Assembly: GCF_000025325.1 (NCBI RefSeq)
Contig: NC_013743.1
Span: forward strand, 372,001 to 436,000
DNA from: Haloterrigena turkmenica DSM 5511
GTDB taxonomy: Archaea > Halobacteriota > Halobacteria > Halobacteriales > Natrialbaceae
DNA: 64,000 nucleotides
Direction of reading: 5' to 3'
The translations under genes were made by a program, and so were the position numbers. Shown here one piece after another: positions 1 through 64,000 of this stretch. Numbering within the stretch: the stretch's first letter is position 1; the number at the start of each line of letters is the position of its first letter. The notes beneath the pieces are model-generated. The model searched no databases. It was not told where the DNA came from and saw only the letters and a program-made list of their open reading frames with translations.

Positions 1-44
1 GGACAGCCGACCAGGCAGTCGTATACCGACTCGTGGTGGAATAA
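1..44 (+). CDS. rpoH: RNA polymerase subunit H (RpoH/Rpo5), 3' end only
   Basis: Only the last 13 codons are inside the window, reading TADQAVVYRLVVE and a TAA at 42-44. The YRLVVE ending and the position directly before rpoB'' match archaeal RpoH, the small polymerase subunit homologous to the C-terminal domain of eukaryotic Rpb5. The stop codon abuts the ATG of rpoB'' with no gap, so the two are presumably translated from one mRNA. The identification rests on context and the short tail. Confidence 0.8.
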   Translation, partial: TADQAVVYRLVVE

Positions 45-1619
45 ATGTCAATGGAACTCAATCGCGAGAAACGGCGAGAGATCTCGCGCGAATACTTCGC
101 GAAGGAACGGATCGCCGAACACCACTACCGATCGTTCAACGCCTTCCTCAACCGAGGGATGCAGGAAGTCGTCGACGAGAAGGAGACGATCGACACGGAC
201 ATCGGCGACAAGGAAGGGGAGGAACCCGTTCACGTCAAACTCGGCGACGTCCGCGTCGTGACCCCCCGCGTCAGGGAGGCGGACGGCTCGGAAGAGTTGC
301 TCTATCCGCAGGAAGCCCGGCTGCGCAACATTACGTACTCCGCGCCGGTCTTCATGGAAATGTCTATCGTCAAAGGCGAGGAGGGCGACCAGCGGGTCGT
401 CGACTCCACCGAGACGAAGATCGGTCGGATGCCGATCATGGTCGGCTCCGACAAGTGTAACATCGCCGGCTTCTCCGACGAGGAACTCGTCGAGATCGGC
501 GAAGACCCTGCAGACCCGGGCGGCTACTTCATCGTCAACGGCTCCGAGCGGGTGCTGATGACCAGCGAGGACCTCGCACCAAACAAGATCCTCGCCGAGT
601 ACGACACCAAGTACGGCGACGAGATTCAGGTCGCCAAGACCTTCTCCCAGCGCCGTGGCTACCGCGCGCTCGTTCTCTGCGAACGAAACCGCGAGGGACT
701 GCTCGAGGTCTCGTTCCCGTCGGTATCGGGCTCGATCAACTTCGTCACGCTCGTCCGCGCGCTGGGTCTGGAAAGCGACGAGGAGATCGTCCACAAGGTC
801 TCGAACGACCCCGAGGTCGTCAAGTACATGCTGGAGAACCTCGAGGCCGCCGAGGTTCAAAGCGAAGAGGAGGCCATCGAGGAACTCGGGAAGCGCGTCG
901 CCTCCGGCCAGGGGAAGAACTACCAGCTCAAGCGCGCGAACTACGTCATCGACCGCTATCTCCTGCCGCATCTCCACGAGGACGGCGTCGAGGAGGAAGA
1001 CGTCCGCATCAACAAGGCCCACTACCTCTGCCGGATGGCCGAGGCCTGCTTCGAACTCGCGCTGGGTCGGCGCGACTCGGACGACAAGGACCACTACGCG
1101 AACAAGCGCCTGAAGGTCAGCGGCGACCTGATGAAAGACCTGTTCCGGACCGCGCTGAACAAGCTGGCCCGGGACGTTAAGTACCAGCTCGAGCGCGCCA
1201 ACATGCGAAACCGGAACCTCTCGGTCTCGACGGTCGTCCGCTCGGACGTCCTGACCGAGCGCTTAGAGCACCCGATCGCGACGGGCAACTGGGTCGGCGG
1301 CCGCTCCGGCGTCTCGCAGCTGGTCGACCGAACGGACTTCATGGGCGTTCTGAGCCACCTGCGCCGCCTTCGGAGCCCGCTTTCCCGCTCACAGCCGCAC
1401 TTCGAAGCGCGGGACTTACACGCGACCCAGTGGGGTCGCATCGGGCCCTCGGAGACGCCCGAGGGACCGAACTGTGGGTTGGTGAAGAACTTCGCGCAGT
1501 CGATGGAACTCTCCCAGAACGTCGAGGACGAACAGGAACTCAAACGCGAACTGGCATCGATGGGCGTCGAGGGGATTCCCGGCCTCGAGGGCATCGAACG
1601 ATCGACCGCAGACGACTGA
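45..1619 (+). CDS. rpoB2: DNA-directed RNA polymerase subunit B'' (N-terminal half of Rpo2)
   Basis: This 524-residue protein is the N-terminal half of the second largest RNA polymerase subunit, which is split into B'' and B' in halophilic and some methanogenic archaea. It builds the protrusion, lobe and fork region of the catalytic core. Near the C-terminus it carries the conserved segments VSQLVDRTDFMGVLSHLRR and GRIGPSETPEGPNCGLVKN. The ATG follows the rpoH stop directly; a second ATG lies two codons later and cannot be excluded as the start. The next gene starts 6 nt after the stop. Length and gene order are those normal for haloarchaea. Confidence 0.97.
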   Translation: MSMELNREKRREISREYFAKERIAEHHYRSFNAFLNRGMQEVVDEKETIDTDIGDKEGEEPVHVKLGDVRVVTPRVREADGSEELLYPQEARLRNITYSAPVFMEMSIVKGEEGDQRVVDSTETKIGRMPIMVGSDKCNIAGFSDEELVEIGEDPADPGGYFIVNGSERVLMTSEDLAPNKILAEYDTKYGDEIQVAKTFSQRRGYRALVLCERNREGLLEVSFPSVSGSINFVTLVRALGLESDEEIVHKVSNDPEVVKYMLENLEAAEVQSEEEAIEELGKRVASGQGKNYQLKRANYVIDRYLLPHLHEDGVEEEDVRINKAHYLCRMAEACFELALGRRDSDDKDHYANKRLKVSGDLMKDLFRTALNKLARDVKYQLERANMRNRNLSVSTVVRSDVLTERLEHPIATGNWVGGRSGVSQLVDRTDFMGVLSHLRRLRSPLSRSQPHFEARDLHATQWGRIGPSETPEGPNCGLVKNFAQSMELSQNVEDEQELKRELASMGVEGIPGLEGIERSTADD

Positions 1620-1625
1620 TCAATC

Positions 1626-3455
1626 ATGAGCAGCCAACAACGAGACGCGAAAGTGTACGTCAACGGGTCGCTGGTGGGGACCCATCCCGATCCGCACGAG
1701 CTAGCCGAACAGATCCGCGAAGCGCGACGCATCGGTGACGTTTCCGAGATGGTCAACGTCTCGGTGAAAGAGCGCACCCGCGAAGTGATCGTCAACGCCG
1801 ACGCCGGCCGCGCGCGACGACCCCTGTTGGTCGTCGAGGACGGCGAACCGCGCATCTCCCAACAGGAGATCGAGGCGCTGCAGGACGGCGACCTCGAGTT
1901 CGACGATCTCGTCGACCACGGCTACGTCGAATTCATTGACGCCGAGGAGGAAGAGGACATCCTCGTGGCCGTCGACGAAGAGCACCTCACGGAGAAGCAC
2001 ACCCACCTCGAGATCGACCCGTCGCTGATCTTCTCGATCGGTGCGGGGATGATTCCCTACCCCGAGCACAACGCTTCGCCGCGTATTACGATGGGGGCAG
2101 GGATGATCAAGCAGTCGCTGGGGCTCCCGTCGGCCAACTATCGAATCCGGCCGGACACGCGCCAGCACCTGCTGCACTACCCCCAGCTCTCGATGGTCAA
2201 GACCCAGACCACCGAACAGATCGGTTACGACGAGCGCCCCGCGGCGCAGAACTTCGTCGTCGCCGTGATGAGCTACGAGGGGTTCAACATCGAGGACGCG
2301 CTGGTCATGAACAAGGCCAGTGTCGAGCGCGCGCTTGCCCGGTCGCACTTCTTCCGGACCTACGAGGGCGAGGAACGTCGCTACCCCGGCGGCCAGGAGG
2401 ATCGCTTCGAGATCCCCTCCCAGGACGTCCGCGGGGCTCGCGGCGAGGACGCGTACAATCACCTAGACGAGGACGGTCTCGTGAATCCGGAGACGACGGT
2501 CGACGAGAACTCCGTCCTGCTCGGGAAGACCTCCCCGCCGCGCTTCCTCGAGGAACCCGACGACATGGGCGGACTCTCGCCCCAGAAACGCCGTGAGACC
2601 TCGGTGACGATGCGCTCCGGCGAATCGGGCGTCGTCGACACCGTTACCCTCATGGAGGGCGAGGACGGCTCGAAGCTCTCGAAGGTCTCCGTGCGCGACG
2701 AGCGGATCCCCGAACTCGGGGACAAGTTCGCCAGCCGGCACGGTCAGAAGGGTGTCGTGGGCCACCTCGCACCCCAGGAAGACATGCCCTTCACCGAGGA
2801 GGGCGTCGTCCCCGACCTCGTGCTCAACCCCCACGCCCTGCCCTCCCGGATGACCGTCGGCCACATCTTAGAGATGATCGGCGGCAAACTCGGCTCGATG
2901 GAGGGCCGGCGCGTCGACGGGACGCCGTTCCTCGGCGAGGACGAGGACGAACTCCGCGACGGCCTCGAGGACGCCGGCTTCGATTCGGCCGGCAAGGAGA
3001 CCATGTACTCCGGGGTCACCGGCGAGAAGATCGAGGCCGAGATCTTCGTCGGCGTGATTTTCTACCAGAAGCTCTACCACATGGTCTCGAACAAGCTGCA
3101 CGCCCGCTCGCGCGGGCCGGTGCAGGTGCTGACCCGCCAGCCGACGGAGGGGCGCGCCCGCGAGGGCGGGCTCCGTATCGGGGAGATGGAACGCGACGTG
3201 TTCATCGGCCACGGGGCCGCGATGACGCTGAAAGAACGACTGCTAGACGAGTCCGACCGCGAGTTCATCCACATCTGTGCGAACTGTGGGATGAGCGCGG
3301 TCGAAAACGTCGAACAACGGCGCGTCTACTGTCCGAACTGCGACGAGGAAACCGATATCCACGAGATCGAGATGAGCTACGCGTTCAAGCTCCTGCTGGA
3401 CGAGATGAAGGCGCTGGGTATCGCACCGCGACTCGAACTGGAAGACGCCGTCTAA
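1626..3455 (+). CDS. rpoB1: DNA-directed RNA polymerase subunit B' (C-terminal half of Rpo2)
   Basis: This 609-residue protein is the C-terminal half of the split second largest subunit. It includes the hybrid-binding domain and the wall and clamp parts of the core. Visible hallmarks are [15 protein letters not shown], the segment around [14 protein letters not shown] followed by [10 protein letters not shown], and a C-terminal zinc site formed by CANC and CPNC. It starts 6 nt after rpoB'' and ends 3 nt before rpoA', so the core subunits can be made from one transcript. Nothing looks broken. Confidence 0.97.
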
Positions 3456-3458
3456 ACA

Positions 3459-6383
3459 ATGCAAAACAGTACACCCAAAGACATCGGACAACTCTCCTTC
3501 GGGCTCATGCAGCCCGAGGAGTATCGGGAGATGAGCGCGACGAAGATCATCACCGCCGACACCTACGACGACGACGGGTTCCCCATCGACATGGGGCTGA
3601 TGGACCCCCGACTCGGCGTCATCGACCCCGGTCTCGAGTGCAAGACCTGCGGCAAACACTCGGGGTCGTGTAACGGCCACTTCGGACACATCGAACTGGC
3701 TGCGCCGGTCATCCACGTCGGCTTCACGAAGCTCATCCGACGGCTCCTGCGGGGGACCTGTCGGGAGTGTTCGAAGCTCCTGCTCACCGAGGACGAGCGC
3801 GACGAGTTCCGCGAGGATATCACGGAGTCGCGAAAGCTGGGCCGCGACCTGAACGACGTCACCAAGGCCGCGATCCGGCAGGCCCGCAAGAAGGACCGCT
3901 GTCCGTTCTGCGGCGAGATCCAGTATGACATCGACCACGAGAAACCGACCACCTACTACGAGGTCCAGCAGGTCCTGACCAGCGAGTACTCCCAGGAGAT
4001 CGCGGCCGCGATGCAGGGAGAGGGCGAGGACGCCGAGCGGATGTCGCCCGACGAACTCGCCGAACAGACCGATATCGACCTCATGCGGGTCAACGAGATC
4101 CTCTCGGGCTCGTTCCGTCCCCGCGAGAGCCAGCGCAAGGCCATCGAGAAGGCCTTGGACATCGATCTCACCGAGGAGGACACGAACAAACTGATGCCCT
4201 CGGATATCCGGGACTGGTTCGAGAACATCCCGGACGAGGACATCACGGTACTCGGAATCGATCCCGAGAAGTCCCGGCCGGAGTGGATGATCCTGACTGT
4301 GTTGCCCGTTCCGCCGGTCACCGCACGACCGTCGATCACGCTCGACAACGGCCAGCGCTCCGAGGACGACCTGACCCACAAGCTGGTCGACATCATCCGG
4401 ATCAACCAGCGGTTCATGGAAAACCGCGAGGCCGGCGCGCCCCAGCTGATCATCGAGGACCTCTGGGAGCTGCTCCAGTACCACGTCACCACCTTCATGG
4501 ACAACGAGATCTCGGGCACGCCGCCGGCACGGCACCGTTCCGGCCGGCCGCTCAAGACGCTCTCCCAGCGCCTGAAAGGCAAAGAGGGTCGCTTCCGCGG
4601 ATCGCTGTCCGGGAAACGCGTGAACTTCTCGGCCCGGACCGTCATCTCGCCTGACCCGACTCTCTCGCTCAACGAGGTCGGGGTCCCGGATCGGGTCGCC
4701 AAGGAAATGACCCAGACGATGAACGTCACCGAGCGGAATCTCGAGGACGCCCGTCGGTTCGTCTCGAACGGCCCCGAAGGCCACCCCGGCGCGAACTACG
4801 TCCGCAGGCCGGACGGCCGCCGGCTGAAGGTGACCGAGAAGAACTGCGAGCAGCTCGCGGAGAAGGTCGAGGCCGGCTGGGAGGTCAACCGCCACCTCAT
4901 CGACGGCGACATCGTCATCTTCAACCGCCAGCCGTCGCTCCACCGGATGTCGATCATGGCCCACGAGGTCGTGGTCATGCCGTACAAGACGTTCCGGCTG
5001 AACACCGTCGTCTGTCCGCCGTACAACGCCGACTTCGACGGCGACGAGATGAACATGCACGCCCTCCAGAACGAGGAGGCCCGCGCCGAGGCTCGCGTGC
5101 TCATGCGCGTCCAGGAGCAGATCCTCTCGCCGCGCTTCGGCGAGAACATCATCGGCGCCATTCAGGACCACATCTCCGGGATGTACCTGCTGACCGCCGA
5201 CAACCCCCGGTTCAACGAGACGCAGGCGCTTGACCTGCTGCGTGCGACTCGGATCGACGAACTGCCCGAACCCAGCGGCATCGACGACGAGGGCGAGCCG
5301 TTCTGGACCGGCTACGACGTCTTCTCCGAACTGCTGCCCGACGATCTGGACCTCGAGTTCACGGGCACCGTCGGCGAACCGGTCGTCATCGAGGACGGCC
5401 AGCTGATCGAAGGGACCATCGCCGAGGACGAGGTCGGCGAGTTCGGCGGCGAGATCGTCGACACGATCACGAAAGTCTACGGTAACACCCGCGCCCGGAT
5501 TTTCATCAACGAGGTCTCGACGCTGGCGATGCGCGCGATCATGCACTTCGGGTTCTCGATCGGGATCGACGACGAGACGATTCCCGAGGAAGCCCAGTCC
5601 CGCATCGACGAGACCATCGAGGACGCCAACGACCGCGTCGAAGAGCTCATCGAGGCCTACGAGAACAACGAACTCGAGAGTCTCCCCGGCCGGACGATCG
5701 ACGAGACCCTCGAGATGAAGATTATGCAGACGCTCTCGCGTGCGCGTGACAACGCGGGGAACATCGCCGACGAGCACTTCGACGACGAGAACCCCGCCGT
5801 CGTCATGGCCAACTCCGGTGCGCGTGGGTCGATGCTCAACCTGACCCAGATGGCCGGCGCCGTCGGCCAGCAGGCGGTTCGGGGCGAACGGATCAACCGC
5901 GGTTACGAGGACCGAACCCTCAGCCACTACGAGCAAAACGATCTCTCGGCGGAGGCCCACGGCTTCGTCGAGAACTCCTACACGAGCGGCCTGACCCCGC
6001 GGGAGTTCTTCTTCCACGCGATGGGTGGCCGCGAGGGCCTGGTCGACACGGCAGTCCGGACCTCGAAGTCCGGGTACCTGCAGCGGCGGCTGATCAACGC
6101 GCTCCACGAGCTGGAAACCCAGTACGACGGCACCGTCCGGGACTCCAGCGACACCATCATCCAGTTCGAGTTCGGTGAGGACGGCACCAGTCCGGTGAAG
6201 GTGTCCTCGAGCGACGAGAACGACATCGACGTCGACCAGATCGCCGACCGCGTTCTCGACACCGAGTTCGAGTCCGAAGCGGCCAAAAACGAGTTCCTCA
6301 GCACGAGTTCAGAGCTGACGAACCTCTCGGAACACGCGGACAATCGCTTGGTCGAGGGCTCGGAGGTGACCTCCGATGACTAA
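3459..6383 (+). CDS. rpoA1: DNA-directed RNA polymerase subunit A' (N-terminal part of Rpo1)
   Basis: This 974-residue protein is the large part of the biggest polymerase subunit. The N-terminal zinc binding motif [17 protein letters not shown] is visible, as is a second CxxC pair farther in. The absolutely conserved catalytic loop [12 protein letters not shown], whose three Asp residues bind the active-site magnesium, follows the FNRQPSLHR segment. The gene overlaps rpoA'' by 8 nt, the usual archaeal split point of the largest subunit. A 954-residue antisense ORF over this gene is a codon-bias shadow. Confidence 0.97.
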
Positions 6384-7569
6384 CGTCGAGTACGACGTCA
6401 CCGACGACATGATCGCGGTCGTCGAGGATACTGACCTCCCCCGCCGGCTCAAGGACAAAGTCTACGCGACCCTCGAGGATCGCGGCGACGCCACCGTCCA
6501 GAACGCCGACGACCTCGCAAAGGCAGTCGAGGCCCGCTATCTCGACACCCGCGTCGACCCGCTCGATCCCGTCGGGACCGTCTCGGCCCAGTCGATCGGG
6601 GAGCCCGGGACGCAGCTGACGATGAACACGTTCCACTACGCGGGGGTCGCGGAGATCGACGTGACCCAGGGGCTGCCGCGGCTAATCGAACTGGTCGACG
6701 CCCGGAAGACCCCGGACACGCCGATGATGACCGTCTACTTAGAGGACGAGTACGCCGCCGAACGCGAGAAAGCCCACGAGGTCGTCTGGAACATCGAGGC
6801 CACCAAGATCCTCGCGCTCGGTGACGTCTCGACCAACGTCGCGGACATGCGCGTTCAGATCTCGCTCAACGAGGACACGCTCCGCGAGCGGATGATCACG
6901 CCCGAGGAAGTCGCTGAGATCATCGAGGATAACCTCGGCGTGAGCACGGTCCAGCAGGGAACCGAGATTCAGTTCGGCCCCGAGGAACCGTCCTATCGGG
7001 ATCTGCTCCAGCTCGTCGAGGAACTGCGCGACATCACGTTCAAGGGGATCGAAGAGGTCTCCCGGGTCGTTATCCGTCGCGAAGAACTCGAGGAGGGCGA
7101 ACAGTTCGTCCTCTACACCGAGGGATCGGCCTTCGGCGACGTCCTGGAGATCGAGGGCGTCGACGCCTCCCGAACGACGTGTAACAACATCCACGAGATC
7201 CACCGCAACCTCGGCATTGAGGCCGCCCGCGAAGCGATCATCGAGGAGACGAACAACACGCTGGCCGAGCAGGGGCTGGACGACGTCAACGTCCGGCATC
7301 TGATGCTGGTCGCGGACATGATGACCAACCGCGGCGAGATCGAGTCGATCGGCCGTCACGGCATCTCGGGTTCGAAGGAGTCCGTACTTGCCCGCGCAGC
7401 GTTCGAAGTCACGGTCAACCACCTGCTCAACGCCGCGATCCACGGCGAAACCGACGAACTCGACGGCGTTACGGAGAACGTCATCGTCGGGAAACCGATC
7501 AAGCTCGGCACCGGCGACGTCGACCTCCGGATGGGGTCGACGAAATCCAGTGGCAGTCAGGCCGACTAA
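6376..7569 (+). CDS. rpoA2: DNA-directed RNA polymerase subunit A'' (C-terminal part of Rpo1)
   Basis: This 397-residue protein is the C-terminal part of the largest subunit and supplies the trigger-loop and cleft-jaw region. Conserved segments include [19 protein letters not shown] with TFHYAGVAE directly after it (trigger loop), and [19 protein letters not shown] near the C-terminus. No intein is seen. The ATG lies inside the end of rpoA', suggesting translational coupling, and the nusA-like gene starts 3 nt after the stop. Confidence 0.97.
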
Positions 7570-7572
7570 TCG

Positions 7573-8013
7573 ATGGGCGTCACCCTCGACGACGACGCCC
7601 GTCAGTATCTGGCCGCCTTCGAGGACGTCACCGACGTCAGCGGTCAGGACTGTCTGGTCACCGACGCGCCGACGGCCGACGCCGACGAACGACTGATCGT
7701 CGTCGTCTCGAGCGGCCGGATGAGCGAGGCGATCGGTCCCGAGGGACGGACCGTCAGGCAGTACGAAGAGCGCGTCGGGAAACCGGTCAGACTCGTCGAA
7801 GACGCCGATGATCCGGAGGCGTTCGTCGCCAACGCGCTCTCGCCAGCGGCGGTGTACAACGTCACGATCAGCGAAAACGACGATACCGTCGCCTACGTCG
7901 AGGTCGCCGACGAGGACCGCGGCGTCGCCATCGGTTCGAACGGACGGACGATCGAGGCCGCGCGGACGCTCGCACAGCGTCACTTCGGGATCGACGACGT
8001 CCAGTTGATCTAA
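7573..8013 (+). CDS. nusA: NusA-like transcription elongation/termination factor
   Basis: This 146-residue protein corresponds to the short archaeal NusA, which lacks the bacterial N-terminal and S1 domains and consists of two KH RNA-binding domains. KH signatures are visible as GRMSEAIGPEGRTVRQYEE in the first half and GVAIGSNGRTIEAARTLA in the second. It acts with RNA polymerase during elongation. Its position directly after rpoA'' is the standard archaeal order. The ORF ends in front of a poly-T run, which suggests that transcription of the rpo cluster stops here. Confidence 0.93.
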   Translation: MGVTLDDDARQYLAAFEDVTDVSGQDCLVTDAPTADADERLIVVVSSGRMSEAIGPEGRTVRQYEERVGKPVRLVEDADDPEAFVANALSPAAVYNVTISENDDTVAYVEVADEDRGVAIGSNGRTIEAARTLAQRHFGIDDVQLI

Positions 8014-8022
8014 TCTTTTTTC
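8014..8022 (+). terminator. Poly-T transcription terminator after nusA
   Basis: A run of six T follows the TAA stop of nusA within 10 nt. Archaeal RNA polymerase commonly terminates on such oligo-T runs without a hairpin. It separates the rpo cluster from the independent aldehyde dehydrogenase gene. Confidence 0.6.
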
Positions 8023-8365
8023 GACGCTCCACCGATTCTCTCAAGCGAATCCTCTGTTGACCGGACGGTTCACCCGACGACCGGAATCAATTGGACTCGC
8101 AGTGCTAGCAAATGCAACCCGTATCCCGCGAAACTGGTTGGAAAACGGCCATTCGCCGACGTATAGCTGAAATTAGTACCGGACTCCCGACGTAACTACG
8201 AATAATCGCTCGAGCGCGCTCACGGAACGGTAGAGTGACTACGGATCGAACGACGGGAGCGTACCACATCATCCCTGTCGCGTCTGAGAACGGCGAGAAT
8301 CAGTCGATAATCGAGAATGTCGTAACCAAATGAATAAGAAGATTCCATCGAGAGAGAGTATTCGT
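8023..8365. other. Intergenic stretch without a convincing gene
   Basis: About 340 nt between nusA and the aldehyde dehydrogenase. Both strands hold only short arginine-rich shadow ORFs. The AT-rich end (about 8329-8342, containing aatgaataagaa) lies 25-35 nt upstream of the ATG at 8366 and could be the TATA region of the next gene. Nothing else is recognised. Confidence 0.5.
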
Positions 8366-9877
8366 ATGATGGACACGAGCGACTCAGCCGCCAAGGGGAG
8401 TGACGTGGACGAACTCGGAATCGCGCCGGAAAACGGGTGGAACGCGCTGTATCTCGACGGAGAGTGGGTCCCTGCCAGTGACCGAGACCTGATTGACGTC
8501 GAAAACCCCGCGACACGGACGACCCTGACGACGGTTCCCTCGGGTACCGAGGACGACGTCGACGAAGCGTACGCGATCGCGGAGGAGGCCCAAGCGGAGT
8601 GGGCGGAGCGACCCCCTCAGGAGCGTGCCGCGGTCGTGTCCGAGGCCTGCGAACTGCTGGGCGAGTACGCCGACGACCTCGCGACGCTGTTCGCGGTCGA
8701 ATGTGGCGGCGTCCAGTTGAAGGCCGATTTCGAGATCCAGCTCGCACAGGGGACGATGGACGTCGGCGCCGGACTGGCGATGCGCGACGGCGGCCGGCGT
8801 AAGGACTCGGTCACGCCAGGAAAGGAGAACCTGCTCGTGCGCGAACCGGCCGGCGTCGTCGGCGTCATTACGCCGTGGAACTTCCCGCTGTACCTCACCA
8901 GCCGGGTCGTCGCGCCCGCGATCGCGCTGGGCAACAGCGTGGTGGTAAAGCCGGACGAGCACACGCCGCTGACGGGCGGACTCGTGCTCGCGAGGGCCTT
9001 CGAAGAGGCCGGCCTCCCGGACGGCGTCCTGAACGTCGTCCCCGGCTACGGCCACGAGATCGGCGATCACTTCTCGGGACACCCGGTCCCGTCGGTGATG
9101 TCGTTTACCGGCTCCTCGGAAGTCGGACGAGGCGTCGGCCAGCGTGCCGTCGGATCGTACACGGAACCCGCGCTCGAATTGGGCGGGAACAACGCTCACG
9201 TCGTCCTTTCGGACGCCGATTTAGAGCGGGCAATCGATGCCGGTGCGTTCGGATCGTTCACCCATCAGGGACAGGAGTGCATCTCGATCAATCGTCACCT
9301 CGTCCACGAATCGCTGTACGAGGAGTACGTGGCGGGGCTGGCCGACCGCGCCGAACAACTCCCTATCGGTGATCCGCTCGAGGAAGGATCCCTCGTCGGA
9401 CCGGTCATCAACGAGAGCCAGCGCGACAAGATCGTCGGCTTCATCGAGGAGTCGGTCGAGCGCGGTGCGACGGTCGAGGCCGGTGGCAGCCACGACGGTC
9501 TGTTCGTCGAGCCCACGGTGCTGTCGGGTGTCACCAACGACATGCCGGCGGCCTGTAACGAACACTTCGGACCCGTCGCGCCGGTCATCCCCTTCGAGAC
9601 CGACGAGGAGGCGATCCGGCTCGCCAACGACACCGAGTACGGCCTGTCGGGATCGGTTCACTCGACGGACGTCGCTCGGGCGCGCGACGTGGCCGACGCG
9701 ATGGAGACGGGCATGGTCCACATCAACGACCAGCCGTTGAACGACGAACCGCACGTCGCGTTCGGCGGCGTCGGCGCGTCGGGAATGGGTCGGTACAACG
9801 ACGAGTGGATCTTAGAGACCTTGACGTCAGTGAAGTGGATTTCGATCCAGCGCGAACCCCGGGAGTATCCGTACTGA
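8366..9877 (+). CDS. NAD(P)-dependent aldehyde dehydrogenase
   Basis: A soluble dehydrogenase of about 503 residues that oxidises an aldehyde to a carboxylic acid with NAD(P). Visible family marks are the substrate/cofactor segment VITPWNFPLYLTSR, the nucleotide-site FTGSSEVGRGVGQ, the general-base Glu in ELGGNNAHVV and the catalytic Cys in HQGQECISINR. The C-terminal HVAFGGVGASGMGRY segment is also typical and resembles benzaldehyde/salicylaldehyde-type enzymes. The open frame begins at 8330, but 8366 (or 8369) fits both family length and an AT-rich TATA-like stretch 27-35 nt upstream. The substrate cannot be read from sequence. It interrupts the usual nusA-rps12 neighbourhood. Confidence 0.9.
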   Translation: MMDTSDSAAKGSDVDELGIAPENGWNALYLDGEWVPASDRDLIDVENPATRTTLTTVPSGTEDDVDEAYAIAEEAQAEWAERPPQERAAVVSEACELLGEYADDLATLFAVECGGVQLKADFEIQLAQGTMDVGAGLAMRDGGRRKDSVTPGKENLLVREPAGVVGVITPWNFPLYLTSRVVAPAIALGNSVVVKPDEHTPLTGGLVLARAFEEAGLPDGVLNVVPGYGHEIGDHFSGHPVPSVMSFTGSSEVGRGVGQRAVGSYTEPALELGGNNAHVVLSDADLERAIDAGAFGSFTHQGQECISINRHLVHESLYEEYVAGLADRAEQLPIGDPLEEGSLVGPVINESQRDKIVGFIEESVERGATVEAGGSHDGLFVEPTVLSGVTNDMPAACNEHFGPVAPVIPFETDEEAIRLANDTEYGLSGSVHSTDVARARDVADAMETGMVHINDQPLNDEPHVAFGGVGASGMGRYNDEWILETLTSVKWISIQREPREYPY

Positions 9878-9943
9878 CCGGGTATCGGTCCCGAACCGCG
9901 TCTGTTTCGGATGCCTGTGACGCCAGTCACGATGGGATTATGA

Positions 9944-10597
9944 TCAGAGCCACTCGACGCGATACTCGCAGCGGTGATCTCCGTCCGATCGACACTGGTC
10001 GCCGACTTCCTCCACCTCGACGGGATTGTTGGCGAACTTCTTCGCGACGCCCTTGATGAGCCCCTTATCGAATTCGCACGGATAGGGGTTCTCACAGATC
10101 ATAATGCCCTCGTTCGGTCCTTCCTGTTGGAACTCATAGGAGCCGATCTCACTGCCGCGGTGGTTCTGGTGGTACGCCGTATCGATCCCCCGTAGCGCGT
10201 TATCGACCTCGGAAAGTTCCGGTGGAAATTCGACGTGCTCCGGGACGTTTTGCCCCATATTCCGCATTCTAACCCCGCCATATTCGTCGCGCATATCGTA
10301 CAGCATGGCGAGCGGAATTTCGAGCGGATACCACTCATCGGGCTCGATGTCCTCGAGTCCGTACTCGGCGAGTTTATTGGCGATCTGTTTCCCCACGAAC
10401 GAGGAGACTGATTCGCCCGCAGCGATGTACGACAGGGGACTCCGCCCGATCACTTCCGAGTCCTCGAGTGACCCGTCGAATCCAATTCGATCGTCTACCG
10501 TCGGCAATTCATCACTGGACCGAGACTCCTCGTGGGAAAGACCGACGAGTCGCTTGAACCAGGATGTGGTGACGAATACCGTATTGGTTGTAGCCAT
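9944..10597 (-). CDS. 4VR/HNOB-like ligand-binding domain protein
   Basis: A 217-residue protein. The C-terminal CRSDGDHRCEYRVEW resembles the end of V4R (4-vinyl reductase) domains, which carry a Cys-x-x-GD-x-x-Cys motif and bind small hydrophobic ligands or heme-like groups in sensors. Two further Cys in ICENPYPCEFDKG could take part in a metal or disulfide site. The N-terminal third is not recognised. The start at 10597 is preferred over an upstream GTG, and an inverted repeat lies just upstream. It is convergent with the aldehyde dehydrogenase. A sensory or regulatory role is inference. Confidence 0.55.
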   Translation of the reverse strand: MATTNTVFVTTSWFKRLVGLSHEESRSSDELPTVDDRIGFDGSLEDSEVIGRSPLSYIAAGESVSSFVGKQIANKLAEYGLEDIEPDEWYPLEIPLAMLYDMRDEYGGVRMRNMGQNVPEHVEFPPELSEVDNALRGIDTAYHQNHRGSEIGSYEFQQEGPNEGIMICENPYPCEFDKGLIKGVAKKFANNPVEVEEVGDQCRSDGDHRCEYRVEWL

Positions 10598-10620
10598 AAC
10601 GAGTATAGAACACAACCAAT

Positions 10621-10642
10621 CTAACTAATAACTTCTAGTTAG
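10621..10642. promoter_or_regulatory. Inverted repeat overlapping the promoter of the 4VR-like gene
   Basis: CTAACTA at 10621-10627 and its exact complement TAGTTAG at 10636-10642 flank an 8-nt spacer. The element begins 24 nt upstream of the ATG at 10597 and coincides with where a leaderless haloarchaeal TATA box is expected, so it could be an operator. The bound factor is unknown. Confidence 0.45.
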
Positions 10643-10970
10643 TCATGTACTCTGATAATACGTAGCGAACCGACGTTTCTGGGGCGGAACGAGCGGAAGC
10701 AACGGAGGCTTCCGACCGCTCGGCAGTACTTTTTCGTCGGCTTGTCACTCCCGAGGGAAAGTACCGACCTCAGTTCCGTGTCGAACGTTCCCCTTCATAA
10801 AGGATTCAGACATCGTGATTCGGATATCGAACCGTCGCGGACGGCCCGAGAACTGTTACTTGCTGGTGAAACCCGCTCAGATTCCTTCGTCGACCCCGAT
10901 TGAGCGCTCTCGAGCCGTAACACCGATTCGAAACGGGCCGCTTAAGTGCCTTCGTCGGATAGCGACGCCC
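10643..10970. other. Intergenic region upstream of rps12
   Basis: About 330 nt between the divergent 4VR-like gene and rps12. No supported ORF. The sequence cttaagtg near 10941-10948 lies 23-30 nt upstream of the rps12 ATG and is the probable TATA box for a leaderless transcript. Confidence 0.45.
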
Positions 10971-11399
10971 ATGGCAAACGGCAAATACGCCGCGCGCAAA
11001 CTCAAGAAGGACCGCCAGAACCAGCGGTGGTCCGACTCTGACTACGCGCGCCGCGCACGAGGCCTCCGCGAGAAGTCCGACCCGCTCGAGGGTGCTCCGC
11101 AGGGCCGCGGTATCGTCCTCGAAAAAGTTGGCATCGAAGCCAAACAGCCCAACTCGGCGATCCGAAAGTGCGTCCGAGTGCAGCTGATCAAGAACGGCAA
11201 ACAGGTCACCGCGTTCTGTCCCGGTGACGGCGCCATCTCGTTCATCGACGAACACGACGAAGTCACCATCGCCGGGATCGGTGGGGCGAAGGGTCGTGCG
11301 ATGGGCGACCTCTCCGGTGTCAACTACAAGGTCGACAAGGTCAACGGCGTCGCACTGAAGGAACTCGTTCGCGGAAACGCAGAGAAACCGGTGCGATAA
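10971..11399 (+). CDS. rps12: 30S ribosomal protein S12 (uS12)
   Basis: This 142-residue protein is the small-subunit protein at the decoding centre. The start [16 protein letters not shown] and the conserved [15 protein letters not shown], which carries the loop contacting the decoding site, are characteristic. The longest open frame begins 52 codons earlier, but 10971 matches the family N-terminus and has a TATA-like sequence at -23 to -30. It is followed after 2 nt by rps7. In most haloarchaea it directly follows nusA; here about 3 kb intervene. Confidence 0.95.
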
Positions 11400-11401
11400 C
11401 C

Positions 11402-12010
11402 ATGGCGGCAGAAGACCAACCAGACCCCGACGCCCCCGCGGGCGGAGCCGACGTCGGTGCGCAGCTGTTCGGCACCTGGGAGATCGACGAGATCGCCTAC
11501 GAGGATCCCTCGACCGAACGCTACATCACGGTGACGCCGGTCGCACACACCGCCGGTCGTCACGCCAGCAAGCAGTTCAAGAAGTCCCAGATCTCCATCG
11601 TCGAGCGGTTCATCAACCGTCTCATGCAGACCGAGGAGAACACGGGCAAGAAACAGAAGACGCTCAACCACGTCCGTGACGCGTTCGAGCTCATTCACGA
11701 GCGTACCGACGAAAACCCCGTTCAGGTGCTCGTAACCGCCGTTGAGAACGCGGCCCCGCGCGAGGAGACTGTCCGCCTGAAGTACGGTGGCATCTCGGTC
11801 CCCAAAGCCGTCGACGTCGCACCCCAGCGTCGCGTCGACCAGGCCCTGAAGTTCCTCGCGGAAGGCGTCTACAACGACTCGTTCAAGACGCCCACGCCCG
11901 TTGAAGAGGCCATCGCCAACCAGCTCGTCGGCGCGGCCAACTACGACGTCCAGACCTACGCAGTCAGTCAGAAAGAAGAAAAAGAGCGCGTCGCAGCGGC
12001 TGCACGCTAA
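11402..12010 (+). CDS. rps7: 30S ribosomal protein S7 (uS7)
   Basis: This 202-residue protein organises the head of the small ribosomal subunit near the E site. Recognisable segments are the FGTWEIDEI start of the conserved core, FINRLMQTEENTGKKQ, and the region around NPVQVLVTAVENAAPREE. Its length is normal for an archaeal S7 with an acidic haloarchaeal N-terminal extension. It starts 2 nt after rps12 and is presumably co-transcribed. EF-2, which usually follows, lies about 7.5 kb downstream beyond the CHAT island. Confidence 0.96.
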   Translation: MAAEDQPDPDAPAGGADVGAQLFGTWEIDEIAYEDPSTERYITVTPVAHTAGRHASKQFKKSQISIVERFINRLMQTEENTGKKQKTLNHVRDAFELIHERTDENPVQVLVTAVENAAPREETVRLKYGGISVPKAVDVAPQRRVDQALKFLAEGVYNDSFKTPTPVEEAIANQLVGAANYDVQTYAVSQKEEKERVAAAAR

Positions 12011-12076
12011 GCGATCCGGCTCGTTTCTTCTCGATTCTCTCACCGACCGTCTACCAGCAGGGCTCGAGACGGCCGT

Positions 12077-12265
12077 CTACAGTTCGCTGGTCTTGATCTG
12101 CGTGCTCCAGCGGAGATCTCCGTCGAGCAGTACGGGGAACTCCTCTCTGTTGAGAAACTCGATGAGGTCCGGCCTCGAGACGTGCTGGAATGATAGCTTT
12201 CCTGGAACGAGATAATACGAATCCGCACTCGAAAGGTACGGTGTATAGACGGAGCCAGGTTTCAG
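12077..12265 (-). pseudogene. 3' remnant of a third CHAT-family gene
   Basis: The minus strand reads 62 residues, beginning LKPGSVYTPYLSSADSYY and ending with FLNREEFPVLLDG and RWSTQIKTSEL before a TAG at 12077-12079. This aligns without gaps to the C-terminal end of the adjacent CHAT protein (GSLFIPYLNSIDEYY, FINSDRFPVLLDG, QWSNEIKLSDL) and to the second one. An in-frame TGA lies immediately upstream of residue 1, and the rest of the family sequence is missing, so this is a truncated gene. It lies just beyond the stop of the intact CHAT1 gene. Confidence 0.75.
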
Positions 12266-12320
12266 TCACTTTATTATTGGCCTCGTCTTTCGTCCGACAA
12301 GGATTCAGTGTGTCCCCTGC

Positions 12321-14324
12321 TTAGTGTAGATCGCTCAGCTTTATTTCATTACTCCACTGGAATTGGCCGTCTAACAGGACCGGAAATCGATCCGAGTTAA
12401 TGAACTTAACTAGTTGGGGTTTTTCAACAGAAATCGGCCCAATTTGATTTGGAGAGATATAATACTCGTCTATTGAATTCAAATAGGGAATAAAAAGACT
12501 CCCTTTTTGCTCCTGATTTCCAGAATATGATTTAATACTGATCGTTGCGCTGCCGCTATCGGTATCGATTGCATAGATACTCCAGAGTCCGGTCTCTGGT
12601 TGCGTTATCGTTTTCTTCCCGTCCCCGATAACGTGATACTGATTTCCGAGATTGGTTTCCATCCGTGTAATATCGAGTGCGGCATATAGTGAGTAACCGT
12701 AATTCAGTAGATTAGAAATCGTACGTCCGATTCGGACAGCCTCTTTATTAGCGACTGTGTCGAGCGTAACAATTCCGCTAATGCTTCCGGCTTCGATAAG
12801 TTGCAACCCTTGATCGTGTGATTGACACGCGTTAAGTAGGAATGCCTTCGCGCCAATCTTCTCGACGTTCGCAGCATCCAATTGTCCGTTCGAACATCTG
12901 AATCCATCGCTATCGATATGACCAATATAATGAAGGAAGTCGCTTTTTCTAGAGAGTACTTCCTCAAGTTCAGCCGTTGTGAGGTCTTGGAAGACCGTAA
13001 TATCGAATGGCAGGTCATCACGGTTTCCGTATGAACTGTAAACTGACAAAAGCTCATCACGCATCGCTTGGTCATTACAAACGACTACTATCTCGAGTGG
13101 CCCGTCACGTGGCGTCTGATCTATCCCATTCTCAAATGCCGATAACAGTATTGTACTCGTGATCTCGGTGTGGCCATCGTGCCACGATTGTGACGCCGTA
13201 ACGGTCTCTGATTCGTCTGTAGTATTAGCACTCGTCCCGTCAAAGGCTATCTGCGTCGGTGCACTCGCATCCTGTTCGACGGAAATCGTCCCGAGGCCCG
13301 CTACGATAAATGGTAAAAACTCCACGTGTTCTGGAATTTCCTTTAAATCAGTTTTGAGACGCCATTCCGGAATGTACGAAGCTATCTCTGCAAAGGGAGT
13401 ACTAAGATACGCCTCTAGTTGGTTTTCTAGCGGTTGACCATAGATATCTTCAATATTGAAATCTAGTACTGATTCTAACTCTTGGCGTTCGTATAACTGA
13501 ATGGGTGTTGTTCCTTCTGTTCGAACAATACAATCGAGGAGGAAAATTTGCCGTATAACACGGCTAACTACCGAATTAAATCCATCCTTCGATTCGAGTG
13601 AGCAAGAAAACCCGCTATCAGTAACGAGTCGAGGTTTCGGTCCTGGAACGACCGTTGCTGCGAGATAGTACGCTAGCGGTGCAACGACGAAGGCGTGGCG
13701 GAGAGTCGGTGGAACTTCAATTCTCACACCAGTATTCGGTAGCGTCAACTCATCTGGGATATTAAGTTCATTGTCTACCGTTATCGTAGGTGGATGTCCA
13801 CGAAGCGTCGGATATGATCGTTCGGATCCTGTCGTTTTCAAAGCTGAACCGAACATCGAAATTGCTTCCATTACATCAGTCGGTTCAGCAGTTGTTGAGA
13901 TCGTCGTTGCCGGTCTCGTATGATGTGACCGTGCACTTACTGTTATTGGCGTTCTCTCCCCAAATCTAATAACTGTATTTCGGTCCTTATTTTGGATATG
14001 AACTTCGCTCTTAGCAGTAGCATACAATTTGATACCTGTAGAGATATCTATAATATATTCCTTTTCCGGAAGGTCAAGTTGTTCGTTAAGTCGGACTTCG
14101 TCTATCAACGTCCAATTCGAGTCACGAACGTAGACGACATTACTGCTCGGGATCTCGAAACCGCTAGTTGTGATTTCTACTGCAGAATCCATTGGATACG
14201 GTATCTTGCTAGCAGTAGTTGATCGTAGCGAGAGGGTGGTATCTGTTTGGAGTAGGCTCTGCCTCCGTTCGATCGGATCGACAATTACCAACCCTTCTCC
14301 AGTTGCGTTGAATTTTGGTTTCAT
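12321..14324 (-). CDS. CHAT-domain caspase-like protein, copy 1
   Basis: A 667-residue protein starting MKPKFNATGEG. Residues 1-390 form an unrecognised N-terminal region shared with copy 2, with the invariant motif ERSYPTLRGHPP near residue 168. Residues about 395-600 form a CHAT domain of the caspase/separase clan. The catalytic dyad is visible as His469 in LHYIGHID and Cys500 in FLLNACQS. About 70 C-terminal residues follow the domain. CHAT proteins are proteases, often in stress or immunity pathways that cleave a partner; the target here is unknown. The DNA is markedly AT-richer than flanking genes. It is divergent from the HalX-like gene, and no membrane segment or signal peptide is obvious. 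Confidence 0.8.
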   Translation of the reverse strand: MKPKFNATGEGLVIVDPIERRQSLLQTDTTLSLRSTTASKIPYPMDSAVEITTSGFEIPSSNVVYVRDSNWTLIDEVRLNEQLDLPEKEYIIDISTGIKLYATAKSEVHIQNKDRNTVIRFGERTPITVSARSHHTRPATTISTTAEPTDVMEAISMFGSALKTTGSERSYPTLRGHPPTITVDNELNIPDELTLPNTGVRIEVPPTLRHAFVVAPLAYYLAATVVPGPKPRLVTDSGFSCSLESKDGFNSVVSRVIRQIFLLDCIVRTEGTTPIQLYERQELESVLDFNIEDIYGQPLENQLEAYLSTPFAEIASYIPEWRLKTDLKEIPEHVEFLPFIVAGLGTISVEQDASAPTQIAFDGTSANTTDESETVTASQSWHDGHTEITSTILLSAFENGIDQTPRDGPLEIVVVCNDQAMRDELLSVYSSYGNRDDLPFDITVFQDLTTAELEEVLSRKSDFLHYIGHIDSDGFRCSNGQLDAANVEKIGAKAFLLNACQSHDQGLQLIEAGSISGIVTLDTVANKEAVRIGRTISNLLNYGYSLYAALDITRMETNLGNQYHVIGDGKKTITQPETGLWSIYAIDTDSGSATISIKSYSGNQEQKGSLFIPYLNSIDEYYISPNQIGPISVEKPQLVKFINSDRFPVLLDGQFQWSNEIKLSDLH

Positions 14325-14526
14325 TGTCACAACATTCTCTGTAGAATTCTCCTGATGCGGTCGCCGTCCATATCAAATTAGATGATTGTTGGAGGGAATA
14401 TATGTTATGGCTGTTCTATATATTCTAATAGCGTAGCAGTTACGCAAATATATTAGATAGTTGATGAATTCTTCTTTGTACCTAACCACATTTAATAGTA
14501 TCTGCCCGCCCAGTATTGATAGAGCT
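14325..14526. promoter_or_regulatory. Divergent promoter region with compound dyad element
   Basis: AT-rich region between divergent CHAT1 and the HalX-like gene. A nested dyad runs from 14424 to 14457: TCTAATA then GCGTA on the left, a 5-nt centre, TACGC, five extra bases, then TATTAGA on the right. A TATA-like tttaata at 14491-14497 lies about 30 nt before the GTG at 14527 and supports that start. The dyad could be an operator serving both genes. Confidence 0.5.
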
Positions 14527-15093
14527 GTGTTGCTGAAATCTACCTCTCGACTGTTCGTCGTCCATCCTACCCTCTCCCTTCCCGACCTGGGTACCGATCA
14601 GGCACGAATCGCGGCAACGGTTCGACAGGCCGACTTCGACCGGTCGATCCTCGATCAGATCGACGATAGCTACGATCTTCTCGTTCTCGATTGGGAACTC
14701 GAGACGCCCGACGCTCGTGGCGTCCTCGACGCGTTTCGTCAACGGGCTCCAGAAACCCAGATACTCGCGCTTGCTGACGATGTCCCCACCGACGATCCCG
14801 TCGACCGGGGTGCAGATGAACTCCTCGTTAGACCGCTTTCGGATGGAAAACTACAGTCGACGATCGAACGCCTACTGCTCCAACAAGCCTACGAAACGGC
14901 GATGGACGACTTCTTTCGCCTTTCAACCGAACGAGCGCTACTCGAGAGCGAACTTCAGGCCGGACTCGATGTCACTGATCGGTACCGATCCGTCGTTTCT
15001 GACCTCTACGACGCTCGTGAACGGACAGCCGCCATTCGAGACGAACTCTCGAGTGATGAGTTCGATCAGGCGCTACGACAGCTGCTCGAATAA
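14527..15093 (+). CDS. Degenerate receiver-HalX domain protein
   Basis: A 188-residue protein of receiver-like plus HalX layout, a combination common in haloarchaeal response regulators. The phospho-acceptor position is visible as Asp in YDLLVLDWEL. However, the N-terminal acidic pair is replaced (LFVVHPTLS) and the conserved switch Lys is Arg (LLVRPLS), so normal phosphorylation is doubtful. The C-terminal 75 residues (from QAYETAMDDFFRLSTERALL) form the helical HalX part. The GTG start at 14527 is chosen because a TATA-like box sits about 30 nt upstream and residues before it do not fit the fold; the open frame reaches 14461. It is divergent from CHAT1 and upstream of the DUF7503-type peptide gene. 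Confidence 0.65.
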   Translation: MLLKSTSRLFVVHPTLSLPDLGTDQARIAATVRQADFDRSILDQIDDSYDLLVLDWELETPDARGVLDAFRQRAPETQILALADDVPTDDPVDRGADELLVRPLSDGKLQSTIERLLLQQAYETAMDDFFRLSTERALLESELQAGLDVTDRYRSVVSDLYDARERTAAIRDELSSDEFDQALRQLLE

Positions 15094-15207
15094 TTTTCCC
15101 TTTGTCCGTCGTACTGTTTCCGCATTTATCATCGTTCTCTAAACAATTTTGAACAGACTTGTTACCCAATAACACTATTATTTATTCATCTGATAAATTA
15201 AAATAAA

Positions 15208-15215
15208 TTTATAAT
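15208..15215 (+). promoter_or_regulatory. TATA box of the small peptide gene
   Basis: The sequence tttataat lies in a very AT-rich stretch, 28-35 nt upstream of the ATG at 15243. This is the spacing expected for a leaderless or near-leaderless haloarchaeal transcript, and it is among the clearest TATA boxes in the window. Confidence 0.6.
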
Positions 15216-15242
15216 ACTCGCCGGATATGTCTAAGGTGTACC

Positions 15243-15371
15243 ATGGACGACCTAACCCAACACCTGAAGAATCACCCACGAATGATTGGCGTTCTGTTTA
15301 CGATTGCAGTGGCGCTATCGCAAGCTGGAACCGCTGCGGCCGGTGCAGGAGCTGGCTTCACCGGAATATAA
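15243..15371 (+). CDS. Small DUF7503-type hydrophobic peptide
   Basis: A 42-residue protein. The N-terminal 13 residues are polar (MDDLTQHLKNHPR), then a hydrophobic helix of about 20 residues (MIGVLFTIAVALSQAGTAAA) and a short Gly/Ala-rich tail ending GFTGI. The HPRMIGVLFT segment matches my memory of the haloarchaeal DUF7503 family, tiny proteins often encoded near DUF7504 or HalX genes. A strong TATA box lies at the right distance. The stop at 15371 is 3 nt from the stop of convergent CHAT2. It could be a single-pass membrane peptide or a signal-peptide-like precursor; function is unknown. Confidence 0.65.
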   Translation: MDDLTQHLKNHPRMIGVLFTIAVALSQAGTAAAGAGAGFTGI

Positions 15372-15374
15372 CTG

Positions 15375-17438
15375 TTATAGTCGGTCTACGTCGACATTTT
15401 CGCTCCAGACTACGTTCCCATTAGTCACGACTGGAAACATCTCCATTTCTAAGAAATCAGCGAGTTGGTCCCTGTCTAGGGAATAATCACCGGATCTTCC
15501 AGAGACAAGAAAATAATCGTCTTCTCCGTCCAGATAGGGGATGAACAAACTTCCTTTACGGAATTCGTTTTTAGTATATGTGTCGATTGTCATACTGAAG
15601 GTGTCTCCTTCGCTGTCAATCAGACAAACGAATGGGGGTGCAGTTTCCGATTGCGCTATTGTTGTTTTGCTGTCTCCAACTACGCAATACTGTTCTCCAA
15701 CTAAGGTATCTTTCCGCGCAATATCGAGTGCAGCATGGAGGGGAAATCCTCGATTCAATAGGCGTGCAATCGTTTCACCAATTTTAACTGCACTGTTATT
15801 AATAACATCCGAGAACGTTACTATTCCACCGATACTTCCGGCTTTCACTAACTGCAGCCCTTGATCATGAGATTGACATGCGTTGAGGAAAAAGGCATCA
15901 ACACCCGTTTCATCGACAGCAGTTATCTCTAACTTTCCATCTGTACACTGGAACCCCTCATCGTCGATATGGCCGATGAAATGAAAGAAATCTATCTCTT
16001 TTGATAATACCGATCTTAACTGTTCGACAGTAGTGTTATAATAAATTGAAACATCAAACGGAAGTTCAGCACGATTCCCATAAATATCATTAACTGCTTT
16101 TAGTTCTTCTCGCATTTCTGAATCATTACAAATGACAATAATTTCAATCGGATCTTCCCTCGGCGTTTGTTCAATACTATTATAAAACGCGGAAAGTGGT
16201 GTTATTCCTGTTATACTAGTTGTCCCCAAACAATCCCAATCTTGTTTAATAGTTGTTGTATCTGGCAGTGTATTCGAGATAGATCCCTTTGAGATTCCTC
16301 GGTTTGGGTTTGTATTTCGCGTAGAGGAACCCCTTGTAAATCCTTCAATTGCTCGTACCTGGTTTTCCGTTTCCTGCGTTTGTCCCTCAACTATATTCAC
16401 AAGAGCAAGCGAATCTGCCAAAAACGGGAGGAACTCTACTTCTGAAGAGGTCCCTTGGAGTTCCGTCGTTGCTCTCCACTTGGGGAAAACGGATTCTACT
16501 ATTGAATGATCTACGGCGAGGTATTCTTCAATCTGATCAACGAGATCCATATTATATACGTTTTCGAGGCTAAATCCGAGCTTCGGTTCAGTTAGTTGTC
16601 GTTCGTAGAGCGGAAGTGGGGTTGTCCCCTCAGTTCGAACTACACAATCGAGGAAGAATAGCCGTTTGAGGAGACGTTCTACGGTCAACTCAAGCCCTTC
16701 ATTCTCGTCTAAGTCAAATTTGAAACCATTTTCTGTGGTGAGTCGTGGCTCTGAACCCGGGATAACTTCGGCACCAAGATAGTATGCTAACGGTGTAACA
16801 ACAAATATACTGCCGAGGTCCGGCGGGACTTCGATCTGAATGCCAGTGTCTGGCCGGTCGAATTCACTGGGGATACGTAATTCGTTACCGAGTTCAACAA
16901 TTGGTGGATGGCCACGGAGAGTCGGATAGGACCGCTCAGGTGTTGTTGACTTGAGTGCAGAACCAAATATCGAAACCGCTTGCATTATATCGGACGGCTC
17001 TGACGAGGTTGTGATCGTCCCTGCAGGGCGTCTGTGGTATGACCGAGCGCCGATAGTCGCTCGAGTCGATTCGTCGAGCGTAATGTACGTTCGCTCGGAG
17101 TCGGAGTAGATATAAACAGAACTCTCGACGCAGGCATAGACTTTCAGTGGACCAGACAAATCAAGCGTATAAGTGTCCGCTGGCAGTGATGACTGCTTGT
17201 TTGGTCGAACCTCGGAAATCATTGCCCCGTCCTCATCGCGGACATAGACGCTCTCATTCGTGGGTAGCGTGATCATCCCCGTCGTTACTTCAACAGCGGT
17301 TGTGACTGGAAACTGGATTCGATCTGGATCTACTGGCTCCGGATCTACGCGCTCGTGAGTCGTCAGTCGATACCGGTGACGTTCGATCGGATCGATAATC
17401 TCGAGGCCGTCGTCAACGGGTTCGAATTTCGGTTTCAT
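15375..17438 (-). CDS. CHAT-domain caspase-like protein, copy 2
   Basis: A 687-residue paralogue of the CHAT1 protein. It shares the start (MKPKF), the ERSYPTLRGHPP motif, FVVTPLAYYLGAEVIPG and RTEGTTPLPLYERQ, then the CHAT domain with His490 in FHFIGHID and Cys521 in FFLNACQS. A Ser/Thr/Asn-rich insert before the catalytic domain is longer than in copy 1. The open frame runs up to 17600, but 17438 matches the paralogue and avoids overlap with the upstream DUF7504-type gene, whose stop is 76 nt away, so both probably form one operon. Base composition is GC-rich at the 5' end and AT-rich downstream, suggesting mosaic origin. Confidence 0.8.
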   Translation of the reverse strand: MKPKFEPVDDGLEIIDPIERHRYRLTTHERVDPEPVDPDRIQFPVTTAVEVTTGMITLPTNESVYVRDEDGAMISEVRPNKQSSLPADTYTLDLSGPLKVYACVESSVYIYSDSERTYITLDESTRATIGARSYHRRPAGTITTSSEPSDIMQAVSIFGSALKSTTPERSYPTLRGHPPIVELGNELRIPSEFDRPDTGIQIEVPPDLGSIFVVTPLAYYLGAEVIPGSEPRLTTENGFKFDLDENEGLELTVERLLKRLFFLDCVVRTEGTTPLPLYERQLTEPKLGFSLENVYNMDLVDQIEEYLAVDHSIVESVFPKWRATTELQGTSSEVEFLPFLADSLALVNIVEGQTQETENQVRAIEGFTRGSSTRNTNPNRGISKGSISNTLPDTTTIKQDWDCLGTTSITGITPLSAFYNSIEQTPREDPIEIIVICNDSEMREELKAVNDIYGNRAELPFDVSIYYNTTVEQLRSVLSKEIDFFHFIGHIDDEGFQCTDGKLEITAVDETGVDAFFLNACQSHDQGLQLVKAGSIGGIVTFSDVINNSAVKIGETIARLLNRGFPLHAALDIARKDTLVGEQYCVVGDSKTTIAQSETAPPFVCLIDSEGDTFSMTIDTYTKNEFRKGSLFIPYLDGEDDYFLVSGRSGDYSLDRDQLADFLEMEMFPVVTNGNVVWSENVDVDRL

Positions 17439-17514
17439 AGCATCGGCAGCTGAGAGGGGAACGGCTGGTCGCCCGGCGAGATAGTAGACGTGACGCTCGA
17501 GTACCGGATAGACG

Positions 17515-18240
17515 TTACGACTGCTCGATCGAGAGCCAACCGGAACTGTGGTCGCCGTCGTTGATCGTCCACCGTTCCTGAAAGACGCCGTTTCGATCAC
17601 GGAGTTCGATGACGATATCGAACACCGGCGACAGGACCGAAACGACGTCGGAGTCGCGGTCCAGCGGGAGATGATAGTGGATCATGCCGTCGGCGTCTCG
17701 GGCGCGGCCGTTGGTCAGGTGGGCGAATTTGAAGACGCGTTCGGCGCCGTACTCCTCGAGCAGCGGAACGAGCGAATCGACGGCAATGCGGAGTTCGCCC
17801 GGTGCGAGGCTGGTGTCGTTGCGTTCGAACTCCTCGATGGCGTTCGAGACGGCGATTCCGAGGTCGGCGAGCGTGGCGGCGGTGGTCGGGGAGTCGTCGG
17901 CCTGCATGGAGACGGATTCCATCGACTGCGAGCCGCTGTTGGCGGCGGTAGCGCCCCGAGACTGCGTTTCGTAGTTGACGAGTGCGGTTGTCGCCGACTT
18001 GGTGTCGTAGCTGTCGGCGAGATGTGACATGGCGTGGCCTTCGCCGGTCGTCGAGACGAGGACGCGCCGGCGCGGCTGGGACGTTGCCTGCCCCAACAGG
18101 CGTCGACTGACCTCCTGGCGCTGTTCCGTCCGGACGGCTCCGACGACGAGCACGCTCGCCCCCCGGCGTTTCAACTGCGATAGCTCTGCCGTGAACTGCT
18201 CGTCCCCGGACCCGCTACCCCAGCCTTTGCGCGAGAACAT
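17515..18240 (-). CDS. DUF7504-type haloarchaeal signalling protein
   Basis: A 241-residue protein that I associate with the haloarchaeal DUF7504 family, a RecA/KaiC-like fold without an obvious Walker A motif. Visible are LKRRGASVLVVGAVRTEQRQ where a P-loop would stand (no GK[ST]), RRRVLVSTTGEG after it, a low-complexity middle (residues about 95-125), and a C-terminal half containing VDSLVPLLEEYGAERVFKF. The ATG at 18240 is preferred over the TTG one codon upstream. It precedes CHAT2 on the same strand and may regulate or scaffold it; that is inference. GC content is normal for the genome, unlike the CHAT genes. Confidence 0.55.
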   Translation of the reverse strand: MFSRKGWGSGSGDEQFTAELSQLKRRGASVLVVGAVRTEQRQEVSRRLLGQATSQPRRRVLVSTTGEGHAMSHLADSYDTKSATTALVNYETQSRGATAANSGSQSMESVSMQADDSPTTAATLADLGIAVSNAIEEFERNDTSLAPGELRIAVDSLVPLLEEYGAERVFKFAHLTNGRARDADGMIHYHLPLDRDSDVVSVLSPVFDIVIELRDRNGVFQERWTINDGDHSSGWLSIEQS

Positions 18241-18269
18241 CAATATATGTTAGCCCATTAGTGGGATCA

Positions 18270-18282
18270 AACATTAAATGTT
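18270..18282. promoter_or_regulatory. Palindrome upstream of the DUF7504-type gene
   Basis: AACATT and AATGTT flank a single base, giving a 13-nt near-perfect palindrome rich in A/T, 30-42 nt upstream of the ATG at 18240. It could combine TATA and operator functions for the DUF7504-CHAT2 transcription unit. Confidence 0.35.
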
Positions 18283-18370
18283 CGGGTTGAAGTGAACCTG
18301 TACGTGCGAGGAATCGTTCGAACGGGTCTGCTTATCGGCTACCAGTATCACGACGAGACGACAGCGTCGA

Positions 18371-19141
18371 TCAGTCCGCTGCGGGACCGTCCGCTCGCGA
18401 CTCCGGACTGCTGACGTACGCGCGAGTGGCGTCGACGAGCACCTGGCGGTAGGTGCTCGAGTCCGGATCGCGGGCGAGTTCCCGGAAACGCCGTTTGAAT
18501 CCCTCGAAATCGACGTCTGGGGCGTCCATCGCGGCGGCGTGTGCGAGGTCGTACAGCCGGTGGTCGTCGGCGACTAAGTCGTGGCGTTCGGCCAGCGCCA
18601 GTGCGAACGCGGCGTTGACGGCCGTGATCTCGGGGTCCGAACTCGCCGAGAGCCGCTCGAAACCGGGTCGTGACGGAGTCTCGGGGCGGTCGGCGACGGC
18701 CATCGCGAGGCTCGACTCGAGAAAGGAGAGGAGTTTCTCGCCGGGGCCGACCGCGAGCGTGATGTCGTCGGCGTAGATGTCTTTCATGTGGTTGGCGATC
18801 TGGTAGCAGTGAGAGAGTTTCCGCCGTTCAACGCTCTTGCCGGCCAGCGCGAGGAAGAGCACTTCCTCGGTCGACTGGGTGTGCGAGGGGTGTTCCTGCT
18901 CGTATCTGGCCATGTGGGCGAACTCGTGGAGGGCCAGTTCCCGGGCCATGGCGCTCGAAGCGGCCTGTCTCGAGATGTTCAGGACGTGTCGGTCGTCGTA
19001 GTGGCCGGCCCAGGTGCGTTCGTCGGGGTCGTCCCGGAGCTGGACGTCGACCGGCAGCGAGAGGTCGTGCTCGGTCTCGAAGAGGTCGCGGGCGCTGAGG
19101 AATGGAGAGGTCGGTCCCGGTCCCTGGACGCGTATATTCAT
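18371..19141 (-). CDS. DUF5781-type protein with HExxH motif
   Basis: A 256-residue protein. The motif LALHEFAHMARYEQEH contains HEFAH, the zinc-binding HExxH signature of gluzincin-type metallopeptidases. EEVLFLALAGKS farther on could offer a third ligand, though I cannot confirm it. No signal peptide or membrane helix is seen, so it is probably cytoplasmic. It resembles the haloarchaeal DUF5781 family from memory. The start MNIRVQGPGPTSPF at 19141 is chosen because the 78 codons upstream are arginine-rich and lack family character. It is divergent from EF-2 and closes the accessory island. Confidence 0.6.
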   Translation of the reverse strand: MNIRVQGPGPTSPFLSARDLFETEHDLSLPVDVQLRDDPDERTWAGHYDDRHVLNISRQAASSAMARELALHEFAHMARYEQEHPSHTQSTEEVLFLALAGKSVERRKLSHCYQIANHMKDIYADDITLAVGPGEKLLSFLESSLAMAVADRPETPSRPGFERLSASSDPEITAVNAAFALALAERHDLVADDHRLYDLAHAAAMDAPDVDFEGFKRRFRELARDPDSSTYRQVLVDATRAYVSSPESRADGPAAD

Positions 19142-19478
19142 GTGTACGGATAGCAAGGGGTCGAAGGATTTGACTCTTTTGTGCGTTCGCGCGCGGTGGA
19201 CGACCTCGACGTGCCACGCGGCGCGCGGTTGCGGTCTCGAACCGATTTGGAATCGGGCAAGTTCGGAAGGACGAATAGGCGGGATCAGAGGGTTTGCTGA
19301 CGATTGCTGCGTAGAACGGCGGGTTCGGCGGTAGACGAGCCGGCCGACAGCGGCCAAATTATGCGAGGGATTCACTCACTCAAATTGGATATTCCACCGC
19401 TGGAACCGGGAAACGCGACGAATTCCGGCGGCGACGAAACACTACCCTTTTGACCCCGCTGGCGGTAATGGGGGGTAT
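19142..19478. other. Divergent intergenic region upstream of EF-2
   Basis: About 340 nt without a supported gene. A T-rich stretch (ccttttga, around 19446-19453) lies 26-33 nt upstream of the EF-2 ATG and is the likely core promoter. Nothing else is recognised. Confidence 0.45.
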
Positions 19479-21665
19479 ATGGGCCGACGCAAGAAGATCG
19501 TCCAAGAGTGTGAACGGCTGATGGACGAACCGGAGAACATCCGGAACATCGCCATCGCCGCTCACGTCGACCACGGGAAAACGACGCTTTCTGACAACCT
19601 CCTCGCGGGTGCAGGCATGATCTCCGACGAGACTGCCGGCGAACAGCTCGCGATGGACACGGAGGAAGACGAGCAGGAACGTGGGATCACCATCGACGCG
19701 GCGAACGTTTCGATGACCCACGAGTACGAGGGCACCAATCACCTCATCAACCTCATCGACACGCCGGGCCACGTCGACTTCGGTGGCGACGTCACCCGTG
19801 CGATGCGCGCCGTCGACGGTGCGCTGGTCGTCGTCGACGCCGTCGAAGGGGCCATGCCCCAGACCGAGACGGTGCTGCGACAGGCGCTGCGCGAGGGCGT
19901 CAAGCCGACCCTGTTCATCAACAAGGTCGACCGCCTGATCTCCGAACTGCAGGAAGGTCCCGAGGAGATGCAGCAGCGACTCCTCTCGGTCATCCACGAC
20001 GTCAACGAGCTCATCCGCGGGATGACTCAGGACATGGACGACATCGAGGACTGGACCGTCTCCGTCGAGGACGGCACCGTCGGATTCGGATCCGCACTCT
20101 ACAAGTGGGGCGTCTCGATGCCTTCGATGCAGCGCACCGGGATGGACTTCGGCGAGATCATGGAACTCGAGCGCAACGACAAGCGCCAGGAGCTCCACGA
20201 GCGGACGCCGCTGTCGGACGTCGTGCTCGACATGGTCTGTGAGCACTTCCCGAACCCGGTCGACGCGCAGCCTCGTCGTATCCCGCGTATCTGGCGCGGC
20301 GACGCCGAGTCCGAACTCGCGGAACAGATGCGTCTCGTCAACGAGGACGGCGAGGTCGTCTTCATGGTCACCGACATCTCGATGGACCCACACGCGGGCG
20401 AGATCGCCTCCGGTCGCGTCTTCTCGGGTAGCCTCGAGAAGGGCCAGGAGCTGTACGTCTCCGGGACTGCGGGCAAGAACCGCATCCAGTCGGTCGGCAT
20501 CTACATGGGTGGCGAGCGCGAGGAAGTCGAAGAGGTACCCGCGGGTAACATCGCCGCCGTCACCGGTCTCAAGGACGCCATCGCCGGCTCGACCGTCTCG
20601 AGCACGGAGATGACGCCGTTCGAGTCGATCGAGCACATCTCCGAGCCGGTCATTACGAAGTCCGTCGAGGCCCAGAACATGGACGACCTGCCGAAGCTGA
20701 TCGAGACGCTCCGACAGGTCTCCAAGGAGGACCCGACGATCCAGATCAACATCAACGAGGACACCGGCGAGCACCTGATCTCCGGACAGGGTGAGCTCCA
20801 CCTCGAGGTCATCACCCAGCGTATCGAGAAGAACCAGGGCATTCCGGTCAACACCGGTGAGCCGATCGTCGTCTACCGCGAGCAGCCCCAGAACCCCAGC
20901 GACGAGGTCGAGGGCATCTCGCCGAACCGCCACAACCGCTTCTACATCTCCATCGAGCCGATGACGGACGAACTCGTCGACACCATCAAGCTCGGCGAGG
21001 CCTCGATGGACATGCCCGAGCAGGAACGCCGCGAGGCCCTGCAGGAAGCCGGCATGGACAAGGACACGTCCCAGAACGTCGAGCACATCCACGGGACGAA
21101 CATCCTCATCGACGACACGAAGGGTATCCAGCACCTGAACGAGACGATGGAACTCGTCGTCGAAGGTCTCGAGGAGGCCCTCGACAACGGCCCGCTGGCC
21201 AACGAGCCGGTTCAGGGGACGCTCATCCGCCTCCACGACGCCCGGCTCCACGAGGACACCATCCACCGCGGTCCGGCACAGGTCATCCCGGCGACCCGCG
21301 AGGCCGTCCACAAGGCCCTGATTGACGGGAAGATCAAGATCCTCGAGCCGATGCAGGACGCCCGCATCGACGTGCCCAACGACCACATGGGCGCCGCCTC
21401 CGGCGAGATCCAGGGTCGTCGTGGCCGCGTCGACGACATGTACCAGGAAGGGGACCTCATGGTCGTCGAGGGTATCGCGCCCGTCGGCGAGATGATCGGC
21501 TTCGCGTCCGACATCCGCTCCGCGACCGAGGGTCGTGCCTCCTGGAACACGGAGAACGCCGGCTTCGAGGTCATGTCCGACTCCCTCCAGCGCGACAAGA
21601 TCATGGAGATCCGCGAGCGCAAGGGCATGAAGCTCGAGCTGCCGCCGAGCATCGACTACCTGTAG
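19479..21665 (+). CDS. fusA: Translation elongation factor EF-2
   Basis: This 728-residue GTPase translocates the ribosome along mRNA. G motifs are visible: AHVDHGKTT (G1) near residue 28, [15 protein letters not shown] (G3) and NKVDRL (G4). The C-terminal half holds domains III-V, with the diphthamide-bearing His expected in [17 protein letters not shown] near residue 600. Length is normal for an archaeal EF-2. It is normally adjacent to rps7; the CHAT island separates them here. The tuf and rps10 genes, often next, are not in the window. It ends before a T-rich terminator. Confidence 0.97.
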
Positions 21666-21689
21666 AGTCGACTCGCCGCTCGCAACCGC

Positions 21690-21712
21690 TCGATTTCTTC
21701 CGTTATTTTTTC
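21690..21712 (+). terminator. T-rich terminator after EF-2
   Basis: Two pyrimidine tracts, ending in a run of six T near 21705-21711, follow the EF-2 stop by 25-45 nt. This is a typical archaeal oligo-T termination region. The remaining roughly 210 nt before the convergent serS stop hold only arginine-rich shadow ORFs. Confidence 0.5.
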
Positions 21713-21922
21713 GCCTCGAGTGCTATCTCTGCCTCTCGACGATTTCGAACCTCAAAGCGGCTGCGACCGATCCGCTCGGTTCGTGTCGCTCGTGTGACTT
21801 CTTTTCGCTTGTTCGGAGAAAGAACGAATCGCAGCCGACCGGCTCGACGCTCACGGCGACGAACGAGTGAAACGGACTCGAGAAGCGTTCGAGAAGCGAC
21901 TCCGCCAGTGCCGGGGACTCGC

Positions 21923-23302
21923 TTACTCCCGCTCGCCGGCACCGAGCGCGCTCTCGCCGACCTTCTCGTGGCCCTCGATGACCTCCTTGCCGCCCATGTA
22001 CGGCCGCAGGGGCTCGGGAATCGTCACCGTGCCGTCCTCGTTCTGGTAGTACTCGAGGATGGCGACCATGACCCGGGGAATCGCGAGCCCGGAGGCGTTT
22101 AAAGTGTGCAGGTACTCGGCCGATTCGTGGCGCTCGGGGCGGTAGCGCAGGCCGGCCCGACGGGCCTGGAAGTCCTCGAAGTTCGACGCCGAGGAGACCT
22201 CGAGCCAGCGGCCGCCCTCCTCGGGGCCGTCGTCCATGTCGTCGCCGGGAGCCCAGACCTCGATGTCGTAGGTCTTGGCGGAGGCGAAGGTGAGATCGCC
22301 GGTACAGAGCTCGAGAATGCGGTAGGGGAGGCCGAGTTGTCGGAGGACCTCCTCGGCTTCGTCGAGGAGGTTCTCGAGGCGGTCGTAGCTCTCCTCGGGT
22401 TCGACGAAGTTGACGAGTTCGACCTTGTTGAACTGGTGGACGCGGACGATGCCGCGCGTTTCGGTGCCGTGCTCGCCGGCCTCACGCCGGAAGTTGGGCG
22501 TATAGGCCTGGTGTTTGAGCGGGAGGTCGTCTTGCAGGAGGATCTCGTCGGCGTACATGTTGGTGACCGGCACCTCCGCGGTGGGACAAAGCCAGAGATC
22601 CTCATCCTCGTAGTCCTCCTCGTTGCTGCCGCCCAGCCGGTAGGCGTCGTCGGCGAACTTCGGCAGTTGCCCGGTGCCGCGCATCGAAGAGCTCTTGACC
22701 GGGATCGGCGGGAACAGGTCGACGTAGCCCTGTTCGCGGTGGAGATCCATCATGAACTGGATTAGCGCGTGCTCGAGCTGCGCACCCGCCCCTTTGAGGA
22801 AGTAGAAGCCGGAACCGGTCGTCTTGGCGGCGCGCTGTTCGTCGATGATGTCCAGCTCCTCCCCGAGTTCGTAGTGGGGAGTAACCTCCTCGGGAAGGTC
22901 GTGGGAGTCGTCGAAGCCCCAGCGCCGGTCCTCGACGTTGTGGCGTTCGTCGACCCCTTTCGGGACGCTCTCGTCGGGGATCTGGGGAACCTCGAGCAGC
23001 CGCTCGTCGAGTTCGTCCTTGAGCTCGTCGGCTTCGGTCTCGATGTCCTCGATCTCCGATTTGAGTTCCTTGGACTGCTCGATGGCCTCCTCGCGTTCCT
23101 CGTCTTTGCCTTCGGCGACCAGCTCCCCGATCTGCTGGGTGATCTGGTTGCGCTCGTGGCGGAGTTCGTCGCCCTTGGCCTTCAGCTCGCGCCAGCGCTC
23201 GTCGATCTCAAGGATTTCCTCGAGGTCGACGTCGGCGCCGCGGTCGTCGAGGGCCTCGCGTACCTCCTCGGGGTTCTCGCGCAGGTAGGTCCGATCGATC
23301 AT
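21923..23302 (-). CDS. serS: Seryl-tRNA synthetase
   Basis: This 459-residue class II synthetase charges tRNA-Ser with serine. The N-terminal 110 residues form the tRNA-binding coiled coil (heptad-like stretch rich in E, K and L). The catalytic domain shows motif 2 as FRREAGEHGTETRGIVRVHQF and motif 3 as ASGLAIPRVMVAILEYYQ. This is the common SerRS, not the rare methanogen type. The ATG at 23302 gives the normal N-terminus MIDRTYLRENPEEV. It is convergent with EF-2 and divergent from the PhoU/TrkA-C gene. Confidence 0.96.
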   Translation of the reverse strand: MIDRTYLRENPEEVREALDDRGADVDLEEILEIDERWRELKAKGDELRHERNQITQQIGELVAEGKDEEREEAIEQSKELKSEIEDIETEADELKDELDERLLEVPQIPDESVPKGVDERHNVEDRRWGFDDSHDLPEEVTPHYELGEELDIIDEQRAAKTTGSGFYFLKGAGAQLEHALIQFMMDLHREQGYVDLFPPIPVKSSSMRGTGQLPKFADDAYRLGGSNEEDYEDEDLWLCPTAEVPVTNMYADEILLQDDLPLKHQAYTPNFRREAGEHGTETRGIVRVHQFNKVELVNFVEPEESYDRLENLLDEAEEVLRQLGLPYRILELCTGDLTFASAKTYDIEVWAPGDDMDDGPEEGGRWLEVSSASNFEDFQARRAGLRYRPERHESAEYLHTLNASGLAIPRVMVAILEYYQNEDGTVTIPEPLRPYMGGKEVIEGHEKVGESALGAGERE

Positions 23303-23442
23303 TGCCCGTGGGTTCTCTGTGCCCCGTCAAAACCGTGTCGGACCTGCGTCCGGCCGATTCGTGGACCGGGGTCGCGTCCGTCCGGCGGCCGTGACGGTCG
23401 ATGCGGGAAACGCTTTTTTCGCCGCGTAACCGAGTTCGTGCT

Positions 23443-24657
23443 ATGGACCCGCTCGAGGGGGAAACGTCGTCGGTATCGATCGAGTACGAGCCGGTCAGCG
23501 TCAAGGACGTGCTCGTCGAGATGAAGGACACGGCGGAGCTGCTCATCGACCTCTCGTACTCGGCGGTCCTCCACCGCAACGCCGACCTCGCGCGGGAAGT
23601 GCTTCGCTTAGAAGAGCGGATGGACGTGCTCAAGCTCCGGGCGCGGATGAGCCTCATGATGGCCGTCCGCAAGCCGGCCGATGCGGAGGAGCTGGCACCC
23701 GTCCTCGGGATCGTCGCCGCCGCGGACGAGATCAGCGACGCGGCCGGCGACATCGCCAAGATCGTCTTGGAGGAGATGGGGCTGCCCGAGGCGATGCGCG
23801 CGGCGCTGCCCGAAGCGGCGGAGACGCTGGTTCGGGGCGTCGTCGATCCCGACTCCGTCTACGCGGATCGCACCCTCCAGGACATCGACCTCGAGTCCGA
23901 GACGGGCGTCCGCGTCATCGCCTTGCGCCGGGGAGACGAGTGGCTGCTCAACCCCGGTCCGAACACGACCGTCAAGAGCGATGACGTCGCGCTGCTGCGC
24001 GGTCCGGATCCGTCGATCGGCGACGTCTGCGAGGTGCTGACCGGTGACGTCTACGAGTCGCCGTCGGTCGACGACCCCGGAATCCCCGACTTAGAGCGGG
24101 CGGTCGACACCATCATCCACATGAAGAACCTCTCGGAGCTGGCGGTCGACCTGGCCTACAGCAGCGTGCTGTTCGACAGCGCCGAGTTAGCGGAGGAGGT
24201 GCGCAACCTCGAGGTCGAGGTCGACGCCATGCAGTCGCGGTTCGAGGCTTGGACGCTCCGAGCGGCCGCGGACGCGGACGACCCCGTCGTGTTGCGCGGG
24301 CTGATCCGACTGGGAACCAGTACGGAGGCCATCAGCGACGCGGCGATCAACATCAGCGAGGGCGTGCTCCGGGATATCGACGTCCACCCGGTCGTTCAGC
24401 TGGCGGTCCAGGAGAGCGACGAGATCATCACGCGGGTCGAAGTCGCGCCCGGAAGCGACCTCGACGGAATCGCGGTGACCGGCGGCGTTCCGGACGTCGA
24501 GTCGACCATGTCGGTGATCGCGATTCGACGGCCCGGCGAGGGCTGGCTGCTCGTGACCGACGCCGACGCCGAGCTACAGGGCGGGGACGTCCTCATCTCG
24601 AAGGGGACGCGGACGTCCGCGGCGGCGTTCGAGGAACTCGCGCAGGTCCAGCCCTGA
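23443..24657 (+). CDS. Potassium-transport regulator with repeated PhoU-like and TrkA-C domains
   Basis: A 404-residue cytoplasmic protein with an internal duplication. Each half has a PhoU-like helical segment (VKDVLVEMKDTAELLIDLSY, then TIIHMKNLSELAVDLAYSSV) followed by an RCK C-terminal (TrkA-C) domain (TGVRVIALRRGDEWLLNPG, then STMSVIAIRRPGEGWLL). TrkA-C domains bind nucleotides or ions and gate potassium channels or transporters. No transmembrane part is present, so it probably partners with a channel encoded elsewhere. The start at 23443 is preferred over 23401 because a T-rich box lies 25-32 nt upstream. Confidence 0.8.
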   Translation: MDPLEGETSSVSIEYEPVSVKDVLVEMKDTAELLIDLSYSAVLHRNADLAREVLRLEERMDVLKLRARMSLMMAVRKPADAEELAPVLGIVAAADEISDAAGDIAKIVLEEMGLPEAMRAALPEAAETLVRGVVDPDSVYADRTLQDIDLESETGVRVIALRRGDEWLLNPGPNTTVKSDDVALLRGPDPSIGDVCEVLTGDVYESPSVDDPGIPDLERAVDTIIHMKNLSELAVDLAYSSVLFDSAELAEEVRNLEVEVDAMQSRFEAWTLRAAADADDPVVLRGLIRLGTSTEAISDAAINISEGVLRDIDVHPVVQLAVQESDEIITRVEVAPGSDLDGIAVTGGVPDVESTMSVIAIRRPGEGWLLVTDADAELQGGDVLISKGTRTSAAAFEELAQVQP

Positions 24658-24670
24658 TCGGGCCGTCGAC

Positions 24671-24811
24671 TCAGCCGGCGTACTCGAGCAGCACGGTCAC
24701 GAGCTCGAGGTAGATGAGGGCCCCGAGGATGGCGATCACCGCGGCCAGCGCGAACGGGACGAGCGTCTCGCTCCCTTTTCGAATCGGCATCGTCCGGAGG
24801 AAGCCGATCAT
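24671..24811 (-). CDS. Small single-pass membrane protein
   Basis: A 46-residue ORF, MIGFLRTMPIRKGSETLVPF followed by a helix ALAAVIAILGALIYLELVTV and a short tail. The layout is a basic N-terminus plus one membrane span. A Shine-Dalgarno-like GGAGG lies 8 nt before the ATG on the minus strand, unusual in a genome where most genes look leaderless. It is convergent with the PhoU/TrkA-C gene, 13 nt away. No family is recognised. Confidence 0.5.
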   Translation of the reverse strand: MIGFLRTMPIRKGSETLVPFALAAVIAILGALIYLELVTVLLEYAG

Positions 24812-25189
24812 CGACCCGCCCTCCGTTCGCGGCGTTCACGTTGTGCGTGAGCGTCTCGGTGCGGTGGGAAACGGGCGTTTCGGTCCGTTCGTCGCCGGGA
24901 TTCTCGAGGGGGTCGTGGGGCAGAGTCCATACAAATCGGCCCCACGGTCGGACACTTGAAGCTCAGTCAGACGCTCGACTGACGGTCTGACGCGTAGCTG
25001 ACGCTGACCCGACGTCGGGTCCGTGGCGCGTCCGATCGTCCGCCGCTCGAAGTCGATCGACGTCACCGCTCGAGATCGACCGAGACGGACGTCTCCGCTC
25101 GAGTCCGTTGGAGCGCCCCCGAGGGCCGCGGCCATGCCCATACAGGGGCCTATTGCAAGGCCGCTCGAGCCCGTATAGGGGGACGAACC
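24812..25189. promoter_or_regulatory. Long upstream region of the SDR gene with two similar palindromic sites
   Basis: About 380 nt with no supported gene. Two copies of the near-palindrome CCC(A/G)TA(C/T)AGGGG occur at 25137-25148 and 25170-25181, exactly 33 nt apart (about three helical turns) and immediately upstream of the ATG at 25190. They look like paired operator sites; the factor is unknown. Confidence 0.45.
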
Positions 25190-26299
25190 ATGAACGCAGC
25201 GCTGAAGCCGCTCGACGAGCAGGTGATCGTGATCACCGGCGCGTCCTCGGGGATCGGACTGACGACCGCGCGGATGGCCGCCGACCGGGGCGCCAGCGTC
25301 GTCGTCGCCGCCCGGAGCGAAGACGCCCTCCGGCGGTTGACCGCGGAGATCCAGGCCGACGGCGGCGAGGCGACCTCCGTCGTCGCCGACGTCAGCGACC
25401 GCGAGGACGTCCGCGAGATCCGGCGGGTCGCCGAGGACACGTACGGCGGCTTCGACACCTGGGTCAACGGCGCGGCCGTCTCCATCTACGGCGAACTCGA
25501 CGAGGTCCCGATCGAGGAGATGCGCGAGCAGTTCGACGTCAACGTCTGGGGGCTGCTCTACGGCTCGCTCGAGGCCGCCGACCACTTCAAATCCCGCGGG
25601 CGGGAGGGTTCGATCGTCAACGTCGGTAGCATCGTCTCCGAGCGCGCCGTCCTCCTACAGGGGAGCTACTCGGCCTCGAAACACGCCGTCAAGGGCTTCA
25701 CCGAGACGTTCCGGATGGAACTCGAGCGCGAGGACGCGCCCGTCTCGGTGACGCTGATCAAGCCGAGCGCGATCGACACGCCGTTTCCCGACCACGCGAA
25801 GAATCACATGGACGAGGAAGCGACGCTGCCGGCGCCGGTCTACGCGCCGGAGACGGTCGCCCGGGCCATCCTCCACGCCGCGGAGAACCCCCAGCACGAG
25901 GTGACGGTCGGCGCCGGCGGCAAGGGGATGACCGTCCTCGGACAGCACGCCGCGCGCCTGCTGGACAAGATTATGGAGGTCGTCTTCTACCGCCAGCAGC
26001 GCACCGGCGATCCGCCCCGTCCCGACGCCCCGGACGGTCTCGAGGAGCCGACCGGCAGCCTCGATCAACGCGGCGGCTACGAGGGTCACGTCGCCGAGAC
26101 GAGCCTCTACACGAGCCTCCGTCAGCGGCGGGAACTCCCCGGCTCGAGCGCGCTCGGGGCCGGGCTCGTCGCGGGGGCCGTCTACGCGGGGTACAGACTA
26201 CTGCGCGACGGTCGCGACTCGAGCGGCGACGTCGCGGCGCCGGAGCCGGAATCGAAAGCGGATGCTGAGGAGCGTCGCCTCGAGATGCCGCGTCTCTGA
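25190..26299 (+). CDS. SDR-family oxidoreductase with C-terminal membrane anchor
   Basis: A 369-residue short-chain dehydrogenase. The cofactor motif TGASSGIG is near residue 18 and the catalytic YSASK near residue 160, preceded by the Ser of VNVGSIVSE. NADP preference is suggested by Arg in AARSEDALRR. The domain ends near residue 255. A 110-residue extension follows, with DRxxR-like basic patches and a hydrophobic stretch (LGAGLVAGAVYAGYRLL) that may anchor it to the membrane, then an acidic/basic tail. The substrate is unknown. Paired operator-like sites lie upstream. Confidence 0.88.
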   Translation: MNAALKPLDEQVIVITGASSGIGLTTARMAADRGASVVVAARSEDALRRLTAEIQADGGEATSVVADVSDREDVREIRRVAEDTYGGFDTWVNGAAVSIYGELDEVPIEEMREQFDVNVWGLLYGSLEAADHFKSRGREGSIVNVGSIVSERAVLLQGSYSASKHAVKGFTETFRMELEREDAPVSVTLIKPSAIDTPFPDHAKNHMDEEATLPAPVYAPETVARAILHAAENPQHEVTVGAGGKGMTVLGQHAARLLDKIMEVVFYRQQRTGDPPRPDAPDGLEEPTGSLDQRGGYEGHVAETSLYTSLRQRRELPGSSALGAGLVAGAVYAGYRLLRDGRDSSGDVAAPEPESKADAEERRLEMPRL

Positions 26300-26486
26300 T
26301 CGTTCCGTCGATCCCGTTCTGCGGACGCGTCTCGAATCGCTCGAGCCGGACGCATATCGCTACGTCGTACGCGGTGTCACTGTGTCGGTACGACGACCTC
26401 CCGAGACGCCAGCGGCCGCAGCGACTCTGCAGTCGATACGCGTGTGCAGGCTCAACCGTTCACCGTCGGATACCCGAACGTCGGCC

Positions 26487-26837
26487 ATGGTCGTCGTCAC
26501 GCTCTTCGTCGTTAGTCTGCTGACCGGCGGACTGGGAATCTACGTCGGCGCGCGGCTGGTCGTCGGAGAAGAGGAACCCCTGCACGCGATCCTGACGGGA
26601 CTGCTCGGGGCGGTCGTCTGGGTGGTCGGCGGCGTCCTCCTCGGCTGGATCCCCCTGCTCGGCCAACTGCTCGTGCTGGCGGTCTACGCGTGGATGGTCG
26701 ACCGCCGGTATCCGGGCGGCTGGCGTAACGCCGTCTCGATCGCCCTCATCGCCTGGCTCGTCACCCTGGTCGTGCTGACCGTCCTCGCCTCCCTCGGGTT
26801 CGCGACCTACGAGGCGATCGGCGTCCCGTTCGCGTGA
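26487..26837 (+). CDS. Conserved small membrane protein, four predicted spans
   Basis: A 116-residue, highly hydrophobic protein starting MVVVTLFVVSLLTGGLGIY. Four hydrophobic helices can be drawn (residues about 2-22, 34-52, 56-72, 86-112), with the charged loop VDRRYPGGWRN between the last two. The longer open frame from 26262 is rejected because its 75 extra residues are arginine-rich and lack hydrophobic structure. No function is recognised. It is convergent with the crcB pair, 22 nt away. Confidence 0.65.
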   Translation: MVVVTLFVVSLLTGGLGIYVGARLVVGEEEPLHAILTGLLGAVVWVVGGVLLGWIPLLGQLLVLAVYAWMVDRRYPGGWRNAVSIALIAWLVTLVVLTVLASLGFATYEAIGVPFA

Positions 26838-26859
26838 CCGACCGTCGTTCTCGAGCCGA

Positions 26860-27222
26860 TCACAGCGGTCCGACGTCCACGATCATCCACGCGAGACCGA
26901 TCGCCGCGAGCGAGAGCGCGAGGTTGCCGGCCGCGTTGGCGACGGCGAGGCGCCGGTCGCCGCGCTCGTACAATCCGACGGTCTCGACCGAAAACGACGA
27001 AAAGGTCGTGAACGCGCCGCAGATCCCGGTCCCGACCAGTCGGAGCGTCGACTCGCTGGCGCCCGCGAAGAGGGCGAGCGCGAAGCCGAAACTCCCGAGC
27101 ACGTTCACGGCCAGCGTGGGCCACGGAAACCGTTCGCTGGCTAGTCGTAGCGACACCCAGTGGCGGAGCACGGCACCGACCGCGCCGCCGACCCCCACGA
27201 TCAGCGCCGGCTCGAGGGTCAC
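26860..27222 (-). CDS. crcB: Fluoride channel CrcB/Fluc, subunit 1
   Basis: A 120-residue four-helix membrane protein that exports fluoride. Family motifs are visible: GGAVGAVLRHWVSLR at the N-terminus, PWPTLAVNVLGSFGFAL (pore Asn) in helix 2 and GICGAFTTFSSFSVET in helix 3. Its ATG overlaps the stop of the upstream crcB paralogue by 4 nt (ATGA), implying translational coupling. Pairs of unequal Fluc subunits that form heterodimers are known; that two genes occur here fits this. Confidence 0.93.
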   Translation of the reverse strand: MTLEPALIVGVGGAVGAVLRHWVSLRLASERFPWPTLAVNVLGSFGFALALFAGASESTLRLVGTGICGAFTTFSSFSVETVGLYERGDRRLAVANAAGNLALSLAAIGLAWMIVDVGPL

Positions 27223-27632
27223 GCCGTCTCACCGCCCGTTCCGGGTTCGAAGACCGCTCCGAGTCGACGCGCGACGGTTCGCCCCGCGAGGACGCCCGCG
27301 AAGCCGAACCCGTAGTTGCCGGCGACGATGGCGGCGAGGACGACGGGGTCGGCCGCCAGCGCGGTCTGGATCGCGAACGTGCTGTAGGTCGTCAGCGACG
27401 AGAGCAAGCCGGTGGAGAGAAAGAGTCGCGACCGCCGTCCCAGGAGTCCCGCGTACTCGGCTTCGTAGACGATGAACCCGAGCGCGGCACTGCCGAGGGC
27501 GTTGACCGCAAGTATCGCCCGAACGTCGGAGCCCAGCCCCATCGCCAAAAAGCGGAGGATCGCCCCGGCGAACGCTCCGACGGCGATCAACGCGAGCGTC
27601 TCGAGGCGAACGAGCGGGTGAGTGGCTGTCAT
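27219..27632 (-). CDS. crcB: Fluoride channel CrcB/Fluc, subunit 2
   Basis: A 137-residue paralogue of the downstream CrcB. Motifs are GAFAGAILRFLAMGL, ILAVNALGSAALGF and GLLSSLTTYSTFAIQT, the last replacing the usual TTFSSF with TTYSTF. The open frame continues to 27998, but the 122 upstream residues are shadow sequence of the divergent exporter gene, so 27632 is used. The C-terminal ATGA overlap couples it to the other subunit. No fluoride riboswitch could be drawn in the upstream 180 nt. Confidence 0.9.
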   Translation of the reverse strand: MTATHPLVRLETLALIAVGAFAGAILRFLAMGLGSDVRAILAVNALGSAALGFIVYEAEYAGLLGRRSRLFLSTGLLSSLTTYSTFAIQTALAADPVVLAAIVAGNYGFGFAGVLAGRTVARRLGAVFEPGTGGETA

Positions 27633-27813
27633 GGGGTGGGTGATCGCGACGTGCGATCGGCAGATCGTTCGGATCGATCGGCTGCAGCGGGGTTCTCGCG
27701 GGATCGGCATCAGAATTTCGAAACGACCCCTCGAGCGCTCGGGTCGGCGGCGCGTCGCTCCCGCCGTCGACGGAAGGAAAAGAGCCAAGGTTAGACTGGC
27801 TCTAGACCGAGCC

Positions 27814-28725
27814 ATGGCCACCGACGGCGCCGAGAGCGGGCAACGGGGCTTTACGCGTGCGGCGGTAGTCAACGTCCTCGGGAACGCGGTGAAGATCGTC
27901 GTCGAAGGAGCCGCGGGGTGGCTCTTCGGTAGCGTCGCCCTGCTGGCCGACGCGGCCCACTCGATCGCCGATCTGATCGCGAGCCTCGTCGTGCTCATTT
28001 GGGGTCGCAGTTCCTACGACGAACCCGACGACACCCATCCGCACGGCCACGACCGGATCGAACCCCTGACGGCGCTGTTCGTTGGGGCCATTATCGCCCT
28101 CCTCGGGCTGAACCTGCTCTACGAGTCCGCACAGGGAATCCTCCACGGCGTCGAGGTCGAGTTCAGCCCGCTCCTGCTCGGGGCGCTCGCGTTCTCGATC
28201 GCGGATATGTACCTCGTCTACCGCTACACGACGGTGATCAACGAGGCGCTGAACTCGACCGCACTCAAGGCCCTGGCGGTCGACTGCCTCAACGACATCT
28301 ACACCTCCTTCGCCGCCGTCGTGGGCGTCGTCGGCGTCCTGCTGGGCCAGCCGCTGCTCGATCCGATCGCCGGCGGCTTCGTCAGCCTACTGGTCGTCTA
28401 CCAGGGCGTCGAGATCGGCCGCGAGAACGTCGACTACCTCATCGGCGCCGCGGCGAGCCCGGAGCAACGGGCGGAGATCGTCGACGCCCTCCGCAGCCAC
28501 CCCGACGTTCAGGGCGTCCACGACCTGACCGTCTTCTACGACGGCACCGTTCTCGAGGTTGAGGTCCACGTCGAGGTCGACGGCGACATGCCCTTCCGGC
28601 AGGCCCACGACGTCGAGTCGGAGCTGGTCGACCGAGTGCGCGACCTCGAGGACGTCGGGGACGCCCACGTCCACCTCGATCCGTCGGGAATCGGGGAGTG
28701 GAAGGAGCGACTCGACGAGCACTGA
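27814..28725 (+). CDS. Cation diffusion facilitator (CDF) metal exporter
   Basis: A 303-residue membrane protein with six spans and a C-terminal cytoplasmic domain. It probably exchanges a divalent metal (Zn, Mn, Fe, Co or similar) for protons. Metal-site segments are SVALLADAAHSIADLIAS in helix 2 and AVDCLNDIYTSFAAV in helix 5, and THPHGHDRIEP is the usual His-rich loop after helix 2. The C-terminal part shows the CDF dimerisation pattern with HVHLDP. The start at 27814 fits the family; the long upstream extension is Arg-rich. Metal specificity cannot be judged. Confidence 0.92.
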   Translation: MATDGAESGQRGFTRAAVVNVLGNAVKIVVEGAAGWLFGSVALLADAAHSIADLIASLVVLIWGRSSYDEPDDTHPHGHDRIEPLTALFVGAIIALLGLNLLYESAQGILHGVEVEFSPLLLGALAFSIADMYLVYRYTTVINEALNSTALKALAVDCLNDIYTSFAAVVGVVGVLLGQPLLDPIAGGFVSLLVVYQGVEIGRENVDYLIGAAASPEQRAEIVDALRSHPDVQGVHDLTVFYDGTVLEVEVHVEVDGDMPFRQAHDVESELVDRVRDLEDVGDAHVHLDPSGIGEWKERLDEH

Positions 28726-28759
28726 TCGGTCAATCGCAGCCGCTGCAACGATTTATCCA

Positions 28760-28785
28760 CCGATCGCACCGCTAAGTGTGATCGG
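28760..28785. terminator. Inverted repeat between convergent genes
   Basis: CCGATCGCAC at 28760-28769 and GTGTGATCGG at 28776-28785 are complementary with a single G-T type mismatch and a 6-nt loop. The element lies in the 84-nt gap between the convergent CDF and histidine kinase genes, so it may act as a bidirectional terminator. No T-run is adjacent. Confidence 0.4.
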
Positions 28786-28809
28786 GTGTGCACTGACGCT
28801 CAGTGGCGA

Positions 28810-30162
28810 CTATCGTTTCAGAACCGTCCCGCGGCGGAGTCGGCCGCGTCCGAATCGATCGCGTCTCGATCGTTCGGTTTCGTCTCGGTCGGTTCCCGAT
28901 CGGTGGGGTCCGTCTCCGTCGCTGACTGCTGTCCACGTCTCCCGCCGACGACGGGAGCCCCTTCGGCGTCGGCTGCCCGCTGCGAGCCGCCGGCCGCCGC
29001 CGGCCGCCGCCGGATCCGAATCGGTTCGACGCCGATTCGGGGGCTCGGCGGCTCGCTCGTCGCCGGCCCGCGACAGCGTCACGGCGAAGACGCTCCCGTC
29101 GGGCCCGGTCTCCGCGAGATCGACGTGCCCGCCGTACCGCGTCGCCAGAATCCGAACGAGGTACAATCCCAGCCCGTGGTTGTCGGATCGCCGGTCGAAC
29201 AGCGTTTCGCGAACGGGCGTCGGAATACCGGGCCCGTTGTCCGCGATCCGGACGGTAACGGTTTCGTCCGTCGTCGCGACCGTCACCTCGACGCGAGGGG
29301 GCTCGCTGTCGTTGTGTTCGACGGCGTTCTCGAGGAGGTTCGCGAAGATCCATCCGATCCCCTCGTTCCCCTCGACGCGCACGTCGGCCGGAACCAACGC
29401 CTCGACCTCGACGTCGTCGAACCGCCGTTCCAGGTCCGTCACCTCGTCGGCCAGGACGTTCTCGAGCGTGACGACGGTGCCGCCCGCCGACGGCTGCGTC
29501 GCGTTCAACATCGCGCGGATATCGTCGATCACGTCGGTCAGTTCCTCGCTCTCGCGGTCGATCGCCTCGAGGGACGCGCGCGTCGAATCGTCGGCGTCCT
29601 CGAGGAGGAGCGTCGCGTGACCGCCGATGATCTGGGTACTGTTGAGCACCTCGTGGCGCAGCAGATCGCTGAGATACGTGAGGAGTTCGCGGTCCTCCTC
29701 GCGTTGCTCGGCGCGGGCCACCGCGGCCGTCGCCTCGACTTCCCGCTGGATCGCTCGCGCTTCGACGTAGCCGACGAGGAAGCCGGTCCCGGCCCCCGCG
29801 TTCAGCGAGAACTGCGCCCAGGCGACGTTGCCGACGAGACCGTTCCAGGGGAAAAACGCCATGACGAAGACGTTGACGGCCAGAAAGCCGATCCCGCCGC
29901 CGAAGCACCACTGAAGGACTCGTCCGTATCGATCGGCACCGATACCGCTCCGAGCGAGCCGGACGCCGGCCCAGACGAGCGCGAGCGCGGGGAGGCAGAC
30001 GGTGACGAACCCGACGACGACGGCTGTCAGGGTGAGCAGCGAACGGAACCAGAGACACCACGCGACGAACACGCCGGCAGACAGGAGTCCGAGGCCGCTG
30101 ACCGTCCAGGGGAACACCCGCGCCGGCCGTTCGCCCCGTCGGCGCCTCGTCGCGCCGCTCAT
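28810..30162 (-). CDS. Membrane sensor histidine kinase
   Basis: A 450-residue kinase starting MSGATRRRRGERPARV. Four to five hydrophobic helices occupy residues about 20-140, followed by a helical linker and the H-box LLRHEVLNSTQIIGGH. The ATPase domain shows the N-box (FANLLENAVEHND), DNGPGIP and SDNHGLGLYLVR. The kinase normally ends at FAVTLSRA near residue 365. Here 85 further residues follow that are extremely Arg-rich and unlike haloarchaeal proteins, beginning next to a 10-bp tandem repeat (28987-29013), so a frameshift near the 3' end is possible. The partner regulator is not adjacent. Confidence 0.85.
   Translation of the reverse strand: MSGATRRRRGERPARVFPWTVSGLGLLSAGVFVAWCLWFRSLLTLTAVVVGFVTVCLPALALVWAGVRLARSGIGADRYGRVLQWCFGGGIGFLAVNVFVMAFFPWNGLVGNVAWAQFSLNAGAGTGFLVGYVEARAIQREVEATAAVARAEQREEDRELLTYLSDLLRHEVLNSTQIIGGHATLLLEDADDSTRASLEAIDRESEELTDVIDDIRAMLNATQPSAGGTVVTLENVLADEVTDLERRFDDVEVEALVPADVRVEGNEGIGWIFANLLENAVEHNDSEPPRVEVTVATTDETVTVRIADNGPGIPTPVRETLFDRRSDNHGLGLYLVRILATRYGGHVDLAETGPDGSVFAVTLSRAGDERAAEPPNRRRTDSDPAAAGGGRRLAAGSRRRRGSRRRRETWTAVSDGDGPHRSGTDRDETERSRRDRFGRGRLRRGTVLKR
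28987..29013. repeat. 10-bp tandem repeat near the kinase 3' end
   Basis: The unit cggccgccgc occurs twice in exact tandem (28991-29010), extended on both sides to about 2.7 copies. The unit length is not a multiple of three, so gain or loss of a copy would change the reading frame of the C-terminal tail of the histidine kinase. Confidence 0.7.
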
Positions 30163-30280
30163 GATCCCCTCACCGACGAACCACCCGCGGGCCGTGACGG
30201 CATCTGCGCTAACCAACTCAGGCCGATGTAATGTCTGTAACGGCTCGGTGGTCGGTCCGTTCGCGGGGACGGGGGCCAGC

Positions 30281-30286
30281 TTTTAT
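30281..30286 (+). promoter_or_regulatory. TATA box of the MBL hydrolase gene
   Basis: The sequence ttttat lies 25-30 nt before the ATG at 30311, as expected for a leaderless transcript. Confidence 0.5.
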
Positions 30287-30310
30287 CTCGGACGCTGACG
30301 GGCTATCAGT

Positions 30311-31237
30311 ATGACCACGGAGATCGGTACGGTACACGAGGTGACGGCTGGCGACTGTGCGGACTGTTACTATATCGACACGGGAATGTACGATACCCCG
30401 GAGTACGGCGCCGTCTACATCGTCGACGACGATCGGCCCGCCGTCGTCGAGACCGGGCTCGGAACGAACCACGAACTGATCCTCGAGGCGCTTGCCGAAC
30501 TCGGCATCGACCGCGAGGAACTCGCGGCCATCGCGGTGACCCACATCCACCTCGATCACGCCGGCGGCGCGGGCTACCTCGCCGAGGCGTGTCCGAACGC
30601 GGACGTCTACGTCCCGTCGCCGGGCGCGGGGCTGCTCGTCGATCCGACGCGGCTGGTCGAGGGGACGAAAGCCGCCGTCGGCGACCAGTGGGAGTTCTAC
30701 GTCGAACCGAAGCCGATCGTCAAGGACCGAATCGTCGAGCTCGAGGACGGCGACGTCGTCGACCTCGGGACCCACGAACTACGCGTCCACGAGGCGCCGG
30801 GCCACGCCTTCCACCAGGTCGTTTTCGAGGACCCCGCGAACGACGCCGTCTTCACGGGTGACGCCGCGGGTATCTGGGTCCCCGAGACCGAGGAAATCCG
30901 GGAGACCTCGCCGCCCTCGGACTTCCACCTGGAGCAGTGCCTCGAGGACGTCGAGACCCTGAAAGCGATCGATCCGGACGTCCTCCTCTACACCCATTTC
31001 GGCCCCCGAGAGGTCGGCGACGACGCCGCGGACGCGCTCGAGGCGTACGCGACCGTCCTCGAGGAGTGGGTCGCGACCGTCGCGGAGAAACGCGCGGAAC
31101 TCGAAGACGACGCGGCCGTGATCGATTATTTCGCCGGCTCCGAGGAGATGGCCGACGTCTGGGGGGAGCGCAAGGCCGGCGCCGAGGCCGCGATGAACGC
31201 GCGCGGCGTCCTCGGCTACCTCGACGAACGCGACTGA
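30311..31237 (+). CDS. MBL-fold metallo-hydrolase
   Basis: A 308-residue protein of the metallo-beta-lactamase fold. The di-metal motif HIHLDHAGGAG (HxHxDH) is near residue 80. Further ligands are expected in APGHAFHQVV and VFTGDAAG, and a late His in LLYTHFGPRE. It begins with a CADCYYID segment typical of a haloarchaeal subgroup. It is a soluble hydrolase, perhaps of the glyoxalase II-like or lactonase type; the substrate is not determined. A TATA-like box precedes the ATG at normal spacing. Confidence 0.88.
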   Translation: MTTEIGTVHEVTAGDCADCYYIDTGMYDTPEYGAVYIVDDDRPAVVETGLGTNHELILEALAELGIDREELAAIAVTHIHLDHAGGAGYLAEACPNADVYVPSPGAGLLVDPTRLVEGTKAAVGDQWEFYVEPKPIVKDRIVELEDGDVVDLGTHELRVHEAPGHAFHQVVFEDPANDAVFTGDAAGIWVPETEEIRETSPPSDFHLEQCLEDVETLKAIDPDVLLYTHFGPREVGDDAADALEAYATVLEEWVATVAEKRAELEDDAAVIDYFAGSEEMADVWGERKAGAEAAMNARGVLGYLDERD

Positions 31238-31415
31238 ACGGACTCGCGTCCGTCGACGGCCGCGGAGCGACCCAACCCGCCGCGAGTTTCCGCTGCAGTC
31301 GGTCGATCGGACCGTACAGGCACTCTCAGCCCGATTTGGAGGCCGAAGCGTGCCCAGAGGCAACTGATCACAGTTTTACCACGTTTTATCGCGCGGGAGG
31401 TACTGTCACGCGTAT

Positions 31416-33374
31416 ATGGACTGGCGGGACGCGGAACGAGAGTACGAGGACGAGACGATCCGGGAGACGACGCTCGGACGGATGTTCGAACGCTCGGCCG
31501 AGCGAAACGCGAATCGACCGGCCCAGCGGTACAAGGGCGGCATCTACGATCGATCACTGACCGATTCGGTGATCCGGTCCGCGACTCCCGGCGAGTTTCG
31601 TCCGCTCTCCTACGCCGAGATGCGCGATATCGTGCGCAAGCTCTCGGCGGGCTTTCACGACCTCGGTGTCGACGCCGGCGACCGCGTGGGCCTGTTCGCG
31701 AACACCCGGATGGAGTGGGCCCAGTGTGACTTCGCCCTGCTCAGCGCGGGCGCCGCCGTCACGACCGTCTACACGAGTTCCTCGCCGAGACAGGTCGAGT
31801 ACTTACTCGACGACCCAGACGCCGACGCCGTCGTCGTCGAGAACGCGGCCCTCCTCGAGCGGGTCCTCGAAGTCGAGGACGAACTCGACCTCGAGTTCGT
31901 CGTCTCGATCGACGAGCTCGACGGCTACGACGACCGCGACGACATCTACACCTTAGACGAGGTCTACGACCGCGGCGCGGAGACGTTCGACCTCGAGGCC
32001 TACGAGAAGCGACTCGACGCGGTCGAACTGGACGATCTGGCGAGTCTGATCTACACCAGCGGGACCACGGGCCAGCCCAAGGGCGTCCAGCTCACCCACT
32101 GGAACTTCCGGTCGAACGTCAACGCGATCCGCAAGCGGTTCGCGCGCCGACCGGACCGGGACGACGACGTACCGACGTTAGACGAGGAGTCCCTGGCGAT
32201 GTCGTACCTGCCGCTGGCCCACGTCTTCGAGCGGACGGCGGGTCACTTCGTGCTGTTCGCCAGCGGCTCCTGTATCGCCTACGCGGAGAGTCCGGACACG
32301 CTCCAGGAAGACTTCAGCGCCGTCGGGCCGACGACGGCCACGAGCGTCCCCCGCGTCTACGAGAAGATCTACGACGGCATCCGCGAGCAGGCCAGCGAGT
32401 CCGGCGCGAAACGGAAGATCTTCGAGTGGGCGACCGACGTCGGCGTCGCGTACCAGCGGGCCGACTCGCCCGGGCCGATTCTCCGGGCCAAGCAGGCGCT
32501 CGCCGACAAACTCGTTTTTTCGACGGTCCGCGAGGCGCTCGGCGGTGAGATCGATCTGCTGATCAGCGGCGGCGGCAGCCTCTCGCCGGAGCTCTGCCAG
32601 CTCTACCACGCCATGGGGTTGCCCATCTTCGAGGGGTACGGACTGACCGAGACCGCGCCGGTCGTCTCGACGAACCCGCCGGACGCCACGAAGATCGGCA
32701 CCATCGGGCCGGCGCTGTCCAACGTCGATCTGCGAGTCGACGAGACCGTCGCCGACCAGGAGGCGTTCGACGGTGACCCCGGCGAGGTCGGCGAACTCCT
32801 CGTTGCGGGGCCGAACGTCACCGAGGGCTACTGGAACAAGCCCGGCGCGACCCAGGGCGCGTTCACGGAGGACGACGACGGCGAGCGGTGGTTCCGCACC
32901 GGCGACATCGTCCACCTCCGGCCCGACGGCTACCTCGAGTTCCGCGATCGACTCAAGCAGCTCATCGTCCTCTCGACGGGGAAGAACGTCGCGCCTGGGC
33001 CGATCGAGGACGCCTTCGCGGCCAGCGAGGTCGTCGAGCAGGCGATGGTCGTCGGCGACGGCGAGAAGTTCATCGGCGCTCTGCTGGTCCCCAACACGGC
33101 CCACGTCCGTGAGTGGGCCGACGAGGAGGGGATCGACCTGCCCGACGACCCCGAAGCGATGTGCGACGACGAGCGCGTCCGCGAGCACGTCCAGGAGGAA
33201 GTCGACCGCGTCAATCAGCAGTTCGAGAAACACGAGACGATCAAGCGGTTCGAACTCGTTCCCCAGGAGTTCACCGAGGAAAACGACATGCTGACGCCGA
33301 CGATGAAGAAGAAACGGCGAGTCATCCTCGAGCGGTTCGAGGACCGCGTCGACCGGATCTACGCGGACGACTGA
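31416..33374 (+). CDS. Long-chain fatty acid-CoA ligase (AMP-forming)
   Basis: A 652-residue acyl-adenylate enzyme that activates a carboxylic acid with ATP and couples it to CoA. Core motifs are LIYTSGTTGQPKGVQLTH (phosphate-binding loop), FEGYGLTETAPVVSTNP (A5) and WFRTGDIVHLRPDGYLEFRD (A7-A8), ending with a Lys-rich MKKKRRVILERF. Length and the long N-terminal module match FadD15-type ligases. Haloarchaea lack fatty-acid membranes but many encode such ligases for degradation of acids. It stands alone between the MBL and antiporter genes. Confidence 0.92.
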   Translation: MDWRDAEREYEDETIRETTLGRMFERSAERNANRPAQRYKGGIYDRSLTDSVIRSATPGEFRPLSYAEMRDIVRKLSAGFHDLGVDAGDRVGLFANTRMEWAQCDFALLSAGAAVTTVYTSSSPRQVEYLLDDPDADAVVVENAALLERVLEVEDELDLEFVVSIDELDGYDDRDDIYTLDEVYDRGAETFDLEAYEKRLDAVELDDLASLIYTSGTTGQPKGVQLTHWNFRSNVNAIRKRFARRPDRDDDVPTLDEESLAMSYLPLAHVFERTAGHFVLFASGSCIAYAESPDTLQEDFSAVGPTTATSVPRVYEKIYDGIREQASESGAKRKIFEWATDVGVAYQRADSPGPILRAKQALADKLVFSTVREALGGEIDLLISGGGSLSPELCQLYHAMGLPIFEGYGLTETAPVVSTNPPDATKIGTIGPALSNVDLRVDETVADQEAFDGDPGEVGELLVAGPNVTEGYWNKPGATQGAFTEDDDGERWFRTGDIVHLRPDGYLEFRDRLKQLIVLSTGKNVAPGPIEDAFAASEVVEQAMVVGDGEKFIGALLVPNTAHVREWADEEGIDLPDDPEAMCDDERVREHVQEEVDRVNQQFEKHETIKRFELVPQEFTEENDMLTPTMKKKRRVILERFEDRVDRIYADD

Positions 33375-33478
33375 TCGGCCGTGCCGCATCGAAGTTCGTC
33401 GACGTCGACCGCCTCGTCGGATCGACGTCAACGACCGATATCCGACGGCGTCGCGCGGTTCTCACAGGAGTTAACCGC

Positions 33479-33556
33479 ATGGAACGACTCGAGTCGACAC
33501 GAATGGACGTGCCAGCGACATCCCGACTGCTCACGGACCGACAGTCGCGACTATGA
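33479..33556 (+). CDS. Short upstream ORF coupled to the antiporter gene
   Basis: A 25-residue ORF whose TGA overlaps the antiporter ATG (ATGA at 33553-33556). A Shine-Dalgarno-like AGGAG lies 8 nt before its ATG. Composition is ordinary and no family is recognised. It may only serve to bring ribosomes to the antiporter start, or it may be chance. Confidence 0.35.
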   Translation: MERLESTRMDVPATSRLLTDRQSRL

Positions 33557-35433
33557 CGGCGGCAGAAGGCGGTAATCTACTGGTACTGATCGCCACGATC
33601 GTCGGTCTCGGCGTCATCTCGCAACTGCTGTCCGCCCGGTTTCGGGTCCCGAGCGTCCTCTTTCTCATCATCTCCGGTGTCGCCATCGGTCCGGAGGGGC
33701 TCGGCCTGTTGACGCTCGACTCCTTTGGCGAAAGCGGGCTCTCGACGATCGTCGGGCTGAGCGTCGCTATCATCGTGTTCGAGGGCGCGTTTCACCTCAA
33801 GGCAACCAAGATCAAGGAGGCACCGTCGGCCGTCCTGCGGCTGACCACGGTCGGCGCGGCGATCGCCTTCCTCGGCACCGCCGCCGCGGTTCGGTTCTTC
33901 CTCGAGGCCAACTGGGACATCGCGCTGTTAATCGGCGCGCTGCTGATTGCGACGGGGCCGACGGTGATCACGCCGATTTTGAAAGTGGTTCCCGTCCGCG
34001 ACCGAGTCGCCGCCACCCTCGAGACCGAGGGGATCGTCAACGACGTGACGGCGGCGATCCTCGCGGTTGTGCTGTTCAAGGCGATGACCGTCCGGGAACT
34101 GACCGCCGACATCTACCTACAGTTGTTCGCCGAACGACTCGGAACGGGACTGCTCGTCGGCGTCGTCGTCGCCGCGATCGTCTGGGCGGTGCTCCAGTAC
34201 GTCGACATCTCGCCGGACGACGCGCCGCGGAACGCGCGGCTGCTGACACTGGCGGGCGCGATCGTCGCCTTCGGCACGGCCGACTACGTGTTCGCGGAGG
34301 CCGGCGTCGCAGCGGCCGCGACGGCGGGACTGATCCTCGGCAACGCCAACCTCCCCTACGAGGAGGAGATCGAGGCGTTCAAGGGCGACGTGACGCTGCT
34401 CGTCCTCTCGTTCGTCTTCATCACGCTCGCGGCCCTGCTCGAGTTCGACCAGCTGTTCGCGCTCGGACTCGGCGGTGTGGCCGTCGTCGTGGCCGTCATG
34501 CTCGTCCTGCGGCCGCTGCTGGTCTTCCTCTCGACGCGCGGCGACCGATTCACCTTCGAGGAGACGGTGTTCATGAGCGCCGTCGGCCCGCGCGGGATCA
34601 TTCCGGCGTCGGTCGCGACGCTGTTCGCCATCCGATTGCAGACCGAGGCGCCGCCGACGAACGCGGCCGGTGCGGACCTGCTCGTCGGCACGGTCTTCCT
34701 CGTCATCCTCGTGACGGTCGTCCTCGAGGGCGGATTCGCCAGACAGATCGCGGAGAAACTCGACGTAATTCCAATGCGTGTACTCATCATCGGCGGCGGC
34801 CGCGTCGGTCGCTCGCTGGCAGAACGACTCGAAGCGCGCGGCGAAAACGTGGTCATCATCGAGGCGGATCTCGCTACCCTCGAGGCTCTTCGCAACGAGG
34901 GGTTCACCGCCCGTCGGGGTGACGGGACCGACGTCGACATGTTACGCGAGGCGGGCGCCGAGAACGCCAAGACCGTCGTCGCGGCGACCGGCGACGACGA
35001 CGCGAACCTGCTCGTGGCACAGCTCGCGAAGTCGAACTTCGACGTCGAGAACGTGATCGCCCGGGCGAACAACCCGTCGAACGCGTCGGCGTTCGAGGAC
35101 CTGGGCGTCCAGACCATCTCGGCGGCCGAGTCGACCGCGTGGGCGATCGACAACCAGATAGAGCGGCCGGCGCTCTCGAACTGGATGTCCGAACTCGGCC
35201 GCTCCGGCGACGTCCAGGAGATCGAGATCACCGACGACGCCCTCGTCGGCGAGCGGATCGTCGACATCGGCGACGACCTCCCCAACGGCGTCCTCATCGC
35301 GCTCGTGAGCCGGAACGGCACCAGCGAGGTGCCCACGCCCGACGTCGAACTGCAGCGGGGCGATCACATCACGCTCATCGGTCGCAACGAGGCGGTAAGC
35401 GAGGCGATCGAGCGGTACGGCAAGCCGGTGTAG
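33553..35433 (+). CDS. Cation:proton antiporter with TrkA-N and TrkA-C domains
   Basis: A 626-residue protein. Residues about 1-400 form a CPA-type antiporter with 11-13 membrane helices (GVAIGPEGLGL, LLIATGPTVITPILK, VGPRGIIPASVATLFA), of the NhaP/KefB kind, moving Na+ or K+ against protons. A cytoplasmic TrkA-N Rossmann domain follows (VLIIGGGRVGRSLAERLE), then a TrkA-C domain (IEITDDALVGERIVDI). Nucleotide or ligand binding by these domains probably gates transport. The ATG overlaps a short upstream ORF. It is convergent with the MgtE pair. Confidence 0.92.
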   Translation: MTAAEGGNLLVLIATIVGLGVISQLLSARFRVPSVLFLIISGVAIGPEGLGLLTLDSFGESGLSTIVGLSVAIIVFEGAFHLKATKIKEAPSAVLRLTTVGAAIAFLGTAAAVRFFLEANWDIALLIGALLIATGPTVITPILKVVPVRDRVAATLETEGIVNDVTAAILAVVLFKAMTVRELTADIYLQLFAERLGTGLLVGVVVAAIVWAVLQYVDISPDDAPRNARLLTLAGAIVAFGTADYVFAEAGVAAAATAGLILGNANLPYEEEIEAFKGDVTLLVLSFVFITLAALLEFDQLFALGLGGVAVVVAVMLVLRPLLVFLSTRGDRFTFEETVFMSAVGPRGIIPASVATLFAIRLQTEAPPTNAAGADLLVGTVFLVILVTVVLEGGFARQIAEKLDVIPMRVLIIGGGRVGRSLAERLEARGENVVIIEADLATLEALRNEGFTARRGDGTDVDMLREAGAENAKTVVAATGDDDANLLVAQLAKSNFDVENVIARANNPSNASAFEDLGVQTISAAESTAWAIDNQIERPALSNWMSELGRSGDVQEIEITDDALVGERIVDIGDDLPNGVLIALVSRNGTSEVPTPDVELQRGDHITLIGRNEAVSEAIERYGKPV

Positions 35434-35483
35434 ACGGCCGTCCGGCGATCGTCAGCCGGCGTCCGGTACGCGAACCGAGACGG

Positions 35484-36101
35484 TCAGAGCACGACCGTCA
35501 CGACGCCGAAGAGGATGAGCACGCCCGTGATATCGCAGACGTTCGTGACGATGGGGATCGTCGTGTCGTCGGGGTCGTAGCCGAATCGATAGGACAGGTA
35601 CACCGAGACCGTACTGACGAGGACGACCCAGACCGCCAGCAGCATTCCGCTGACGATCGTGATCACCAGCAGCGTTCCGAGTCCGAGGTTCCCGCCGAGG
35701 ACGTTGCCGATCCCCCACGCGGCGAACCCCAGCATGACGAAGACGGTCGCCGCCAGCCCGATCACGGCGCCGACGTTCGCCCGGATGTCGGGGTTGGTCG
35801 GCGAAAACTCGAGCGTCCCGAGGTGTAACTGGGTCGACAGCCGCGCGCACATGATCGATCCCAGGTTGCCCGCCGTGCCGATCATCACCGGGACGAGGAC
35901 GAGCAGCGACGGATACGACAGCAACTGCTCCTCGAACGACTCGAGGACGGTCCCCGAGACCATCTGCAGGATCGACAGCGCGAGCAATAGCGGAACGAGC
36001 GTCGAGACGATTCCGCTGACGGTCCACTCGCGAGGAAGGTTCTCCTGCGGGAGTTCCTCCGTCGGCTCGTCGCCGCGACGGACGTCGCCGCCGGCGCTCA
36101 C
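35484..36101 (-). CDS. MgtE/SLC41-type magnesium transporter half, second protein
   Basis: A 205-residue membrane protein with one MgtE transmembrane domain of five helices. Motifs include VPVMIGTAGNLGSIMCARLS, the Asn/Gly-rich pore segment, and RANVGAVIGLAATVFVM. It begins at GTG 36101 (VSAGGDVRRGDE), whose GTGA overlaps the stop of the upstream partner by 4 nt. The longer open frame upstream is Arg-rich shadow. No cytoplasmic N or CBS domain is present, as in the two-domain SLC41-like form, here split in two genes. Confidence 0.85.
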   Translation of the reverse strand: MSAGGDVRRGDEPTEELPQENLPREWTVSGIVSTLVPLLLALSILQMVSGTVLESFEEQLLSYPSLLVLVPVMIGTAGNLGSIMCARLSTQLHLGTLEFSPTNPDIRANVGAVIGLAATVFVMLGFAAWGIGNVLGGNLGLGTLLVITIVSGMLLAVWVVLVSTVSVYLSYRFGYDPDDTTIPIVTNVCDITGVLILFGVVTVVL

Positions 36102-36697
36102 AGCACCACCCCCGCGACCCAGATGCCGATCAGCAGGAAGGCGACGCCGAAGACGTCGCCGACGGTCGTCACGACCGGGCCGATGACGTTGTCCGGATCG
36201 AGACCGCGGCGGTACCCCTTGAAGATCACCGTCAGCAACACCCCCAGCATCGCGAACGCGGAGAGCAGGGCGGCGACGATCAGGACGACGAGCAACTCGA
36301 GGAGGTTCGCCTCCCGACCCAGCACGAGCGACACGCCCCAGCTCAACACCGCAATGAACACGGAGACGATCATCCCGTTGCAAAAGGAGGCGACGATGGC
36401 GTTTCGCAGGCGATCGTTCCACTCGAAGTGGGGATCGATCAGCCCCTGATGGAGACCGCTCGAGAGGCGCGCGCCCAGCGAGCCGTAGACGCCGCCCCGC
36501 GTCGCGAGGAAGGCCGGCAGCAACAGCAGGATTCCGGGGACGCTCTCGATCCCCTCGCGCATGGTCTCGGTGCCCAGCAGCGTCCCGGAGAACAGTCCCG
36601 CGACGAGGCTGACGAGGATGACCGGTAGCGCCTGCCTATAGACGTCGATGGCCGAGTCGTGGCCCAGCATCTGTCTGAAGGTCTGTGGCCGCTGCAT
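36098..36697 (-). CDS. MgtE/SLC41-type magnesium transporter half, first protein
   Basis: A 199-residue membrane protein with one MgtE domain. LLLPAFLATRGGVYGSLGARLSSGLHQG corresponds to the pore region and DPDNVIGPVVTTVGD to the conserved magnesium-site Asp segment. With the overlapping downstream gene it would form a heterodimer equivalent to one two-domain transporter. It begins MQRPQTFRQMLGHDS. The cation (Mg2+ or Co2+) is assumed from the family. Confidence 0.87.
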   Translation of the reverse strand: MQRPQTFRQMLGHDSAIDVYRQALPVILVSLVAGLFSGTLLGTETMREGIESVPGILLLLPAFLATRGGVYGSLGARLSSGLHQGLIDPHFEWNDRLRNAIVASFCNGMIVSVFIAVLSWGVSLVLGREANLLELLVVLIVAALLSAFAMLGVLLTVIFKGYRRGLDPDNVIGPVVTTVGDVFGVAFLLIGIWVAGVVL

Positions 36698-37006
36698 TAA
36701 GCGTTGGTCTCTCCGACGGTCGCGCCCTGTCCCATTCGTGGGTTGTCACGGAATCACGGGCGACTCGAGAAACAGAGCGGCGTCGCGTCGGTGAGGGTTG
36801 ACGAATCAGTTCCACTCGCCACGTCGCTCGCCAGCGCGCTATGACAGTCGTCGATACTCTGATTTCGGTATTCAGAACGACGGCTGAAGTTGAACCCGCT
36901 CGATTCGGTAACTACGTCTGCGTACTGTTCGATGTTCTCTATTACATGACACTCAGATTACGCCGTCACCATAACTGCTTATGGAGCGAGAAGATGTCTC
37001 TCCTCT
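36698..37006. other. Divergent intergenic region, no convincing gene
   Basis: About 310 nt. A 60-codon frame at 36841-37023 overlaps the next gene and has no family character. A TATA-like cttatgg near 36976-36983 lies 24-31 nt upstream of the ATG at 37007. Confidence 0.45.
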
Positions 37007-37726
37007 ATGACCGATTCGAGTAACGACGAGTTCGACCCAACAGCACCAGACCAACGGGAGATTGGCCGCGAAATGGTTGACGACAGTACGGGACTCGGTT
37101 CGGTGATGGCCCACGCCTATCGCGGAGAGATAGATCGAGTAGGGACGTGGCGGCAGCGCCTCGATGAGTCAACGACGTGGGCGGTGACGCTGATGGCAGC
37201 AATCTTGACGTGGGCGTTTTCGAGTACCGATAACCCACACTATATCTTGCTGATCGGGATCGTTGTCGTCACCATCTTTCTGGGCATCGAAGCACGGCGG
37301 TACCGGGACTACGATGTCTTTCGCTCTCGTGCTCGAGTCATCCAAGAGAACCTGTTCGCAAACGCCCTCGACCCGTCCCAAGGGACTGAAAGTCACGACT
37401 GGCGGGCGGAACTGAGCAGGGACTATCGTAGGCCGACGTTGAAAGTCTCGTTATATGAAGCACTCGCAAACCGGCTCCAGCGTGTGTACCTTGCTCTGCT
37501 CAGTGTCCTATTGGTCGCATGGGTCTTCAGGATTACAGCGTTCGCGCCGCGCCAAGACTGGCTGACAACCGCTGGAATCGCCCGTATCCCCGGGATTGCT
37601 GTGGTTGTCGTTGTGGGTGTGTTCTACGTCGTACTGCTGGGCGTCACCTTCTGGCCCCGCGAGCGCCATGCCAAGGGTGAATTCCGTGAAGGGGACTCGG
37701 ACGACTGGAAAGAGACAGACCGATAA
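37007..37726 (+). CDS. DUF2270-type integral membrane protein
   Basis: A 239-residue protein. The pattern MAHAYRGEIDRVGTWRQRLDESTTWAVT, then two close helices, then EARRYRDYDVFRSRARVIQENLFANAL is what I recall for DUF2270. Four membrane spans are likely (residues about 61-78, 81-98, 162-180, 195-215). The role of the family is unknown. Slightly lower GC than neighbours. A TATA-like box precedes the ATG. Confidence 0.75.
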   Translation: MTDSSNDEFDPTAPDQREIGREMVDDSTGLGSVMAHAYRGEIDRVGTWRQRLDESTTWAVTLMAAILTWAFSSTDNPHYILLIGIVVVTIFLGIEARRYRDYDVFRSRARVIQENLFANALDPSQGTESHDWRAELSRDYRRPTLKVSLYEALANRLQRVYLALLSVLLVAWVFRITAFAPRQDWLTTAGIARIPGIAVVVVVGVFYVVLLGVTFWPRERHAKGEFREGDSDDWKETDR

Positions 37727-37808
37727 ATCCGTTATCTGTATCGGTCACCAAGTTTTCGTGATTACCTCTTGTAGGAATGCTCCAAACGGTGGGTGGACAC
37801 GATGCGAT

Positions 37809-38050
37809 TCAGTCGCCGGACAGGTGCTTCCCACGAGCGATGACATACATAAGTGCGCTCCCCGCATCGACGGCGAGGATAAATTCCCGATCACTGCCAG
37901 TATCGCAGCTGGACCCTGAGCACCGAGCAAGAATACAAGAGTGAACGAGACGAGACTGACGAGCGCGAACGCACCGATGAGTTTGCCGAGCGGGACTGCT
38001 TCGTATCGAATCCAAGACTATCGTCGCAACGGCCCGGCGGCGTGAGGGAG
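37809..38050 (-). pseudogene. Frameshifted remnant of a membrane protein
   Basis: No intact gene is present, but three minus-strand frames give protein-like pieces that run on from one another. RRAVATIVLDSI is followed in another frame by YEAVPLGKLIGAFALVSLVS and TLVFLLGAQGPAAILAV, and in a third by REFILAVDAGSALMYVIARG, ending GKHLSGD and a TGA at 37809-37811. The middle part is a convincing pair of hydrophobic helices. At least two frameshifts would be needed. The family is not recognised. Confidence 0.4.
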
Positions 38051-38198
38051 TGCTCGCCATCCATTGTCCGCTTCGATGTCCGAGTGTTTGCGCGTTGTAC
38101 TGCTGGGCGTCCAAGCAGACCATATTCCGTATCAGGAATGTTCCCACTCCCTCGGTGGTGGACCGGGGTATAGAGGGCTGTAGTCCCTACTAGTAGTG

Positions 38199-38405
38199 AT
38201 GTCCGAATCAGAAGTGACCCGCTGGGAGTACGAGACGCTTCGCCCACCGCGCGATGAGACGCAAAAAGAAGCAGAGGATCCGAAAGCAGAGTTGAATCAA
38301 CTCGGTGCAGAGGGCTGGGAGTTTGTGGAGACGATCGACTACGAGGGAGGCGGCACCAAGTACCTCGTTTTCAAGCGGCCTGCCCAATCGGGTGATTCAG
38401 TATGA
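38199..38405 (+). CDS. DUF4177-type small protein
   Basis: A 68-residue protein, MSESEVTRWEYETLRPPRDE, with the DUF4177 core LNQLGAEGWEFVETIDY and a final KYLVFKRP strand. The family is a small alpha/beta fold of unknown function. Its stop overlaps the start of the next membrane protein gene (ATGA at 38402-38405), so the two are co-translated. A TATA-like tata lies 26-32 nt upstream. Confidence 0.75.
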   Translation: MSESEVTRWEYETLRPPRDETQKEAEDPKAELNQLGAEGWEFVETIDYEGGGTKYLVFKRPAQSGDSV

Positions 38406-39418
38406 CTGACGAGACCGACATCAGTACGGCCAATACGATGCGTGAGCGCTCAGGCGAAAGTCGGATTAAACTCTGGTTGCTGCTGCGCGCGAACCGCTTT
38501 CTCGTCTCCAGCATCCTGACCAGTGCCGTGTTTGTCGCATTCGTCATCGCCGTCGCTGCCCTCGATCCACCGTTTTCACGGCAAATCGAGTCCGGCGACA
38601 TGATCGACACGATGTTCTCGACGATGATCACGGTCATTGTGACTGGGACGACACTTGTCGTCACGATCGGTCAACTCGTCCTCTCCCAAGAGAACGGCCC
38701 GCTCGGCGATCAACGCGAGCGTATGTCCAGTTCGATGGATGTCCGGGACTTTACTGAAGAATTAATCGGATCTCCGAGTCCTGCCGATCCATCCGAATTC
38801 CTCCGGCAGATCATCGGAATCACGGCACAACGGACGACGGCTCTTCGAGAGTCTATTGACAAGAATGATAACGAGAACCTCCGAGAAGAGGTCGATGAAT
38901 TCGCTGAAAGCGTCACTGGGAACGCTGACACGGTGCGTGACCAGCTTGAAGGTGCACAGTTCGGCTCGTTCGATGTGTTATTTGCTGCACTAAATTTCAA
39001 TTATAGCTGGAAGATATTCCAAGTTGAACGTCTCGCGAACGAACACGAAGAGAGCCTCAATGAGGAAGAGCGCGGTTTGCTTGACGACCTCAAAACAGCG
39101 CTGTCTCTGTTTGGTCCGGCGCGCGAACACGTCAAGACGCTGTACTTCCAGTGGGCACTCATCGACTTGTCTCAGATGATTCTCTATGCTGCAGTCCCAG
39201 CATTGGCCGTTGCGGGTATCATGGTCGCAATCGTCGATGCGGGGACGTTCCCAGGAAGCACACTCGGTCTCGATCACATCATCCTCATCGTGGGCGGTGC
39301 GTTTGCGGTGACGCTCGTTCCATTCATGCTGTTCGTCTCGTACGTCCTTCGCATCGTCACCATAGCGAAACGGACACTTGCCATCGAGCCGCTGATCCTC
39401 CGCGAATCACAACGCTAA
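38402..39418 (+). CDS. Haloarchaeal membrane protein of unknown function
   Basis: A 338-residue protein. Four hydrophobic helices are seen: residues about 33-54, 74-92, 266-285 and 300-325. The first pair is separated from the second by a long, mainly charged region (100-250) rich in Glu and Asp that is probably helical and soluble. No catalytic motif is visible. The 4-nt overlap with the DUF4177 gene suggests a shared function. The layout resembles ion-channel-like membrane proteins, but I do not assign one. Confidence 0.65.
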   Translation: MTDETDISTANTMRERSGESRIKLWLLLRANRFLVSSILTSAVFVAFVIAVAALDPPFSRQIESGDMIDTMFSTMITVIVTGTTLVVTIGQLVLSQENGPLGDQRERMSSSMDVRDFTEELIGSPSPADPSEFLRQIIGITAQRTTALRESIDKNDNENLREEVDEFAESVTGNADTVRDQLEGAQFGSFDVLFAALNFNYSWKIFQVERLANEHEESLNEEERGLLDDLKTALSLFGPAREHVKTLYFQWALIDLSQMILYAAVPALAVAGIMVAIVDAGTFPGSTLGLDHIILIVGGAFAVTLVPFMLFVSYVLRIVTIAKRTLAIEPLILRESQR

Positions 39419-39860
39419 GATCCGACGCAGAACTCAAACCTCAGACACGGTTGGATGTGGACGCTTCGTGTGATACTGAGATTAGTCACTCTCAGAACGG
39501 GCGTCGATTGCTCGCGTCCCGCCACAGTTCCAATACTGTCCTCCGCGAGGAGATCGACACAGGCGCTGTTGAATGCCTTTGGAAAATTCCCCAACCCCAT
39601 TGAGCCTCTAAGATCGAAAATATAGCCCCGAAACGATTCGTCGCCCTAATCCACTGGAATGACCGATGGACACTCTGTATTCAGCACCCAATTCTTGGTA
39701 TTTAGAAGACAGATTGGCGTCCCTACTGGTAACGCTTTCACCTGTACTGAACGCGAGTTTCACGACCACCTCTGCATAACAAAACCGCGCTACTAGCTAC
39801 TGATAATGGCTGCACTCGTTCACCCCGCCGCTTTATCGGATCGACTGAGTGGCTGCCGGC
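39419..39860. other. Intergenic stretch with short unassigned frames
   Basis: About 440 nt at lower GC. It holds a 45-codon frame at 39659-39796 and a 61-codon minus frame at 39415-39600; neither has a recognisable family or a clear promoter. It may be a decayed insertion, but no terminal repeats were found. Confidence 0.4.
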
Positions 39861-40130
39861 ATGCTCCCTCCCCGCCGGTCGTCGTTCCGGACGACCGTCA
39901 CCGCCCTCCATCCCGGGACGACCGTCCGCTATCACTACCGCACCGGCGACTCGCTGGCGACCGTCGTCGAATACACCGACCGGGTCGTCACCTTCGTCGG
40001 ACCGGACTGCGACGGCCGGTTCACCCACGACCAGATCGATCGCCTGCTCGAGGACGACCGCCTCGAGGTCGTCCTCGACGACGAGACGCACCTGCCGGAC
40101 GACGAGCCGGAACTGCTGCGATCGGACTGA
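39861..40130 (+). CDS. Conserved haloarchaeal hypothetical protein
   Basis: An 89-residue acidic protein. After MLPPRRSSF it shows an SH3-like beta pattern (LHPGTTVRYHYRTGDSLATV, then TDRVVTFVGPDCDGRFTHDQ) and ends with a very acidic tail. The start at 39861 is preferred to 39849 as it removes four residues without support. No function is recognised. Codon use is typical of the genome, which favours a real gene. Confidence 0.55.
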   Translation: MLPPRRSSFRTTVTALHPGTTVRYHYRTGDSLATVVEYTDRVVTFVGPDCDGRFTHDQIDRLLEDDRLEVVLDDETHLPDDEPELLRSD

Positions 40131-40550
40131 GGGGAATGGCTGTCATTTAGTCGACAGTAATACGATTCCGTTATTCAAATCGGGTTCCGAAACTGAATCG
40201 GTTGATTCGGGAAGTACAGCCGCGTACGAACCAGCGCAATTCCTTTCGGAGAGGCCGGGAAATCTGTCCGAGCGTACGTCGAGCAAAAGAAGACGGATCA
40301 ACACTGTCTCTGACTTTTGAGTGGTTCCCAGATACGTCTCTTGGAGACGTATGTATACTCCCAAAATAGTTGAGTAGGTGTGTATTTATCTGATATCGTC
40401 TGGCTAGCCATACCAAATACGCTGATTGTCGACGCGGTGCCGTAGTGCGATACGAGAACCACCATGGGGAACTGTACGTTTGACACAGAAACGATTCCTC
40501 GATATTTAGCGATATCTCGAGAGGTATTGACCCGGGAGCGTCCCACAACA
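40131..40550. other. Intergenic region upstream of the ferritin-like gene
   Basis: About 420 nt. Overlapping minus-strand frames (40143-40569) have no family character. A short dyad, GATAT at 40501-40505 and ATATC at 40512-40516 around TTAGCG, lies 35-50 nt before the ATG at 40551 and may belong to the promoter. Confidence 0.4.
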
Positions 40551-41255
40551 ATGACCAACGACAATTCAAATCGCTTTGACCTCGGTCGGCGACCCGTTCT
40601 CAGTGGACTCGCCGGTGCACTGGCGACGGGCGCTGTCGGAACCGCAGCGGCGTCCGGAGACGACCATCACGCTGGAGCCGACGACACGGCACAGGACGAG
40701 TCAGCAGACCAACCACCCGAAGCAGTCCCCAACGAATTCGAGAACGACATCGAGATCCTCAACTACGCTCTCACCCTCGAGTACTTGGAAGCGGTGTTCT
40801 ACACCCGCGGTCTCCGTAATATCGACGAATCAGCCCTCGAACAACAGTTCGAGGGGTGGGGTCCGATTCAGGATCAGGTCGTCAATCGACTCCGCGTCGT
40901 TCGAGATCACGAGATAACGCACGCGGAAGTCCTCGGGCAGACCGTGGAGTCGTTGGGTGGCGAACCGGCCCAGAGTCCGGAGTTCGACTTCGGGACGGCC
41001 GTTCAGGACCCGGCAGAGTTCATCGCCACTGCTGCCTTGCTCGAGGACATCGGCGTCTCGGCGTACGCCGGTGCTGCGCCGTATATCGATACGTTCGAAC
41101 TCGTTCCGCCGGCGCTCAGCATCCACAGCGTCGAAGCCCGACACGCCTCGTTCCTCCGGGAACTCAACGGTGAGATCGGATTCCCCGAGGCGTTCGACGA
41201 TCCGCGCTCCCGCTCGGAGGTCCTGGAGCTGGCGAGCGGTTTCATCGTCGAATAG
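40551..41255 (+). CDS. Tat-exported ferritin-like domain protein
   Basis: A 234-residue protein. The N-terminus has a twin-arginine signal (GRRPVLSGLAGALATGA with cleavage probably after TAAASG), then an acidic linker. Residues about 60-230 form a ferritin-like four-helix bundle of the desiccation-related PF13668 type. Helix 1 is IEILNYALTLEYLEAVFYTR and helix 2 includes VRDHEITHAEVLGQT, with Glu/His positions that could bind metal. It is probably extracellular or membrane-associated. The start at 40551 places the signal at the N-terminus; the open frame reaches back to 40464. Confidence 0.8.
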   Translation: MTNDNSNRFDLGRRPVLSGLAGALATGAVGTAAASGDDHHAGADDTAQDESADQPPEAVPNEFENDIEILNYALTLEYLEAVFYTRGLRNIDESALEQQFEGWGPIQDQVVNRLRVVRDHEITHAEVLGQTVESLGGEPAQSPEFDFGTAVQDPAEFIATAALLEDIGVSAYAGAAPYIDTFELVPPALSIHSVEARHASFLRELNGEIGFPEAFDDPRSRSEVLELASGFIVE

Positions 41256-41381
41256 GACACGAACCGCTGACGACCGTAGCAATTCTTTGTCGGTTCCAAA
41301 CTGCTCGTTCTCTCAGTCGTACCGATCACTACTGCTAGCTACGCCGGAACGGCTGTGAGCGGGCTGAGAACGATCTCGCAT

Positions 41382-41954
41382 TCACTCCGACTCGCCGGGA
41401 AGGATGTCGCCCAGCGAGCCGCCCAGCGCCATCGCGGTGAAGACGACCGACACCTGACAGAGGTTGACCCAGGGCTCGTCCCACGCGATTCGCCCCCAGA
41501 GCGTCATCAGGACGGCCGCGGTCGCGAAGGCGATTCCACACACCCAGACGGGGCGGCGCGGAATCACGCCGAAGTAGGGGTTGTGGATCTGGATCTCTCG
41601 GAAGTCGGCGACGTAGAGGATGCCGACGACCAGCGCGACCGCCAGTGCCACGTTCACGGCGAAAAGCGGCGGGTGCGCGGCGAGGAACCGGCCGATCTCG
41701 AAGACGCCGTCCTCGACGAGCATCGGCATACCGATGACGACGCTGCCGACGAACGCCTCGGCCTTGTCCTTGCGGGTGAACCGCGTGATCACCCTGCCGA
41801 CCATCGCGTTGTGCGAGAGCCGGTTGACGAGCCGTCGCGTCCGACGCACTTCCGTCCGCTCGTCGACCGTGTCGACCGTCTCCTCTAAGGCCTCGAGTTG
41901 CTCGTACAGATCGTCCAACGTCGGGTCGTCCGACTGACCCTCCGATGCAGACAT
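41382..41954 (-). CDS. DUF2391/TIGR02587-type integral membrane protein
   Basis: A 190-residue protein. An acidic coiled-coil-like N-terminus (LDDLYEQLEALEETVDTVDE) is followed by a basic segment and four membrane spans (from AEAFVGSVVIGMPMLVEDGV to VSVVFTAMALGGSLGDILPG). The GMPMLVEDGVFEIG and GGSLGDILPG segments are what I recall for DUF2391. Function unknown. It is divergent from the aldehyde ferredoxin oxidoreductase gene, 256 nt apart. Confidence 0.75.
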   Translation of the reverse strand: MSASEGQSDDPTLDDLYEQLEALEETVDTVDERTEVRRTRRLVNRLSHNAMVGRVITRFTRKDKAEAFVGSVVIGMPMLVEDGVFEIGRFLAAHPPLFAVNVALAVALVVGILYVADFREIQIHNPYFGVIPRRPVWVCGIAFATAAVLMTLWGRIAWDEPWVNLCQVSVVFTAMALGGSLGDILPGESE

Positions 41955-42210
41955 ACGCGGTCTCTCACACTACCGGGGCTAAAGCACGTCGGACGCGTCC
42001 GCTCGGACCGCCGCTCGCAACGGAAGCGTCGCTCGCGATGGAGGCGATGAGAAGGCACGCGTCCCGGGTATCGCGACCGCTCGAGGCCGTCCGGCCAGGA
42101 ATTGGTCCCCCGTCTCGTATCGGTTTCTGTCCTCACTGTATACACAATCCATGTACGGGTGTAACAGGAACCGATACCATTTTGCACCCGCGGAAGGTAC
42201 TCCCACTCAT

Positions 42211-43902
42211 ATGAAACACGTCCAGGGACCGCTGTGTACGATCGACGTCGGGGAGCGGACGATGCGGACCGAGGAGATCGACGACCTCCTCGAGTCGTTC
42301 TTGGGCGGCCGCGCACTCGGGACGAAACTCGCACACGATCGAATCCCGTTCGACGTCGACCCGCTTGGGGCCGACAACCGCCTGTTCTTCGCGACCGGGC
42401 CGCTCCAGCACTCGACGATGAGCTTCACGGGCCGGATGTCGGCGACGGGCGTCTCGCCGCTGACCGACGGGTTGCTCTCCTCGAACGCCGGCGGCTTCCT
42501 CTCGCGAAACTTCACCGGAACGGGCTACAGCGCCGTCGAGGTCACCGGCGCAAGCGACGACCTCGTCATCGTCCACGTCACCGACGAGGGCGTGGAGTTC
42601 GAGGACGTGCCCGACCTCGAGCAGGCGACGGTGCCGGAGACCTGCGAGTACATCGAGGCCGAACACGACCTCGAGTCCGAGCACACGGTCGTCGTCGGTC
42701 CCGCGGGCGAGAACGGCGTCCGCTTCGCCTCGATGATGACCTCGAAGGAGCGCGCGTTCGGCCGCGGCGGCCTCGGTGCGGTCCTCGGCTCGAAGAACGT
42801 CAAGGCGATCACCTTCGACGGCGACTCGACCAACGAGGTCGAGATTCCGCCGGTCCAGATGGAGATCCACGGCGAGGCCGCTCAGGCCGACCACCCGATG
42901 AAGGAGTCGGGGACGACCTCCGTCACCGAGTACGCGAACATGGTCGAAGCGCTGCCGACCCGGTACTTCTCGGAGCTCTCGTTCGAGGGCGCCGAAGGGA
43001 TCGGCGGCGACGCGGTCGCCGAGAAGAAGTACAAGAAAGGCACCTGTTCGGCCTGCGCCTTCGCCTGCAAACTGCCGACGCGGGACGAGGAGAGTGGCCT
43101 CGAGACCGAAGGCCCCGAGTACGAGACCGTCATGGCCTTCGGCTCCAACTCGGGTATCGACGACGTTGTCGACGTGATGAAGTCGAACAAGCTCTGTGAC
43201 GAGTACGGACTCGATACGATCTCCGCCGGCGACGCCGTCGCAGCCTACCTCGCCAGCGAGGACGAGTTCGGAAACGCCGATCTCATCCACGAGACGGTCG
43301 AGAAGATCGCCTACCGCGAGGGCGTCGGCGACACGCTCGCGGAGGGCATCGACGAGTTCCACGACGAACTCGGCGTCGAGAACTGGACCGTCAAGGGGAT
43401 GGAGTTCCCCGCCCACGACGGCCGCACCCTGAACGGCCAGGGGCTGTCCTTCGCCACCTCCAACCGCGGCGCCGACCACATGTACGCCGAGTTCTACCCC
43501 TACGAGTACCCGTTGGTCGACGCCGACGACGCCTTCGACAAGTCGGGTCTGGAGGGTAAGCCGCCGAAGGTCATCGAACTCGAGAACATCAACGCCATCA
43601 AGGACAGCGCCGTCCTCTGTAAGTTCTCGCGGGACTTCATCACCGAGGAGCGCTTCGAGACGCTGCTGGACACCGACTACGAGGACCTGCTCGAGCTGGG
43701 CGGCACCGTCGTCTCCCTCGAGCGCCACTTCAACAACCAGCGCGGCTTCGACCGGAGCGACGACACCCTCCCCTACGAGATCCCGGACTTCGAGGCGGGC
43801 CTCGAGGAGTACTACGACGAGCGCGGCTGGGAGGCCGACGGGACGGTGCCCGCCGAGCGCTTCGAGGGCACCGACTTCGGTGCGACGCCGGCCGACGACT
43901 GA
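42211..43902 (+). CDS. Aldehyde ferredoxin oxidoreductase family protein
   Basis: A 563-residue tungsten or molybdenum pterin enzyme that oxidises aldehydes to acids with ferredoxin. It begins MKHVQGPLCTIDVGERTMR. The N-terminal domain has FLGGRALGTKLAHD and the [4Fe-4S] ligands are visible as Cys in CSACAFACK (residues about 290-298) and a fourth in AVLCKFSRDF. AFGRGGLGAVLGSKNVKAI is a pterin contact. The haloarchaeal subgroup's true substrate is unknown. The ATG at 42211 fits the family better than 42151. It has no pterin or partner genes beside it. Confidence 0.93.
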   Translation: MKHVQGPLCTIDVGERTMRTEEIDDLLESFLGGRALGTKLAHDRIPFDVDPLGADNRLFFATGPLQHSTMSFTGRMSATGVSPLTDGLLSSNAGGFLSRNFTGTGYSAVEVTGASDDLVIVHVTDEGVEFEDVPDLEQATVPETCEYIEAEHDLESEHTVVVGPAGENGVRFASMMTSKERAFGRGGLGAVLGSKNVKAITFDGDSTNEVEIPPVQMEIHGEAAQADHPMKESGTTSVTEYANMVEALPTRYFSELSFEGAEGIGGDAVAEKKYKKGTCSACAFACKLPTRDEESGLETEGPEYETVMAFGSNSGIDDVVDVMKSNKLCDEYGLDTISAGDAVAAYLASEDEFGNADLIHETVEKIAYREGVGDTLAEGIDEFHDELGVENWTVKGMEFPAHDGRTLNGQGLSFATSNRGADHMYAEFYPYEYPLVDADDAFDKSGLEGKPPKVIELENINAIKDSAVLCKFSRDFITEERFETLLDTDYEDLLELGGTVVSLERHFNNQRGFDRSDDTLPYEIPDFEAGLEEYYDERGWEADGTVPAERFEGTDFGATPADD

Positions 43903-44171
43903 CCGGTCTCCGGAGTCCGCGACGGCGACGATCCGTATCTTTCGTTCGCAATTGTGCTTCTGTCAGCGACCACGTCTTCGTCTCGAGAGCGCTCGCTCGA
44001 GCGGGTGCAGCCTCACGAGGCGAAAAACGGCGGAGAGGGAGGATGATCCCACGGACACGAACAGAGTGAGAGGCAATCGAGTGTCTCCGCGGGACAGTCA
44101 TTGCTTCGCCCGCGGCGAGATGACCGTTCGTCTGTACCTGTCCGGCTGTTTTAAGTGCCGGCGGCGAACCG

Positions 44172-44555
44172 CTAGCGAGCGTCGCGGCCGTCGTCTCCGT
44201 CTCGTCGTTCCACCCGGTCTCGAGACTCGTCTGTGGCGTCGGTCTCGTCCCAGCTGTCTTCGTCGACCGACAGCCGGTCGTCCCCGCGGGAGGGCAGTGG
44301 CGCGTCGTCGGCCCGCGAGGGGTGAATGTTGAAGTTGTTCCCCTTGTAGGGATCGTCGTCCGGTTCGTAGGAGAGTTCGCTGCGCTCGAAGAGGTAGATG
44401 AAGAAGCCGAAGAGCGGGATGCAGAACGTGATCGCCGCCCACTTCTTCGGGGGCTCGAGGCCGACCCGACCGGCGTCCCAGTAGGTGACAGCCGTGAGCC
44501 CGAGGTGCCAGGCGAGGGGAATCCCCACGATCACCGCCAGCAAGGGCGCGCTCAT
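44172..44555 (-). CDS. Small membrane protein with acidic tail
   Basis: A 127-residue protein. Two membrane helices (LLAVIVGIPLAWHLGLTAV, and WAAITFCIPLFGFFIYLF) are joined by a DAGRVGLEPPKKW loop. A long hydrophilic tail follows, ending in Asp/Arg-rich repeats. The first 55 residues resemble the PLDc_N or DUF-type small membrane module known from haloarchaea, but I do not assign a family. Orientation is convergent with the AOR gene. Confidence 0.6.
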   Translation of the reverse strand: MSAPLLAVIVGIPLAWHLGLTAVTYWDAGRVGLEPPKKWAAITFCIPLFGFFIYLFERSELSYEPDDDPYKGNNFNIHPSRADDAPLPSRGDDRLSVDEDSWDETDATDESRDRVERRDGDDGRDAR

Positions 44556-44992
44556 ACTCGTCTCGTCGTTCCGGAGCTATCTAAATACCCGGTCGTATGA
44601 TGGGTTCTCGTCGTTCGCCTTCGGTACTCGAGGCATCGATCATTCGCGACACCGATCGTCTCGATGGTGCGGCCTCGAGCGTGCTGGTGGTGGTGCGTGC
44701 TCGTAGCGGTGTCGTCGCTTCGGTCTCGAGGGATTTGATGACGATTCTGTCTCGAGGGTACTGATTCCGCGAGAGAGTCGGTCTCTCTGCTACCGTGACG
44801 ATGGGGATTGCCACACCCTCCCCAACCGATTCGCTCGCTCCCATTGGTCGCTCACTCATCCCTCGCACGCAGTCACCGGCGCGCCTTCGCAGTGCTCAGG
44901 CGCACCGTTAGCGTGCGCCACCGCACGTGATTACTCTCGATACTCGTCGTTCGAGAGGGGTGCGAAGAAATACAGGATTCAGGTGAGTCGGA
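44556..44992. other. Gene-poor stretch carrying a dispersed repeat copy
   Basis: About 440 nt between two minus-strand genes. No supported gene. Its second half contains repeat copy A (44806-44924), described separately; the first half has nothing recognisable. Confidence 0.5.
44806..44924 (-). repeat. Dispersed non-coding repeat, copy A
   Basis: Shares with copy B (50899-51026) the blocks GCCACACCCTCCCCA, CCGATTCG(C/T)TCGCT, GCTCACTCATCCCTCGCACG and GCGTGCGCCAC in the same order and spacing. A 7-bp hairpin (GGCGCAC at 44899-44905 with GTGCGCC at 44913-44919) sits at its right end. The orientation given is arbitrary. I recall similar sequence scattered through Natrinema/Haloterrigena-type genomes. 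Confidence 0.65.
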
Positions 44993-46129
44993 TCAGTTCA
45001 CGTCGAACTCGATCGCCGCACCTTGCCCGAAGCCGACGCAGAGCGTCGCCAGTCCGAGGCCGCCGCCGCGCTTCTGAAGTTCGTTGATCAGCGTGACTGG
45101 CAGGCGCGCGCCCGAGGCCCCAAGCGGGTGACCGATCGCGATGGCGCCGCCGTTGACGTTGAAGATCTCGGGATCGATGCCGAGTTCGTCGCGGGAGTAC
45201 AGCGACTGGCTGGCGAAGGCCTCATTGAGTTCCACGAGGTCGTACTCGTCGATGTCGCGGCCGTTGCGCTCGAGCAGGCCCTTCGTCGCCGGGACCGGGC
45301 CGATCCCCATGACGGTGGGGTCGACGCCGGCGACGTTGTTCTGGCCGACCTCGGCGAGGATCTCGAGGTCGTGTTCCTCGGCGAAGGCCTCGCTCGTGAT
45401 CAGCAGGGCGGAGGCGCCGTCGGAGATCTGGGAGGCGTTGCCGGGCGTGACGGTGCCGTCGTCCTTGAAGACGGTCGGCAGCTCGGCGAGCTTTTCTTTC
45501 GTCGTGCCCGGACGGATGCCCTCGTCCTCGCTGACGGTGCCGTCCTCGGTCTCGATCGGAACGATCTCGTCGTCGAAGCGGCCCGACTCGGTCGCTTCGG
45601 CGGCGTTTTGCTGGCTGCGGGCGGCGTACTCGTCCTGTTCCTCGCGGGAGATGCCGTACTCCTCGGCGACCTTCTCGGCGGTCATCCCCATCTGGAGGTC
45701 GCCGAGATCGTACAGTTCGGCCAGTTTCGGGTTGATGTGTTCGAAGCCGCCGCCCATCGGGACGCGGCTCATGCTCTCGACGCCGCCGGCGATGATGGCG
45801 TCGCGGTTGCCGGCCGCGATAGCGTCGGAGGCGGAGATGACCGACTGCATCGAGGAGGCACACCAGCGGTTGATCGTCGTCGCCGGAACTGACTCCCCGA
45901 GTTCCGACAGGAGGGCGATGACGCGGGCGAGGTTGTTGTCCTGCTCGCCGCGTTGCTGAGCACAGCCCCACATCAGGTCGTCGATCTCGTCGCCGGAGAG
46001 CCCGGTTTCGGCCAGAATCTCGTCGATCAGCGGCACCGAGAGGGCCTCGCTGCGGACGTCCGCGAACACGCCGTCCTCTTTCCCCTGCGGGGTCCGTACT
46101 GCCTCGACCACGACTGGCGTCTGTGACAT
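44993..46129 (-). CDS. Acetyl-CoA C-acyltransferase / thiolase
   Basis: A 378-residue thiolase-family enzyme. It either cleaves 3-ketoacyl-CoA (beta-oxidation) or condenses two acetyl-CoA. The nucleophilic Cys is in TINRWCASSMQSV near residue 89. The catalytic His is in NGGAIAIGHPLGASGAR and the second Cys in LATLCVGFGQGAA. Length and all three catalytic residues are as expected. Direction of the reaction cannot be inferred. It has no beta-oxidation neighbours in the immediate vicinity. Confidence 0.94.
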   Translation of the reverse strand: MSQTPVVVEAVRTPQGKEDGVFADVRSEALSVPLIDEILAETGLSGDEIDDLMWGCAQQRGEQDNNLARVIALLSELGESVPATTINRWCASSMQSVISASDAIAAGNRDAIIAGGVESMSRVPMGGGFEHINPKLAELYDLGDLQMGMTAEKVAEEYGISREEQDEYAARSQQNAAEATESGRFDDEIVPIETEDGTVSEDEGIRPGTTKEKLAELPTVFKDDGTVTPGNASQISDGASALLITSEAFAEEHDLEILAEVGQNNVAGVDPTVMGIGPVPATKGLLERNGRDIDEYDLVELNEAFASQSLYSRDELGIDPEIFNVNGGAIAIGHPLGASGARLPVTLINELQKRGGGLGLATLCVGFGQGAAIEFDVN

Positions 46130-46408
46130 GTACTACCGAACGTCCCTCACGGACTTAAATCCGCTCGAACTTCCGTACACGTTCGAACCGTTTACGCGCC
46201 GCTCGAGGCTCATAGCCCGGTTTTCCGTTGAAGCGGTTTCTTCCGATCGGTCCCGACTCTCGCTTCGACGGGGCGCCGCGGAACCGTCCGCCCCGTCCCT
46301 TCGCGTCCGTTCGATCGGCGGACTCCGGTTCGTCCGGACCGCGATAGCCCCGCCGACTCGAGGTCACCCTTCCGAACGCTTATCTCGGATTGCTGGTAAT
46401 ACGCGGCC

Positions 46409-47059
46409 ATGGACGAGGACGGACTGGACGCCTCCCGGTTCGCGGCCGACGACGAATCGCCCTCCCGAGCGGACACCGACCCCGAATCCGACGCGAGTGC
46501 CGACGACGCGGACGGCGACGGACCGATGCCGAACGTTCCGGACCCCGATCCCCAGGAGAACGACGTCCCGGAGGACGTCCAGAAGTACGCCCGCTTCACG
46601 AAGATGAACGGCGCGCAGTACGACCGGGTCAACGAGTTCCTCCGGGATCGGACCTACGTCACCGCCCGCGAGTGGGCCATCGCCCGCCTCTGTTCCGACT
46701 TCCGGACTGAGACCGGCGTGGAGATGACGAAGATCGGCGAGAACCTCCCCGAACTCGTGCCGTTCATGACCGACACCTACACCCCGCAGGCGGTCAATCA
46801 GGCCCGCGCCTCCTTCGAGGAGAAGGTCCGCAAGGCGGGCGCGACCTTCCTCTACGGCGCGATGTGCGACTTCTTCACCGCCGAGGAGCTCGACGACGTC
46901 ATGTACGAGTCGACCGAGGTCGCCAAGTTCCTGCTCGAGGTCGAAGGCGTCGACCTCTCCGTCGAGGAGGAACTCGAGGCCGAGGAACGCATCTCGAGCG
47001 TGATGCGCGAGGTTCGCGAGGCGAGCGAGGAGTTGCGAGAGCGAGAGGACGAGGAGTGA
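46409..47059 (+). CDS. DUF5806-type haloarchaeal protein
   Basis: A 216-residue protein. Residues 1-50 are a disordered acidic tail, then a conserved helical domain from VQKYARFTKMNGAQYDRVNE to EVAKFLLEVEGVDLS, and a final Glu/Arg-rich coiled segment. I recall the family as DUF5806, found only in Halobacteria and of unknown function. A nucleic-acid-binding role is possible, but nothing visible proves it. Confidence 0.7.
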   Translation: MDEDGLDASRFAADDESPSRADTDPESDASADDADGDGPMPNVPDPDPQENDVPEDVQKYARFTKMNGAQYDRVNEFLRDRTYVTAREWAIARLCSDFRTETGVEMTKIGENLPELVPFMTDTYTPQAVNQARASFEEKVRKAGATFLYGAMCDFFTAEELDDVMYESTEVAKFLLEVEGVDLSVEEELEAEERISSVMREVREASEELREREDEE

Positions 47060-47109
47060 CCCCGCCGTTCACGCTCCGCCTTCCGTGATAATGGAGCGCC
47101 TGTCGGTTG

Positions 47110-47292
47110 TTATTCGAAAGCAAACGGCTTATATTTACCAGTAAGACGCCCGTTCTCGTGACATGTCTCGATGACCGTAACACCCGAGATTCGACTCGTC
47201 TCCCGACCGAGCGTCGGACAGATTCCGGCTAGTATCGCGTCGTAACCATCGAGTGCATCCGTTGGCTGAGCGGCCGCGAGTAGTCTCACCAC
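47110..47292 (-). CDS. Possible small protein, 60 residues
   Basis: A GTG-started frame of ordinary codon use, VVRLLAAAQPTDALDGYDAI and onward, containing ISGVTVIETCHENGRL near its end. A TATA-like atagtaatact (47320-47330) lies 28-38 nt upstream. It is divergent from the lyase gene. No family is recognised; it could also be a truncated domain or chance. Confidence 0.35.
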   Translation of the reverse strand: MVRLLAAAQPTDALDGYDAILAGICPTLGRETSRISGVTVIETCHENGRLTGKYKPFAFE

Positions 47293-47331
47293 TACGACAG
47301 TTCCGCGTACACCAATTGTTAGTATTACTAT

Positions 47332-47341
47332 GTGACGTCAC
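47332..47341. promoter_or_regulatory. Perfect 10-bp palindrome in a divergent promoter region
   Basis: GTGACGTCAC is a perfect palindrome between the candidate small gene on the minus strand and the Tat-exported lyase gene, 58-68 nt before the latter's ATG. A TATA-like tract follows at about 47363-47375. It may be an operator. Confidence 0.35.
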
Positions 47342-47399
47342 CATTATTCTGGGTAGAGAATTCAATACAATTAGACATTGTACGGCAACACCAACCTGG

Positions 47400-48374
47400 A
47401 TGGTTACGAATACTACTGACGCAGCGAACCGAGCGGACGACAACAACGGAAACCGATCAGCCGAGAAGACGACGGGTGCGAGCGTGACCAGACGTCGGGC
47501 GCTTCAGATGGGCGGGGCCGTCGGCGCGGGCAGTCTGCTCGGCGTCGTCGGGCTCGGAGCCGATACGGCAGCGGCGGATTGCGACCGACCGGACAACATT
47601 GTTCACCTCGATTACGACGACTACGATAGCTGGGACGAGGTCTACCGGATGTCGAACGGTGATCCCGACAATCTCACGCTCGTCTCGAGCCCGACGGCGT
47701 CCGGAGAGAGCGCACTACAGTTGCGCATCCGCGAGGGCGACCACTGGGGCCTGAGCACGCACTACGACTTCGACGACGGACTGTTCGAACTCAACGGACG
47801 CGTCAATTTCGCGCTGAACACCGATTGGGCGATGACCGGGCGCGATGCGCCGACGAACTGTCGCCTCTGGAACTGCGCGATCGCGAGGGGTGAAGGCAGC
47901 GCCGGCGGCGGTAGCCCCGACGGCACCAACGGCTGGAGCAATCGCATGTACGTGACCACCAAAGACAGCGATCCGGAGGGACCGTTCCACCTCCTCTCGA
48001 ACACCTACCACATGGGTACCGACGGCGTCGGAGACCACGATTATCTCGTCGACGGCGAGGAACACGCGGTCGGGTCGCCGGAAATCAAACCCGGCGTGTG
48101 GTACGAGTTCGAATACTACGTGCGCGTGAACACGATCACCCAGGGCGAGGCGAACCGCGACGGGGTCGTCCGCTACCGGCTCGACGACGACCTCATTTTC
48201 GAGCGCAAGGACCTTCAGTTCACGGAGGACCTCGACGACAACATTATCGACACGACCGGCCCCGTCGGGCACTACGGCGGACGGTACACCGCTCCGCAAA
48301 ACCTCTATGCCTACTACGACGACCACTCGATGGCGCTGAACGGTAAACTCGAGTTCGGGTTCGGTGGGTGCTGA
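47400..48374 (+). CDS. Tat-exported protein, probably a polysaccharide lyase-like beta-jelly-roll
   Basis: A 324-residue protein. The N-terminus has a twin-arginine motif SVTRRRALQMGG and a hydrophobic h-region ending ADTAAA, so it is secreted folded. The mature part is mostly beta with WY-rich segments (GVWYEFEYYVRVNTI, FHLLSNTYHMGTDG, GHYGGRYTAPQNLYAYYDDH). This pattern recalls polysaccharide lyases of the alginate/glucuronan type, but key catalytic residues were not assigned. Start at 47400 chosen because it places the Tat signal properly. An alternative is a non-catalytic carbohydrate-binding protein. Confidence 0.65.
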   Translation: MVTNTTDAANRADDNNGNRSAEKTTGASVTRRRALQMGGAVGAGSLLGVVGLGADTAAADCDRPDNIVHLDYDDYDSWDEVYRMSNGDPDNLTLVSSPTASGESALQLRIREGDHWGLSTHYDFDDGLFELNGRVNFALNTDWAMTGRDAPTNCRLWNCAIARGEGSAGGGSPDGTNGWSNRMYVTTKDSDPEGPFHLLSNTYHMGTDGVGDHDYLVDGEEHAVGSPEIKPGVWYEFEYYVRVNTITQGEANRDGVVRYRLDDDLIFERKDLQFTEDLDDNIIDTTGPVGHYGGRYTAPQNLYAYYDDHSMALNGKLEFGFGGC

Positions 48375-48422
48375 AACGGCGGCGAGGGTCCCGTCGGACC
48401 TGACAGCCCCGACGACCCGCCC

Positions 48423-48938
48423 CTACCAGTTTCGCACGTCGGCTTCCTCGAGAAACAGCGACGGATCGTCGTGCGAGAAACTGACCCAGTTTCCGGGTTC
48501 GTCGTCGGTCGTTGCCCCGGCCGCTTCGGCCGGCGTCACGTGAACGAACACCTCTTTCGACGCGAGCGCCGCCTCGAACATCGACCGGGTAGCCTCGTCC
48601 TCGAGGTCGTACCGCAGCGGGACGAACACGGAGGTTTCGGTGTCCTCGTCGCGCTCGACGACGAGCGCGATCCGCGCCTCGTCGTCCGATTCGGGCGGGC
48701 GGTAGTAGACGTCGGCCGCGGAGACGGTCACGTCTCCGCGTGCGATCAGGGACTCGACGAGAGCGTACTCCTCGCCGGAGACGCCGACGTCGAGGCCGGC
48801 CCGGTCCTCGCGGTCGACCGGGGCGACGACCTCGGGTTCCAACACGACGGCGTCCCAGCCGTTGTCCCGGAACTCCTCGGCGATGGCCGCCGCGTCCTCG
48901 AGGAGTTCCGTCCACCGCGAGGCGTCGTCGGTCGTCAT
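48423..48938 (-). CDS. Haloarchaeal conserved protein, unknown function
   Basis: A 171-residue acidic soluble protein starting MTTDDASRWTELLEDAAAIA. The region EFRDNGWDAVVLEPEVVAPV and the C-terminal LFLEEADVRNW are probably conserved core. No motif, signal or membrane segment is visible. The upstream 28 codons of the open frame are rejected, since they lack acidic bias. It ends 80 nt upstream of LplA on the same strand, so co-transcription is possible. Confidence 0.6.
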   Translation of the reverse strand: MTTDDASRWTELLEDAAAIAEEFRDNGWDAVVLEPEVVAPVDREDRAGLDVGVSGEEYALVESLIARGDVTVSAADVYYRPPESDDEARIALVVERDEDTETSVFVPLRYDLEDEATRSMFEAALASKEVFVHVTPAEAAGATTDDEPGNWVSFSHDDPSLFLEEADVRNW

Positions 48939-49018
48939 CGATCTCCCTCCGTCCGCGCGTGCGCTCGAGTCACCATACTCGAGTCGGTCGACAGCGAGGG
49001 AAAAAACGTTGTCTCCTG

Positions 49019-49750
49019 TCACTCGCTCGCCTCGACCGACTCGACGGTGACGGTCGATGCGTCACCGACCAGCGCGTCCTCGACGGCCGCGCGGACGACG
49101 GAGGGATCCGGCGGGCCACCTGCGTCCGCGACGGAGCCGACCGTGTCGGGGTCGAACGGGACCTCGAGCGCGCCGTAGACCGACTCGAGGACGGTCGCGA
49201 GCCGGCCTCGGTTCGCGACGAGGACGATTCCGGCGACGACGGCGGCGTCTTGGCGGACGCGCTGGGCGATGCCGACGACCTTGCGGTGACGCTCGGTACC
49301 ACCTTCTTCGCCGTCGCCGGCCGCCAGCGACAGTGAGTGCGTTCCGGGACAGAAGGAGTCGTCGGGCTCGCCGCGGACGGGTTCGAGACCGCCCGCGAGC
49401 GATCGGAGCGCGTCCTCGACGGCCGCCGTCGCGCGTTCGTACCGATCGTCGGTCCCGCGCCGGAAGTCCGCGACCGGCTCCGCGCGGGCGAAGGCGAGCG
49501 TCGTCTCGCCGTCATAGGCGACCGCCCGGCCGCCGACGTCGCGCTCGACCGGTGGGAACCCGCGTGCTCGAGCCCGCTCGCGGGCGCGGTCGTACCCCTC
49601 GAGGCGCCGGTCCCGGCGGCCGAAGGCGATCTGTCGGTGGGGCGTCCAGACTCGAACCGCGGGCTCGCCGTCGGCGGCCGTCGAGAGGAGCCGTCGGCTG
49701 GCCTCGCGGTCGGTCTCGATCGTCGCCGCGCGGCCGCGGAGCACTCGCAT
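49019..49750 (-). CDS. lplA: Lipoate-protein ligase A family protein
   Basis: A 243-residue member of the biotin/lipoate ligase fold. The lipoate-binding segment VERDVGGRAVAYDGETTLAF (the usual RR-GGG-V-H region has a DVGGRAV variant) and the conserved Lys in RHRKVVGIAQRVRQDA support the call. It would attach lipoate to E2 or GcvH proteins, or transfer octanoate. Compared with canonical LplA the C-terminal accessory domain is missing, as is usual in archaeal LplA-N types. Divergent from the M23-like gene, 65 nt apart. Confidence 0.85.
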   Translation of the reverse strand: MRVLRGRAATIETDREASRRLLSTAADGEPAVRVWTPHRQIAFGRRDRRLEGYDRARERARARGFPPVERDVGGRAVAYDGETTLAFARAEPVADFRRGTDDRYERATAAVEDALRSLAGGLEPVRGEPDDSFCPGTHSLSLAAGDGEEGGTERHRKVVGIAQRVRQDAAVVAGIVLVANRGRLATVLESVYGALEVPFDPDTVGSVADAGGPPDPSVVRAAVEDALVGDASTVTVESVEASE

Positions 49751-49815
49751 CGTGTGTCGCGTTGGGATTGGACCCGACGGACCTAAACGGTCCCGCCGCG
49801 CAGACGGCGACTACG

Positions 49816-50805
49816 ATGGCCGTGACGCTTCCCGCGGAACTACTGAGCCAGTACCAGCGCTTCTCGCTGTACAACTCGCCGTATCCCGCCCACGACGAGG
49901 GGTGTGCCGTCGATCTCTACCCCGGCACGCTCCGCGACGGACGGACGAGCGCCGCCCCGAGCCCGGTCTCGGGGACCGTCCGCGAGACCCGCGACGTGAA
50001 AGCGCCGCCGAAGCCCTACGCGCCGGAGCACGATCACCTGATTCTGATCGACTGCGACGGACCGGGCGACCTCGAGGGACTGACGGCTCGAATCCTCCAC
50101 GTCCAGCCCACCGTCGAGGCCGGCGATCGGGTCGAGCGCGGCGACTCGCTGGGCGAACTCGTCCGCGCGGGGTTTTTCGCCCCATGGGTCGACAACCACC
50201 TCCACGTCGGCTTGCGTCGGCCCGACCAGAACCCCCACCGGGCGTCGGGATCGATCCCGCTCGAAGTCGGCGTCGAACTCCGTCCGCTCGAGTGGGACGG
50301 CACCGGAACCGTCGTTGCAACCGGCGCGACGTACGCCGTCCTCGACGCGCCCGCCCATCCCGACCCGGGCGAGGCGTTCGTCGGGGTTCGGGCCGATGAC
50401 GGGGGTGGGCCGAACGGGGTCGATCGAAAGACGCAGGGCGTCTTTCGTGACGACGAGAGAGCGGAGCTCTCTCGAACCACGAGGCGGTCCTCGTCGGAGC
50501 GACGCTCCGACGGTGGCGTGCTCGACGGCGGCCTGCCACACTACGACGGCGGTGGGCTGCTGGCTTCGGAAACGGACGGAGAGCGCGTCGTCTCGCTGAA
50601 CGGCGACCGCCTCGGCGTCGCCCGCGGCCGGACGATCACCTGGGACGACGTGGTCGTCACGGTCAACGATGAGCCCATCACCGGTCTCTCGCTCTTTTGC
50701 GCTCGAGACGCTGACTTCGGCGCGAAGCTGATCTGTCCCGATCGGCCGCTCGAGATCGGCCAGCGGGTTCGGGTGCGAGTTCGCCCTTCGCTCGAGCGCG
50801 AGTGA
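49816..50805 (+). CDS. M23-like peptidase-fold protein with an in-frame hairpin insert
   Basis: A 329-residue protein. The N-terminal 155 residues resemble an M23/LytM barrel sandwich: AHDEGCAVDLYPG (His and Asp of the metal site), PVSGTVRETRD, TVEAGDRVERGDSLGELV and WVDNHLHVGLRRP (HLH). No signal peptide is present, so a cytoplasmic role is likely. Residues about 204-232, a Ser/Arg-rich stretch unlike the rest of the acidic protein, are encoded by four tandem perfect hairpins (50425-50512) that read through in frame. The C-terminal 90 residues look normal again. The start at 49816 is chosen because the upstream frame is LplA's shadow. Confidence 0.75.
   Translation: MAVTLPAELLSQYQRFSLYNSPYPAHDEGCAVDLYPGTLRDGRTSAAPSPVSGTVRETRDVKAPPKPYAPEHDHLILIDCDGPGDLEGLTARILHVQPTVEAGDRVERGDSLGELVRAGFFAPWVDNHLHVGLRRPDQNPHRASGSIPLEVGVELRPLEWDGTGTVVATGATYAVLDAPAHPDPGEAFVGVRADDGGGPNGVDRKTQGVFRDDERAELSRTTRRSSSERRSDGGVLDGGLPHYDGGGLLASETDGERVVSLNGDRLGVARGRTITWDDVVVTVNDEPITGLSLFCARDADFGAKLICPDRPLEIGQRVRVRVRPSLERE
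50425..50512. repeat. Array of four tandem hairpins inside a coding sequence
   Basis: Four perfect inverted repeats lie end to end. Hairpin 1 has 10-bp arms (CGAAAGACGC and GCGTCTTTCG, 50425-50447, 3-nt loop). Hairpin 2 has 9-bp arms (CGAGAGAGC and GCTCTCTCG, 50454-50474, GGA loop). Hairpin 3 has 6-bp arms (ACGAGG and CCTCGT, 50479-50494). Hairpin 4 has 9-bp arms (CGTCGGAGC and GCTCCGACG, 50492-50512, GAC loop). The whole array is open in the frame of the M23-like gene. Confidence 0.85.
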
Positions 50806-50898
50806 TCGACGAGGGCGTCGAGTCGAACGGGGTCGGAACGCTACGGCTCAAGGAGGGCGAGAACGTAACCGAGCACACCTCTCATCGTGGCAACGTGG

Positions 50899-51026
50899 AA
50901 TCGCCACACCCTCCCCAGCCGATTCGTTCGCTCGCGGGTCGTTCCTCCCCGCTCGCTCACTCATCCCTCGCACGACGTTGAACGACGCCTCACTGACCGT
51001 TCGGCGGCGTTCGGCGTGCGCCACTG
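50899..51026 (-). repeat. Dispersed non-coding repeat, copy B
   Basis: Second copy of the repeat described at 44806-44924, here between convergent genes. The blocks for CCACACCCTCCCCAGCC, GATTCGTTCGCTCG, GCTCGCTCACTCATCCCTCG and GGCGTGCGCCAC occur in the same order; the internal spacer differs. It fills most of the 256-nt gap before the serpin stop codon. Confidence 0.65.
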
Positions 51027-51061
51027 CCGTTGGTCGACTCACGGAACCGTAGCGTCCACTG

Positions 51062-52489
51062 CTAGTTCTGTAACTGCTCGCCGTCGACGACGCGGCCGAC
51101 GAACAGCGGCGTCTCGGTCGGCCGGTCGCGGACGTAGAAGAGGAACGGCCGATCGACGGTCATCTTGACGCGGTCCGCGACGGCGGTGTCCTCCATGACG
51201 ACGGCCGTCGCGGCCGCCGCTTCGGTCCCCTCCTCGTCGACCTCGACGAAGCTCTGGTGGATGATGTCGTCGACGTACAGGTCGCTGTCGTCGTCCTCGA
51301 CCATGCCGCTGAAGTCCGCATCGTTGTCGAAGGCACGTTCCATCCCCAATTCCCGCATGGTCTCGACGAGGCTGAACTTCGACTCGATGCCGAACTTCGG
51401 GAGCGCGAGGTCGACCTTTGGCTGCGACGTCTCCTCGAGCATGATCGCCAGCTCGTCGACGCCGAACGACGCCTCGAAGGACTCGAACTCGCCCTCGGCT
51501 GGGAGGACGACGATCATGCTCGTGTCGCCGTTGGCGTAGGGGAGCTCCACGAGCTGGTGGCCGTCGATCTCGGCGTAGCGCAGTTCCTGCGATTGGTGCA
51601 TCAGGTCGACCTCGGTCTCGCTGCCGTCGAGGCTCGTGAACGTCGCTGGCTCCGTCTCGGCGGGATCGAAGTCGTGCTCCCAGGCGGCCAGGAAGTAGAC
51701 GGCGTTCGTGAGGACGAGCCGGGTCCACTCATCGATCGAGCCCTCCGGCAGGAGGTCTTCGATCCGATCGTTCGTTCGCTCCTCGACCCAGGCGTTGATC
51801 TCCTCCCGGGCCGCCTCGGGGCTCCCCGAGAAGTCGGCGAGGTGGTCGCCGGCCTCGTAGTAGGCCTCGAGTAACTGGACGTAGGCGTCGTCGAAGTCGT
51901 GTCCCTCGTCGCGCCAGACGGCGTTGGCGCTCGAGAGCTGGAATCCGAGGTCGTCTTCGTCGCCCTCGCTCCCGTCTCCCTCGCCGCCCTCGTCGGCCCA
52001 CGCTGGCGTCTCGACGTCCCGACCGTCTTCGTTTCGTTGCTCGAACTCACCCTCGAGGGCGCCGAAGGCGGCGTGGAGGGCCTCGCCCTCGAGGTCGTAG
52101 CGCAGAGCGTCGGCCATCTCCGCGGCGGTCTCGCCGCGAGCCCCCGCGTAGGTCATCGCCAGCGCGACCGAGATGCTGTACGGCGAGAAAAACAGGTTCT
52201 CGCCGGGCGTCTCCTCGCGAAGCCGTGCGAGGACGTCAAAGGAGACGGCGACGTTTCCGCGGATCTGTTCGGCGAGGCGGTCGGACTCGAGGTCGGGATC
52301 AGTGGTGAGATCCAGTCGGGGAAAGTCGGGGACGTCGTAGTCGTCGAAGAGCGCGCCGTCTTCGGCACCGTTCGCGGGCTCGTCGCCGTTTTCGGGATCC
52401 TCCGCGTCGCTCACGTCACCGAGACAGCCCGCGGCGCCGGCGAGGAGGGCGCCGGTCAGGGCCAGCACGCGTCGCCTGTCAGCGGTCAT
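51062..52489 (-). CDS. Serpin family protein, predicted lipoprotein
   Basis: A 475-residue protein, MTADRRRVLALTGALLAGAAGC. The N-terminus has a hydrophobic signal with a lipobox ending AAGC and an acidic linker, so it is probably anchored outside the cell. The serpin body follows (ENLFFSPYSISVALAMTYAG, WVEERTNDRIEDLLP, VLTNAVYFLAAWEHDF). The reactive-centre hinge EEGTEAAAATAVVM has the small residues needed for loop insertion, so it may be an inhibitor; the scissile bond would be about 17 residues after the first hinge Glu, near a Thr-Ala. DRPFLFYVRDR closes the fold. A TATA-like box lies 27 nt upstream of the start at 52489. Confidence 0.88.
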   Translation of the reverse strand: MTADRRRVLALTGALLAGAAGCLGDVSDAEDPENGDEPANGAEDGALFDDYDVPDFPRLDLTTDPDLESDRLAEQIRGNVAVSFDVLARLREETPGENLFFSPYSISVALAMTYAGARGETAAEMADALRYDLEGEALHAAFGALEGEFEQRNEDGRDVETPAWADEGGEGDGSEGDEDDLGFQLSSANAVWRDEGHDFDDAYVQLLEAYYEAGDHLADFSGSPEAAREEINAWVEERTNDRIEDLLPEGSIDEWTRLVLTNAVYFLAAWEHDFDPAETEPATFTSLDGSETEVDLMHQSQELRYAEIDGHQLVELPYANGDTSMIVVLPAEGEFESFEASFGVDELAIMLEETSQPKVDLALPKFGIESKFSLVETMRELGMERAFDNDADFSGMVEDDDSDLYVDDIIHQSFVEVDEEGTEAAAATAVVMEDTAVADRVKMTVDRPFLFYVRDRPTETPLFVGRVVDGEQLQN

Positions 52490-52547
52490 ACCCGGATAGG
52501 CTACCCCGGACGATAAACGCCTTCTGTTAGCTGAAGTATCCCTTTGA

Positions 52548-52565
52548 GCGTGATCGATATCACGC
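52548..52565. terminator. Inverted repeat at the end of the DUF4385 gene
   Basis: GCGTGAT at 52548-52554 pairs with ATCACGC at 52559-52565 around CGAT. It spans the stop codon of the minus-strand DUF4385 gene and lies 59 nt upstream of the serpin ATG, so it may be a terminator or an upstream element of the serpin promoter. Confidence 0.35.
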
Positions 52566-53009
52566 CGTCCGCCGGCGGTCTCGGTGGGACTCCTTCGCTC
52601 GCCGGTAGGCGTCGTCCTCGCGGACCCGTTCCCAGTACCGCTCGAAGGCGAGCGCGGCGGCGCGTTTCTCCCGGTCGGCCCAGCGCTGCGGTCGGCGCTC
52701 CTCGCCGTCCTCGTCGTACTTCCGTCCGCCGGGGTACTTCGCGTAGCGCATCGCACGGGTATACCCCATTTGGAGGTACTTTCGGGCCATGTCCATCCCC
52801 GGGAAGTCGTCGTCAGCCCGATAGCGTTCGTACCGTTCGTAGATCGCCGTCGCGGATTCGCGAGCGGCCGCCTCGTCGGCGTAGGACCACAGCGGTAGCA
52901 GTTCGCTCTTGTAGGGCTCGACCTTGAAAACGCCTTCCTCGCCGCGACCGATCTCGTACTCCGCGGGTCGCTCTCGAAAGTCGATGTCGTATTCGGGTTC
53001 GTCAGTCAT
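52560..53009 (-). CDS. DUF4385-type protein
   Basis: A 149-residue protein. The segment DIDFRERPAEYEIGRGEEGV, VEPYKSELLPLW and FPGMDMARKYLQMGYTRAMRYAKYPGGRKY are what I recall for DUF4385, a widespread small domain of unknown function. The C-terminal third is helical and Arg/Lys-rich. It is soluble. Divergent from the thioesterase gene by 159 nt. Confidence 0.82.
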   Translation of the reverse strand: MTDEPEYDIDFRERPAEYEIGRGEEGVFKVEPYKSELLPLWSYADEAAARESATAIYERYERYRADDDFPGMDMARKYLQMGYTRAMRYAKYPGGRKYDEDGEERRPQRWADREKRAAALAFERYWERVREDDAYRRAKESHRDRRRTA

Positions 53010-53168
53010 CGGGATCAGTTCGCTTGCCGTCGAGCGACGCCGTCTTGGCGCTCGTTTTTAAGCCGCGGCCGCCGTCTGTAACCGCTACGCTTGCGAACCG
53101 GGCGAACGGTCGGCGGCGGCGCAGCGAGAAACGCAGCGGTAAAGAGCGTCGCTCCGGGAACAGATTGC

Positions 53169-53660
53169 ATGCCCGACGACATGCGGACGGTGATGGAGCA
53201 GTTCGACGACCTCGAGGAGGTGCTGCAGTACTTCATCGACGAACACCAGGAGTTCCTCTCGTGGATCGGGACGCGCGTCGACAACGTCGGCGACGGGACG
53301 ATGACGCTCTCGCTCCCCTACGACGAGAAACTGAGCAACACGCGGCCGGATACCGAACCGGGCGAGCGAACCGACATTCACGGCGGCATCGCCGCGACGC
53401 TGATCGACACGGCGGGCGGTCTCGTGCTCCGAACGAAACTGGACGAGCCGTTCGGGGCCCGAATCGCGACGATCAATCTGAACGTCAACTATCTCCGGCC
53501 CGCGACGGGCGACCTGTCGGCGACGGCGGACGTGATCAGGGTCGGCCGTAGCGTCGGCGTCAGCGAGATCACCGTCGAGAGCACGACCCTCGACGGCGAA
53601 ACGAAAGAGGTCGCGACCGGGCAGGGAGCCTACCGAATCTTCCGATCGGAGACCGAGTGA
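53169..53660 (+). CDS. PaaI-like hotdog-fold thioesterase
   Basis: A 163-residue protein of the PaaI/YdiI hotdog family, which hydrolyses acyl-CoA thioesters. The HGGIAATLIDTAGGLVLRT segment holds the active-site Gly and Asp region, and INLNVNYLRPATGDLSATA the central strand. The start MPDDMRTVMEQFDD at 53169 is preferred over the long open frame from 53091. No acyl-CoA partner gene is adjacent, so the substrate is unknown. Confidence 0.88.
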   Translation: MPDDMRTVMEQFDDLEEVLQYFIDEHQEFLSWIGTRVDNVGDGTMTLSLPYDEKLSNTRPDTEPGERTDIHGGIAATLIDTAGGLVLRTKLDEPFGARIATINLNVNYLRPATGDLSATADVIRVGRSVGVSEITVESTTLDGETKEVATGQGAYRIFRSETE

Positions 53661-53737
53661 GGACTGTCCGCGCCCGAAACGGAGCCGTCCGACTCACACT
53701 CGAGGTCCGAACCAGGGCCGGCATCGCGACGGGATCC

Positions 53738-53899
53738 TCAAGCGGTCGAGACCATCCAGTACCGGACGCCGAGATAGAGCATGACGATCCCGAACGTCAC
53801 CGCGAACAGTATCGCGCCGTCCATGGCCGCGTAGATCAGCGCGACCGCGTTCAGCAGGATCCCCAACACGTACATCGATCGGAGCCGGCGGGCGTTCAT
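53738..53899 (-). CDS. Small two-helix membrane protein
   Basis: A 53-residue ORF, MNARRLRSMYVLGILLNAVA and onward, with two hydrophobic helices and a basic N-terminus, ending RYWMVSTA. The composition and charge pattern look like a true small membrane protein rather than a shadow of the opposite strand. No family is recognised. Confidence 0.5.
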   Translation of the reverse strand: MNARRLRSMYVLGILLNAVALIYAAMDGAILFAVTFGIVMLYLGVRYWMVSTA

Positions 53900-54049
53900 G
53901 CGCTCTCACCCGCTCGCGTCGTGACAGCGCGCTCGAGTCGGTCGGCCCGAGCGAGTCGAACGTCTCTCATACCGTGCCGTTAGGACGGAACGTTGAAAAC
54001 GCTCTCCTTCGACTTCCGCCTCGAGCAGAGAGTCTCTCGGGACGCCGGC

Positions 54050-54628
54050 TCAGGTATTCGCGAACTCGAGGTCGTCCATCTCGCGGACCTCGCCGAACAG
54101 CCAGTCGGCGTGGTCGATGGCGTACTCCTTGTGTTCGTCCTCGATGGCGCCGATGCAGTCTTCGACCATGATCGGTCGGAAGTCCCGCACGCCGGCGCTA
54201 CCGCCGGTGTGGAGCACGCAGACGTTCGCGAGCGTGCCGCAGATGACGAGGTCGTCGATCCCGCGGGCGTTCAGCCACCCCTCGAGTTCGGTCTCGTGGA
54301 AGGCGTCGTAGGTGTGTTTCTCGACGACGTGGTCGGCGTCCTCGACGGGCAGTTCGTCGACGATTTCGGCCTCCCAGGAGCCCTCGAGGACGTGTTCGCC
54401 CCACTGGTCGAACTCGTCGTAGTAGTGGGCGTCCTCGAACTGCTCGGGCGGGTGGACGTCCCGCGTGAAGATCACCTGCGCACCGGCCTCGCGGGCCCGT
54501 TCGACGAGGTCGGCGATCGGCTCGATCACCGTCTCGCTGCCGGGCGCGTACAGCGAGCCGTCGGGGTGACAGAAGCCGTTTTGCATGTCGACGACCACGA
54601 CCGCCGTGTTGTCTGGCTCGAGGTGCAT
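54050..54628 (-). CDS. Isochorismatase-family hydrolase, probably nicotinamidase
   Basis: A 192-residue cysteine hydrolase. The catalytic triad is visible: Asp in VVVVDMQNGFCHP, Lys in VVEKHTYDAF and Cys in ICGTLANVCVLHTGG. The metal-site segment RDVHPPEQFEDAHYY matches nicotinamidases better than isochorismatases. It would convert nicotinamide to nicotinate. Nicotinate phosphoribosyltransferase lies 3.4 kb away on the other strand, so both steps of NAD salvage sit in this window. The start at 54628 is chosen from the family; the upstream codons are shadow sequence. Confidence 0.85.
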   Translation of the reverse strand: MHLEPDNTAVVVVDMQNGFCHPDGSLYAPGSETVIEPIADLVERAREAGAQVIFTRDVHPPEQFEDAHYYDEFDQWGEHVLEGSWEAEIVDELPVEDADHVVEKHTYDAFHETELEGWLNARGIDDLVICGTLANVCVLHTGGSAGVRDFRPIMVEDCIGAIEDEHKEYAIDHADWLFGEVREMDDLEFANT

Positions 54629-54751
54629 ATGTAAACCTACGGATGGCTTCGTAAAAACGTTCGCGGCGACGAGGGGCGCCCTCGAGCCTCGAACCGTCCC
54701 AATCAGCGGGCTTTTTGCGCTCGCCGCCGTACGGCCTGCCATCCGCTCGCA

Positions 54752-56491
54752 ATGAGGACCCCTCCGACGCGAGTCGCCGCCGCGCTCGCCGTGGTCGCGG
54801 TGCTCGCACTAGTCGCAGTCGCGGCCGGCGCCCCGCCGCTGTTCGCGGACGAATCGCCTGACGGCGCCGACCGAGCCGACGATCCGACCACCGCGGGGAC
54901 CGTTGGCTACGTCGAGGGCTACTGGTACGACGACGAGCTCCCGGTCGACGAGGGGGACGACGCCGTCGTCGAGGACGACGAACTCGAGGCGGTCGTCTAC
55001 CGATCGATGGCCCGCGTCGAGAAGATCCGCGGGCTGACCTTCGAGGACGACGTTCCGGTCGAGGTGATCTCCCGCGAGGAGTTCCGCTCTCAGGACAGCG
55101 CGTTCGTCGACTCGAACGAGAGCCAGCAGCGCGTCCGGAACGTCACCTACGAGGCGCTATTCATGGTCGACGCCGAGACCAACGCGACGACGGAGCTCCA
55201 GTCGATCTACGGCGGCAGCGTCGAGGGCTACTACGAGCCCTCGACCGACCGTATCGTCATCGTCTCGAACACGCCTGACCGACTCGAGCTCGACGAGATC
55301 GTGCTCGGCCACGAGCTGACCCACGCCCTCCAGGACCAGCAGTTCGATCTGTCGAACTACGAGCGCGCGACGATCGATCAGGAGGCGGCGGAGAACGGGC
55401 TCATCGAGGGCGACGCGGTCAGCGTCGAGACCGAGTACGAGCGACGCTGCGGGACGGACTGGGAGTGTCTCCCCGACGACGACTCCGACGGCGAAGCTCC
55501 GAGCAACTGGGGGCTCTACCTGACGCTGTATCAACCCTACAGCGACGGTCCGGCCTACGTCGACCACGTACGCGAGTCCGGCGACGGCTGGTCGGCGGTT
55601 AACGACCGCTACGAGGATCCGCCGACGAGTTCGTCGACGGTGATCCACCGCGAGGACCGCGACCCGGTCGACGTCTCGGTCGCCGATCGCTCGAACGAGT
55701 CGTGGCAGCCCCTCGAGGTCGGTGGCGAGGTCGCCACGGAGACGGTCGGTGAGGGGGCGATGGTCGCGATGTTCGCCAACGGCGCCTTCGAGCCGGGTCA
55801 GTCGTCGGTGCTCTCTCGCGAGGCCGTGCTCGGCGACGACCCGACGACGTTCGACTACAATCAGTCGTACACGGACGGCTGGGCCGGCGACGAACTGGTC
55901 ACCTACGCCAGCGCGGACGCCGACGGAAACGCGAGCGCCGACACCGGCTACGTCTGGGAGACCGAGTGGCGATCGGCCGATCACGCCCGCGAGTTTGCCG
56001 GCGCCTACGTCGAACTGCTCGAGAACCACGGCGCCGACCCCGTTGAGGATCGACAGGATACCTACGCGATCGACGACGAGGGCTACCCCGGCGCATACTT
56101 CCTCGAGCGCGACGGCGAGACGGTGCGGATCGTCCACGCCCCGTCGGTCGCCGCACTCGACGGGCTCTCGGCGGGCGCCGCGCCGACGGGCGAGGATACG
56201 ATCGAGCGAGTCGACGGAACCGACTCCGCCGAGGAGGAAGACGAGGATACAGCGGAAGCGGACGATTCGCTGCCCGGCTTCGCCGTCCCCGGAACGGGCG
56301 CCGCCGTCGCGATCGCACTGCTGGCGGCGCGAGCGCGGGCTCGGCGACTCGGAGCCGAGCGCGAGGCGGGATCGGATTCGTCGCCGCGGACGGCGCCGGT
56401 CACCGACGCGTCCCCACCTTCGACGCCGGCCGAACCCGACGCCGGACTCGAGTGGGCCGACGGCGGCCGTTCCGCCCGCGGTCGGGCCTGA
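54752..56491 (+). CDS. Hvo_1808-type surface protein with HExxH, copy 1
   Basis: A 579-residue exported protein. Residues 1-30 form a signal sequence, then an acidic linker. The core contains IVLGHELTHALQDQQFDL (HExxH zinc motif), preceded by VEGYYEPSTDRIVIVSN, and WAGDELVTYASADADG. The family is known in haloarchaea as Hvo_1808 surface proteins; the HExxH suggests a metallopeptidase-like fold. Toward the C-terminus a PGF-like stretch (LPGFAVPGTGAAVAIALL) and a basic RARARR occur, as in archaeosortase substrates. About 60 more residues follow, which is atypical. A paralogue follows after 39 nt. Confidence 0.82.
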   Translation: MRTPPTRVAAALAVVAVLALVAVAAGAPPLFADESPDGADRADDPTTAGTVGYVEGYWYDDELPVDEGDDAVVEDDELEAVVYRSMARVEKIRGLTFEDDVPVEVISREEFRSQDSAFVDSNESQQRVRNVTYEALFMVDAETNATTELQSIYGGSVEGYYEPSTDRIVIVSNTPDRLELDEIVLGHELTHALQDQQFDLSNYERATIDQEAAENGLIEGDAVSVETEYERRCGTDWECLPDDDSDGEAPSNWGLYLTLYQPYSDGPAYVDHVRESGDGWSAVNDRYEDPPTSSSTVIHREDRDPVDVSVADRSNESWQPLEVGGEVATETVGEGAMVAMFANGAFEPGQSSVLSREAVLGDDPTTFDYNQSYTDGWAGDELVTYASADADGNASADTGYVWETEWRSADHAREFAGAYVELLENHGADPVEDRQDTYAIDDEGYPGAYFLERDGETVRIVHAPSVAALDGLSAGAAPTGEDTIERVDGTDSAEEEDEDTAEADDSLPGFAVPGTGAAVAIALLAARARARRLGAEREAGSDSSPRTAPVTDASPPSTPAEPDAGLEWADGGRSARGRA

Positions 56492-56530
56492 ACGACGAGC
56501 CTTTGTCCCTGCCCTCGAAACCGGCCTTCG

Positions 56531-58039
56531 ATGCAACGGAGCCGCCTCGCGGTGCTCGCGCTCGTCGGTCTGGTGCTCCTCTCGGGGTGTACGGTCCCCG
56601 GTTCGCCCGACCGGTTCGACACGAGCCGGGAACCGGGGTACGTCGGCGACTACGCCCACGACGACACCTTCGCGTTCGATGACGAGGAGACGCTCACCGA
56701 GTCGCAACTCGAGGCGGTCAAGTATCGAGCGATGGCCCGAATCGAGGTCGTTCGCGGACTGAAGTTCGAGCGCGACGTCGATCTCGAGGTGATCTCGCGA
56801 TCGGAGTATCGAGACCGGCGGGGCGATCCGAGTTCGGCGTCGGCGTTCACGAACGAACTGTGGCGCGGGGCGTTCGTCGTCGACGGCGAGACCGACGTCA
56901 ACGAGGAGATGGACGCCCTCTACGGCACCAGCGTTCAGGGCTACTACGTGAACGACCGGATCGTCGTCGTCGCCGACGACACCGACGAGATTCGCATCAA
57001 TCGCGAGACGCTGGTCCACGAACTGGTTCACGCTCTTCAGGATCAGCGCTTCGGCCTCGATCGCGACGGCGAGACGATCGACGAGCGGCGGGCCGAACTC
57101 GGCCTGATCGAGGGCGAAGCCAACTACGTCCCCCACCGCTACGCCGAGCGCTGCGGCGACGAGTGGCAGTGTCTCCCCGTCACGCCGGCGCCGGCCGAGG
57201 TCGGCGCCGATCGGCCGTTCAACGTCGGCCTCTTCCTCTCGATCTACGCGCCGTACGCGGAGGGGCCGTCGTTCGTCGACCACCTCCGCGAGCGCGGCGA
57301 CTGGGCCGCGGTCGACGACGCCCACGACGACTATCCCGCCAGCACCAGCCAGGTGATCCACCCCGACCGCTATCCGGACGATCGGCCGGTCGATGTCGAC
57401 GTCCCGGATCGCTCGAGCGACGAGTGGGAGCCGATCACCACCGGCAGCGAGATTCGAACCGAGACGGTCGGCGAGGCGACCCTCTTCGGCGCGCTGTGGG
57501 CCAACGACGTCGTCGAGCGCTCGATCACGGAGGGGGCGACCGAGCTCTCACCGTACAACTACTCGCATCCCGCGACCGACGGCTGGGCCGGCGACACCTT
57601 CACCGCCTACCGCGACGCCGACGGTGAGCGGACCGGCCACGTCTGGCGCCTCGCCTGGGAGAGCGAGGCCGACACTCAGGAGTTCGCCGACGCGTACCGC
57701 ACCCTCCTCGAGTCCCGCGGCGCGGAGTCGGTCGACGCCGGGACGGATACGTACCGGATTCCCGACGGCGACCCCTTCGAGGGGGCCTACCGCGTGACCG
57801 TCACTGACGACGTCGTCACGATCGTCGGTGCGCCGACGGTCGACGACCTCGAGGGCGTCCACGCGCCGAGAGTGAACGCGTCGGCTGCGGTGGCCCCGCT
57901 GACCGGACCGACCGCGGTGACTGCACCAGCCGCGCCGAACGGACCGACCGCAACGGCCGCGCCGCCCGTCCCGTTGCGTGCGGGAACCGCGACGGCATCG
58001 ACACCGGCGACGGCGGCGACGGCGTCCGCAGACGAGTAG
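56531..58039 (+). CDS. Hvo_1808-type surface lipoprotein with HExxH, copy 2
   Basis: A 502-residue paralogue of the preceding protein. It has a lipobox (VLLSGCTVPGSP) instead of a plain signal peptide, the motif LVHELVHALQDQRFGLD, and VQGYYVNDRIVVVADD. The last 60 residues are an Ala/Pro/Thr-rich tail. The two genes are 39 nt apart on the same strand and probably arose by duplication; together they would give one lipid-anchored and one possibly sortase-processed version. The stop is followed by a T-run. Confidence 0.82.
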   Translation: MQRSRLAVLALVGLVLLSGCTVPGSPDRFDTSREPGYVGDYAHDDTFAFDDEETLTESQLEAVKYRAMARIEVVRGLKFERDVDLEVISRSEYRDRRGDPSSASAFTNELWRGAFVVDGETDVNEEMDALYGTSVQGYYVNDRIVVVADDTDEIRINRETLVHELVHALQDQRFGLDRDGETIDERRAELGLIEGEANYVPHRYAERCGDEWQCLPVTPAPAEVGADRPFNVGLFLSIYAPYAEGPSFVDHLRERGDWAAVDDAHDDYPASTSQVIHPDRYPDDRPVDVDVPDRSSDEWEPITTGSEIRTETVGEATLFGALWANDVVERSITEGATELSPYNYSHPATDGWAGDTFTAYRDADGERTGHVWRLAWESEADTQEFADAYRTLLESRGAESVDAGTDTYRIPDGDPFEGAYRVTVTDDVVTIVGAPTVDDLEGVHAPRVNASAAVAPLTGPTAVTAPAAPNGPTATAAPPVPLRAGTATASTPATAATASADE

Positions 58040-58050
58040 CTTTTTTACTT
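58040..58050 (+). terminator. T-run between the surface-protein pair and pncB
   Basis: A run of six T after the stop of the second surface-protein gene, about 22-28 nt before the ATG of the next gene. It can serve as a terminator for the pair and, with the TTTA at its end, as the TATA box of the nicotinate phosphoribosyltransferase gene. Confidence 0.4.
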
Positions 58051-58069
58051 CCCCGGGGAACCCTCGGAT

Positions 58070-59227
58070 ATGTCAAATCCGTTCGGTACCGTCCCGGCAG
58101 AGGCCGTTCTCGAGGGGCGCGCCACCGACGCCTACTTCGAGCGCACCCGCGCCACGCTCGAGCACGCGGGGAAGAACCCGCACGTCGTGGCCGAGGTGAC
58201 CGCCGACCAGTTTCCCACCGGGTCCTTCGACGTCTTCACCGGCGTGAAAGACGTCGCCACGCTGTTCGAGGGCCGGAACGTCGACGTCGACGCCCTGCCC
58301 GACGGGCAGCTGTTCGACGGCGGGCCAGTCTTGCGAATCGAGGGCCCCTACCTCGAGTTCGCCGAACTCGAGACCTCTCTCCTGGGATTCCTCTCGCAGC
58401 CGAGCGGCTTCGCGACGGCCGCTCTCGAGGCGCGGCTGGCGGCGCCCGACTCGCTGGTGCTCTCCTTCGGCGCACGCCACGTCCACCCGTCGATCACGGC
58501 GACGGTCGAACGCGCCGCCCTGCTCGCGGGGCTGGACGGCTTCTCCCACGTCGCCGCGGGCGAGATCTTAGAGCGCGAACCCGGCGGGACGATGCCCCAC
58601 GCGCTGATGTTCTGCTTCGGCGAGGGCAACCAGGACGAGGCCTGGACGGCCTTCGACGAGGCCGTCGGCGAGGACGTTCCGCGGATCGCACTGGTCGACA
58701 CCTTCTGGGACGAGAAGAGCGAGAGCCTGCTGGCCGCCGAGACGCTGGGCGAGGACCTGGACGGCGTTCGCATCGACACAACGAGTTCCCGACGGGGCGA
58801 CTTCCGGCACATCATCCGCGAAGTCCGCTGGGAACTCGACGCGCGGGGCCGCGAGGACGTCGACATCTTCTGTAGTGGCGGGCTCACCCCCGAGACCATC
58901 CGTCCCCTCCGCGACATCGCCGACGGCTTCGGCGTCGGCAGCCACATCACCGGCGCCGACTCGGTCGACTTCAGTCTCGACATCGTCGAGACGGAGGGCG
59001 AGCCGATCTCCAAGCGCGGCAAGCTCTCCGGCGTGAAGGAAGTGTACCGAACGCCCGACGGCGGCCACCACGTCGCGCTGGCCGACCGCGAGGGACCCGA
59101 CGACGGCGAGGCGCTGCTCGAGCCGCTCGTCCGGGGCGGCGAAATCGTTCGGGAGTTCGACCTCGACGAGGCGAGCGACCGTTGTCTGGCCGACGCCGAC
59201 GCGGTCGGCTTCGACTCGAGCGAGTAG
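58070..59227 (+). CDS. pncB: Nicotinate phosphoribosyltransferase
   Basis: A 385-residue enzyme of the type II PRTase fold that makes nicotinate mononucleotide from nicotinate and PRPP, part of NAD salvage. Motifs include FGARHVHPSITATVERAALL, ALVDTFWDEKSES, RIDTTSSRRGDF and the phosphate-binding GLTPETIRPLRDIADGFGVG. It resembles the short archaeal form. TATA-like T-run lies 22-28 nt before the ATG. The stop is followed 10 nt later by the stop of convergent M48 protease. Confidence 0.92.
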   Translation: MSNPFGTVPAEAVLEGRATDAYFERTRATLEHAGKNPHVVAEVTADQFPTGSFDVFTGVKDVATLFEGRNVDVDALPDGQLFDGGPVLRIEGPYLEFAELETSLLGFLSQPSGFATAALEARLAAPDSLVLSFGARHVHPSITATVERAALLAGLDGFSHVAAGEILEREPGGTMPHALMFCFGEGNQDEAWTAFDEAVGEDVPRIALVDTFWDEKSESLLAAETLGEDLDGVRIDTTSSRRGDFRHIIREVRWELDARGREDVDIFCSGGLTPETIRPLRDIADGFGVGSHITGADSVDFSLDIVETEGEPISKRGKLSGVKEVYRTPDGGHHVALADREGPDDGEALLEPLVRGGEIVREFDLDEASDRCLADADAVGFDSSE

Positions 59228-59237
59228 CGGTCGTCGG

Positions 59238-60290
59238 TCAGGCCGCCTCCGTCGCCTCGAGGTCGGCGAGGACCTCGAGTCGGCGCTCGGTCGACGGATG
59301 CGTCGCGAACAGCCACCGCTGGAGTCGACCGGCGCGGTCGCCCCTCGGGGCGGAACCAACGGTCGCCGCTGCCGTCGCGTCGGCTTCCGGACGATCCAGC
59401 GGGAGAATCGACAGCGACGAGATGCTCGAGGCCGCCCGGAGGTCTTCGGCTGGCGTCTCGGCGATCCCGTCCTCGAGGGTTCGTAACGCGCTGGCCAGCG
59501 CCGCCGGCGATCCCGTCGCCGTTGCCGCGGTGCGGTCCGCGGCCAGCTCCCGTCCCCGAGAGAAGACGGCGACGGCGGGCGTCGCGAGCGCGAGCGTGAC
59601 GACCGAAATCCCGCCGAACAGGAACCAGAGGAGTCGCTGCGGCGCTGCCGCGATCCCCATGAGCGTGTAGCCGACGAACTTTCCGGGCGAGCGCCGCAGG
59701 AACGCGGCCGGCGATTCGGTCTCGTCGGGGCGGGCGAAGGCCAGTCGGCCCGCCTTCGATTTGAGCGTCCGCGCGAGGACGATCGGCGTCGCGGCGGCGG
59801 TCATCACCATCGCGTCGCGGTTCGCGACGTGGGCCAGTTCGTGGGCGACGACCGCCTCGAGTTCCGCGTCCTCGAGCGCGTCGATGGTCCCGCGCGAGAG
59901 GACGAGGTGGACGTTCTCGGGACGGAAGCCGACGACGAGGGCCTCGGGCGCCGACCGATCGGAGACGGCGATCGTCGGGGCCGGAACGTCGAGTTGCGCC
60001 GCGGCTCTGGTCACGGCCGCGTCCAGCGTCGGGTACGCGTCCGACGGGACCGGTCTCGCGTCGGCGTGGACCGCGACGGTGCTGATCTGGCCGAGTTGGA
60101 CGGCGACGAAGACCGCGAGCAGTCCGAGCGCGACCACTCCTGCGACGATCGACGGGAGCGCGAACAGCGACACGATGGCCGAGACGATCCGCCAGATAAC
60201 GGCCAGGAAGGCGACTGTCAGAGCCGCGAGGACGAGCGTTGTCGCGATCATCCGGAGACCGAGCGACAGTCGGGGAGGGACTTCACTCAC
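59238..60290 (-). CDS. M48-family membrane metalloprotease (HtpX-like)
   Basis: A 350-residue protein with two N-terminal membrane helices (residues about 12-40 and 43-65), then the HELAHVANRD zinc motif (HExxH) near residue 150. The third ligand Glu is in SRGRELAADRTAA, and HPSTERRLEVL closes the catalytic domain. HtpX-type proteases degrade misfolded membrane proteins. The GTG start at 60290 gives the usual N-terminal helix; an internal ATG 13 codons later is an alternative. Confidence 0.9.
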   Translation of the reverse strand: MSEVPPRLSLGLRMIATTLVLAALTVAFLAVIWRIVSAIVSLFALPSIVAGVVALGLLAVFVAVQLGQISTVAVHADARPVPSDAYPTLDAAVTRAAAQLDVPAPTIAVSDRSAPEALVVGFRPENVHLVLSRGTIDALEDAELEAVVAHELAHVANRDAMVMTAAATPIVLARTLKSKAGRLAFARPDETESPAAFLRRSPGKFVGYTLMGIAAAPQRLLWFLFGGISVVTLALATPAVAVFSRGRELAADRTAATATGSPAALASALRTLEDGIAETPAEDLRAASSISSLSILPLDRPEADATAAATVGSAPRGDRAGRLQRWLFATHPSTERRLEVLADLEATEAA

Positions 60291-60487
60291 TGTTTCTCAT
60301 TCCGGAATAAACACTCCTCGTACATAATGTCGCTGGGTGGACGTGTTCCGACCGGCGATACGAACTCCCGGTCGCGGTAAGTCGGCGCTCGGGTCCGCGA
60401 CTGGCTGGAACCGGGGGAGGGGAGACGGACGATCGATGCACCTCTGTAGGGGCCGAAGCGACGCAACGGCGGGGGACCGGTCCGCCC

Positions 60488-61387
60488 TCAGTTCAGGTCT
60501 GCACCGTCGAACCGCCAGTAGCCGATCGCCAGCGGGACGACGATCCAGGTCAGCAGGACGACGGCGGCGAACCAGTCGCTCAGATAGAACGGGAGCTCGC
60601 CGCTCACGCGGTTCGAGAGGAGGAGGGTGTCCGGGTTCTCGAACGCCGCGTCCGGGACGTCTTCGACGATGTTCTCCATCCCGATGATCCCCCAGATGAA
60701 CTGGTCGGCGAGTTCGCTCGAGACCTGCCGGTAGGCGTCGAGGGGATTCAGCCGGAGCAGGAAGAAGTACCACTCGGGGGCCTCGAGTCCCGGCATGCTC
60801 CCCTCGAGGAGGTAGTGAACGCCGGCGACGAGCGGATGCCAGATCAGGGAGAACACGACGTAGCTCCCGATCGCACCGCCCATCGCCTGCATCCGCGAGG
60901 AGGCCATCGCGGAGACGCCGACGGCGATGGCGGCAAACGCCAATCCGAGCAGGATCGTCAGTGCCGAGTAGCCGAGGTAGGTCCCCAGCGGGACGGAATC
61001 GAACATCGCCACCGCCATGCCGACGGTCAGCACGACCGTCAGGAGCGTCGCGACGAAGACGACGCCGAGTCGGCTGACGAACTTACCGACGAAGACGTCC
61101 CATCGACTGTGCGAGAGGCCGAACAGCACCCGCAGACTGCCCGACTGGCGCTCGCCGACGATCGCCATGTAGCCGACGATCAGCGAGACGATCGGGATGA
61201 ACAACAGCCCGCCGATATTGGTGACGGTGACGATCAACTGGGTCGGCTCGACCTCCGAGAGGTCCTGGGTCGACGCGCTGACCGCGACCAGCGCCATGAG
61301 GAAGAGGAAGACGCCCATCACCGCCCAGACCAGCTTGGAGCGGATGGCGTCCTCGAAGTCCTTGCGGGCGATCAGCGTCGAACTCAT
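60488..61387 (-). CDS. ABC-2 type transporter permease
   Basis: A 299-residue membrane protein with six predicted helices, the first at residues about 22-42 and the last ending YWRF. The sequence RKDFEDAIRSKLVWAVMGVF at the N-terminus and VGERQSGSLRVLFGLSHSRW in the first cytoplasmic loop are typical of ABC-2 (NosY-like) exporters. Its ATG overlaps the stop of the ATPase gene by 4 nt. The exported substrate is unknown. Confidence 0.9.
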   Translation of the reverse strand: MSSTLIARKDFEDAIRSKLVWAVMGVFLFLMALVAVSASTQDLSEVEPTQLIVTVTNIGGLLFIPIVSLIVGYMAIVGERQSGSLRVLFGLSHSRWDVFVGKFVSRLGVVFVATLLTVVLTVGMAVAMFDSVPLGTYLGYSALTILLGLAFAAIAVGVSAMASSRMQAMGGAIGSYVVFSLIWHPLVAGVHYLLEGSMPGLEAPEWYFFLLRLNPLDAYRQVSSELADQFIWGIIGMENIVEDVPDAAFENPDTLLLSNRVSGELPFYLSDWFAAVVLLTWIVVPLAIGYWRFDGADLN

Positions 61388-62424
61388 CGGTCCACCCCCG
61401 TTTCCGCGTCGACGGTCGCACGATCAGACCCGCTCGAGTCGATGCGTGCGCCACCGTCGGTTGTCGGGTGGCTGGCCCGTCCCGACCCGTCGGACGACTC
61501 TCCCGTCCGGACCGAGTCCGCGTCCGTCCCGGTAAACGCCGTAAAGAGGTCCTCAAGCGTCGGCTCCTCGACGTCGAAGTCGACGATCGTCGCCCCGGAG
61601 TCGACGAGGCGATGGATCGCCAGCGCCTTCGCGGCCGGATCGGCGTAGGTGACCCGAAGCCGCCCGTCCTGGCGGACCGTCACGTCGGTGATGCCGTCGA
61701 TTTCGCCGAGATCGACGACCGGCTCCTCCGCGACGTCGACGACGAGACTCGAGCTGACGCCGGAGCGCTCGCGCAGGCCTGCAATGGTGTCGTCGGTGAC
61801 GAGGTCGCCGTCGTCCAAGATGCCGACCCGATCACAGACGGCCGACACCTGACCGAGGATGTGACTCGAGAAGAAGACGGTCGTCCCGTCGGCGGCCTCC
61901 TCGCGGATGATCTCCTGGAACGTCCGAATGCCGTGGGGATCGAGGCCGCTCGAGGGCTCGTCCAAGATCAGCAGGTCGGGATCGCCGACCAGCGCCATCG
62001 CCATCGCCAGCCGCTGGGCCATCCCCTTCGAGTAGTCGCCGACCGGGCGCTCGGCGTCCGCGCGGTCGAGGCCGACGCGGTCGAGCAGCGCCTCGGGCGA
62101 CTCGCTGCCGCCTTTGGACGCGAGGGCGAACTCGAGGTGGCGATACCCCGAGGAGCGTTCCCAGAGGTCGAACCCGTCGGGGAGGATGCCGACCCGGTCG
62201 CGGACGGCGTCGGTTTCGTCCTGCGCGTCGTGGCCGAGCACCGTCGCCGAACCGTCGGTCGGTCGGATGAAGTCGAGCAGGAGGTCGATCGTCGTCGTTT
62301 TGCCGGCGCCGTTGGGACCGAGGAAGCCGAACACCTCGCCCTCGTCGACGGACAACTCGAGCCCCTCGAGGGCCGCTTCGTCACCGTAGCGCTTCGTCAG
62401 GTTCCTCGTCTCGATGGCCGCCAT
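61384..62424 (-). CDS. ABC transporter ATP-binding protein
   Basis: A 346-residue ATPase: Walker A GPNGAGKTTT near residue 39, signature YSKGMAQRLAMAMA, Walker B LLILDEPSSGLDPHG, H-loop SSHILGQ. The C-terminal 100 residues are the usual extension of ABC-2 drug/antibiotic or copper-type exporters. The ATG at 62424 (MAAIETRNLT) is preferred to the GTG at 62433 because a short upstream ORF stops 3 nt before it. It forms an operon with the permease. Confidence 0.92.
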   Translation of the reverse strand: MAAIETRNLTKRYGDEAALEGLELSVDEGEVFGFLGPNGAGKTTTIDLLLDFIRPTDGSATVLGHDAQDETDAVRDRVGILPDGFDLWERSSGYRHLEFALASKGGSESPEALLDRVGLDRADAERPVGDYSKGMAQRLAMAMALVGDPDLLILDEPSSGLDPHGIRTFQEIIREEAADGTTVFFSSHILGQVSAVCDRVGILDDGDLVTDDTIAGLRERSGVSSSLVVDVAEEPVVDLGEIDGITDVTVRQDGRLRVTYADPAAKALAIHRLVDSGATIVDFDVEEPTLEDLFTAFTGTDADSVRTGESSDGSGRASHPTTDGGARIDSSGSDRATVDAETGVDR

Positions 62425-62426
62425 GG

Positions 62427-62594
62427 TTACCACTCCACCTCCGATTTTGCGGCGGCGGACGGATGACCGGCCGCGGGCGCGGTACGCGCGCGCTCGGCGA
62501 GCGAGCGTGCGGGAGCGGTTCGAAACGTCGTCGACGCCGGACTGCCGGCCGTTCCGGGCGCGGCGTGGGCGGCGCGATAGTGCGGATCGCTCAT
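62427..62594 (-). CDS. Candidate 55-residue leader ORF of the ABC operon
   Basis: A frame starting MSDPHYRAAHAAPGTAGSP and ending AAAKSEVEW with TAA 3 nt before the ATPase ATG. A TATA-like cttatagg on the minus strand lies about 26-33 nt upstream of its ATG, so it would be a leaderless first gene of the operon. The Ala/Pro/Arg-rich composition is unusual, so it may be non-functional or a simple leader. Confidence 0.4.
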   Translation of the reverse strand: MSDPHYRAAHAAPGTAGSPASTTFRTAPARSLAERARTAPAAGHPSAAAKSEVEW

Positions 62595-62694
62595 TGCGTT
62601 TCGAGCGTCGGCCGGAACGATCCTATAAGACGGTTCACAGTTGTCGGCCCCTCAGCCGTGCCGAACGTTTATATAGGACGAGCGGTCGAACCGC

Positions 62695-63477
62695 TCAGCG
62701 GGCCAGTCCGTCCTGCAGGTCCTCGAGGGCCGCGCGGCTGGACGAGCCGAGCAGGACGCGGCTGAACTGGCCGACGAGCCAGGCGAAGCCGTTGCAGATC
62801 GCCAGCGAGAGCAGCAACGCGAGGAGTCCGACGGCCGAGACCGCGAGCGCTTCGGGGAGGGACGTCACCTCCCACTCGGTGATCGTGACGGCGAACTCGG
62901 CCCCGATCAGGAGGTCGTTCCACGGCAGTTGCAGCGACGGCGTGAGCTGGATCGGCTCGCCCTCGTTGACGAAGCCGACGTGGACGTTCGGGTTGTGGTA
63001 GTACAGCGGCGTCAGCAGGAGCGTTATCGCGGTCGTGAACAACATGACCAGCATGGAAAACGCCGCGGTCCCGATGGCGAACTTCGCGACGAGAAAGCCC
63101 ATCGCCTTGTACGTCTCGCGGCCGAGCAGGAGCGAGCGGAACCCGTCCGTCGCGTCCTCGTCGTCGAGGAACGGGTACTCCGGCGAGTCGATTTCGACCG
63201 AGAGCAGGTAGCGAGCGCTCGCGCGCTCGAAGGCCGCGAAGACGTGGCTGGCCAGAAGCACTGCCAGTAGAATCGGCGCGCCGACGAGGATCACCAGCAA
63301 GCCGACGCCCAGAGAAACCCCCGTGACCAGAAAGACGAAATAGAGGAGTCCGAGCGGGAACGCCAGCAGCAGATACAGCAGGTTCAGATAGGTCTGGGGA
63401 CGAAACGGGCTCGTTATCGCCGTCTGGACCGCCCGCCGGGCGGTCCCGGGAGGGGAGCGACCGGATCGGTGACTCAC
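62695..63477 (-). CDS. Membrane sensor-domain protein (PF13796-type)
   Basis: A 260-residue membrane protein resembling the putative sensor domain of the PF13796 family. Four or five helices are seen (LNLLYLLLAFPLGLLYFVFL, GLLVILVGAPILLAVLLASH, AIGTAAFSMLVMLFTTAITL and a C-terminal ALAVSAVGLLALLLSLAICN). An extracytoplasmic loop of beta character lies between the third and fourth. The GTG start at 63477 is chosen because a TATA-like tttatg sits 25-30 nt upstream and the family N-terminus begins near here; an ATG at 63504 would place its start on the TATA box. It is divergent from an HTH regulator gene. Confidence 0.75.
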   Translation of the reverse strand: MSHRSGRSPPGTARRAVQTAITSPFRPQTYLNLLYLLLAFPLGLLYFVFLVTGVSLGVGLLVILVGAPILLAVLLASHVFAAFERASARYLLSVEIDSPEYPFLDDEDATDGFRSLLLGRETYKAMGFLVAKFAIGTAAFSMLVMLFTTAITLLLTPLYYHNPNVHVGFVNEGEPIQLTPSLQLPWNDLLIGAEFAVTITEWEVTSLPEALAVSAVGLLALLLSLAICNGFAWLVGQFSRVLLGSSSRAALEDLQDGLAR

Positions 63478-63783
63478 GACCGATTCTTTTCGGCCGTCTA
63501 ACATAAATCTTGGCGGAGGCCGATCGACGCGGCGAGCGCGGCCGTCGACGCGCTTTTCCGTCGCGTTCCGCAGGCACCGCTCGGTTGCCTCGAGGGTCGC
63601 GCGAACCGGTTACGGATCCGAACGATTATTTTCCTGTCGAACGCGATTCGAGACAGACGTGTCGTTTCGACAACCGAACAGCCACGGCGAGTCCGCACTC
63701 GAGTCAGCCGGCCGTCCGTCCCGGTCGCTCACAACCGAGTCGCGCCCGGGAGCGGGTCGTCGTGGCGCTCGAGGGGACTGCCG

Positions 63784-64000
63784 ATGACGGCCGGCGTCGA
63801 TCCCGAGACCGAGGAGTTGCTCACCCTCCTCGAGGACGAGTACGCGCGGACGATCATCGTCGAAACGTACCGCGAGGCCCGGTCGGCCGACGCCCTGAGC
63901 GACGCCTGCGACGCCGACCCCTCGACCGTCTACCGACGCATCGATCGCCTCCAGGAACGGGGGCTCTTGCAGGACCAGCAACGGCTCGATCCGAACGGCC
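63784..64000 (+). CDS. Winged helix-turn-helix regulator, 5' part
   Basis: The first 72 codons of a regulator cut by the window edge. The DNA-binding helix pair is visible as ALSDACDADPSTVYRRIDRL, with the wing entry ERGLLQ following. This ArsR/HTH-type layout next to a PF13796-type sensor gene suggests that it controls it. Function of the missing part is unknown. Confidence 0.75.
   Translation, partial: MTAGVDPETEELLTLLEDEYARTIIVETYREARSADALSDACDADPSTVYRRIDRLQERGLLQDQQRLDPNG

What the first reader, a model, noticed from the sequence alone, without database searches (positions are those of the whole stretch)
12077..18240. Haloarchaeal CHAT (caspase-like) island: two proteases, a degenerate HalX regulator, a tiny membrane peptide and a DUF7504-type protein
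Seen: two paralogous proteins with an intact His/Cys dyad of the CHAT type (GHID and NACQS), a third truncated copy, a receiver-HalX protein lacking the acidic pocket, a 42-residue single-helix peptide with a strong promoter, and a DUF7504-type protein directly upstream of one CHAT gene. Known: CHAT proteases act in bacterial immunity and programmed cell death by cleaving partners, including pore formers. Inference: this could be a stress, immunity or cell-fate cassette in which the small peptide or another substrate is controlled by CHAT cleavage. The shared N-terminal region with the motif ERSYPTLRGHPP is not one I know.
Basis: partly seen in the sequence, partly recalled or inferred. Interest (0 to 1): 0.85.

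Follow-up and report, generated by a model that had tools for sequence, protein, structure and literature searches.

The report
Haloarchaeal caspase-like protease–micropeptide pair
Salt-loving archaea almost universally carry a gene for a caspase-like protease that sits tail-to-tail with a tiny 42-residue membrane-peptide gene, a conserved two-gene module that nobody seems to have described and that could help explain the unexplained caspase-like activity of these organisms.

Summary
Between rpsG and EF-2 of a Haloterrigena genome lie two divergent CHAT-type (clan CD) proteases with an intact His/Cys dyad, a CHAT remnant, a degenerate HalX protein, a 42-aa DUF7503 peptide and a KaiC-fold DUF7504 protein. 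The robust unit is the pair CHAT + DUF7503. In 59 Halobacteria genomes, 66 of 67 DUF7503 hits are convergent with a CHAT gene within 300 bp (median 28 bp), in roughly 30 unrelated gene contexts. All 80 paired CHATs examined keep His490 and Cys521. DUF7503 has a promoter-like element found exactly once in the 5.4-Mb genome, an almost invariant P-R/K + transmembrane segment + V/A-x-A site, and a 7-10-residue tail usually ending in Gly-Pro (dN/dS 0.02 for the last two residues). DUF7504 joins about half of the pairs; HalX few. Within the genus, both CHAT genes have apparently been exchanged for alleles only about 50% identical while neighbours stay 90-98% identical. I read it as a membrane peptide-protease switch. 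Immunity or cell death has no direct support. Whether the peptide is substrate, regulator or secreted signal cannot be settled by sequence.

The parts
12080..12262 (-). C-terminal remnant of a third CHAT-family gene
   Evidence: 46% identity to CHAT1 residues 606-666, E 1.2e-13; one TGA inside the profile match
12321..14324 (-). CHAT1, divergent CHAT/clan CD cysteine protease, 667 aa, no DUF7503 of its own
   Evidence: clade of str-locus second copies, all unpaired
14530..15093 (+). degenerate receiver-HalX protein (ORF open from 14461; start uncertain)
   Evidence: HalX 21.9 bits, below the 23.2 cut-off; alignment of relatives
15198..15212 (+). DUF7503 promoter-like element TTAAAATAAATTTAT (palindromic core ATAAATTTAT)
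   Evidence: 0.24 chance matches expected in the window at up to 3 mismatches; core occurs once in the genome; conserved upstream of most DUF7503 genes
15243..15371 (+). DUF7503 42-aa single-helix membrane peptide
   Evidence: PF24335 67.7 bits; only copy in the genome; purifying selection
15375..17438 (-). CHAT2, 687 aa, catalytic His490 and Cys521, paired with DUF7503 (3 bp between the two genes)
17515..18240 (-). DUF7504 protein, KaiC/RecA-like fold, 76 bp upstream of CHAT2 on the same strand
   Evidence: PF24336 192.9 bits; model pLDDT 82.6; Foldseek best hits KaiC

Best explanation
The core is a two-gene module: a cytoplasmic caspase-like CHAT cysteine protease and its dedicated membrane micropeptide, DUF7503. 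SHOWN by sequence: strict convergent pairing, an invariant dyad in paired CHATs, purifying selection on the whole peptide, and a dedicated conserved promoter element. INFERRED: the peptide inserts with N-terminus inside and C-terminus outside (R/K just before the hydrophobic stretch, uncharged tail), and its cytoplasmic stub (L..YL..HPR) engages CHAT at the membrane. The pair then acts as a proteolytic switch: the state of the peptide at the membrane controls CHAT, most likely with CHAT cutting the stub beside the invariant P-R/K. DUF7504 (KaiC fold) and, in some lineages, a HalX pseudo-receiver are accessory regulators. My sub-estimates: dedicated functional pair 0.9; direct protein-protein action 0.6; the peptide is a CHAT substrate 0.35.
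For: 66 of 67 DUF7503 hits in 49 genomes are convergent within 300 bp of a CHAT; the single exception is 1.4 kb from one. About 30 distinct gene contexts, so not plain synteny. 5 of 5 plasmid copies picked from another collection also have the convergent DUF7503 and a DUF7504-family neighbour. Of the seven class-wide genomes without any CHAT, none has a convincing DUF7503 (one weak hit, E 0.002). H490 and C521 are kept in 80 of 80 paired CHATs; the only clear losses are unpaired copies. Fold: SAVED-CHAT E 4.9e-8, gingipain Z 18.9, separase Z 15.8, Craspase Z 12.8. DUF7503: P 79/79, R/K 79/79, G 78/79, F 78/79, A 77/79; dN/dS 0.20 for N-part plus helix and 0.02 for the last two residues. Promoter element at 12 or more of 15 positions in 72% of DUF7503 genes against 0.14% of 1427 control upstream regions.
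Against: No protease activity or peptide binding was tested, and no complex could be predicted with these tools. The large CHAT3 clade (tbsP-glyA locus) and the str-locus CHAT1 copies keep the dyad without an adjacent peptide, so catalysis does not need linkage. Distances of DUF7503 and CHAT2 are not correlated beyond flanking genes in the str locus (partial rho 0.07, p 0.25). The constrained Gly-Pro end should lie outside the cell if the topology is right, where a cytoplasmic CHAT could not reach it. The A2 profile was seeded with CHAT-adjacent peptides, which may favour such hits; the independent Pfam model was run only on the window's own genome. The genomes are related, so counts are not independent events.
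Confidence: 0.55

Rival explanations
1. Peptide signalling. DUF7503 is a propeptide: an export segment with a V/A-x-A signal-peptidase site, releasing a 7-10-residue peptide ending in Gly-Pro; the neighbouring CHAT protein is its intracellular receptor and effector, an archaeal analogue of propeptide-receptor quorum-sensing pairs.
For: -1 Ala in 77/79 and -3 Val/Ala in 76/79; tail of 8-9 residues in 71/79, variable inside, GP at the end in 65/79; the end is under extreme constraint; one propeptide gene next to one large protein; CHAT alleles diversify, and the peptide's C-terminal type follows CHAT clades (5 changes against 12 in shuffles). RRNPP systems are two adjacent genes, propeptide and intracellular receptor (PMC10075063).
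Against: The hydrophobic segment is far more conserved than a mere signal peptide needs; the pair is convergent; Pfam finds no TPR or HTH in the CHAT proteins; the co-variation of tail and CHAT clade may only reflect adjacency.
Confidence: 0.2
2. Conflict or death effector. CHAT, triggered by stress or infection, frees or activates DUF7503, which oligomerises through its small-residue helix face and permeabilises the membrane.
For: Single helix with a conserved face and G-x-x-x-A motif; CHAT genes are fast evolving and apparently swapped between distant alleles; other CHAT proteases act in immunity by cutting a dedicated partner (Csx29-Csx30, PMC10028731).
Against: No convincing PADLOC hit, no viral relative, present in 125 of 125 genomes of the family at fixed core loci; no gasdermin-like gene in the cassette.
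Confidence: 0.15
3. CHAT is the general housekeeping caspase-like protease; DUF7503 does something separate and stays linked because its transcript is antisense to the CHAT 3' end or by hitch-hiking.
For: 48 of 80 pairs are no more than 10 bp apart and 19 overlap; high basal caspase-like activity in Haloferax was read as housekeeping (PMC3615174).
Against: Linkage kept through about 30 relocations with strict orientation; 32 of 80 pairs have gaps over 10 bp, up to 253 bp, and are still paired; the peptide itself is under protein-level constraint.
Confidence: 0.1

Closest known systems
SAVED-CHAT / TPR-CHAT (Craspase Csx29) proteases
   Same: CHAT caspase-like fold with an extra caspase-like half before the active domain, His/Cys dyad, gene adjacent to a dedicated partner
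   Different: no TPR or SAVED domain found by Pfam, no CRISPR gene seen beside it, partner is a 42-aa membrane peptide; Pfam CHAT score below cut-off
HetF (cyanobacterial CHAT protein in development and division)
   Same: CHAT protein in a non-immune cell-fate role at the membrane (PMC8406250)
   Different: HetF carries its own transmembrane and TPR parts in one chain; here the membrane part is a separate peptide
RRNPP propeptide-receptor quorum-sensing pairs
   Same: short exported-looking propeptide gene next to a large intracellular protein
   Different: no TPR receptor, convergent orientation, strongly conserved hydrophobic segment, archaeal
Haloferax volcanii caspase-like activity
   Same: haloarchaeal caspase-like proteolysis with no gene assigned (PMC3615174)
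   Different: activity known only from extracts; the link to these CHAT genes is an inference
DUF7503 (PF24335) and DUF7504 (PF24336)
   Same: direct family members
   Different: both are listed without function; the pairing with CHAT was not found described in the papers held

Membership tests
CHAT / clan CD cysteine proteases | caspase-hemoglobinase fold | tested here: met
   AlphaFold model pLDDT 82, pTM 0.82; SAVED-CHAT, gingipain and separase top the matches
CHAT / clan CD cysteine proteases | catalytic His and Cys in GH and N-x-C-x-S motifs | tested here: met
   120 of 124 homologues, 80 of 80 paired ones
CHAT / clan CD cysteine proteases | PF12770 score above the curated cut-off | tested here: not met
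   12.7 against 24 bits for CHAT1, no match for CHAT2; best E 0.01 among 20 relatives. So filed as CHAT-like by fold and dyad, not as a Pfam member
CHAT / clan CD cysteine proteases | proteolytic activity | not testable with these tools
   needs enzyme assay
DUF7503 | PF24335 above cut-off | tested here: met
   67.7 against 27 bits
DUF7504 | PF24336 above cut-off | tested here: met
   192.9 against 27 bits
HalX response regulators | HalX domain and intact receiver | tested here: not met
   HalX 21.9 against 23.2 bits; receiver 16.1 against 30.2
RRNPP quorum sensing | TPR-containing intracellular receptor | tested here: not met
   no TPR in Pfam scans of CHAT members; a single weak TTC5_OB hit is an OB fold
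RRNPP quorum sensing | adjacent short propeptide with export signal and C-terminal mature peptide | tested here: inconclusive
   anatomy fits, processing not testable
gasdermin-protease death systems | gasdermin-fold pore former next to the protease | tested here: not met
   partner is a 42-aa single-helix peptide
known anti-phage defence systems | match to PADLOC models | tested here: not met
   only one weak, partial match, E 0.0074, 12.3 bits

The most novel reading that the evidence does not exclude
An archaeal peptide-signalling system: DUF7503 is a secreted-peptide precursor yielding an 8-9-residue Gly-Pro-ended signal, and the convergent, allelically diverse CHAT protein is its receptor-protease, so that a caspase-like enzyme reads a peptide signal.
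Probability: 0.18. Interest if true: 0.93.

Novelty: new variant of a known kind. Interest (0 to 1): 0.76.

Why it matters
Haloferax volcanii has strong caspase-like activity with no known gene (PMC3615174). This work gives candidates present in 52 of 59 sampled Halobacteria genomes and a specific partner peptide, so the question becomes testable by deletion; the control genome H. volcanii contains DUF7503 and DUF7504. A widespread archaeal protease-micropeptide pair with its own promoter element and exchanging alleles would be a new regulatory device, whether it proves to be a switch, a death trigger or a signal.

Tried and rejected
(1) The Pfam CHAT model as a search tool: no match in the own genome, so protein and profile queries were used. 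(2) Sequence search of the PDB with the full-length profile: nothing; the CHAT domain alone gives SAVED-CHAT at E 0.034. (3) Mirror-tree test of DUF7503 with CHAT2: not significant. (4) Viral origin: 49 pattern matches, none a relative. (5) The full five-gene cassette as the conserved unit: HalX is near only 5 of 62 pairs outside the str locus. (6) R (not K) before the helix as a strict cleavage signal: K occurs in 11 of 79. (7) Recent foreign island because of low G+C (0.45-0.46): the str-locus position is conserved in 20 relatives, so it is old, though the alleles exchange.

Full report
WHERE AND WHAT. The window is G000:C1:372001-436000 of a 5.44-Mb genome in 7 contigs. A same-genus genome (G026) has a contig of exactly the same length as Haloterrigena salina NZ_AOIS01000011.1, so the genus is Haloterrigena. 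By its size the window genome would be H. turkmenica DSM 5511; that last step is from memory. The genes lie in the str region between rpsG (11402-12010) and EF-2 (19479-21665). From left to right: CHAT remnant (-), CHAT1 (-), HalX-like (+), DUF7503 (+), CHAT2 (-), DUF7504 (-), then DUF5781 (-).

IDENTITY. CHAT1 and CHAT2 are 47% identical. Pfam CHAT is only a sub-threshold hit. An AlphaFold model of CHAT2 (pLDDT 82, pTM 0.82) matches SAVED-CHAT (E 4.9e-8), separase and gingipain. VIA-align gives gingipain Z 18.9, SAVED-CHAT 16.5, separase 15.8 and Craspase 12.8 over residues of about 320-600. The dyad H490/C521 is invariant in 20 diverse members and present in 120 of 124. The distance between His and Cys in the model could not be measured. 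The N-terminal part (including ERSYPTLRGHPP) is conserved across the family but was barely tested by the fold search. DUF7504 models as a KaiC/RecA-like domain; its sequence shows no obvious Walker A motif (VLVVGAVRTEQRQ).

CO-OCCURRENCE. The family is present in 125 of 125 genomes of the same family and 52 of 59 genomes across the class. Outside Halobacteria, 4 genomes of one family in the phylum sample have a relative. DUF7503 has one copy in the own genome, the one here. In 59 class-wide genomes, 66 of 67 DUF7503 hits (two or three marginal ones aside) are convergent with a CHAT within 300 bp, median gap 28 bp. In the 80 pairs read in detail, 48 have gaps of at most 10 bp and 19 overlap. 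Crude clustering of neighbours gives 34 contexts; allowing for missed links, about 30. They include the str locus and the glpK/glpABC-aglB locus. Five plasmid loci from another collection all show the convergent peptide and a DUF7504-family gene near by. DUF7504 lies within 3 kb of 44 of 83 paired CHATs and 23 of 62 outside the str locus, against 1 of 31 unpaired CHATs there; HalX lies near 22 and 5.

PHYLOGENY. A tree of 124 CHATs splits a clade at the glyA-tbsP locus, almost all without DUF7503 and including this genome's third copy, from a large clade that is mostly paired. The str-locus second copy (CHAT1 here) is a clade of 15 unpaired genes that share the single DUF7503 between the two proteases. 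This is a FastTree tree with local supports only.

THE PEPTIDE. 79 distinct DUF7503 sequences align without gaps from the P-R/K motif to the Ala at -1: P 79/79, R/K 79/79, G 78/79, F 78/79, Q 69/79, G 68/79, A 77/79, with V or A at -3 in 76/79. The tail is 7-10 residues and ends in GP in 65/79. Pooled over 23 pairs, dN/dS is 0.20 for the N-part plus helix, 0.19 for the inner tail (synonymous sites near saturation) and 0.02 for the last two residues (one pair, in L098, is a within-genome duplicate). So it is a real gene and its free end matters. Non-GP ends cluster on the CHAT tree (5 changes against a shuffled mean of 12), but adjacency alone could cause this.

THE PROMOTER. A 15-bp element TWARATAAATTYATT starts about 42-44 nt before the ATG. 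72% of DUF7503 genes match at 12 or more positions, against 0.14% of 1427 control upstream regions. The core AARATAAATTYAT occurs once in the whole own genome, here; with looser matching only this place stands out from the reversed-pattern control. It resembles a long TATA region with a palindromic core and implies dedicated regulation of the peptide.

ALLELE EXCHANGE. Against G024, G025 and G026, the window's DUF7504, HalX and DUF5781 are 90-98% identical with 73-86% identity at fourfold-type sites. CHAT1 and CHAT2 are 47-53% identical with 36-40% there, and DUF7503 is 73% identical. Against G027, whose DUF7504 and HalX are less similar (83%, 85%), the CHATs are closer (73-77%). The identity profile drops at the CHAT genes and recovers in HalX and DUF7504. 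Fast amino-acid change alone would not saturate synonymous sites, so replacement by divergent alleles is the likely cause.

MECHANISM. I commit to a protease-micropeptide switch at the membrane, with sub-estimates of 0.9 for a dedicated pair, 0.6 for direct action and 0.35 for cleavage of the peptide by CHAT. The invariant dyad in paired CHATs argues that catalysis is needed. The constraint on stub, helix and C-terminus argues that the whole peptide is functional. The secreted-signal reading explains the AxA site and GP tail better but the conserved helix worse. The death-effector reading fits other CHAT systems (PMC10028731) but lacks defence signs. HetF (PMC8406250) shows that a CHAT protein can serve cell fate and division.

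KNOWN OR NEW. Papers held contain neither DUF7503 nor CHAT domain together with haloarchaea or DUF7504. Public annotation already names a few relatives 'CHAT domain-containing' or 'caspase family', so the protease type is recognised; the pairing, promoter and allele exchange appear undescribed. Caspase-like activity in Haloferax without a known gene (PMC3615174) is the open question this bears on; the link is an inference.

LIMITS. Genomes are related and counts are not independent; the DUF7503 profile was seeded from CHAT-adjacent copies; the mirror-tree test was negative; no biochemistry is available.

Noticed in passing
L045:7370-9493 (G000:C1:1769369-1771492): Third full-length CHAT homologue of this genome, with normal G+C, between glyA and tbsP, dyad intact, no DUF7503; the locus is conserved in nearly all fetched relatives of that clade.
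   Followed up: partly
L067-L083, upstream of DUF7503 (e.g. L075, L069): In the glp/agl locus an inverted repeat of the type CCAAYGG...CCRTTGG lies between the promoter element and the ATG, like an operator or a 5' hairpin.
   Followed up: no
L146:5101-12040: Three tandem CHAT homologues in which the catalytic His and Cys positions read Glu and Pro, apparently inactive copies.
   Followed up: no
L085:7388-12380: Two CHAT-DUF7503 pairs in tandem, each CHAT followed by its own convergent peptide.
   Followed up: no
L098:7504-7800: Tandem duplicate of DUF7503 with identical protein but 93% identical DNA beside one CHAT.
   Followed up: no
L069-L083, cluster c8 upstream of CHAT: In the glp locus the gene directly before CHAT is often an AAA+ (Orc/Cdc6-like by eye) ATPase in place of DUF7504.
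   Followed up: no
window 12080-12262 and 12321-14324: The CHAT remnant behind CHAT1 suggests an earlier tandem or gene conversion at this end of the island.
   Followed up: partly
window 1827-1920: ARAGORN calls a tRNA-Val (aac) inside an RNA polymerase subunit gene (1626-3455); probably a false positive.
   Followed up: no
window 9944-10597: V4R-domain protein on the minus strand between an aldehyde dehydrogenase and rpsL, kept with the dehydrogenase in four other Haloterrigena loci.
   Followed up: no
G176, G185, G194, G203: Only non-haloarchaeal relatives of the CHAT family found in the phylum sample; whether they have a DUF7503 was not checked.
   Followed up: no

Follow-up and report, generated by a model that had tools for sequence, protein, structure and literature searches.

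Two nested palindromic elements as the probable source of an in-frame hairpin array in an M23-like gene of Haloterrigena turkmenica

A gene of the haloarchaeon Haloterrigena turkmenica DSM 5511 carries an in-frame hairpin array, which was most likely formed when two small non-autonomous palindromic elements, here called E1 and E2, entered the gene one after the other. The gene lies in a 64,000-bp stretch of contig NC_013743.1 (positions 372,001 to 436,000), referred to below as the window, and all coordinates are those of the window. The argument is built on sequence comparison: filled and empty sites in orthologous genes, the nesting of one element in the other, their dispersal over unrelated loci, the frame bias of E1, and paired changes that keep the stems palindromic. 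The best-known protein-coding palindromes are those of Rickettsia, a standing example of selfish DNA that adds peptides to working proteins. A comparable but distinct archaeal system, located in genes of core metabolism in many haloarchaea amenable to genetics, would allow two questions to be tested: by what route such elements spread, and by what means palindromes stay perfect while their sequence drifts.

The host gene is located at 49816-50805 on the plus strand and is open throughout, from an ATG at 49816 to a stop codon at 50805, encoding a protein of 329 amino acid residues with orthologues in 103 of 119 relatives. Judging from the ORF, its orthologues and fold matches, the protein has an M23 (LytM)-like N-terminal domain and a C-terminal beta domain. 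The original prediction had called the gene M23-like, which agrees with the AlphaFold2 model (29 orthologues, mean pLDDT 72), whose best structural matches are mostly M23/LytM domains of peptidases, but less well with Pfam, where the M23 match was sub-threshold (17.5 bits against a cut-off of 28.7). A Gly/Asp-rich linker occupies about residues 190-235. The model has pLDDT below 50 at residues 198-230, which is essentially the insert, and the linker is predicted to be disordered. The two neighbours on the minus strand look like a putative lipoate-protein-ligase-type protein (49019-49750) and a putative archaeal serpin (51062-52490).

All four inverted repeats predicted in frame were found within 50425-50512, with arms of 10, 9, 6 and 9 bp, and the translation of the segment is Ser/Arg-rich as had been claimed. 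They had been described as a tandem array of four hairpins; however, the third and fourth share 3 nt and cannot both form in full at the same time, and the predicted fold of the array uses the three long hairpins. This fold has an energy of −58.8 kcal/mol compared with −45.6 kcal/mol for shuffled sequences (z = −4.0), and one of 200 shuffles was as good. Third-order Markov copies of the 64-kb window contained about two hairpins of at least 9 bp with a loop of 3-4 nt per copy; two of them within 100 nt occurred in none of 100 copies, while the array has three in 88 nt.

The array is not one element but two different ones, E2 being nested in E1, which differ in consensus, distribution and coding behaviour. 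The E1 unit is 51 bp or 17 codons long (ERSxxSRSSSELRSDGG), contains two hairpins and is flanked by GACGGYGG direct repeats. The E2 unit of about 62 bp has the structure GTSGTT-hairpin-TGATGA-hairpin-AACSAC. In the window, E1 is flanked by the 9-bp direct repeats GACGGGGGT (50398-50406) and GACGGTGGC (50509-50517), both on the plus strand and both encoding Asp-Gly-Gly; DGG...DGG also surrounds E1 copies elsewhere, and these repeats may have arisen by target duplication or by recombination, or may be the ends of the element. Alignment with orthologues places the 5' part of E1 at 50407-50418 (plus strand, four codons, GPNG; compared with the E1-only orthologues L010, L013 and L221) and the 3' part at 50479-50508 (plus strand, ten codons, TRRSSSERRS). 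The 17 codons of E1 are thus split into two parts, GPNG and TRRSSSERRS-DGG, by exactly 20 codons (60 nt), which correspond to E2. The 3' part contains a 6-bp hairpin (ACGAGG/CCTCGT, loop of 4 nt, 50479-50494), and the second E1 hairpin, CGTCGGAGC-GAC-GCTCCGACG, has 9 bp and a GAC loop (50492-50512).

The covariance model of E2 (R1) recognised a full-length dual-hairpin element on the minus strand at 50419-50480 with 64.8 bits (E = 5e-14, model positions 1-60), the second best match in the genome. Read on the plus strand, it is GTCGAT-hairpin-TGACGA-hairpin-AACCAC. The two hairpins, at 50425-50447 (10 bp, loop AGG, supported by the predicted fold) and 50454-50474 (9 bp, loop GGA, with a stem repeated at other genomic sites), are separated by the 6-nt linker TGACGA at 50448-50453; the consensus on this strand is TGATGA, and the change keeps Asp. 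The net insertion is 60 nt (50419-50478), consisting of the codons VDRKTQGVFRDDERAELSRT, which are 20 codons beyond the structure in G067. The peptide encoded by E2 in the window has nothing in common with the E1 peptide.

Most aligned orthologues have the linker VRADGGGVLDGG with nothing extra, including those of the genus mates G001, G002, G004 and G005. Relative to these and to most other Natrialbaceae, the linker has gained 37 codons in the window and 17 codons in three E1-only carriers, namely G003 of the same genus, G067 of another genus and Natronococcus pandeyae (L221). E2 was found at this site in none of the other orthologues compared, and degenerate versions of E1 were found in four (L011, L024, L025 and L028). 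The alignment showed two steps of insertion, E1 and then E2. It also bears out the expectation that most orthologues lack the segment, since both E1 and E2 are absent from them. In the carriers of other genera, G067 and L221, the part of the segment that is present is encoded by matching palindromic DNA and not by non-palindromic DNA; the stems are intact in L221, and G067 has a single mismatch in a stem. The refuting test set in the original prediction therefore does not refute it. At a second locus, an Amt-GlnK fusion gene, this genome has no E1 at the site, while elsewhere the site is occupied and a DGG is duplicated. Around the intergenic E2 copy at C1:2554429 no clean empty site was obtained: the flanks are conserved, but the sequence between the genes is itself composed of several other repeats.

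Searches for the same hairpins uncovered related copies at other sites of this genome and in further haloarchaea. A profile of the E1 peptide matched 107 of 119 genomes at E≤1, with 11 matches in this genome, several of them at 1e-10 or better. A frame-blind DNA pattern for the second E1 hairpin was found in 39 of 149 genomes, its reversed control in none. Among the E1 copies that were fetched, 26 of 30 lie in called genes, and 24 of these 26, in about 14 different genes, are in sense orientation and in one frame, which encodes DGGERSxxSRSSSELRSDGG. E1-like copies outside called genes were seen at six loci (L118-L120, L144, L145 and L147). When 84,980 species were searched, the exact E1 pattern occurred 19 times, always in haloarchaea, and 18 of the 19 copies were in sense orientation and in the usual frame. 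A typical E1 has five of its six frames open, so the bias is not forced by stop codons and must come from the insertion site, from selection against other frames, or from both.

The host proteins of E1 belong to no fewer than nine unrelated families, and most of them are core enzymes or transporters. The hosts assigned by Pfam are pyruvate dehydrogenase E1 alpha, a DHH protein, an ammonium transporter-PII fusion, succinate dehydrogenase flavoprotein, an AAA ATPase, an oligopeptide ABC ATPase, a short-chain fatty acid transporter, cytochrome oxidase subunit I and carbamoyl-phosphate synthase, and in all nine E1 lies outside the recognised Pfam domains. Since E1 is found at orthologous sites across genera, many copies must be old and inherited, and copy counts do not equal independent insertions. 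Tandem copies of the 17-residue unit were observed in a short-chain fatty acid transporter (L201), where they are exact, and in a cytochrome-like membrane protein (L177).

E2 is distributed differently. In a scan with the middle hairpin, the same stem recurred on the chromosome beside constant linkers, and across the order the element has the form GTGGTT-hairpin-TCATCA-hairpin-AACGAC with variable stems. Of 199 genomes, 106 contain the strict E2 pattern, and the reversed control had no match; viral contigs gave no match to the strict pattern. At E<0.01 the covariance model, built from 26 copies, identified about 16 loci in this genome. None of these lies off the main chromosome, and even at E≤1 the six other contigs (about 1.55 Mb, the published plasmids) gave no match. 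When a simple gene caller was applied to 64 E2 loci, 55 were intergenic, between two called genes, and seven fell within a gene. The in-gene copies include one in a histidine-kinase gene (L106), two in genus mates (L245 and L250) and two in tnpB genes, and their reading frames and orientations differ between genes.

Several features of E2 were seen in passing. Its loops are mostly TTC/GAA and TCC/GGA, giving GNA triloops on one strand; GNA triloops make very stable DNA mini-hairpins. In L130 and L070, where arrays lie 3' of apparently the same gene, the linkers are kept and two hairpins are replaced by different perfect ones. Intergenic regions look like mosaics of several hairpin modules.

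In both elements the two arms of a stem change together. Of 18 E2 stem pairs, nine had changed on both sides, with only one cell G-U. In a set of 90 distinct E2 sequences, 1086 of 1131 inner pairs were Watson-Crick, 11 were G-T and 34 were other combinations. E1 copies found by peptide, and thus free of DNA bias, had arms of 7.6 bp on average compared with 4.6 bp after synonymous recoding. Third positions of the E1 arms were coupled (21 G..C, 4 A..T and 2 mismatched; Fisher p = 3e-4), as seen for Ser TCG/TCA with Ser TCC/TCT (p = 3e-4) and for Glu GAG/GAA with Arg CGC/CGT (p = 0.004), all synonymous on both arms, although the tests ignore the relatedness of copies and the p-values overstate independence. 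At the orthologous site of Amt-GlnK the arms vary between species, yet match each time. The paired stem changes, which are coupled and synonymous in E1, together with the near absence of G-T pairs, argue that the palindrome is kept at the DNA level, beyond what selection on protein or RNA alone would maintain. The paired synonymous changes in E1 also separate protein-level from DNA-level constraint within the same codons.

The array is most likely accounted for by a short series of events. E1 would have entered first, at a GACGGCGG (Asp-Gly-Gly) motif in the Gly/Asp-rich linker, leaving the motif on both sides. As the unit has 17 codons and its flanking motif is normally read D-G-G, E1 nearly always joins the same open frame. 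E2, a mostly intergenic element of 60-62 bp, would have landed in E1 later; we propose that the copy in the window survived because its net length of 60 nt is a multiple of three, and that both inserts were tolerated because the linker is disordered. The filled and empty sites point to transposition of copies, which probably moved as hairpins of single-stranded DNA processed by an enzyme that recognises them, and the arms may be kept identical by fold-back templated repair, by the needs of the mobilising enzyme, or by both. A resident Y1 transposase (PF01797) was considered as the mobiliser and rejected, since this genome has only a 38-amino-acid fragment with a stop codon, and neither an intact gene nor a RAYT was found in it; movement may have ceased, may be infrequent, or may depend on a different class of enzyme. 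The original suggestion of a mobile palindrome inserting in frame agrees with the absence of the insertion from most orthologues and with its relatives elsewhere, but it had treated two elements as one array, and mobility is deduced from the distribution of copies.

Part of the E2 data could be explained if E2 were the right end or omega-RNA region of IS200/IS605 tnpB elements, with the dispersed copies as their remnants, as proposed for the PATEs of Haloquadratum. In L045, L075 and L076, E2 and the 3' end of a tnpB-like gene overlap, and in the last two E2 lies inside a GCCTCGGGG/CCCCGAGGC stem. L045 and L075 favoured an intrinsic tnpB end; this candidate was weakened by L086 and L092, in which E2 is internal, upstream of the C-terminus and in opposite orientation, as an insertion would be. 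As only about 7 of the 82 loci checked, some of which overlap, had a detected tnpB and E2 matched no Rfam family, we regard this origin as unlikely. The same search, at E up to 1 and including omega-RNA and sotRNA families, gave no match for the whole array either, and this also bears on the alternative raised in the original prediction, a structured RNA that acts on the mRNA through stability, translation pausing or processing and is kept by selection on its fold. The strong predicted fold, the covarying stems and the position of some E2 copies 20-120 nt from the 3' end of a gene are in its favour. However, G-U pairs make up 11 of 1131 inner E2 pairs, without excess over other mismatches, the two orientations of E2 relative to adjacent gene ends do not clearly differ in frequency (34 versus 28), and E1 occurs in mRNAs of unrelated proteins at unrelated positions. 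The mRNA element was therefore not supported, and we give it a low probability.

Selection might instead act on the protein, a Ser/Arg/Asp-rich linker being kept or repeatedly evolved for its function with the palindrome as a side effect of codon bias. That many proteins carry the one peptide, read in the same frame, confined to linkers or tails and with low predicted order, fits such a role; the much shorter inverted repeats after synonymous recoding of E1 peptides and the coupling of synonymous changes on the two arms do not, and the E2 peptide of the window is unlike that of E1, with the frame of E2 differing between genes. This makes a purely protein-level origin very improbable. We attach still less weight to hairpins made locally by template switching during replication, with no mobile element. 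Template switching makes perfect inverted repeats and could maintain their arms (PMC6649704), but the same linkers and stems are found at distant loci and in other genera, and local events cannot produce shared linkers. Template switching is possible as a means of maintaining arm identity.

The successive insertion of two elements recalls several known systems. Rickettsia palindromic elements (RPEs) are short palindromes located in frame in many unrelated genes (PMC10969869, PMC3733652). Like them, E1 is a short palindromic repeat inserted in frame, in one frame, in nine Pfam-distinct hosts. Compared by description, E1 differs in being archaeal and 51 bp long with two hairpins and GACGGYGG repeats, whereas RPEs were about 150 bp as first reported; moreover, the haloarchaeal stems are kept perfect by paired changes while RPEs are reported to lose repeat identity over time (PMC6649704). 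Like the REPs and REPINs of bacteria, which are associated with RAYT, E2 consists of paired hairpins and is mostly intergenic (55 of 64 loci), and like a REP doublet it has GTSGTT tags at both ends in inverted orientation. REPs within genes are known (PMC3733652), and REPIN spacers undergo compensatory changes (PMC3116915). Unlike REPs and REPINs, the haloarchaeal elements have no GTAG/CGTC tag (E2 has GTSGTT, E1 is flanked by GACGGYGG, and the CGTC of E1 lies within a stem), and RAYT was not found in this genome. In E2 it is the linkers that are conserved and the stems that vary, whereas a REPIN combines conserved REP sequences with a variable spacer.

E1 and E2 resemble the SMRs and PATEs in being dispersed palindromic repeats of haloarchaea without a transposase. 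SMR-A of Haloquadratum walsbyi inserts into palindromes of other elements and of IS605-type transposons (PMC3119063), and E2 likewise sits in E1 and in tnpB genes. By their description, SMRs are 80-110 bp long with long terminal inverted repeats and more than 95% identity, unlike E2 with its approximately 62 bp and hypervariable stems. Like the coding palindromes of nematomorph mitochondria, E1 and E2 are perfect inverted repeats in genes with arms that evolve in concert (PMC6649704), but the nematomorph palindromes reach 284 bp and are not a dispersed family with shared linkers. No archaeal coding palindromes or REPIN-like repeats were found in the open-licence literature. Since the families E1 and E2 span many unrelated haloarchaeal genes, coding palindromes like those of Rickettsia exist in Archaea too, and the system works like RPEs, as in-frame coding palindromes, while resembling REPINs in architecture. 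More tentatively, and with less than even confidence, both may belong to a haloarchaeal class of mobile elements built of two hairpins, in which the linkers are conserved and the perfect stems interchangeable, an enzyme that reads single-stranded hairpins moves the element, and the arms are actively copied onto each other, E1 being the coding branch that adds a 17-residue linker to core enzymes.

Some further observations were made. The E2 copies in tnpB-like genes (L045, L075, L076, L086 and L092) occupy two positions in two orientations, which recalls the targeting of IS605-type transposons by SMR-A. At about 1380-1500 of L128, an intergenic repeat of about 120 bp adjoins E2 and has dozens of relatives in the genus. 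Another inverted repeat of the window, at 40048-40078, is unrelated to the array; its 12-bp arms match perfectly and its loop is 7 nt long.
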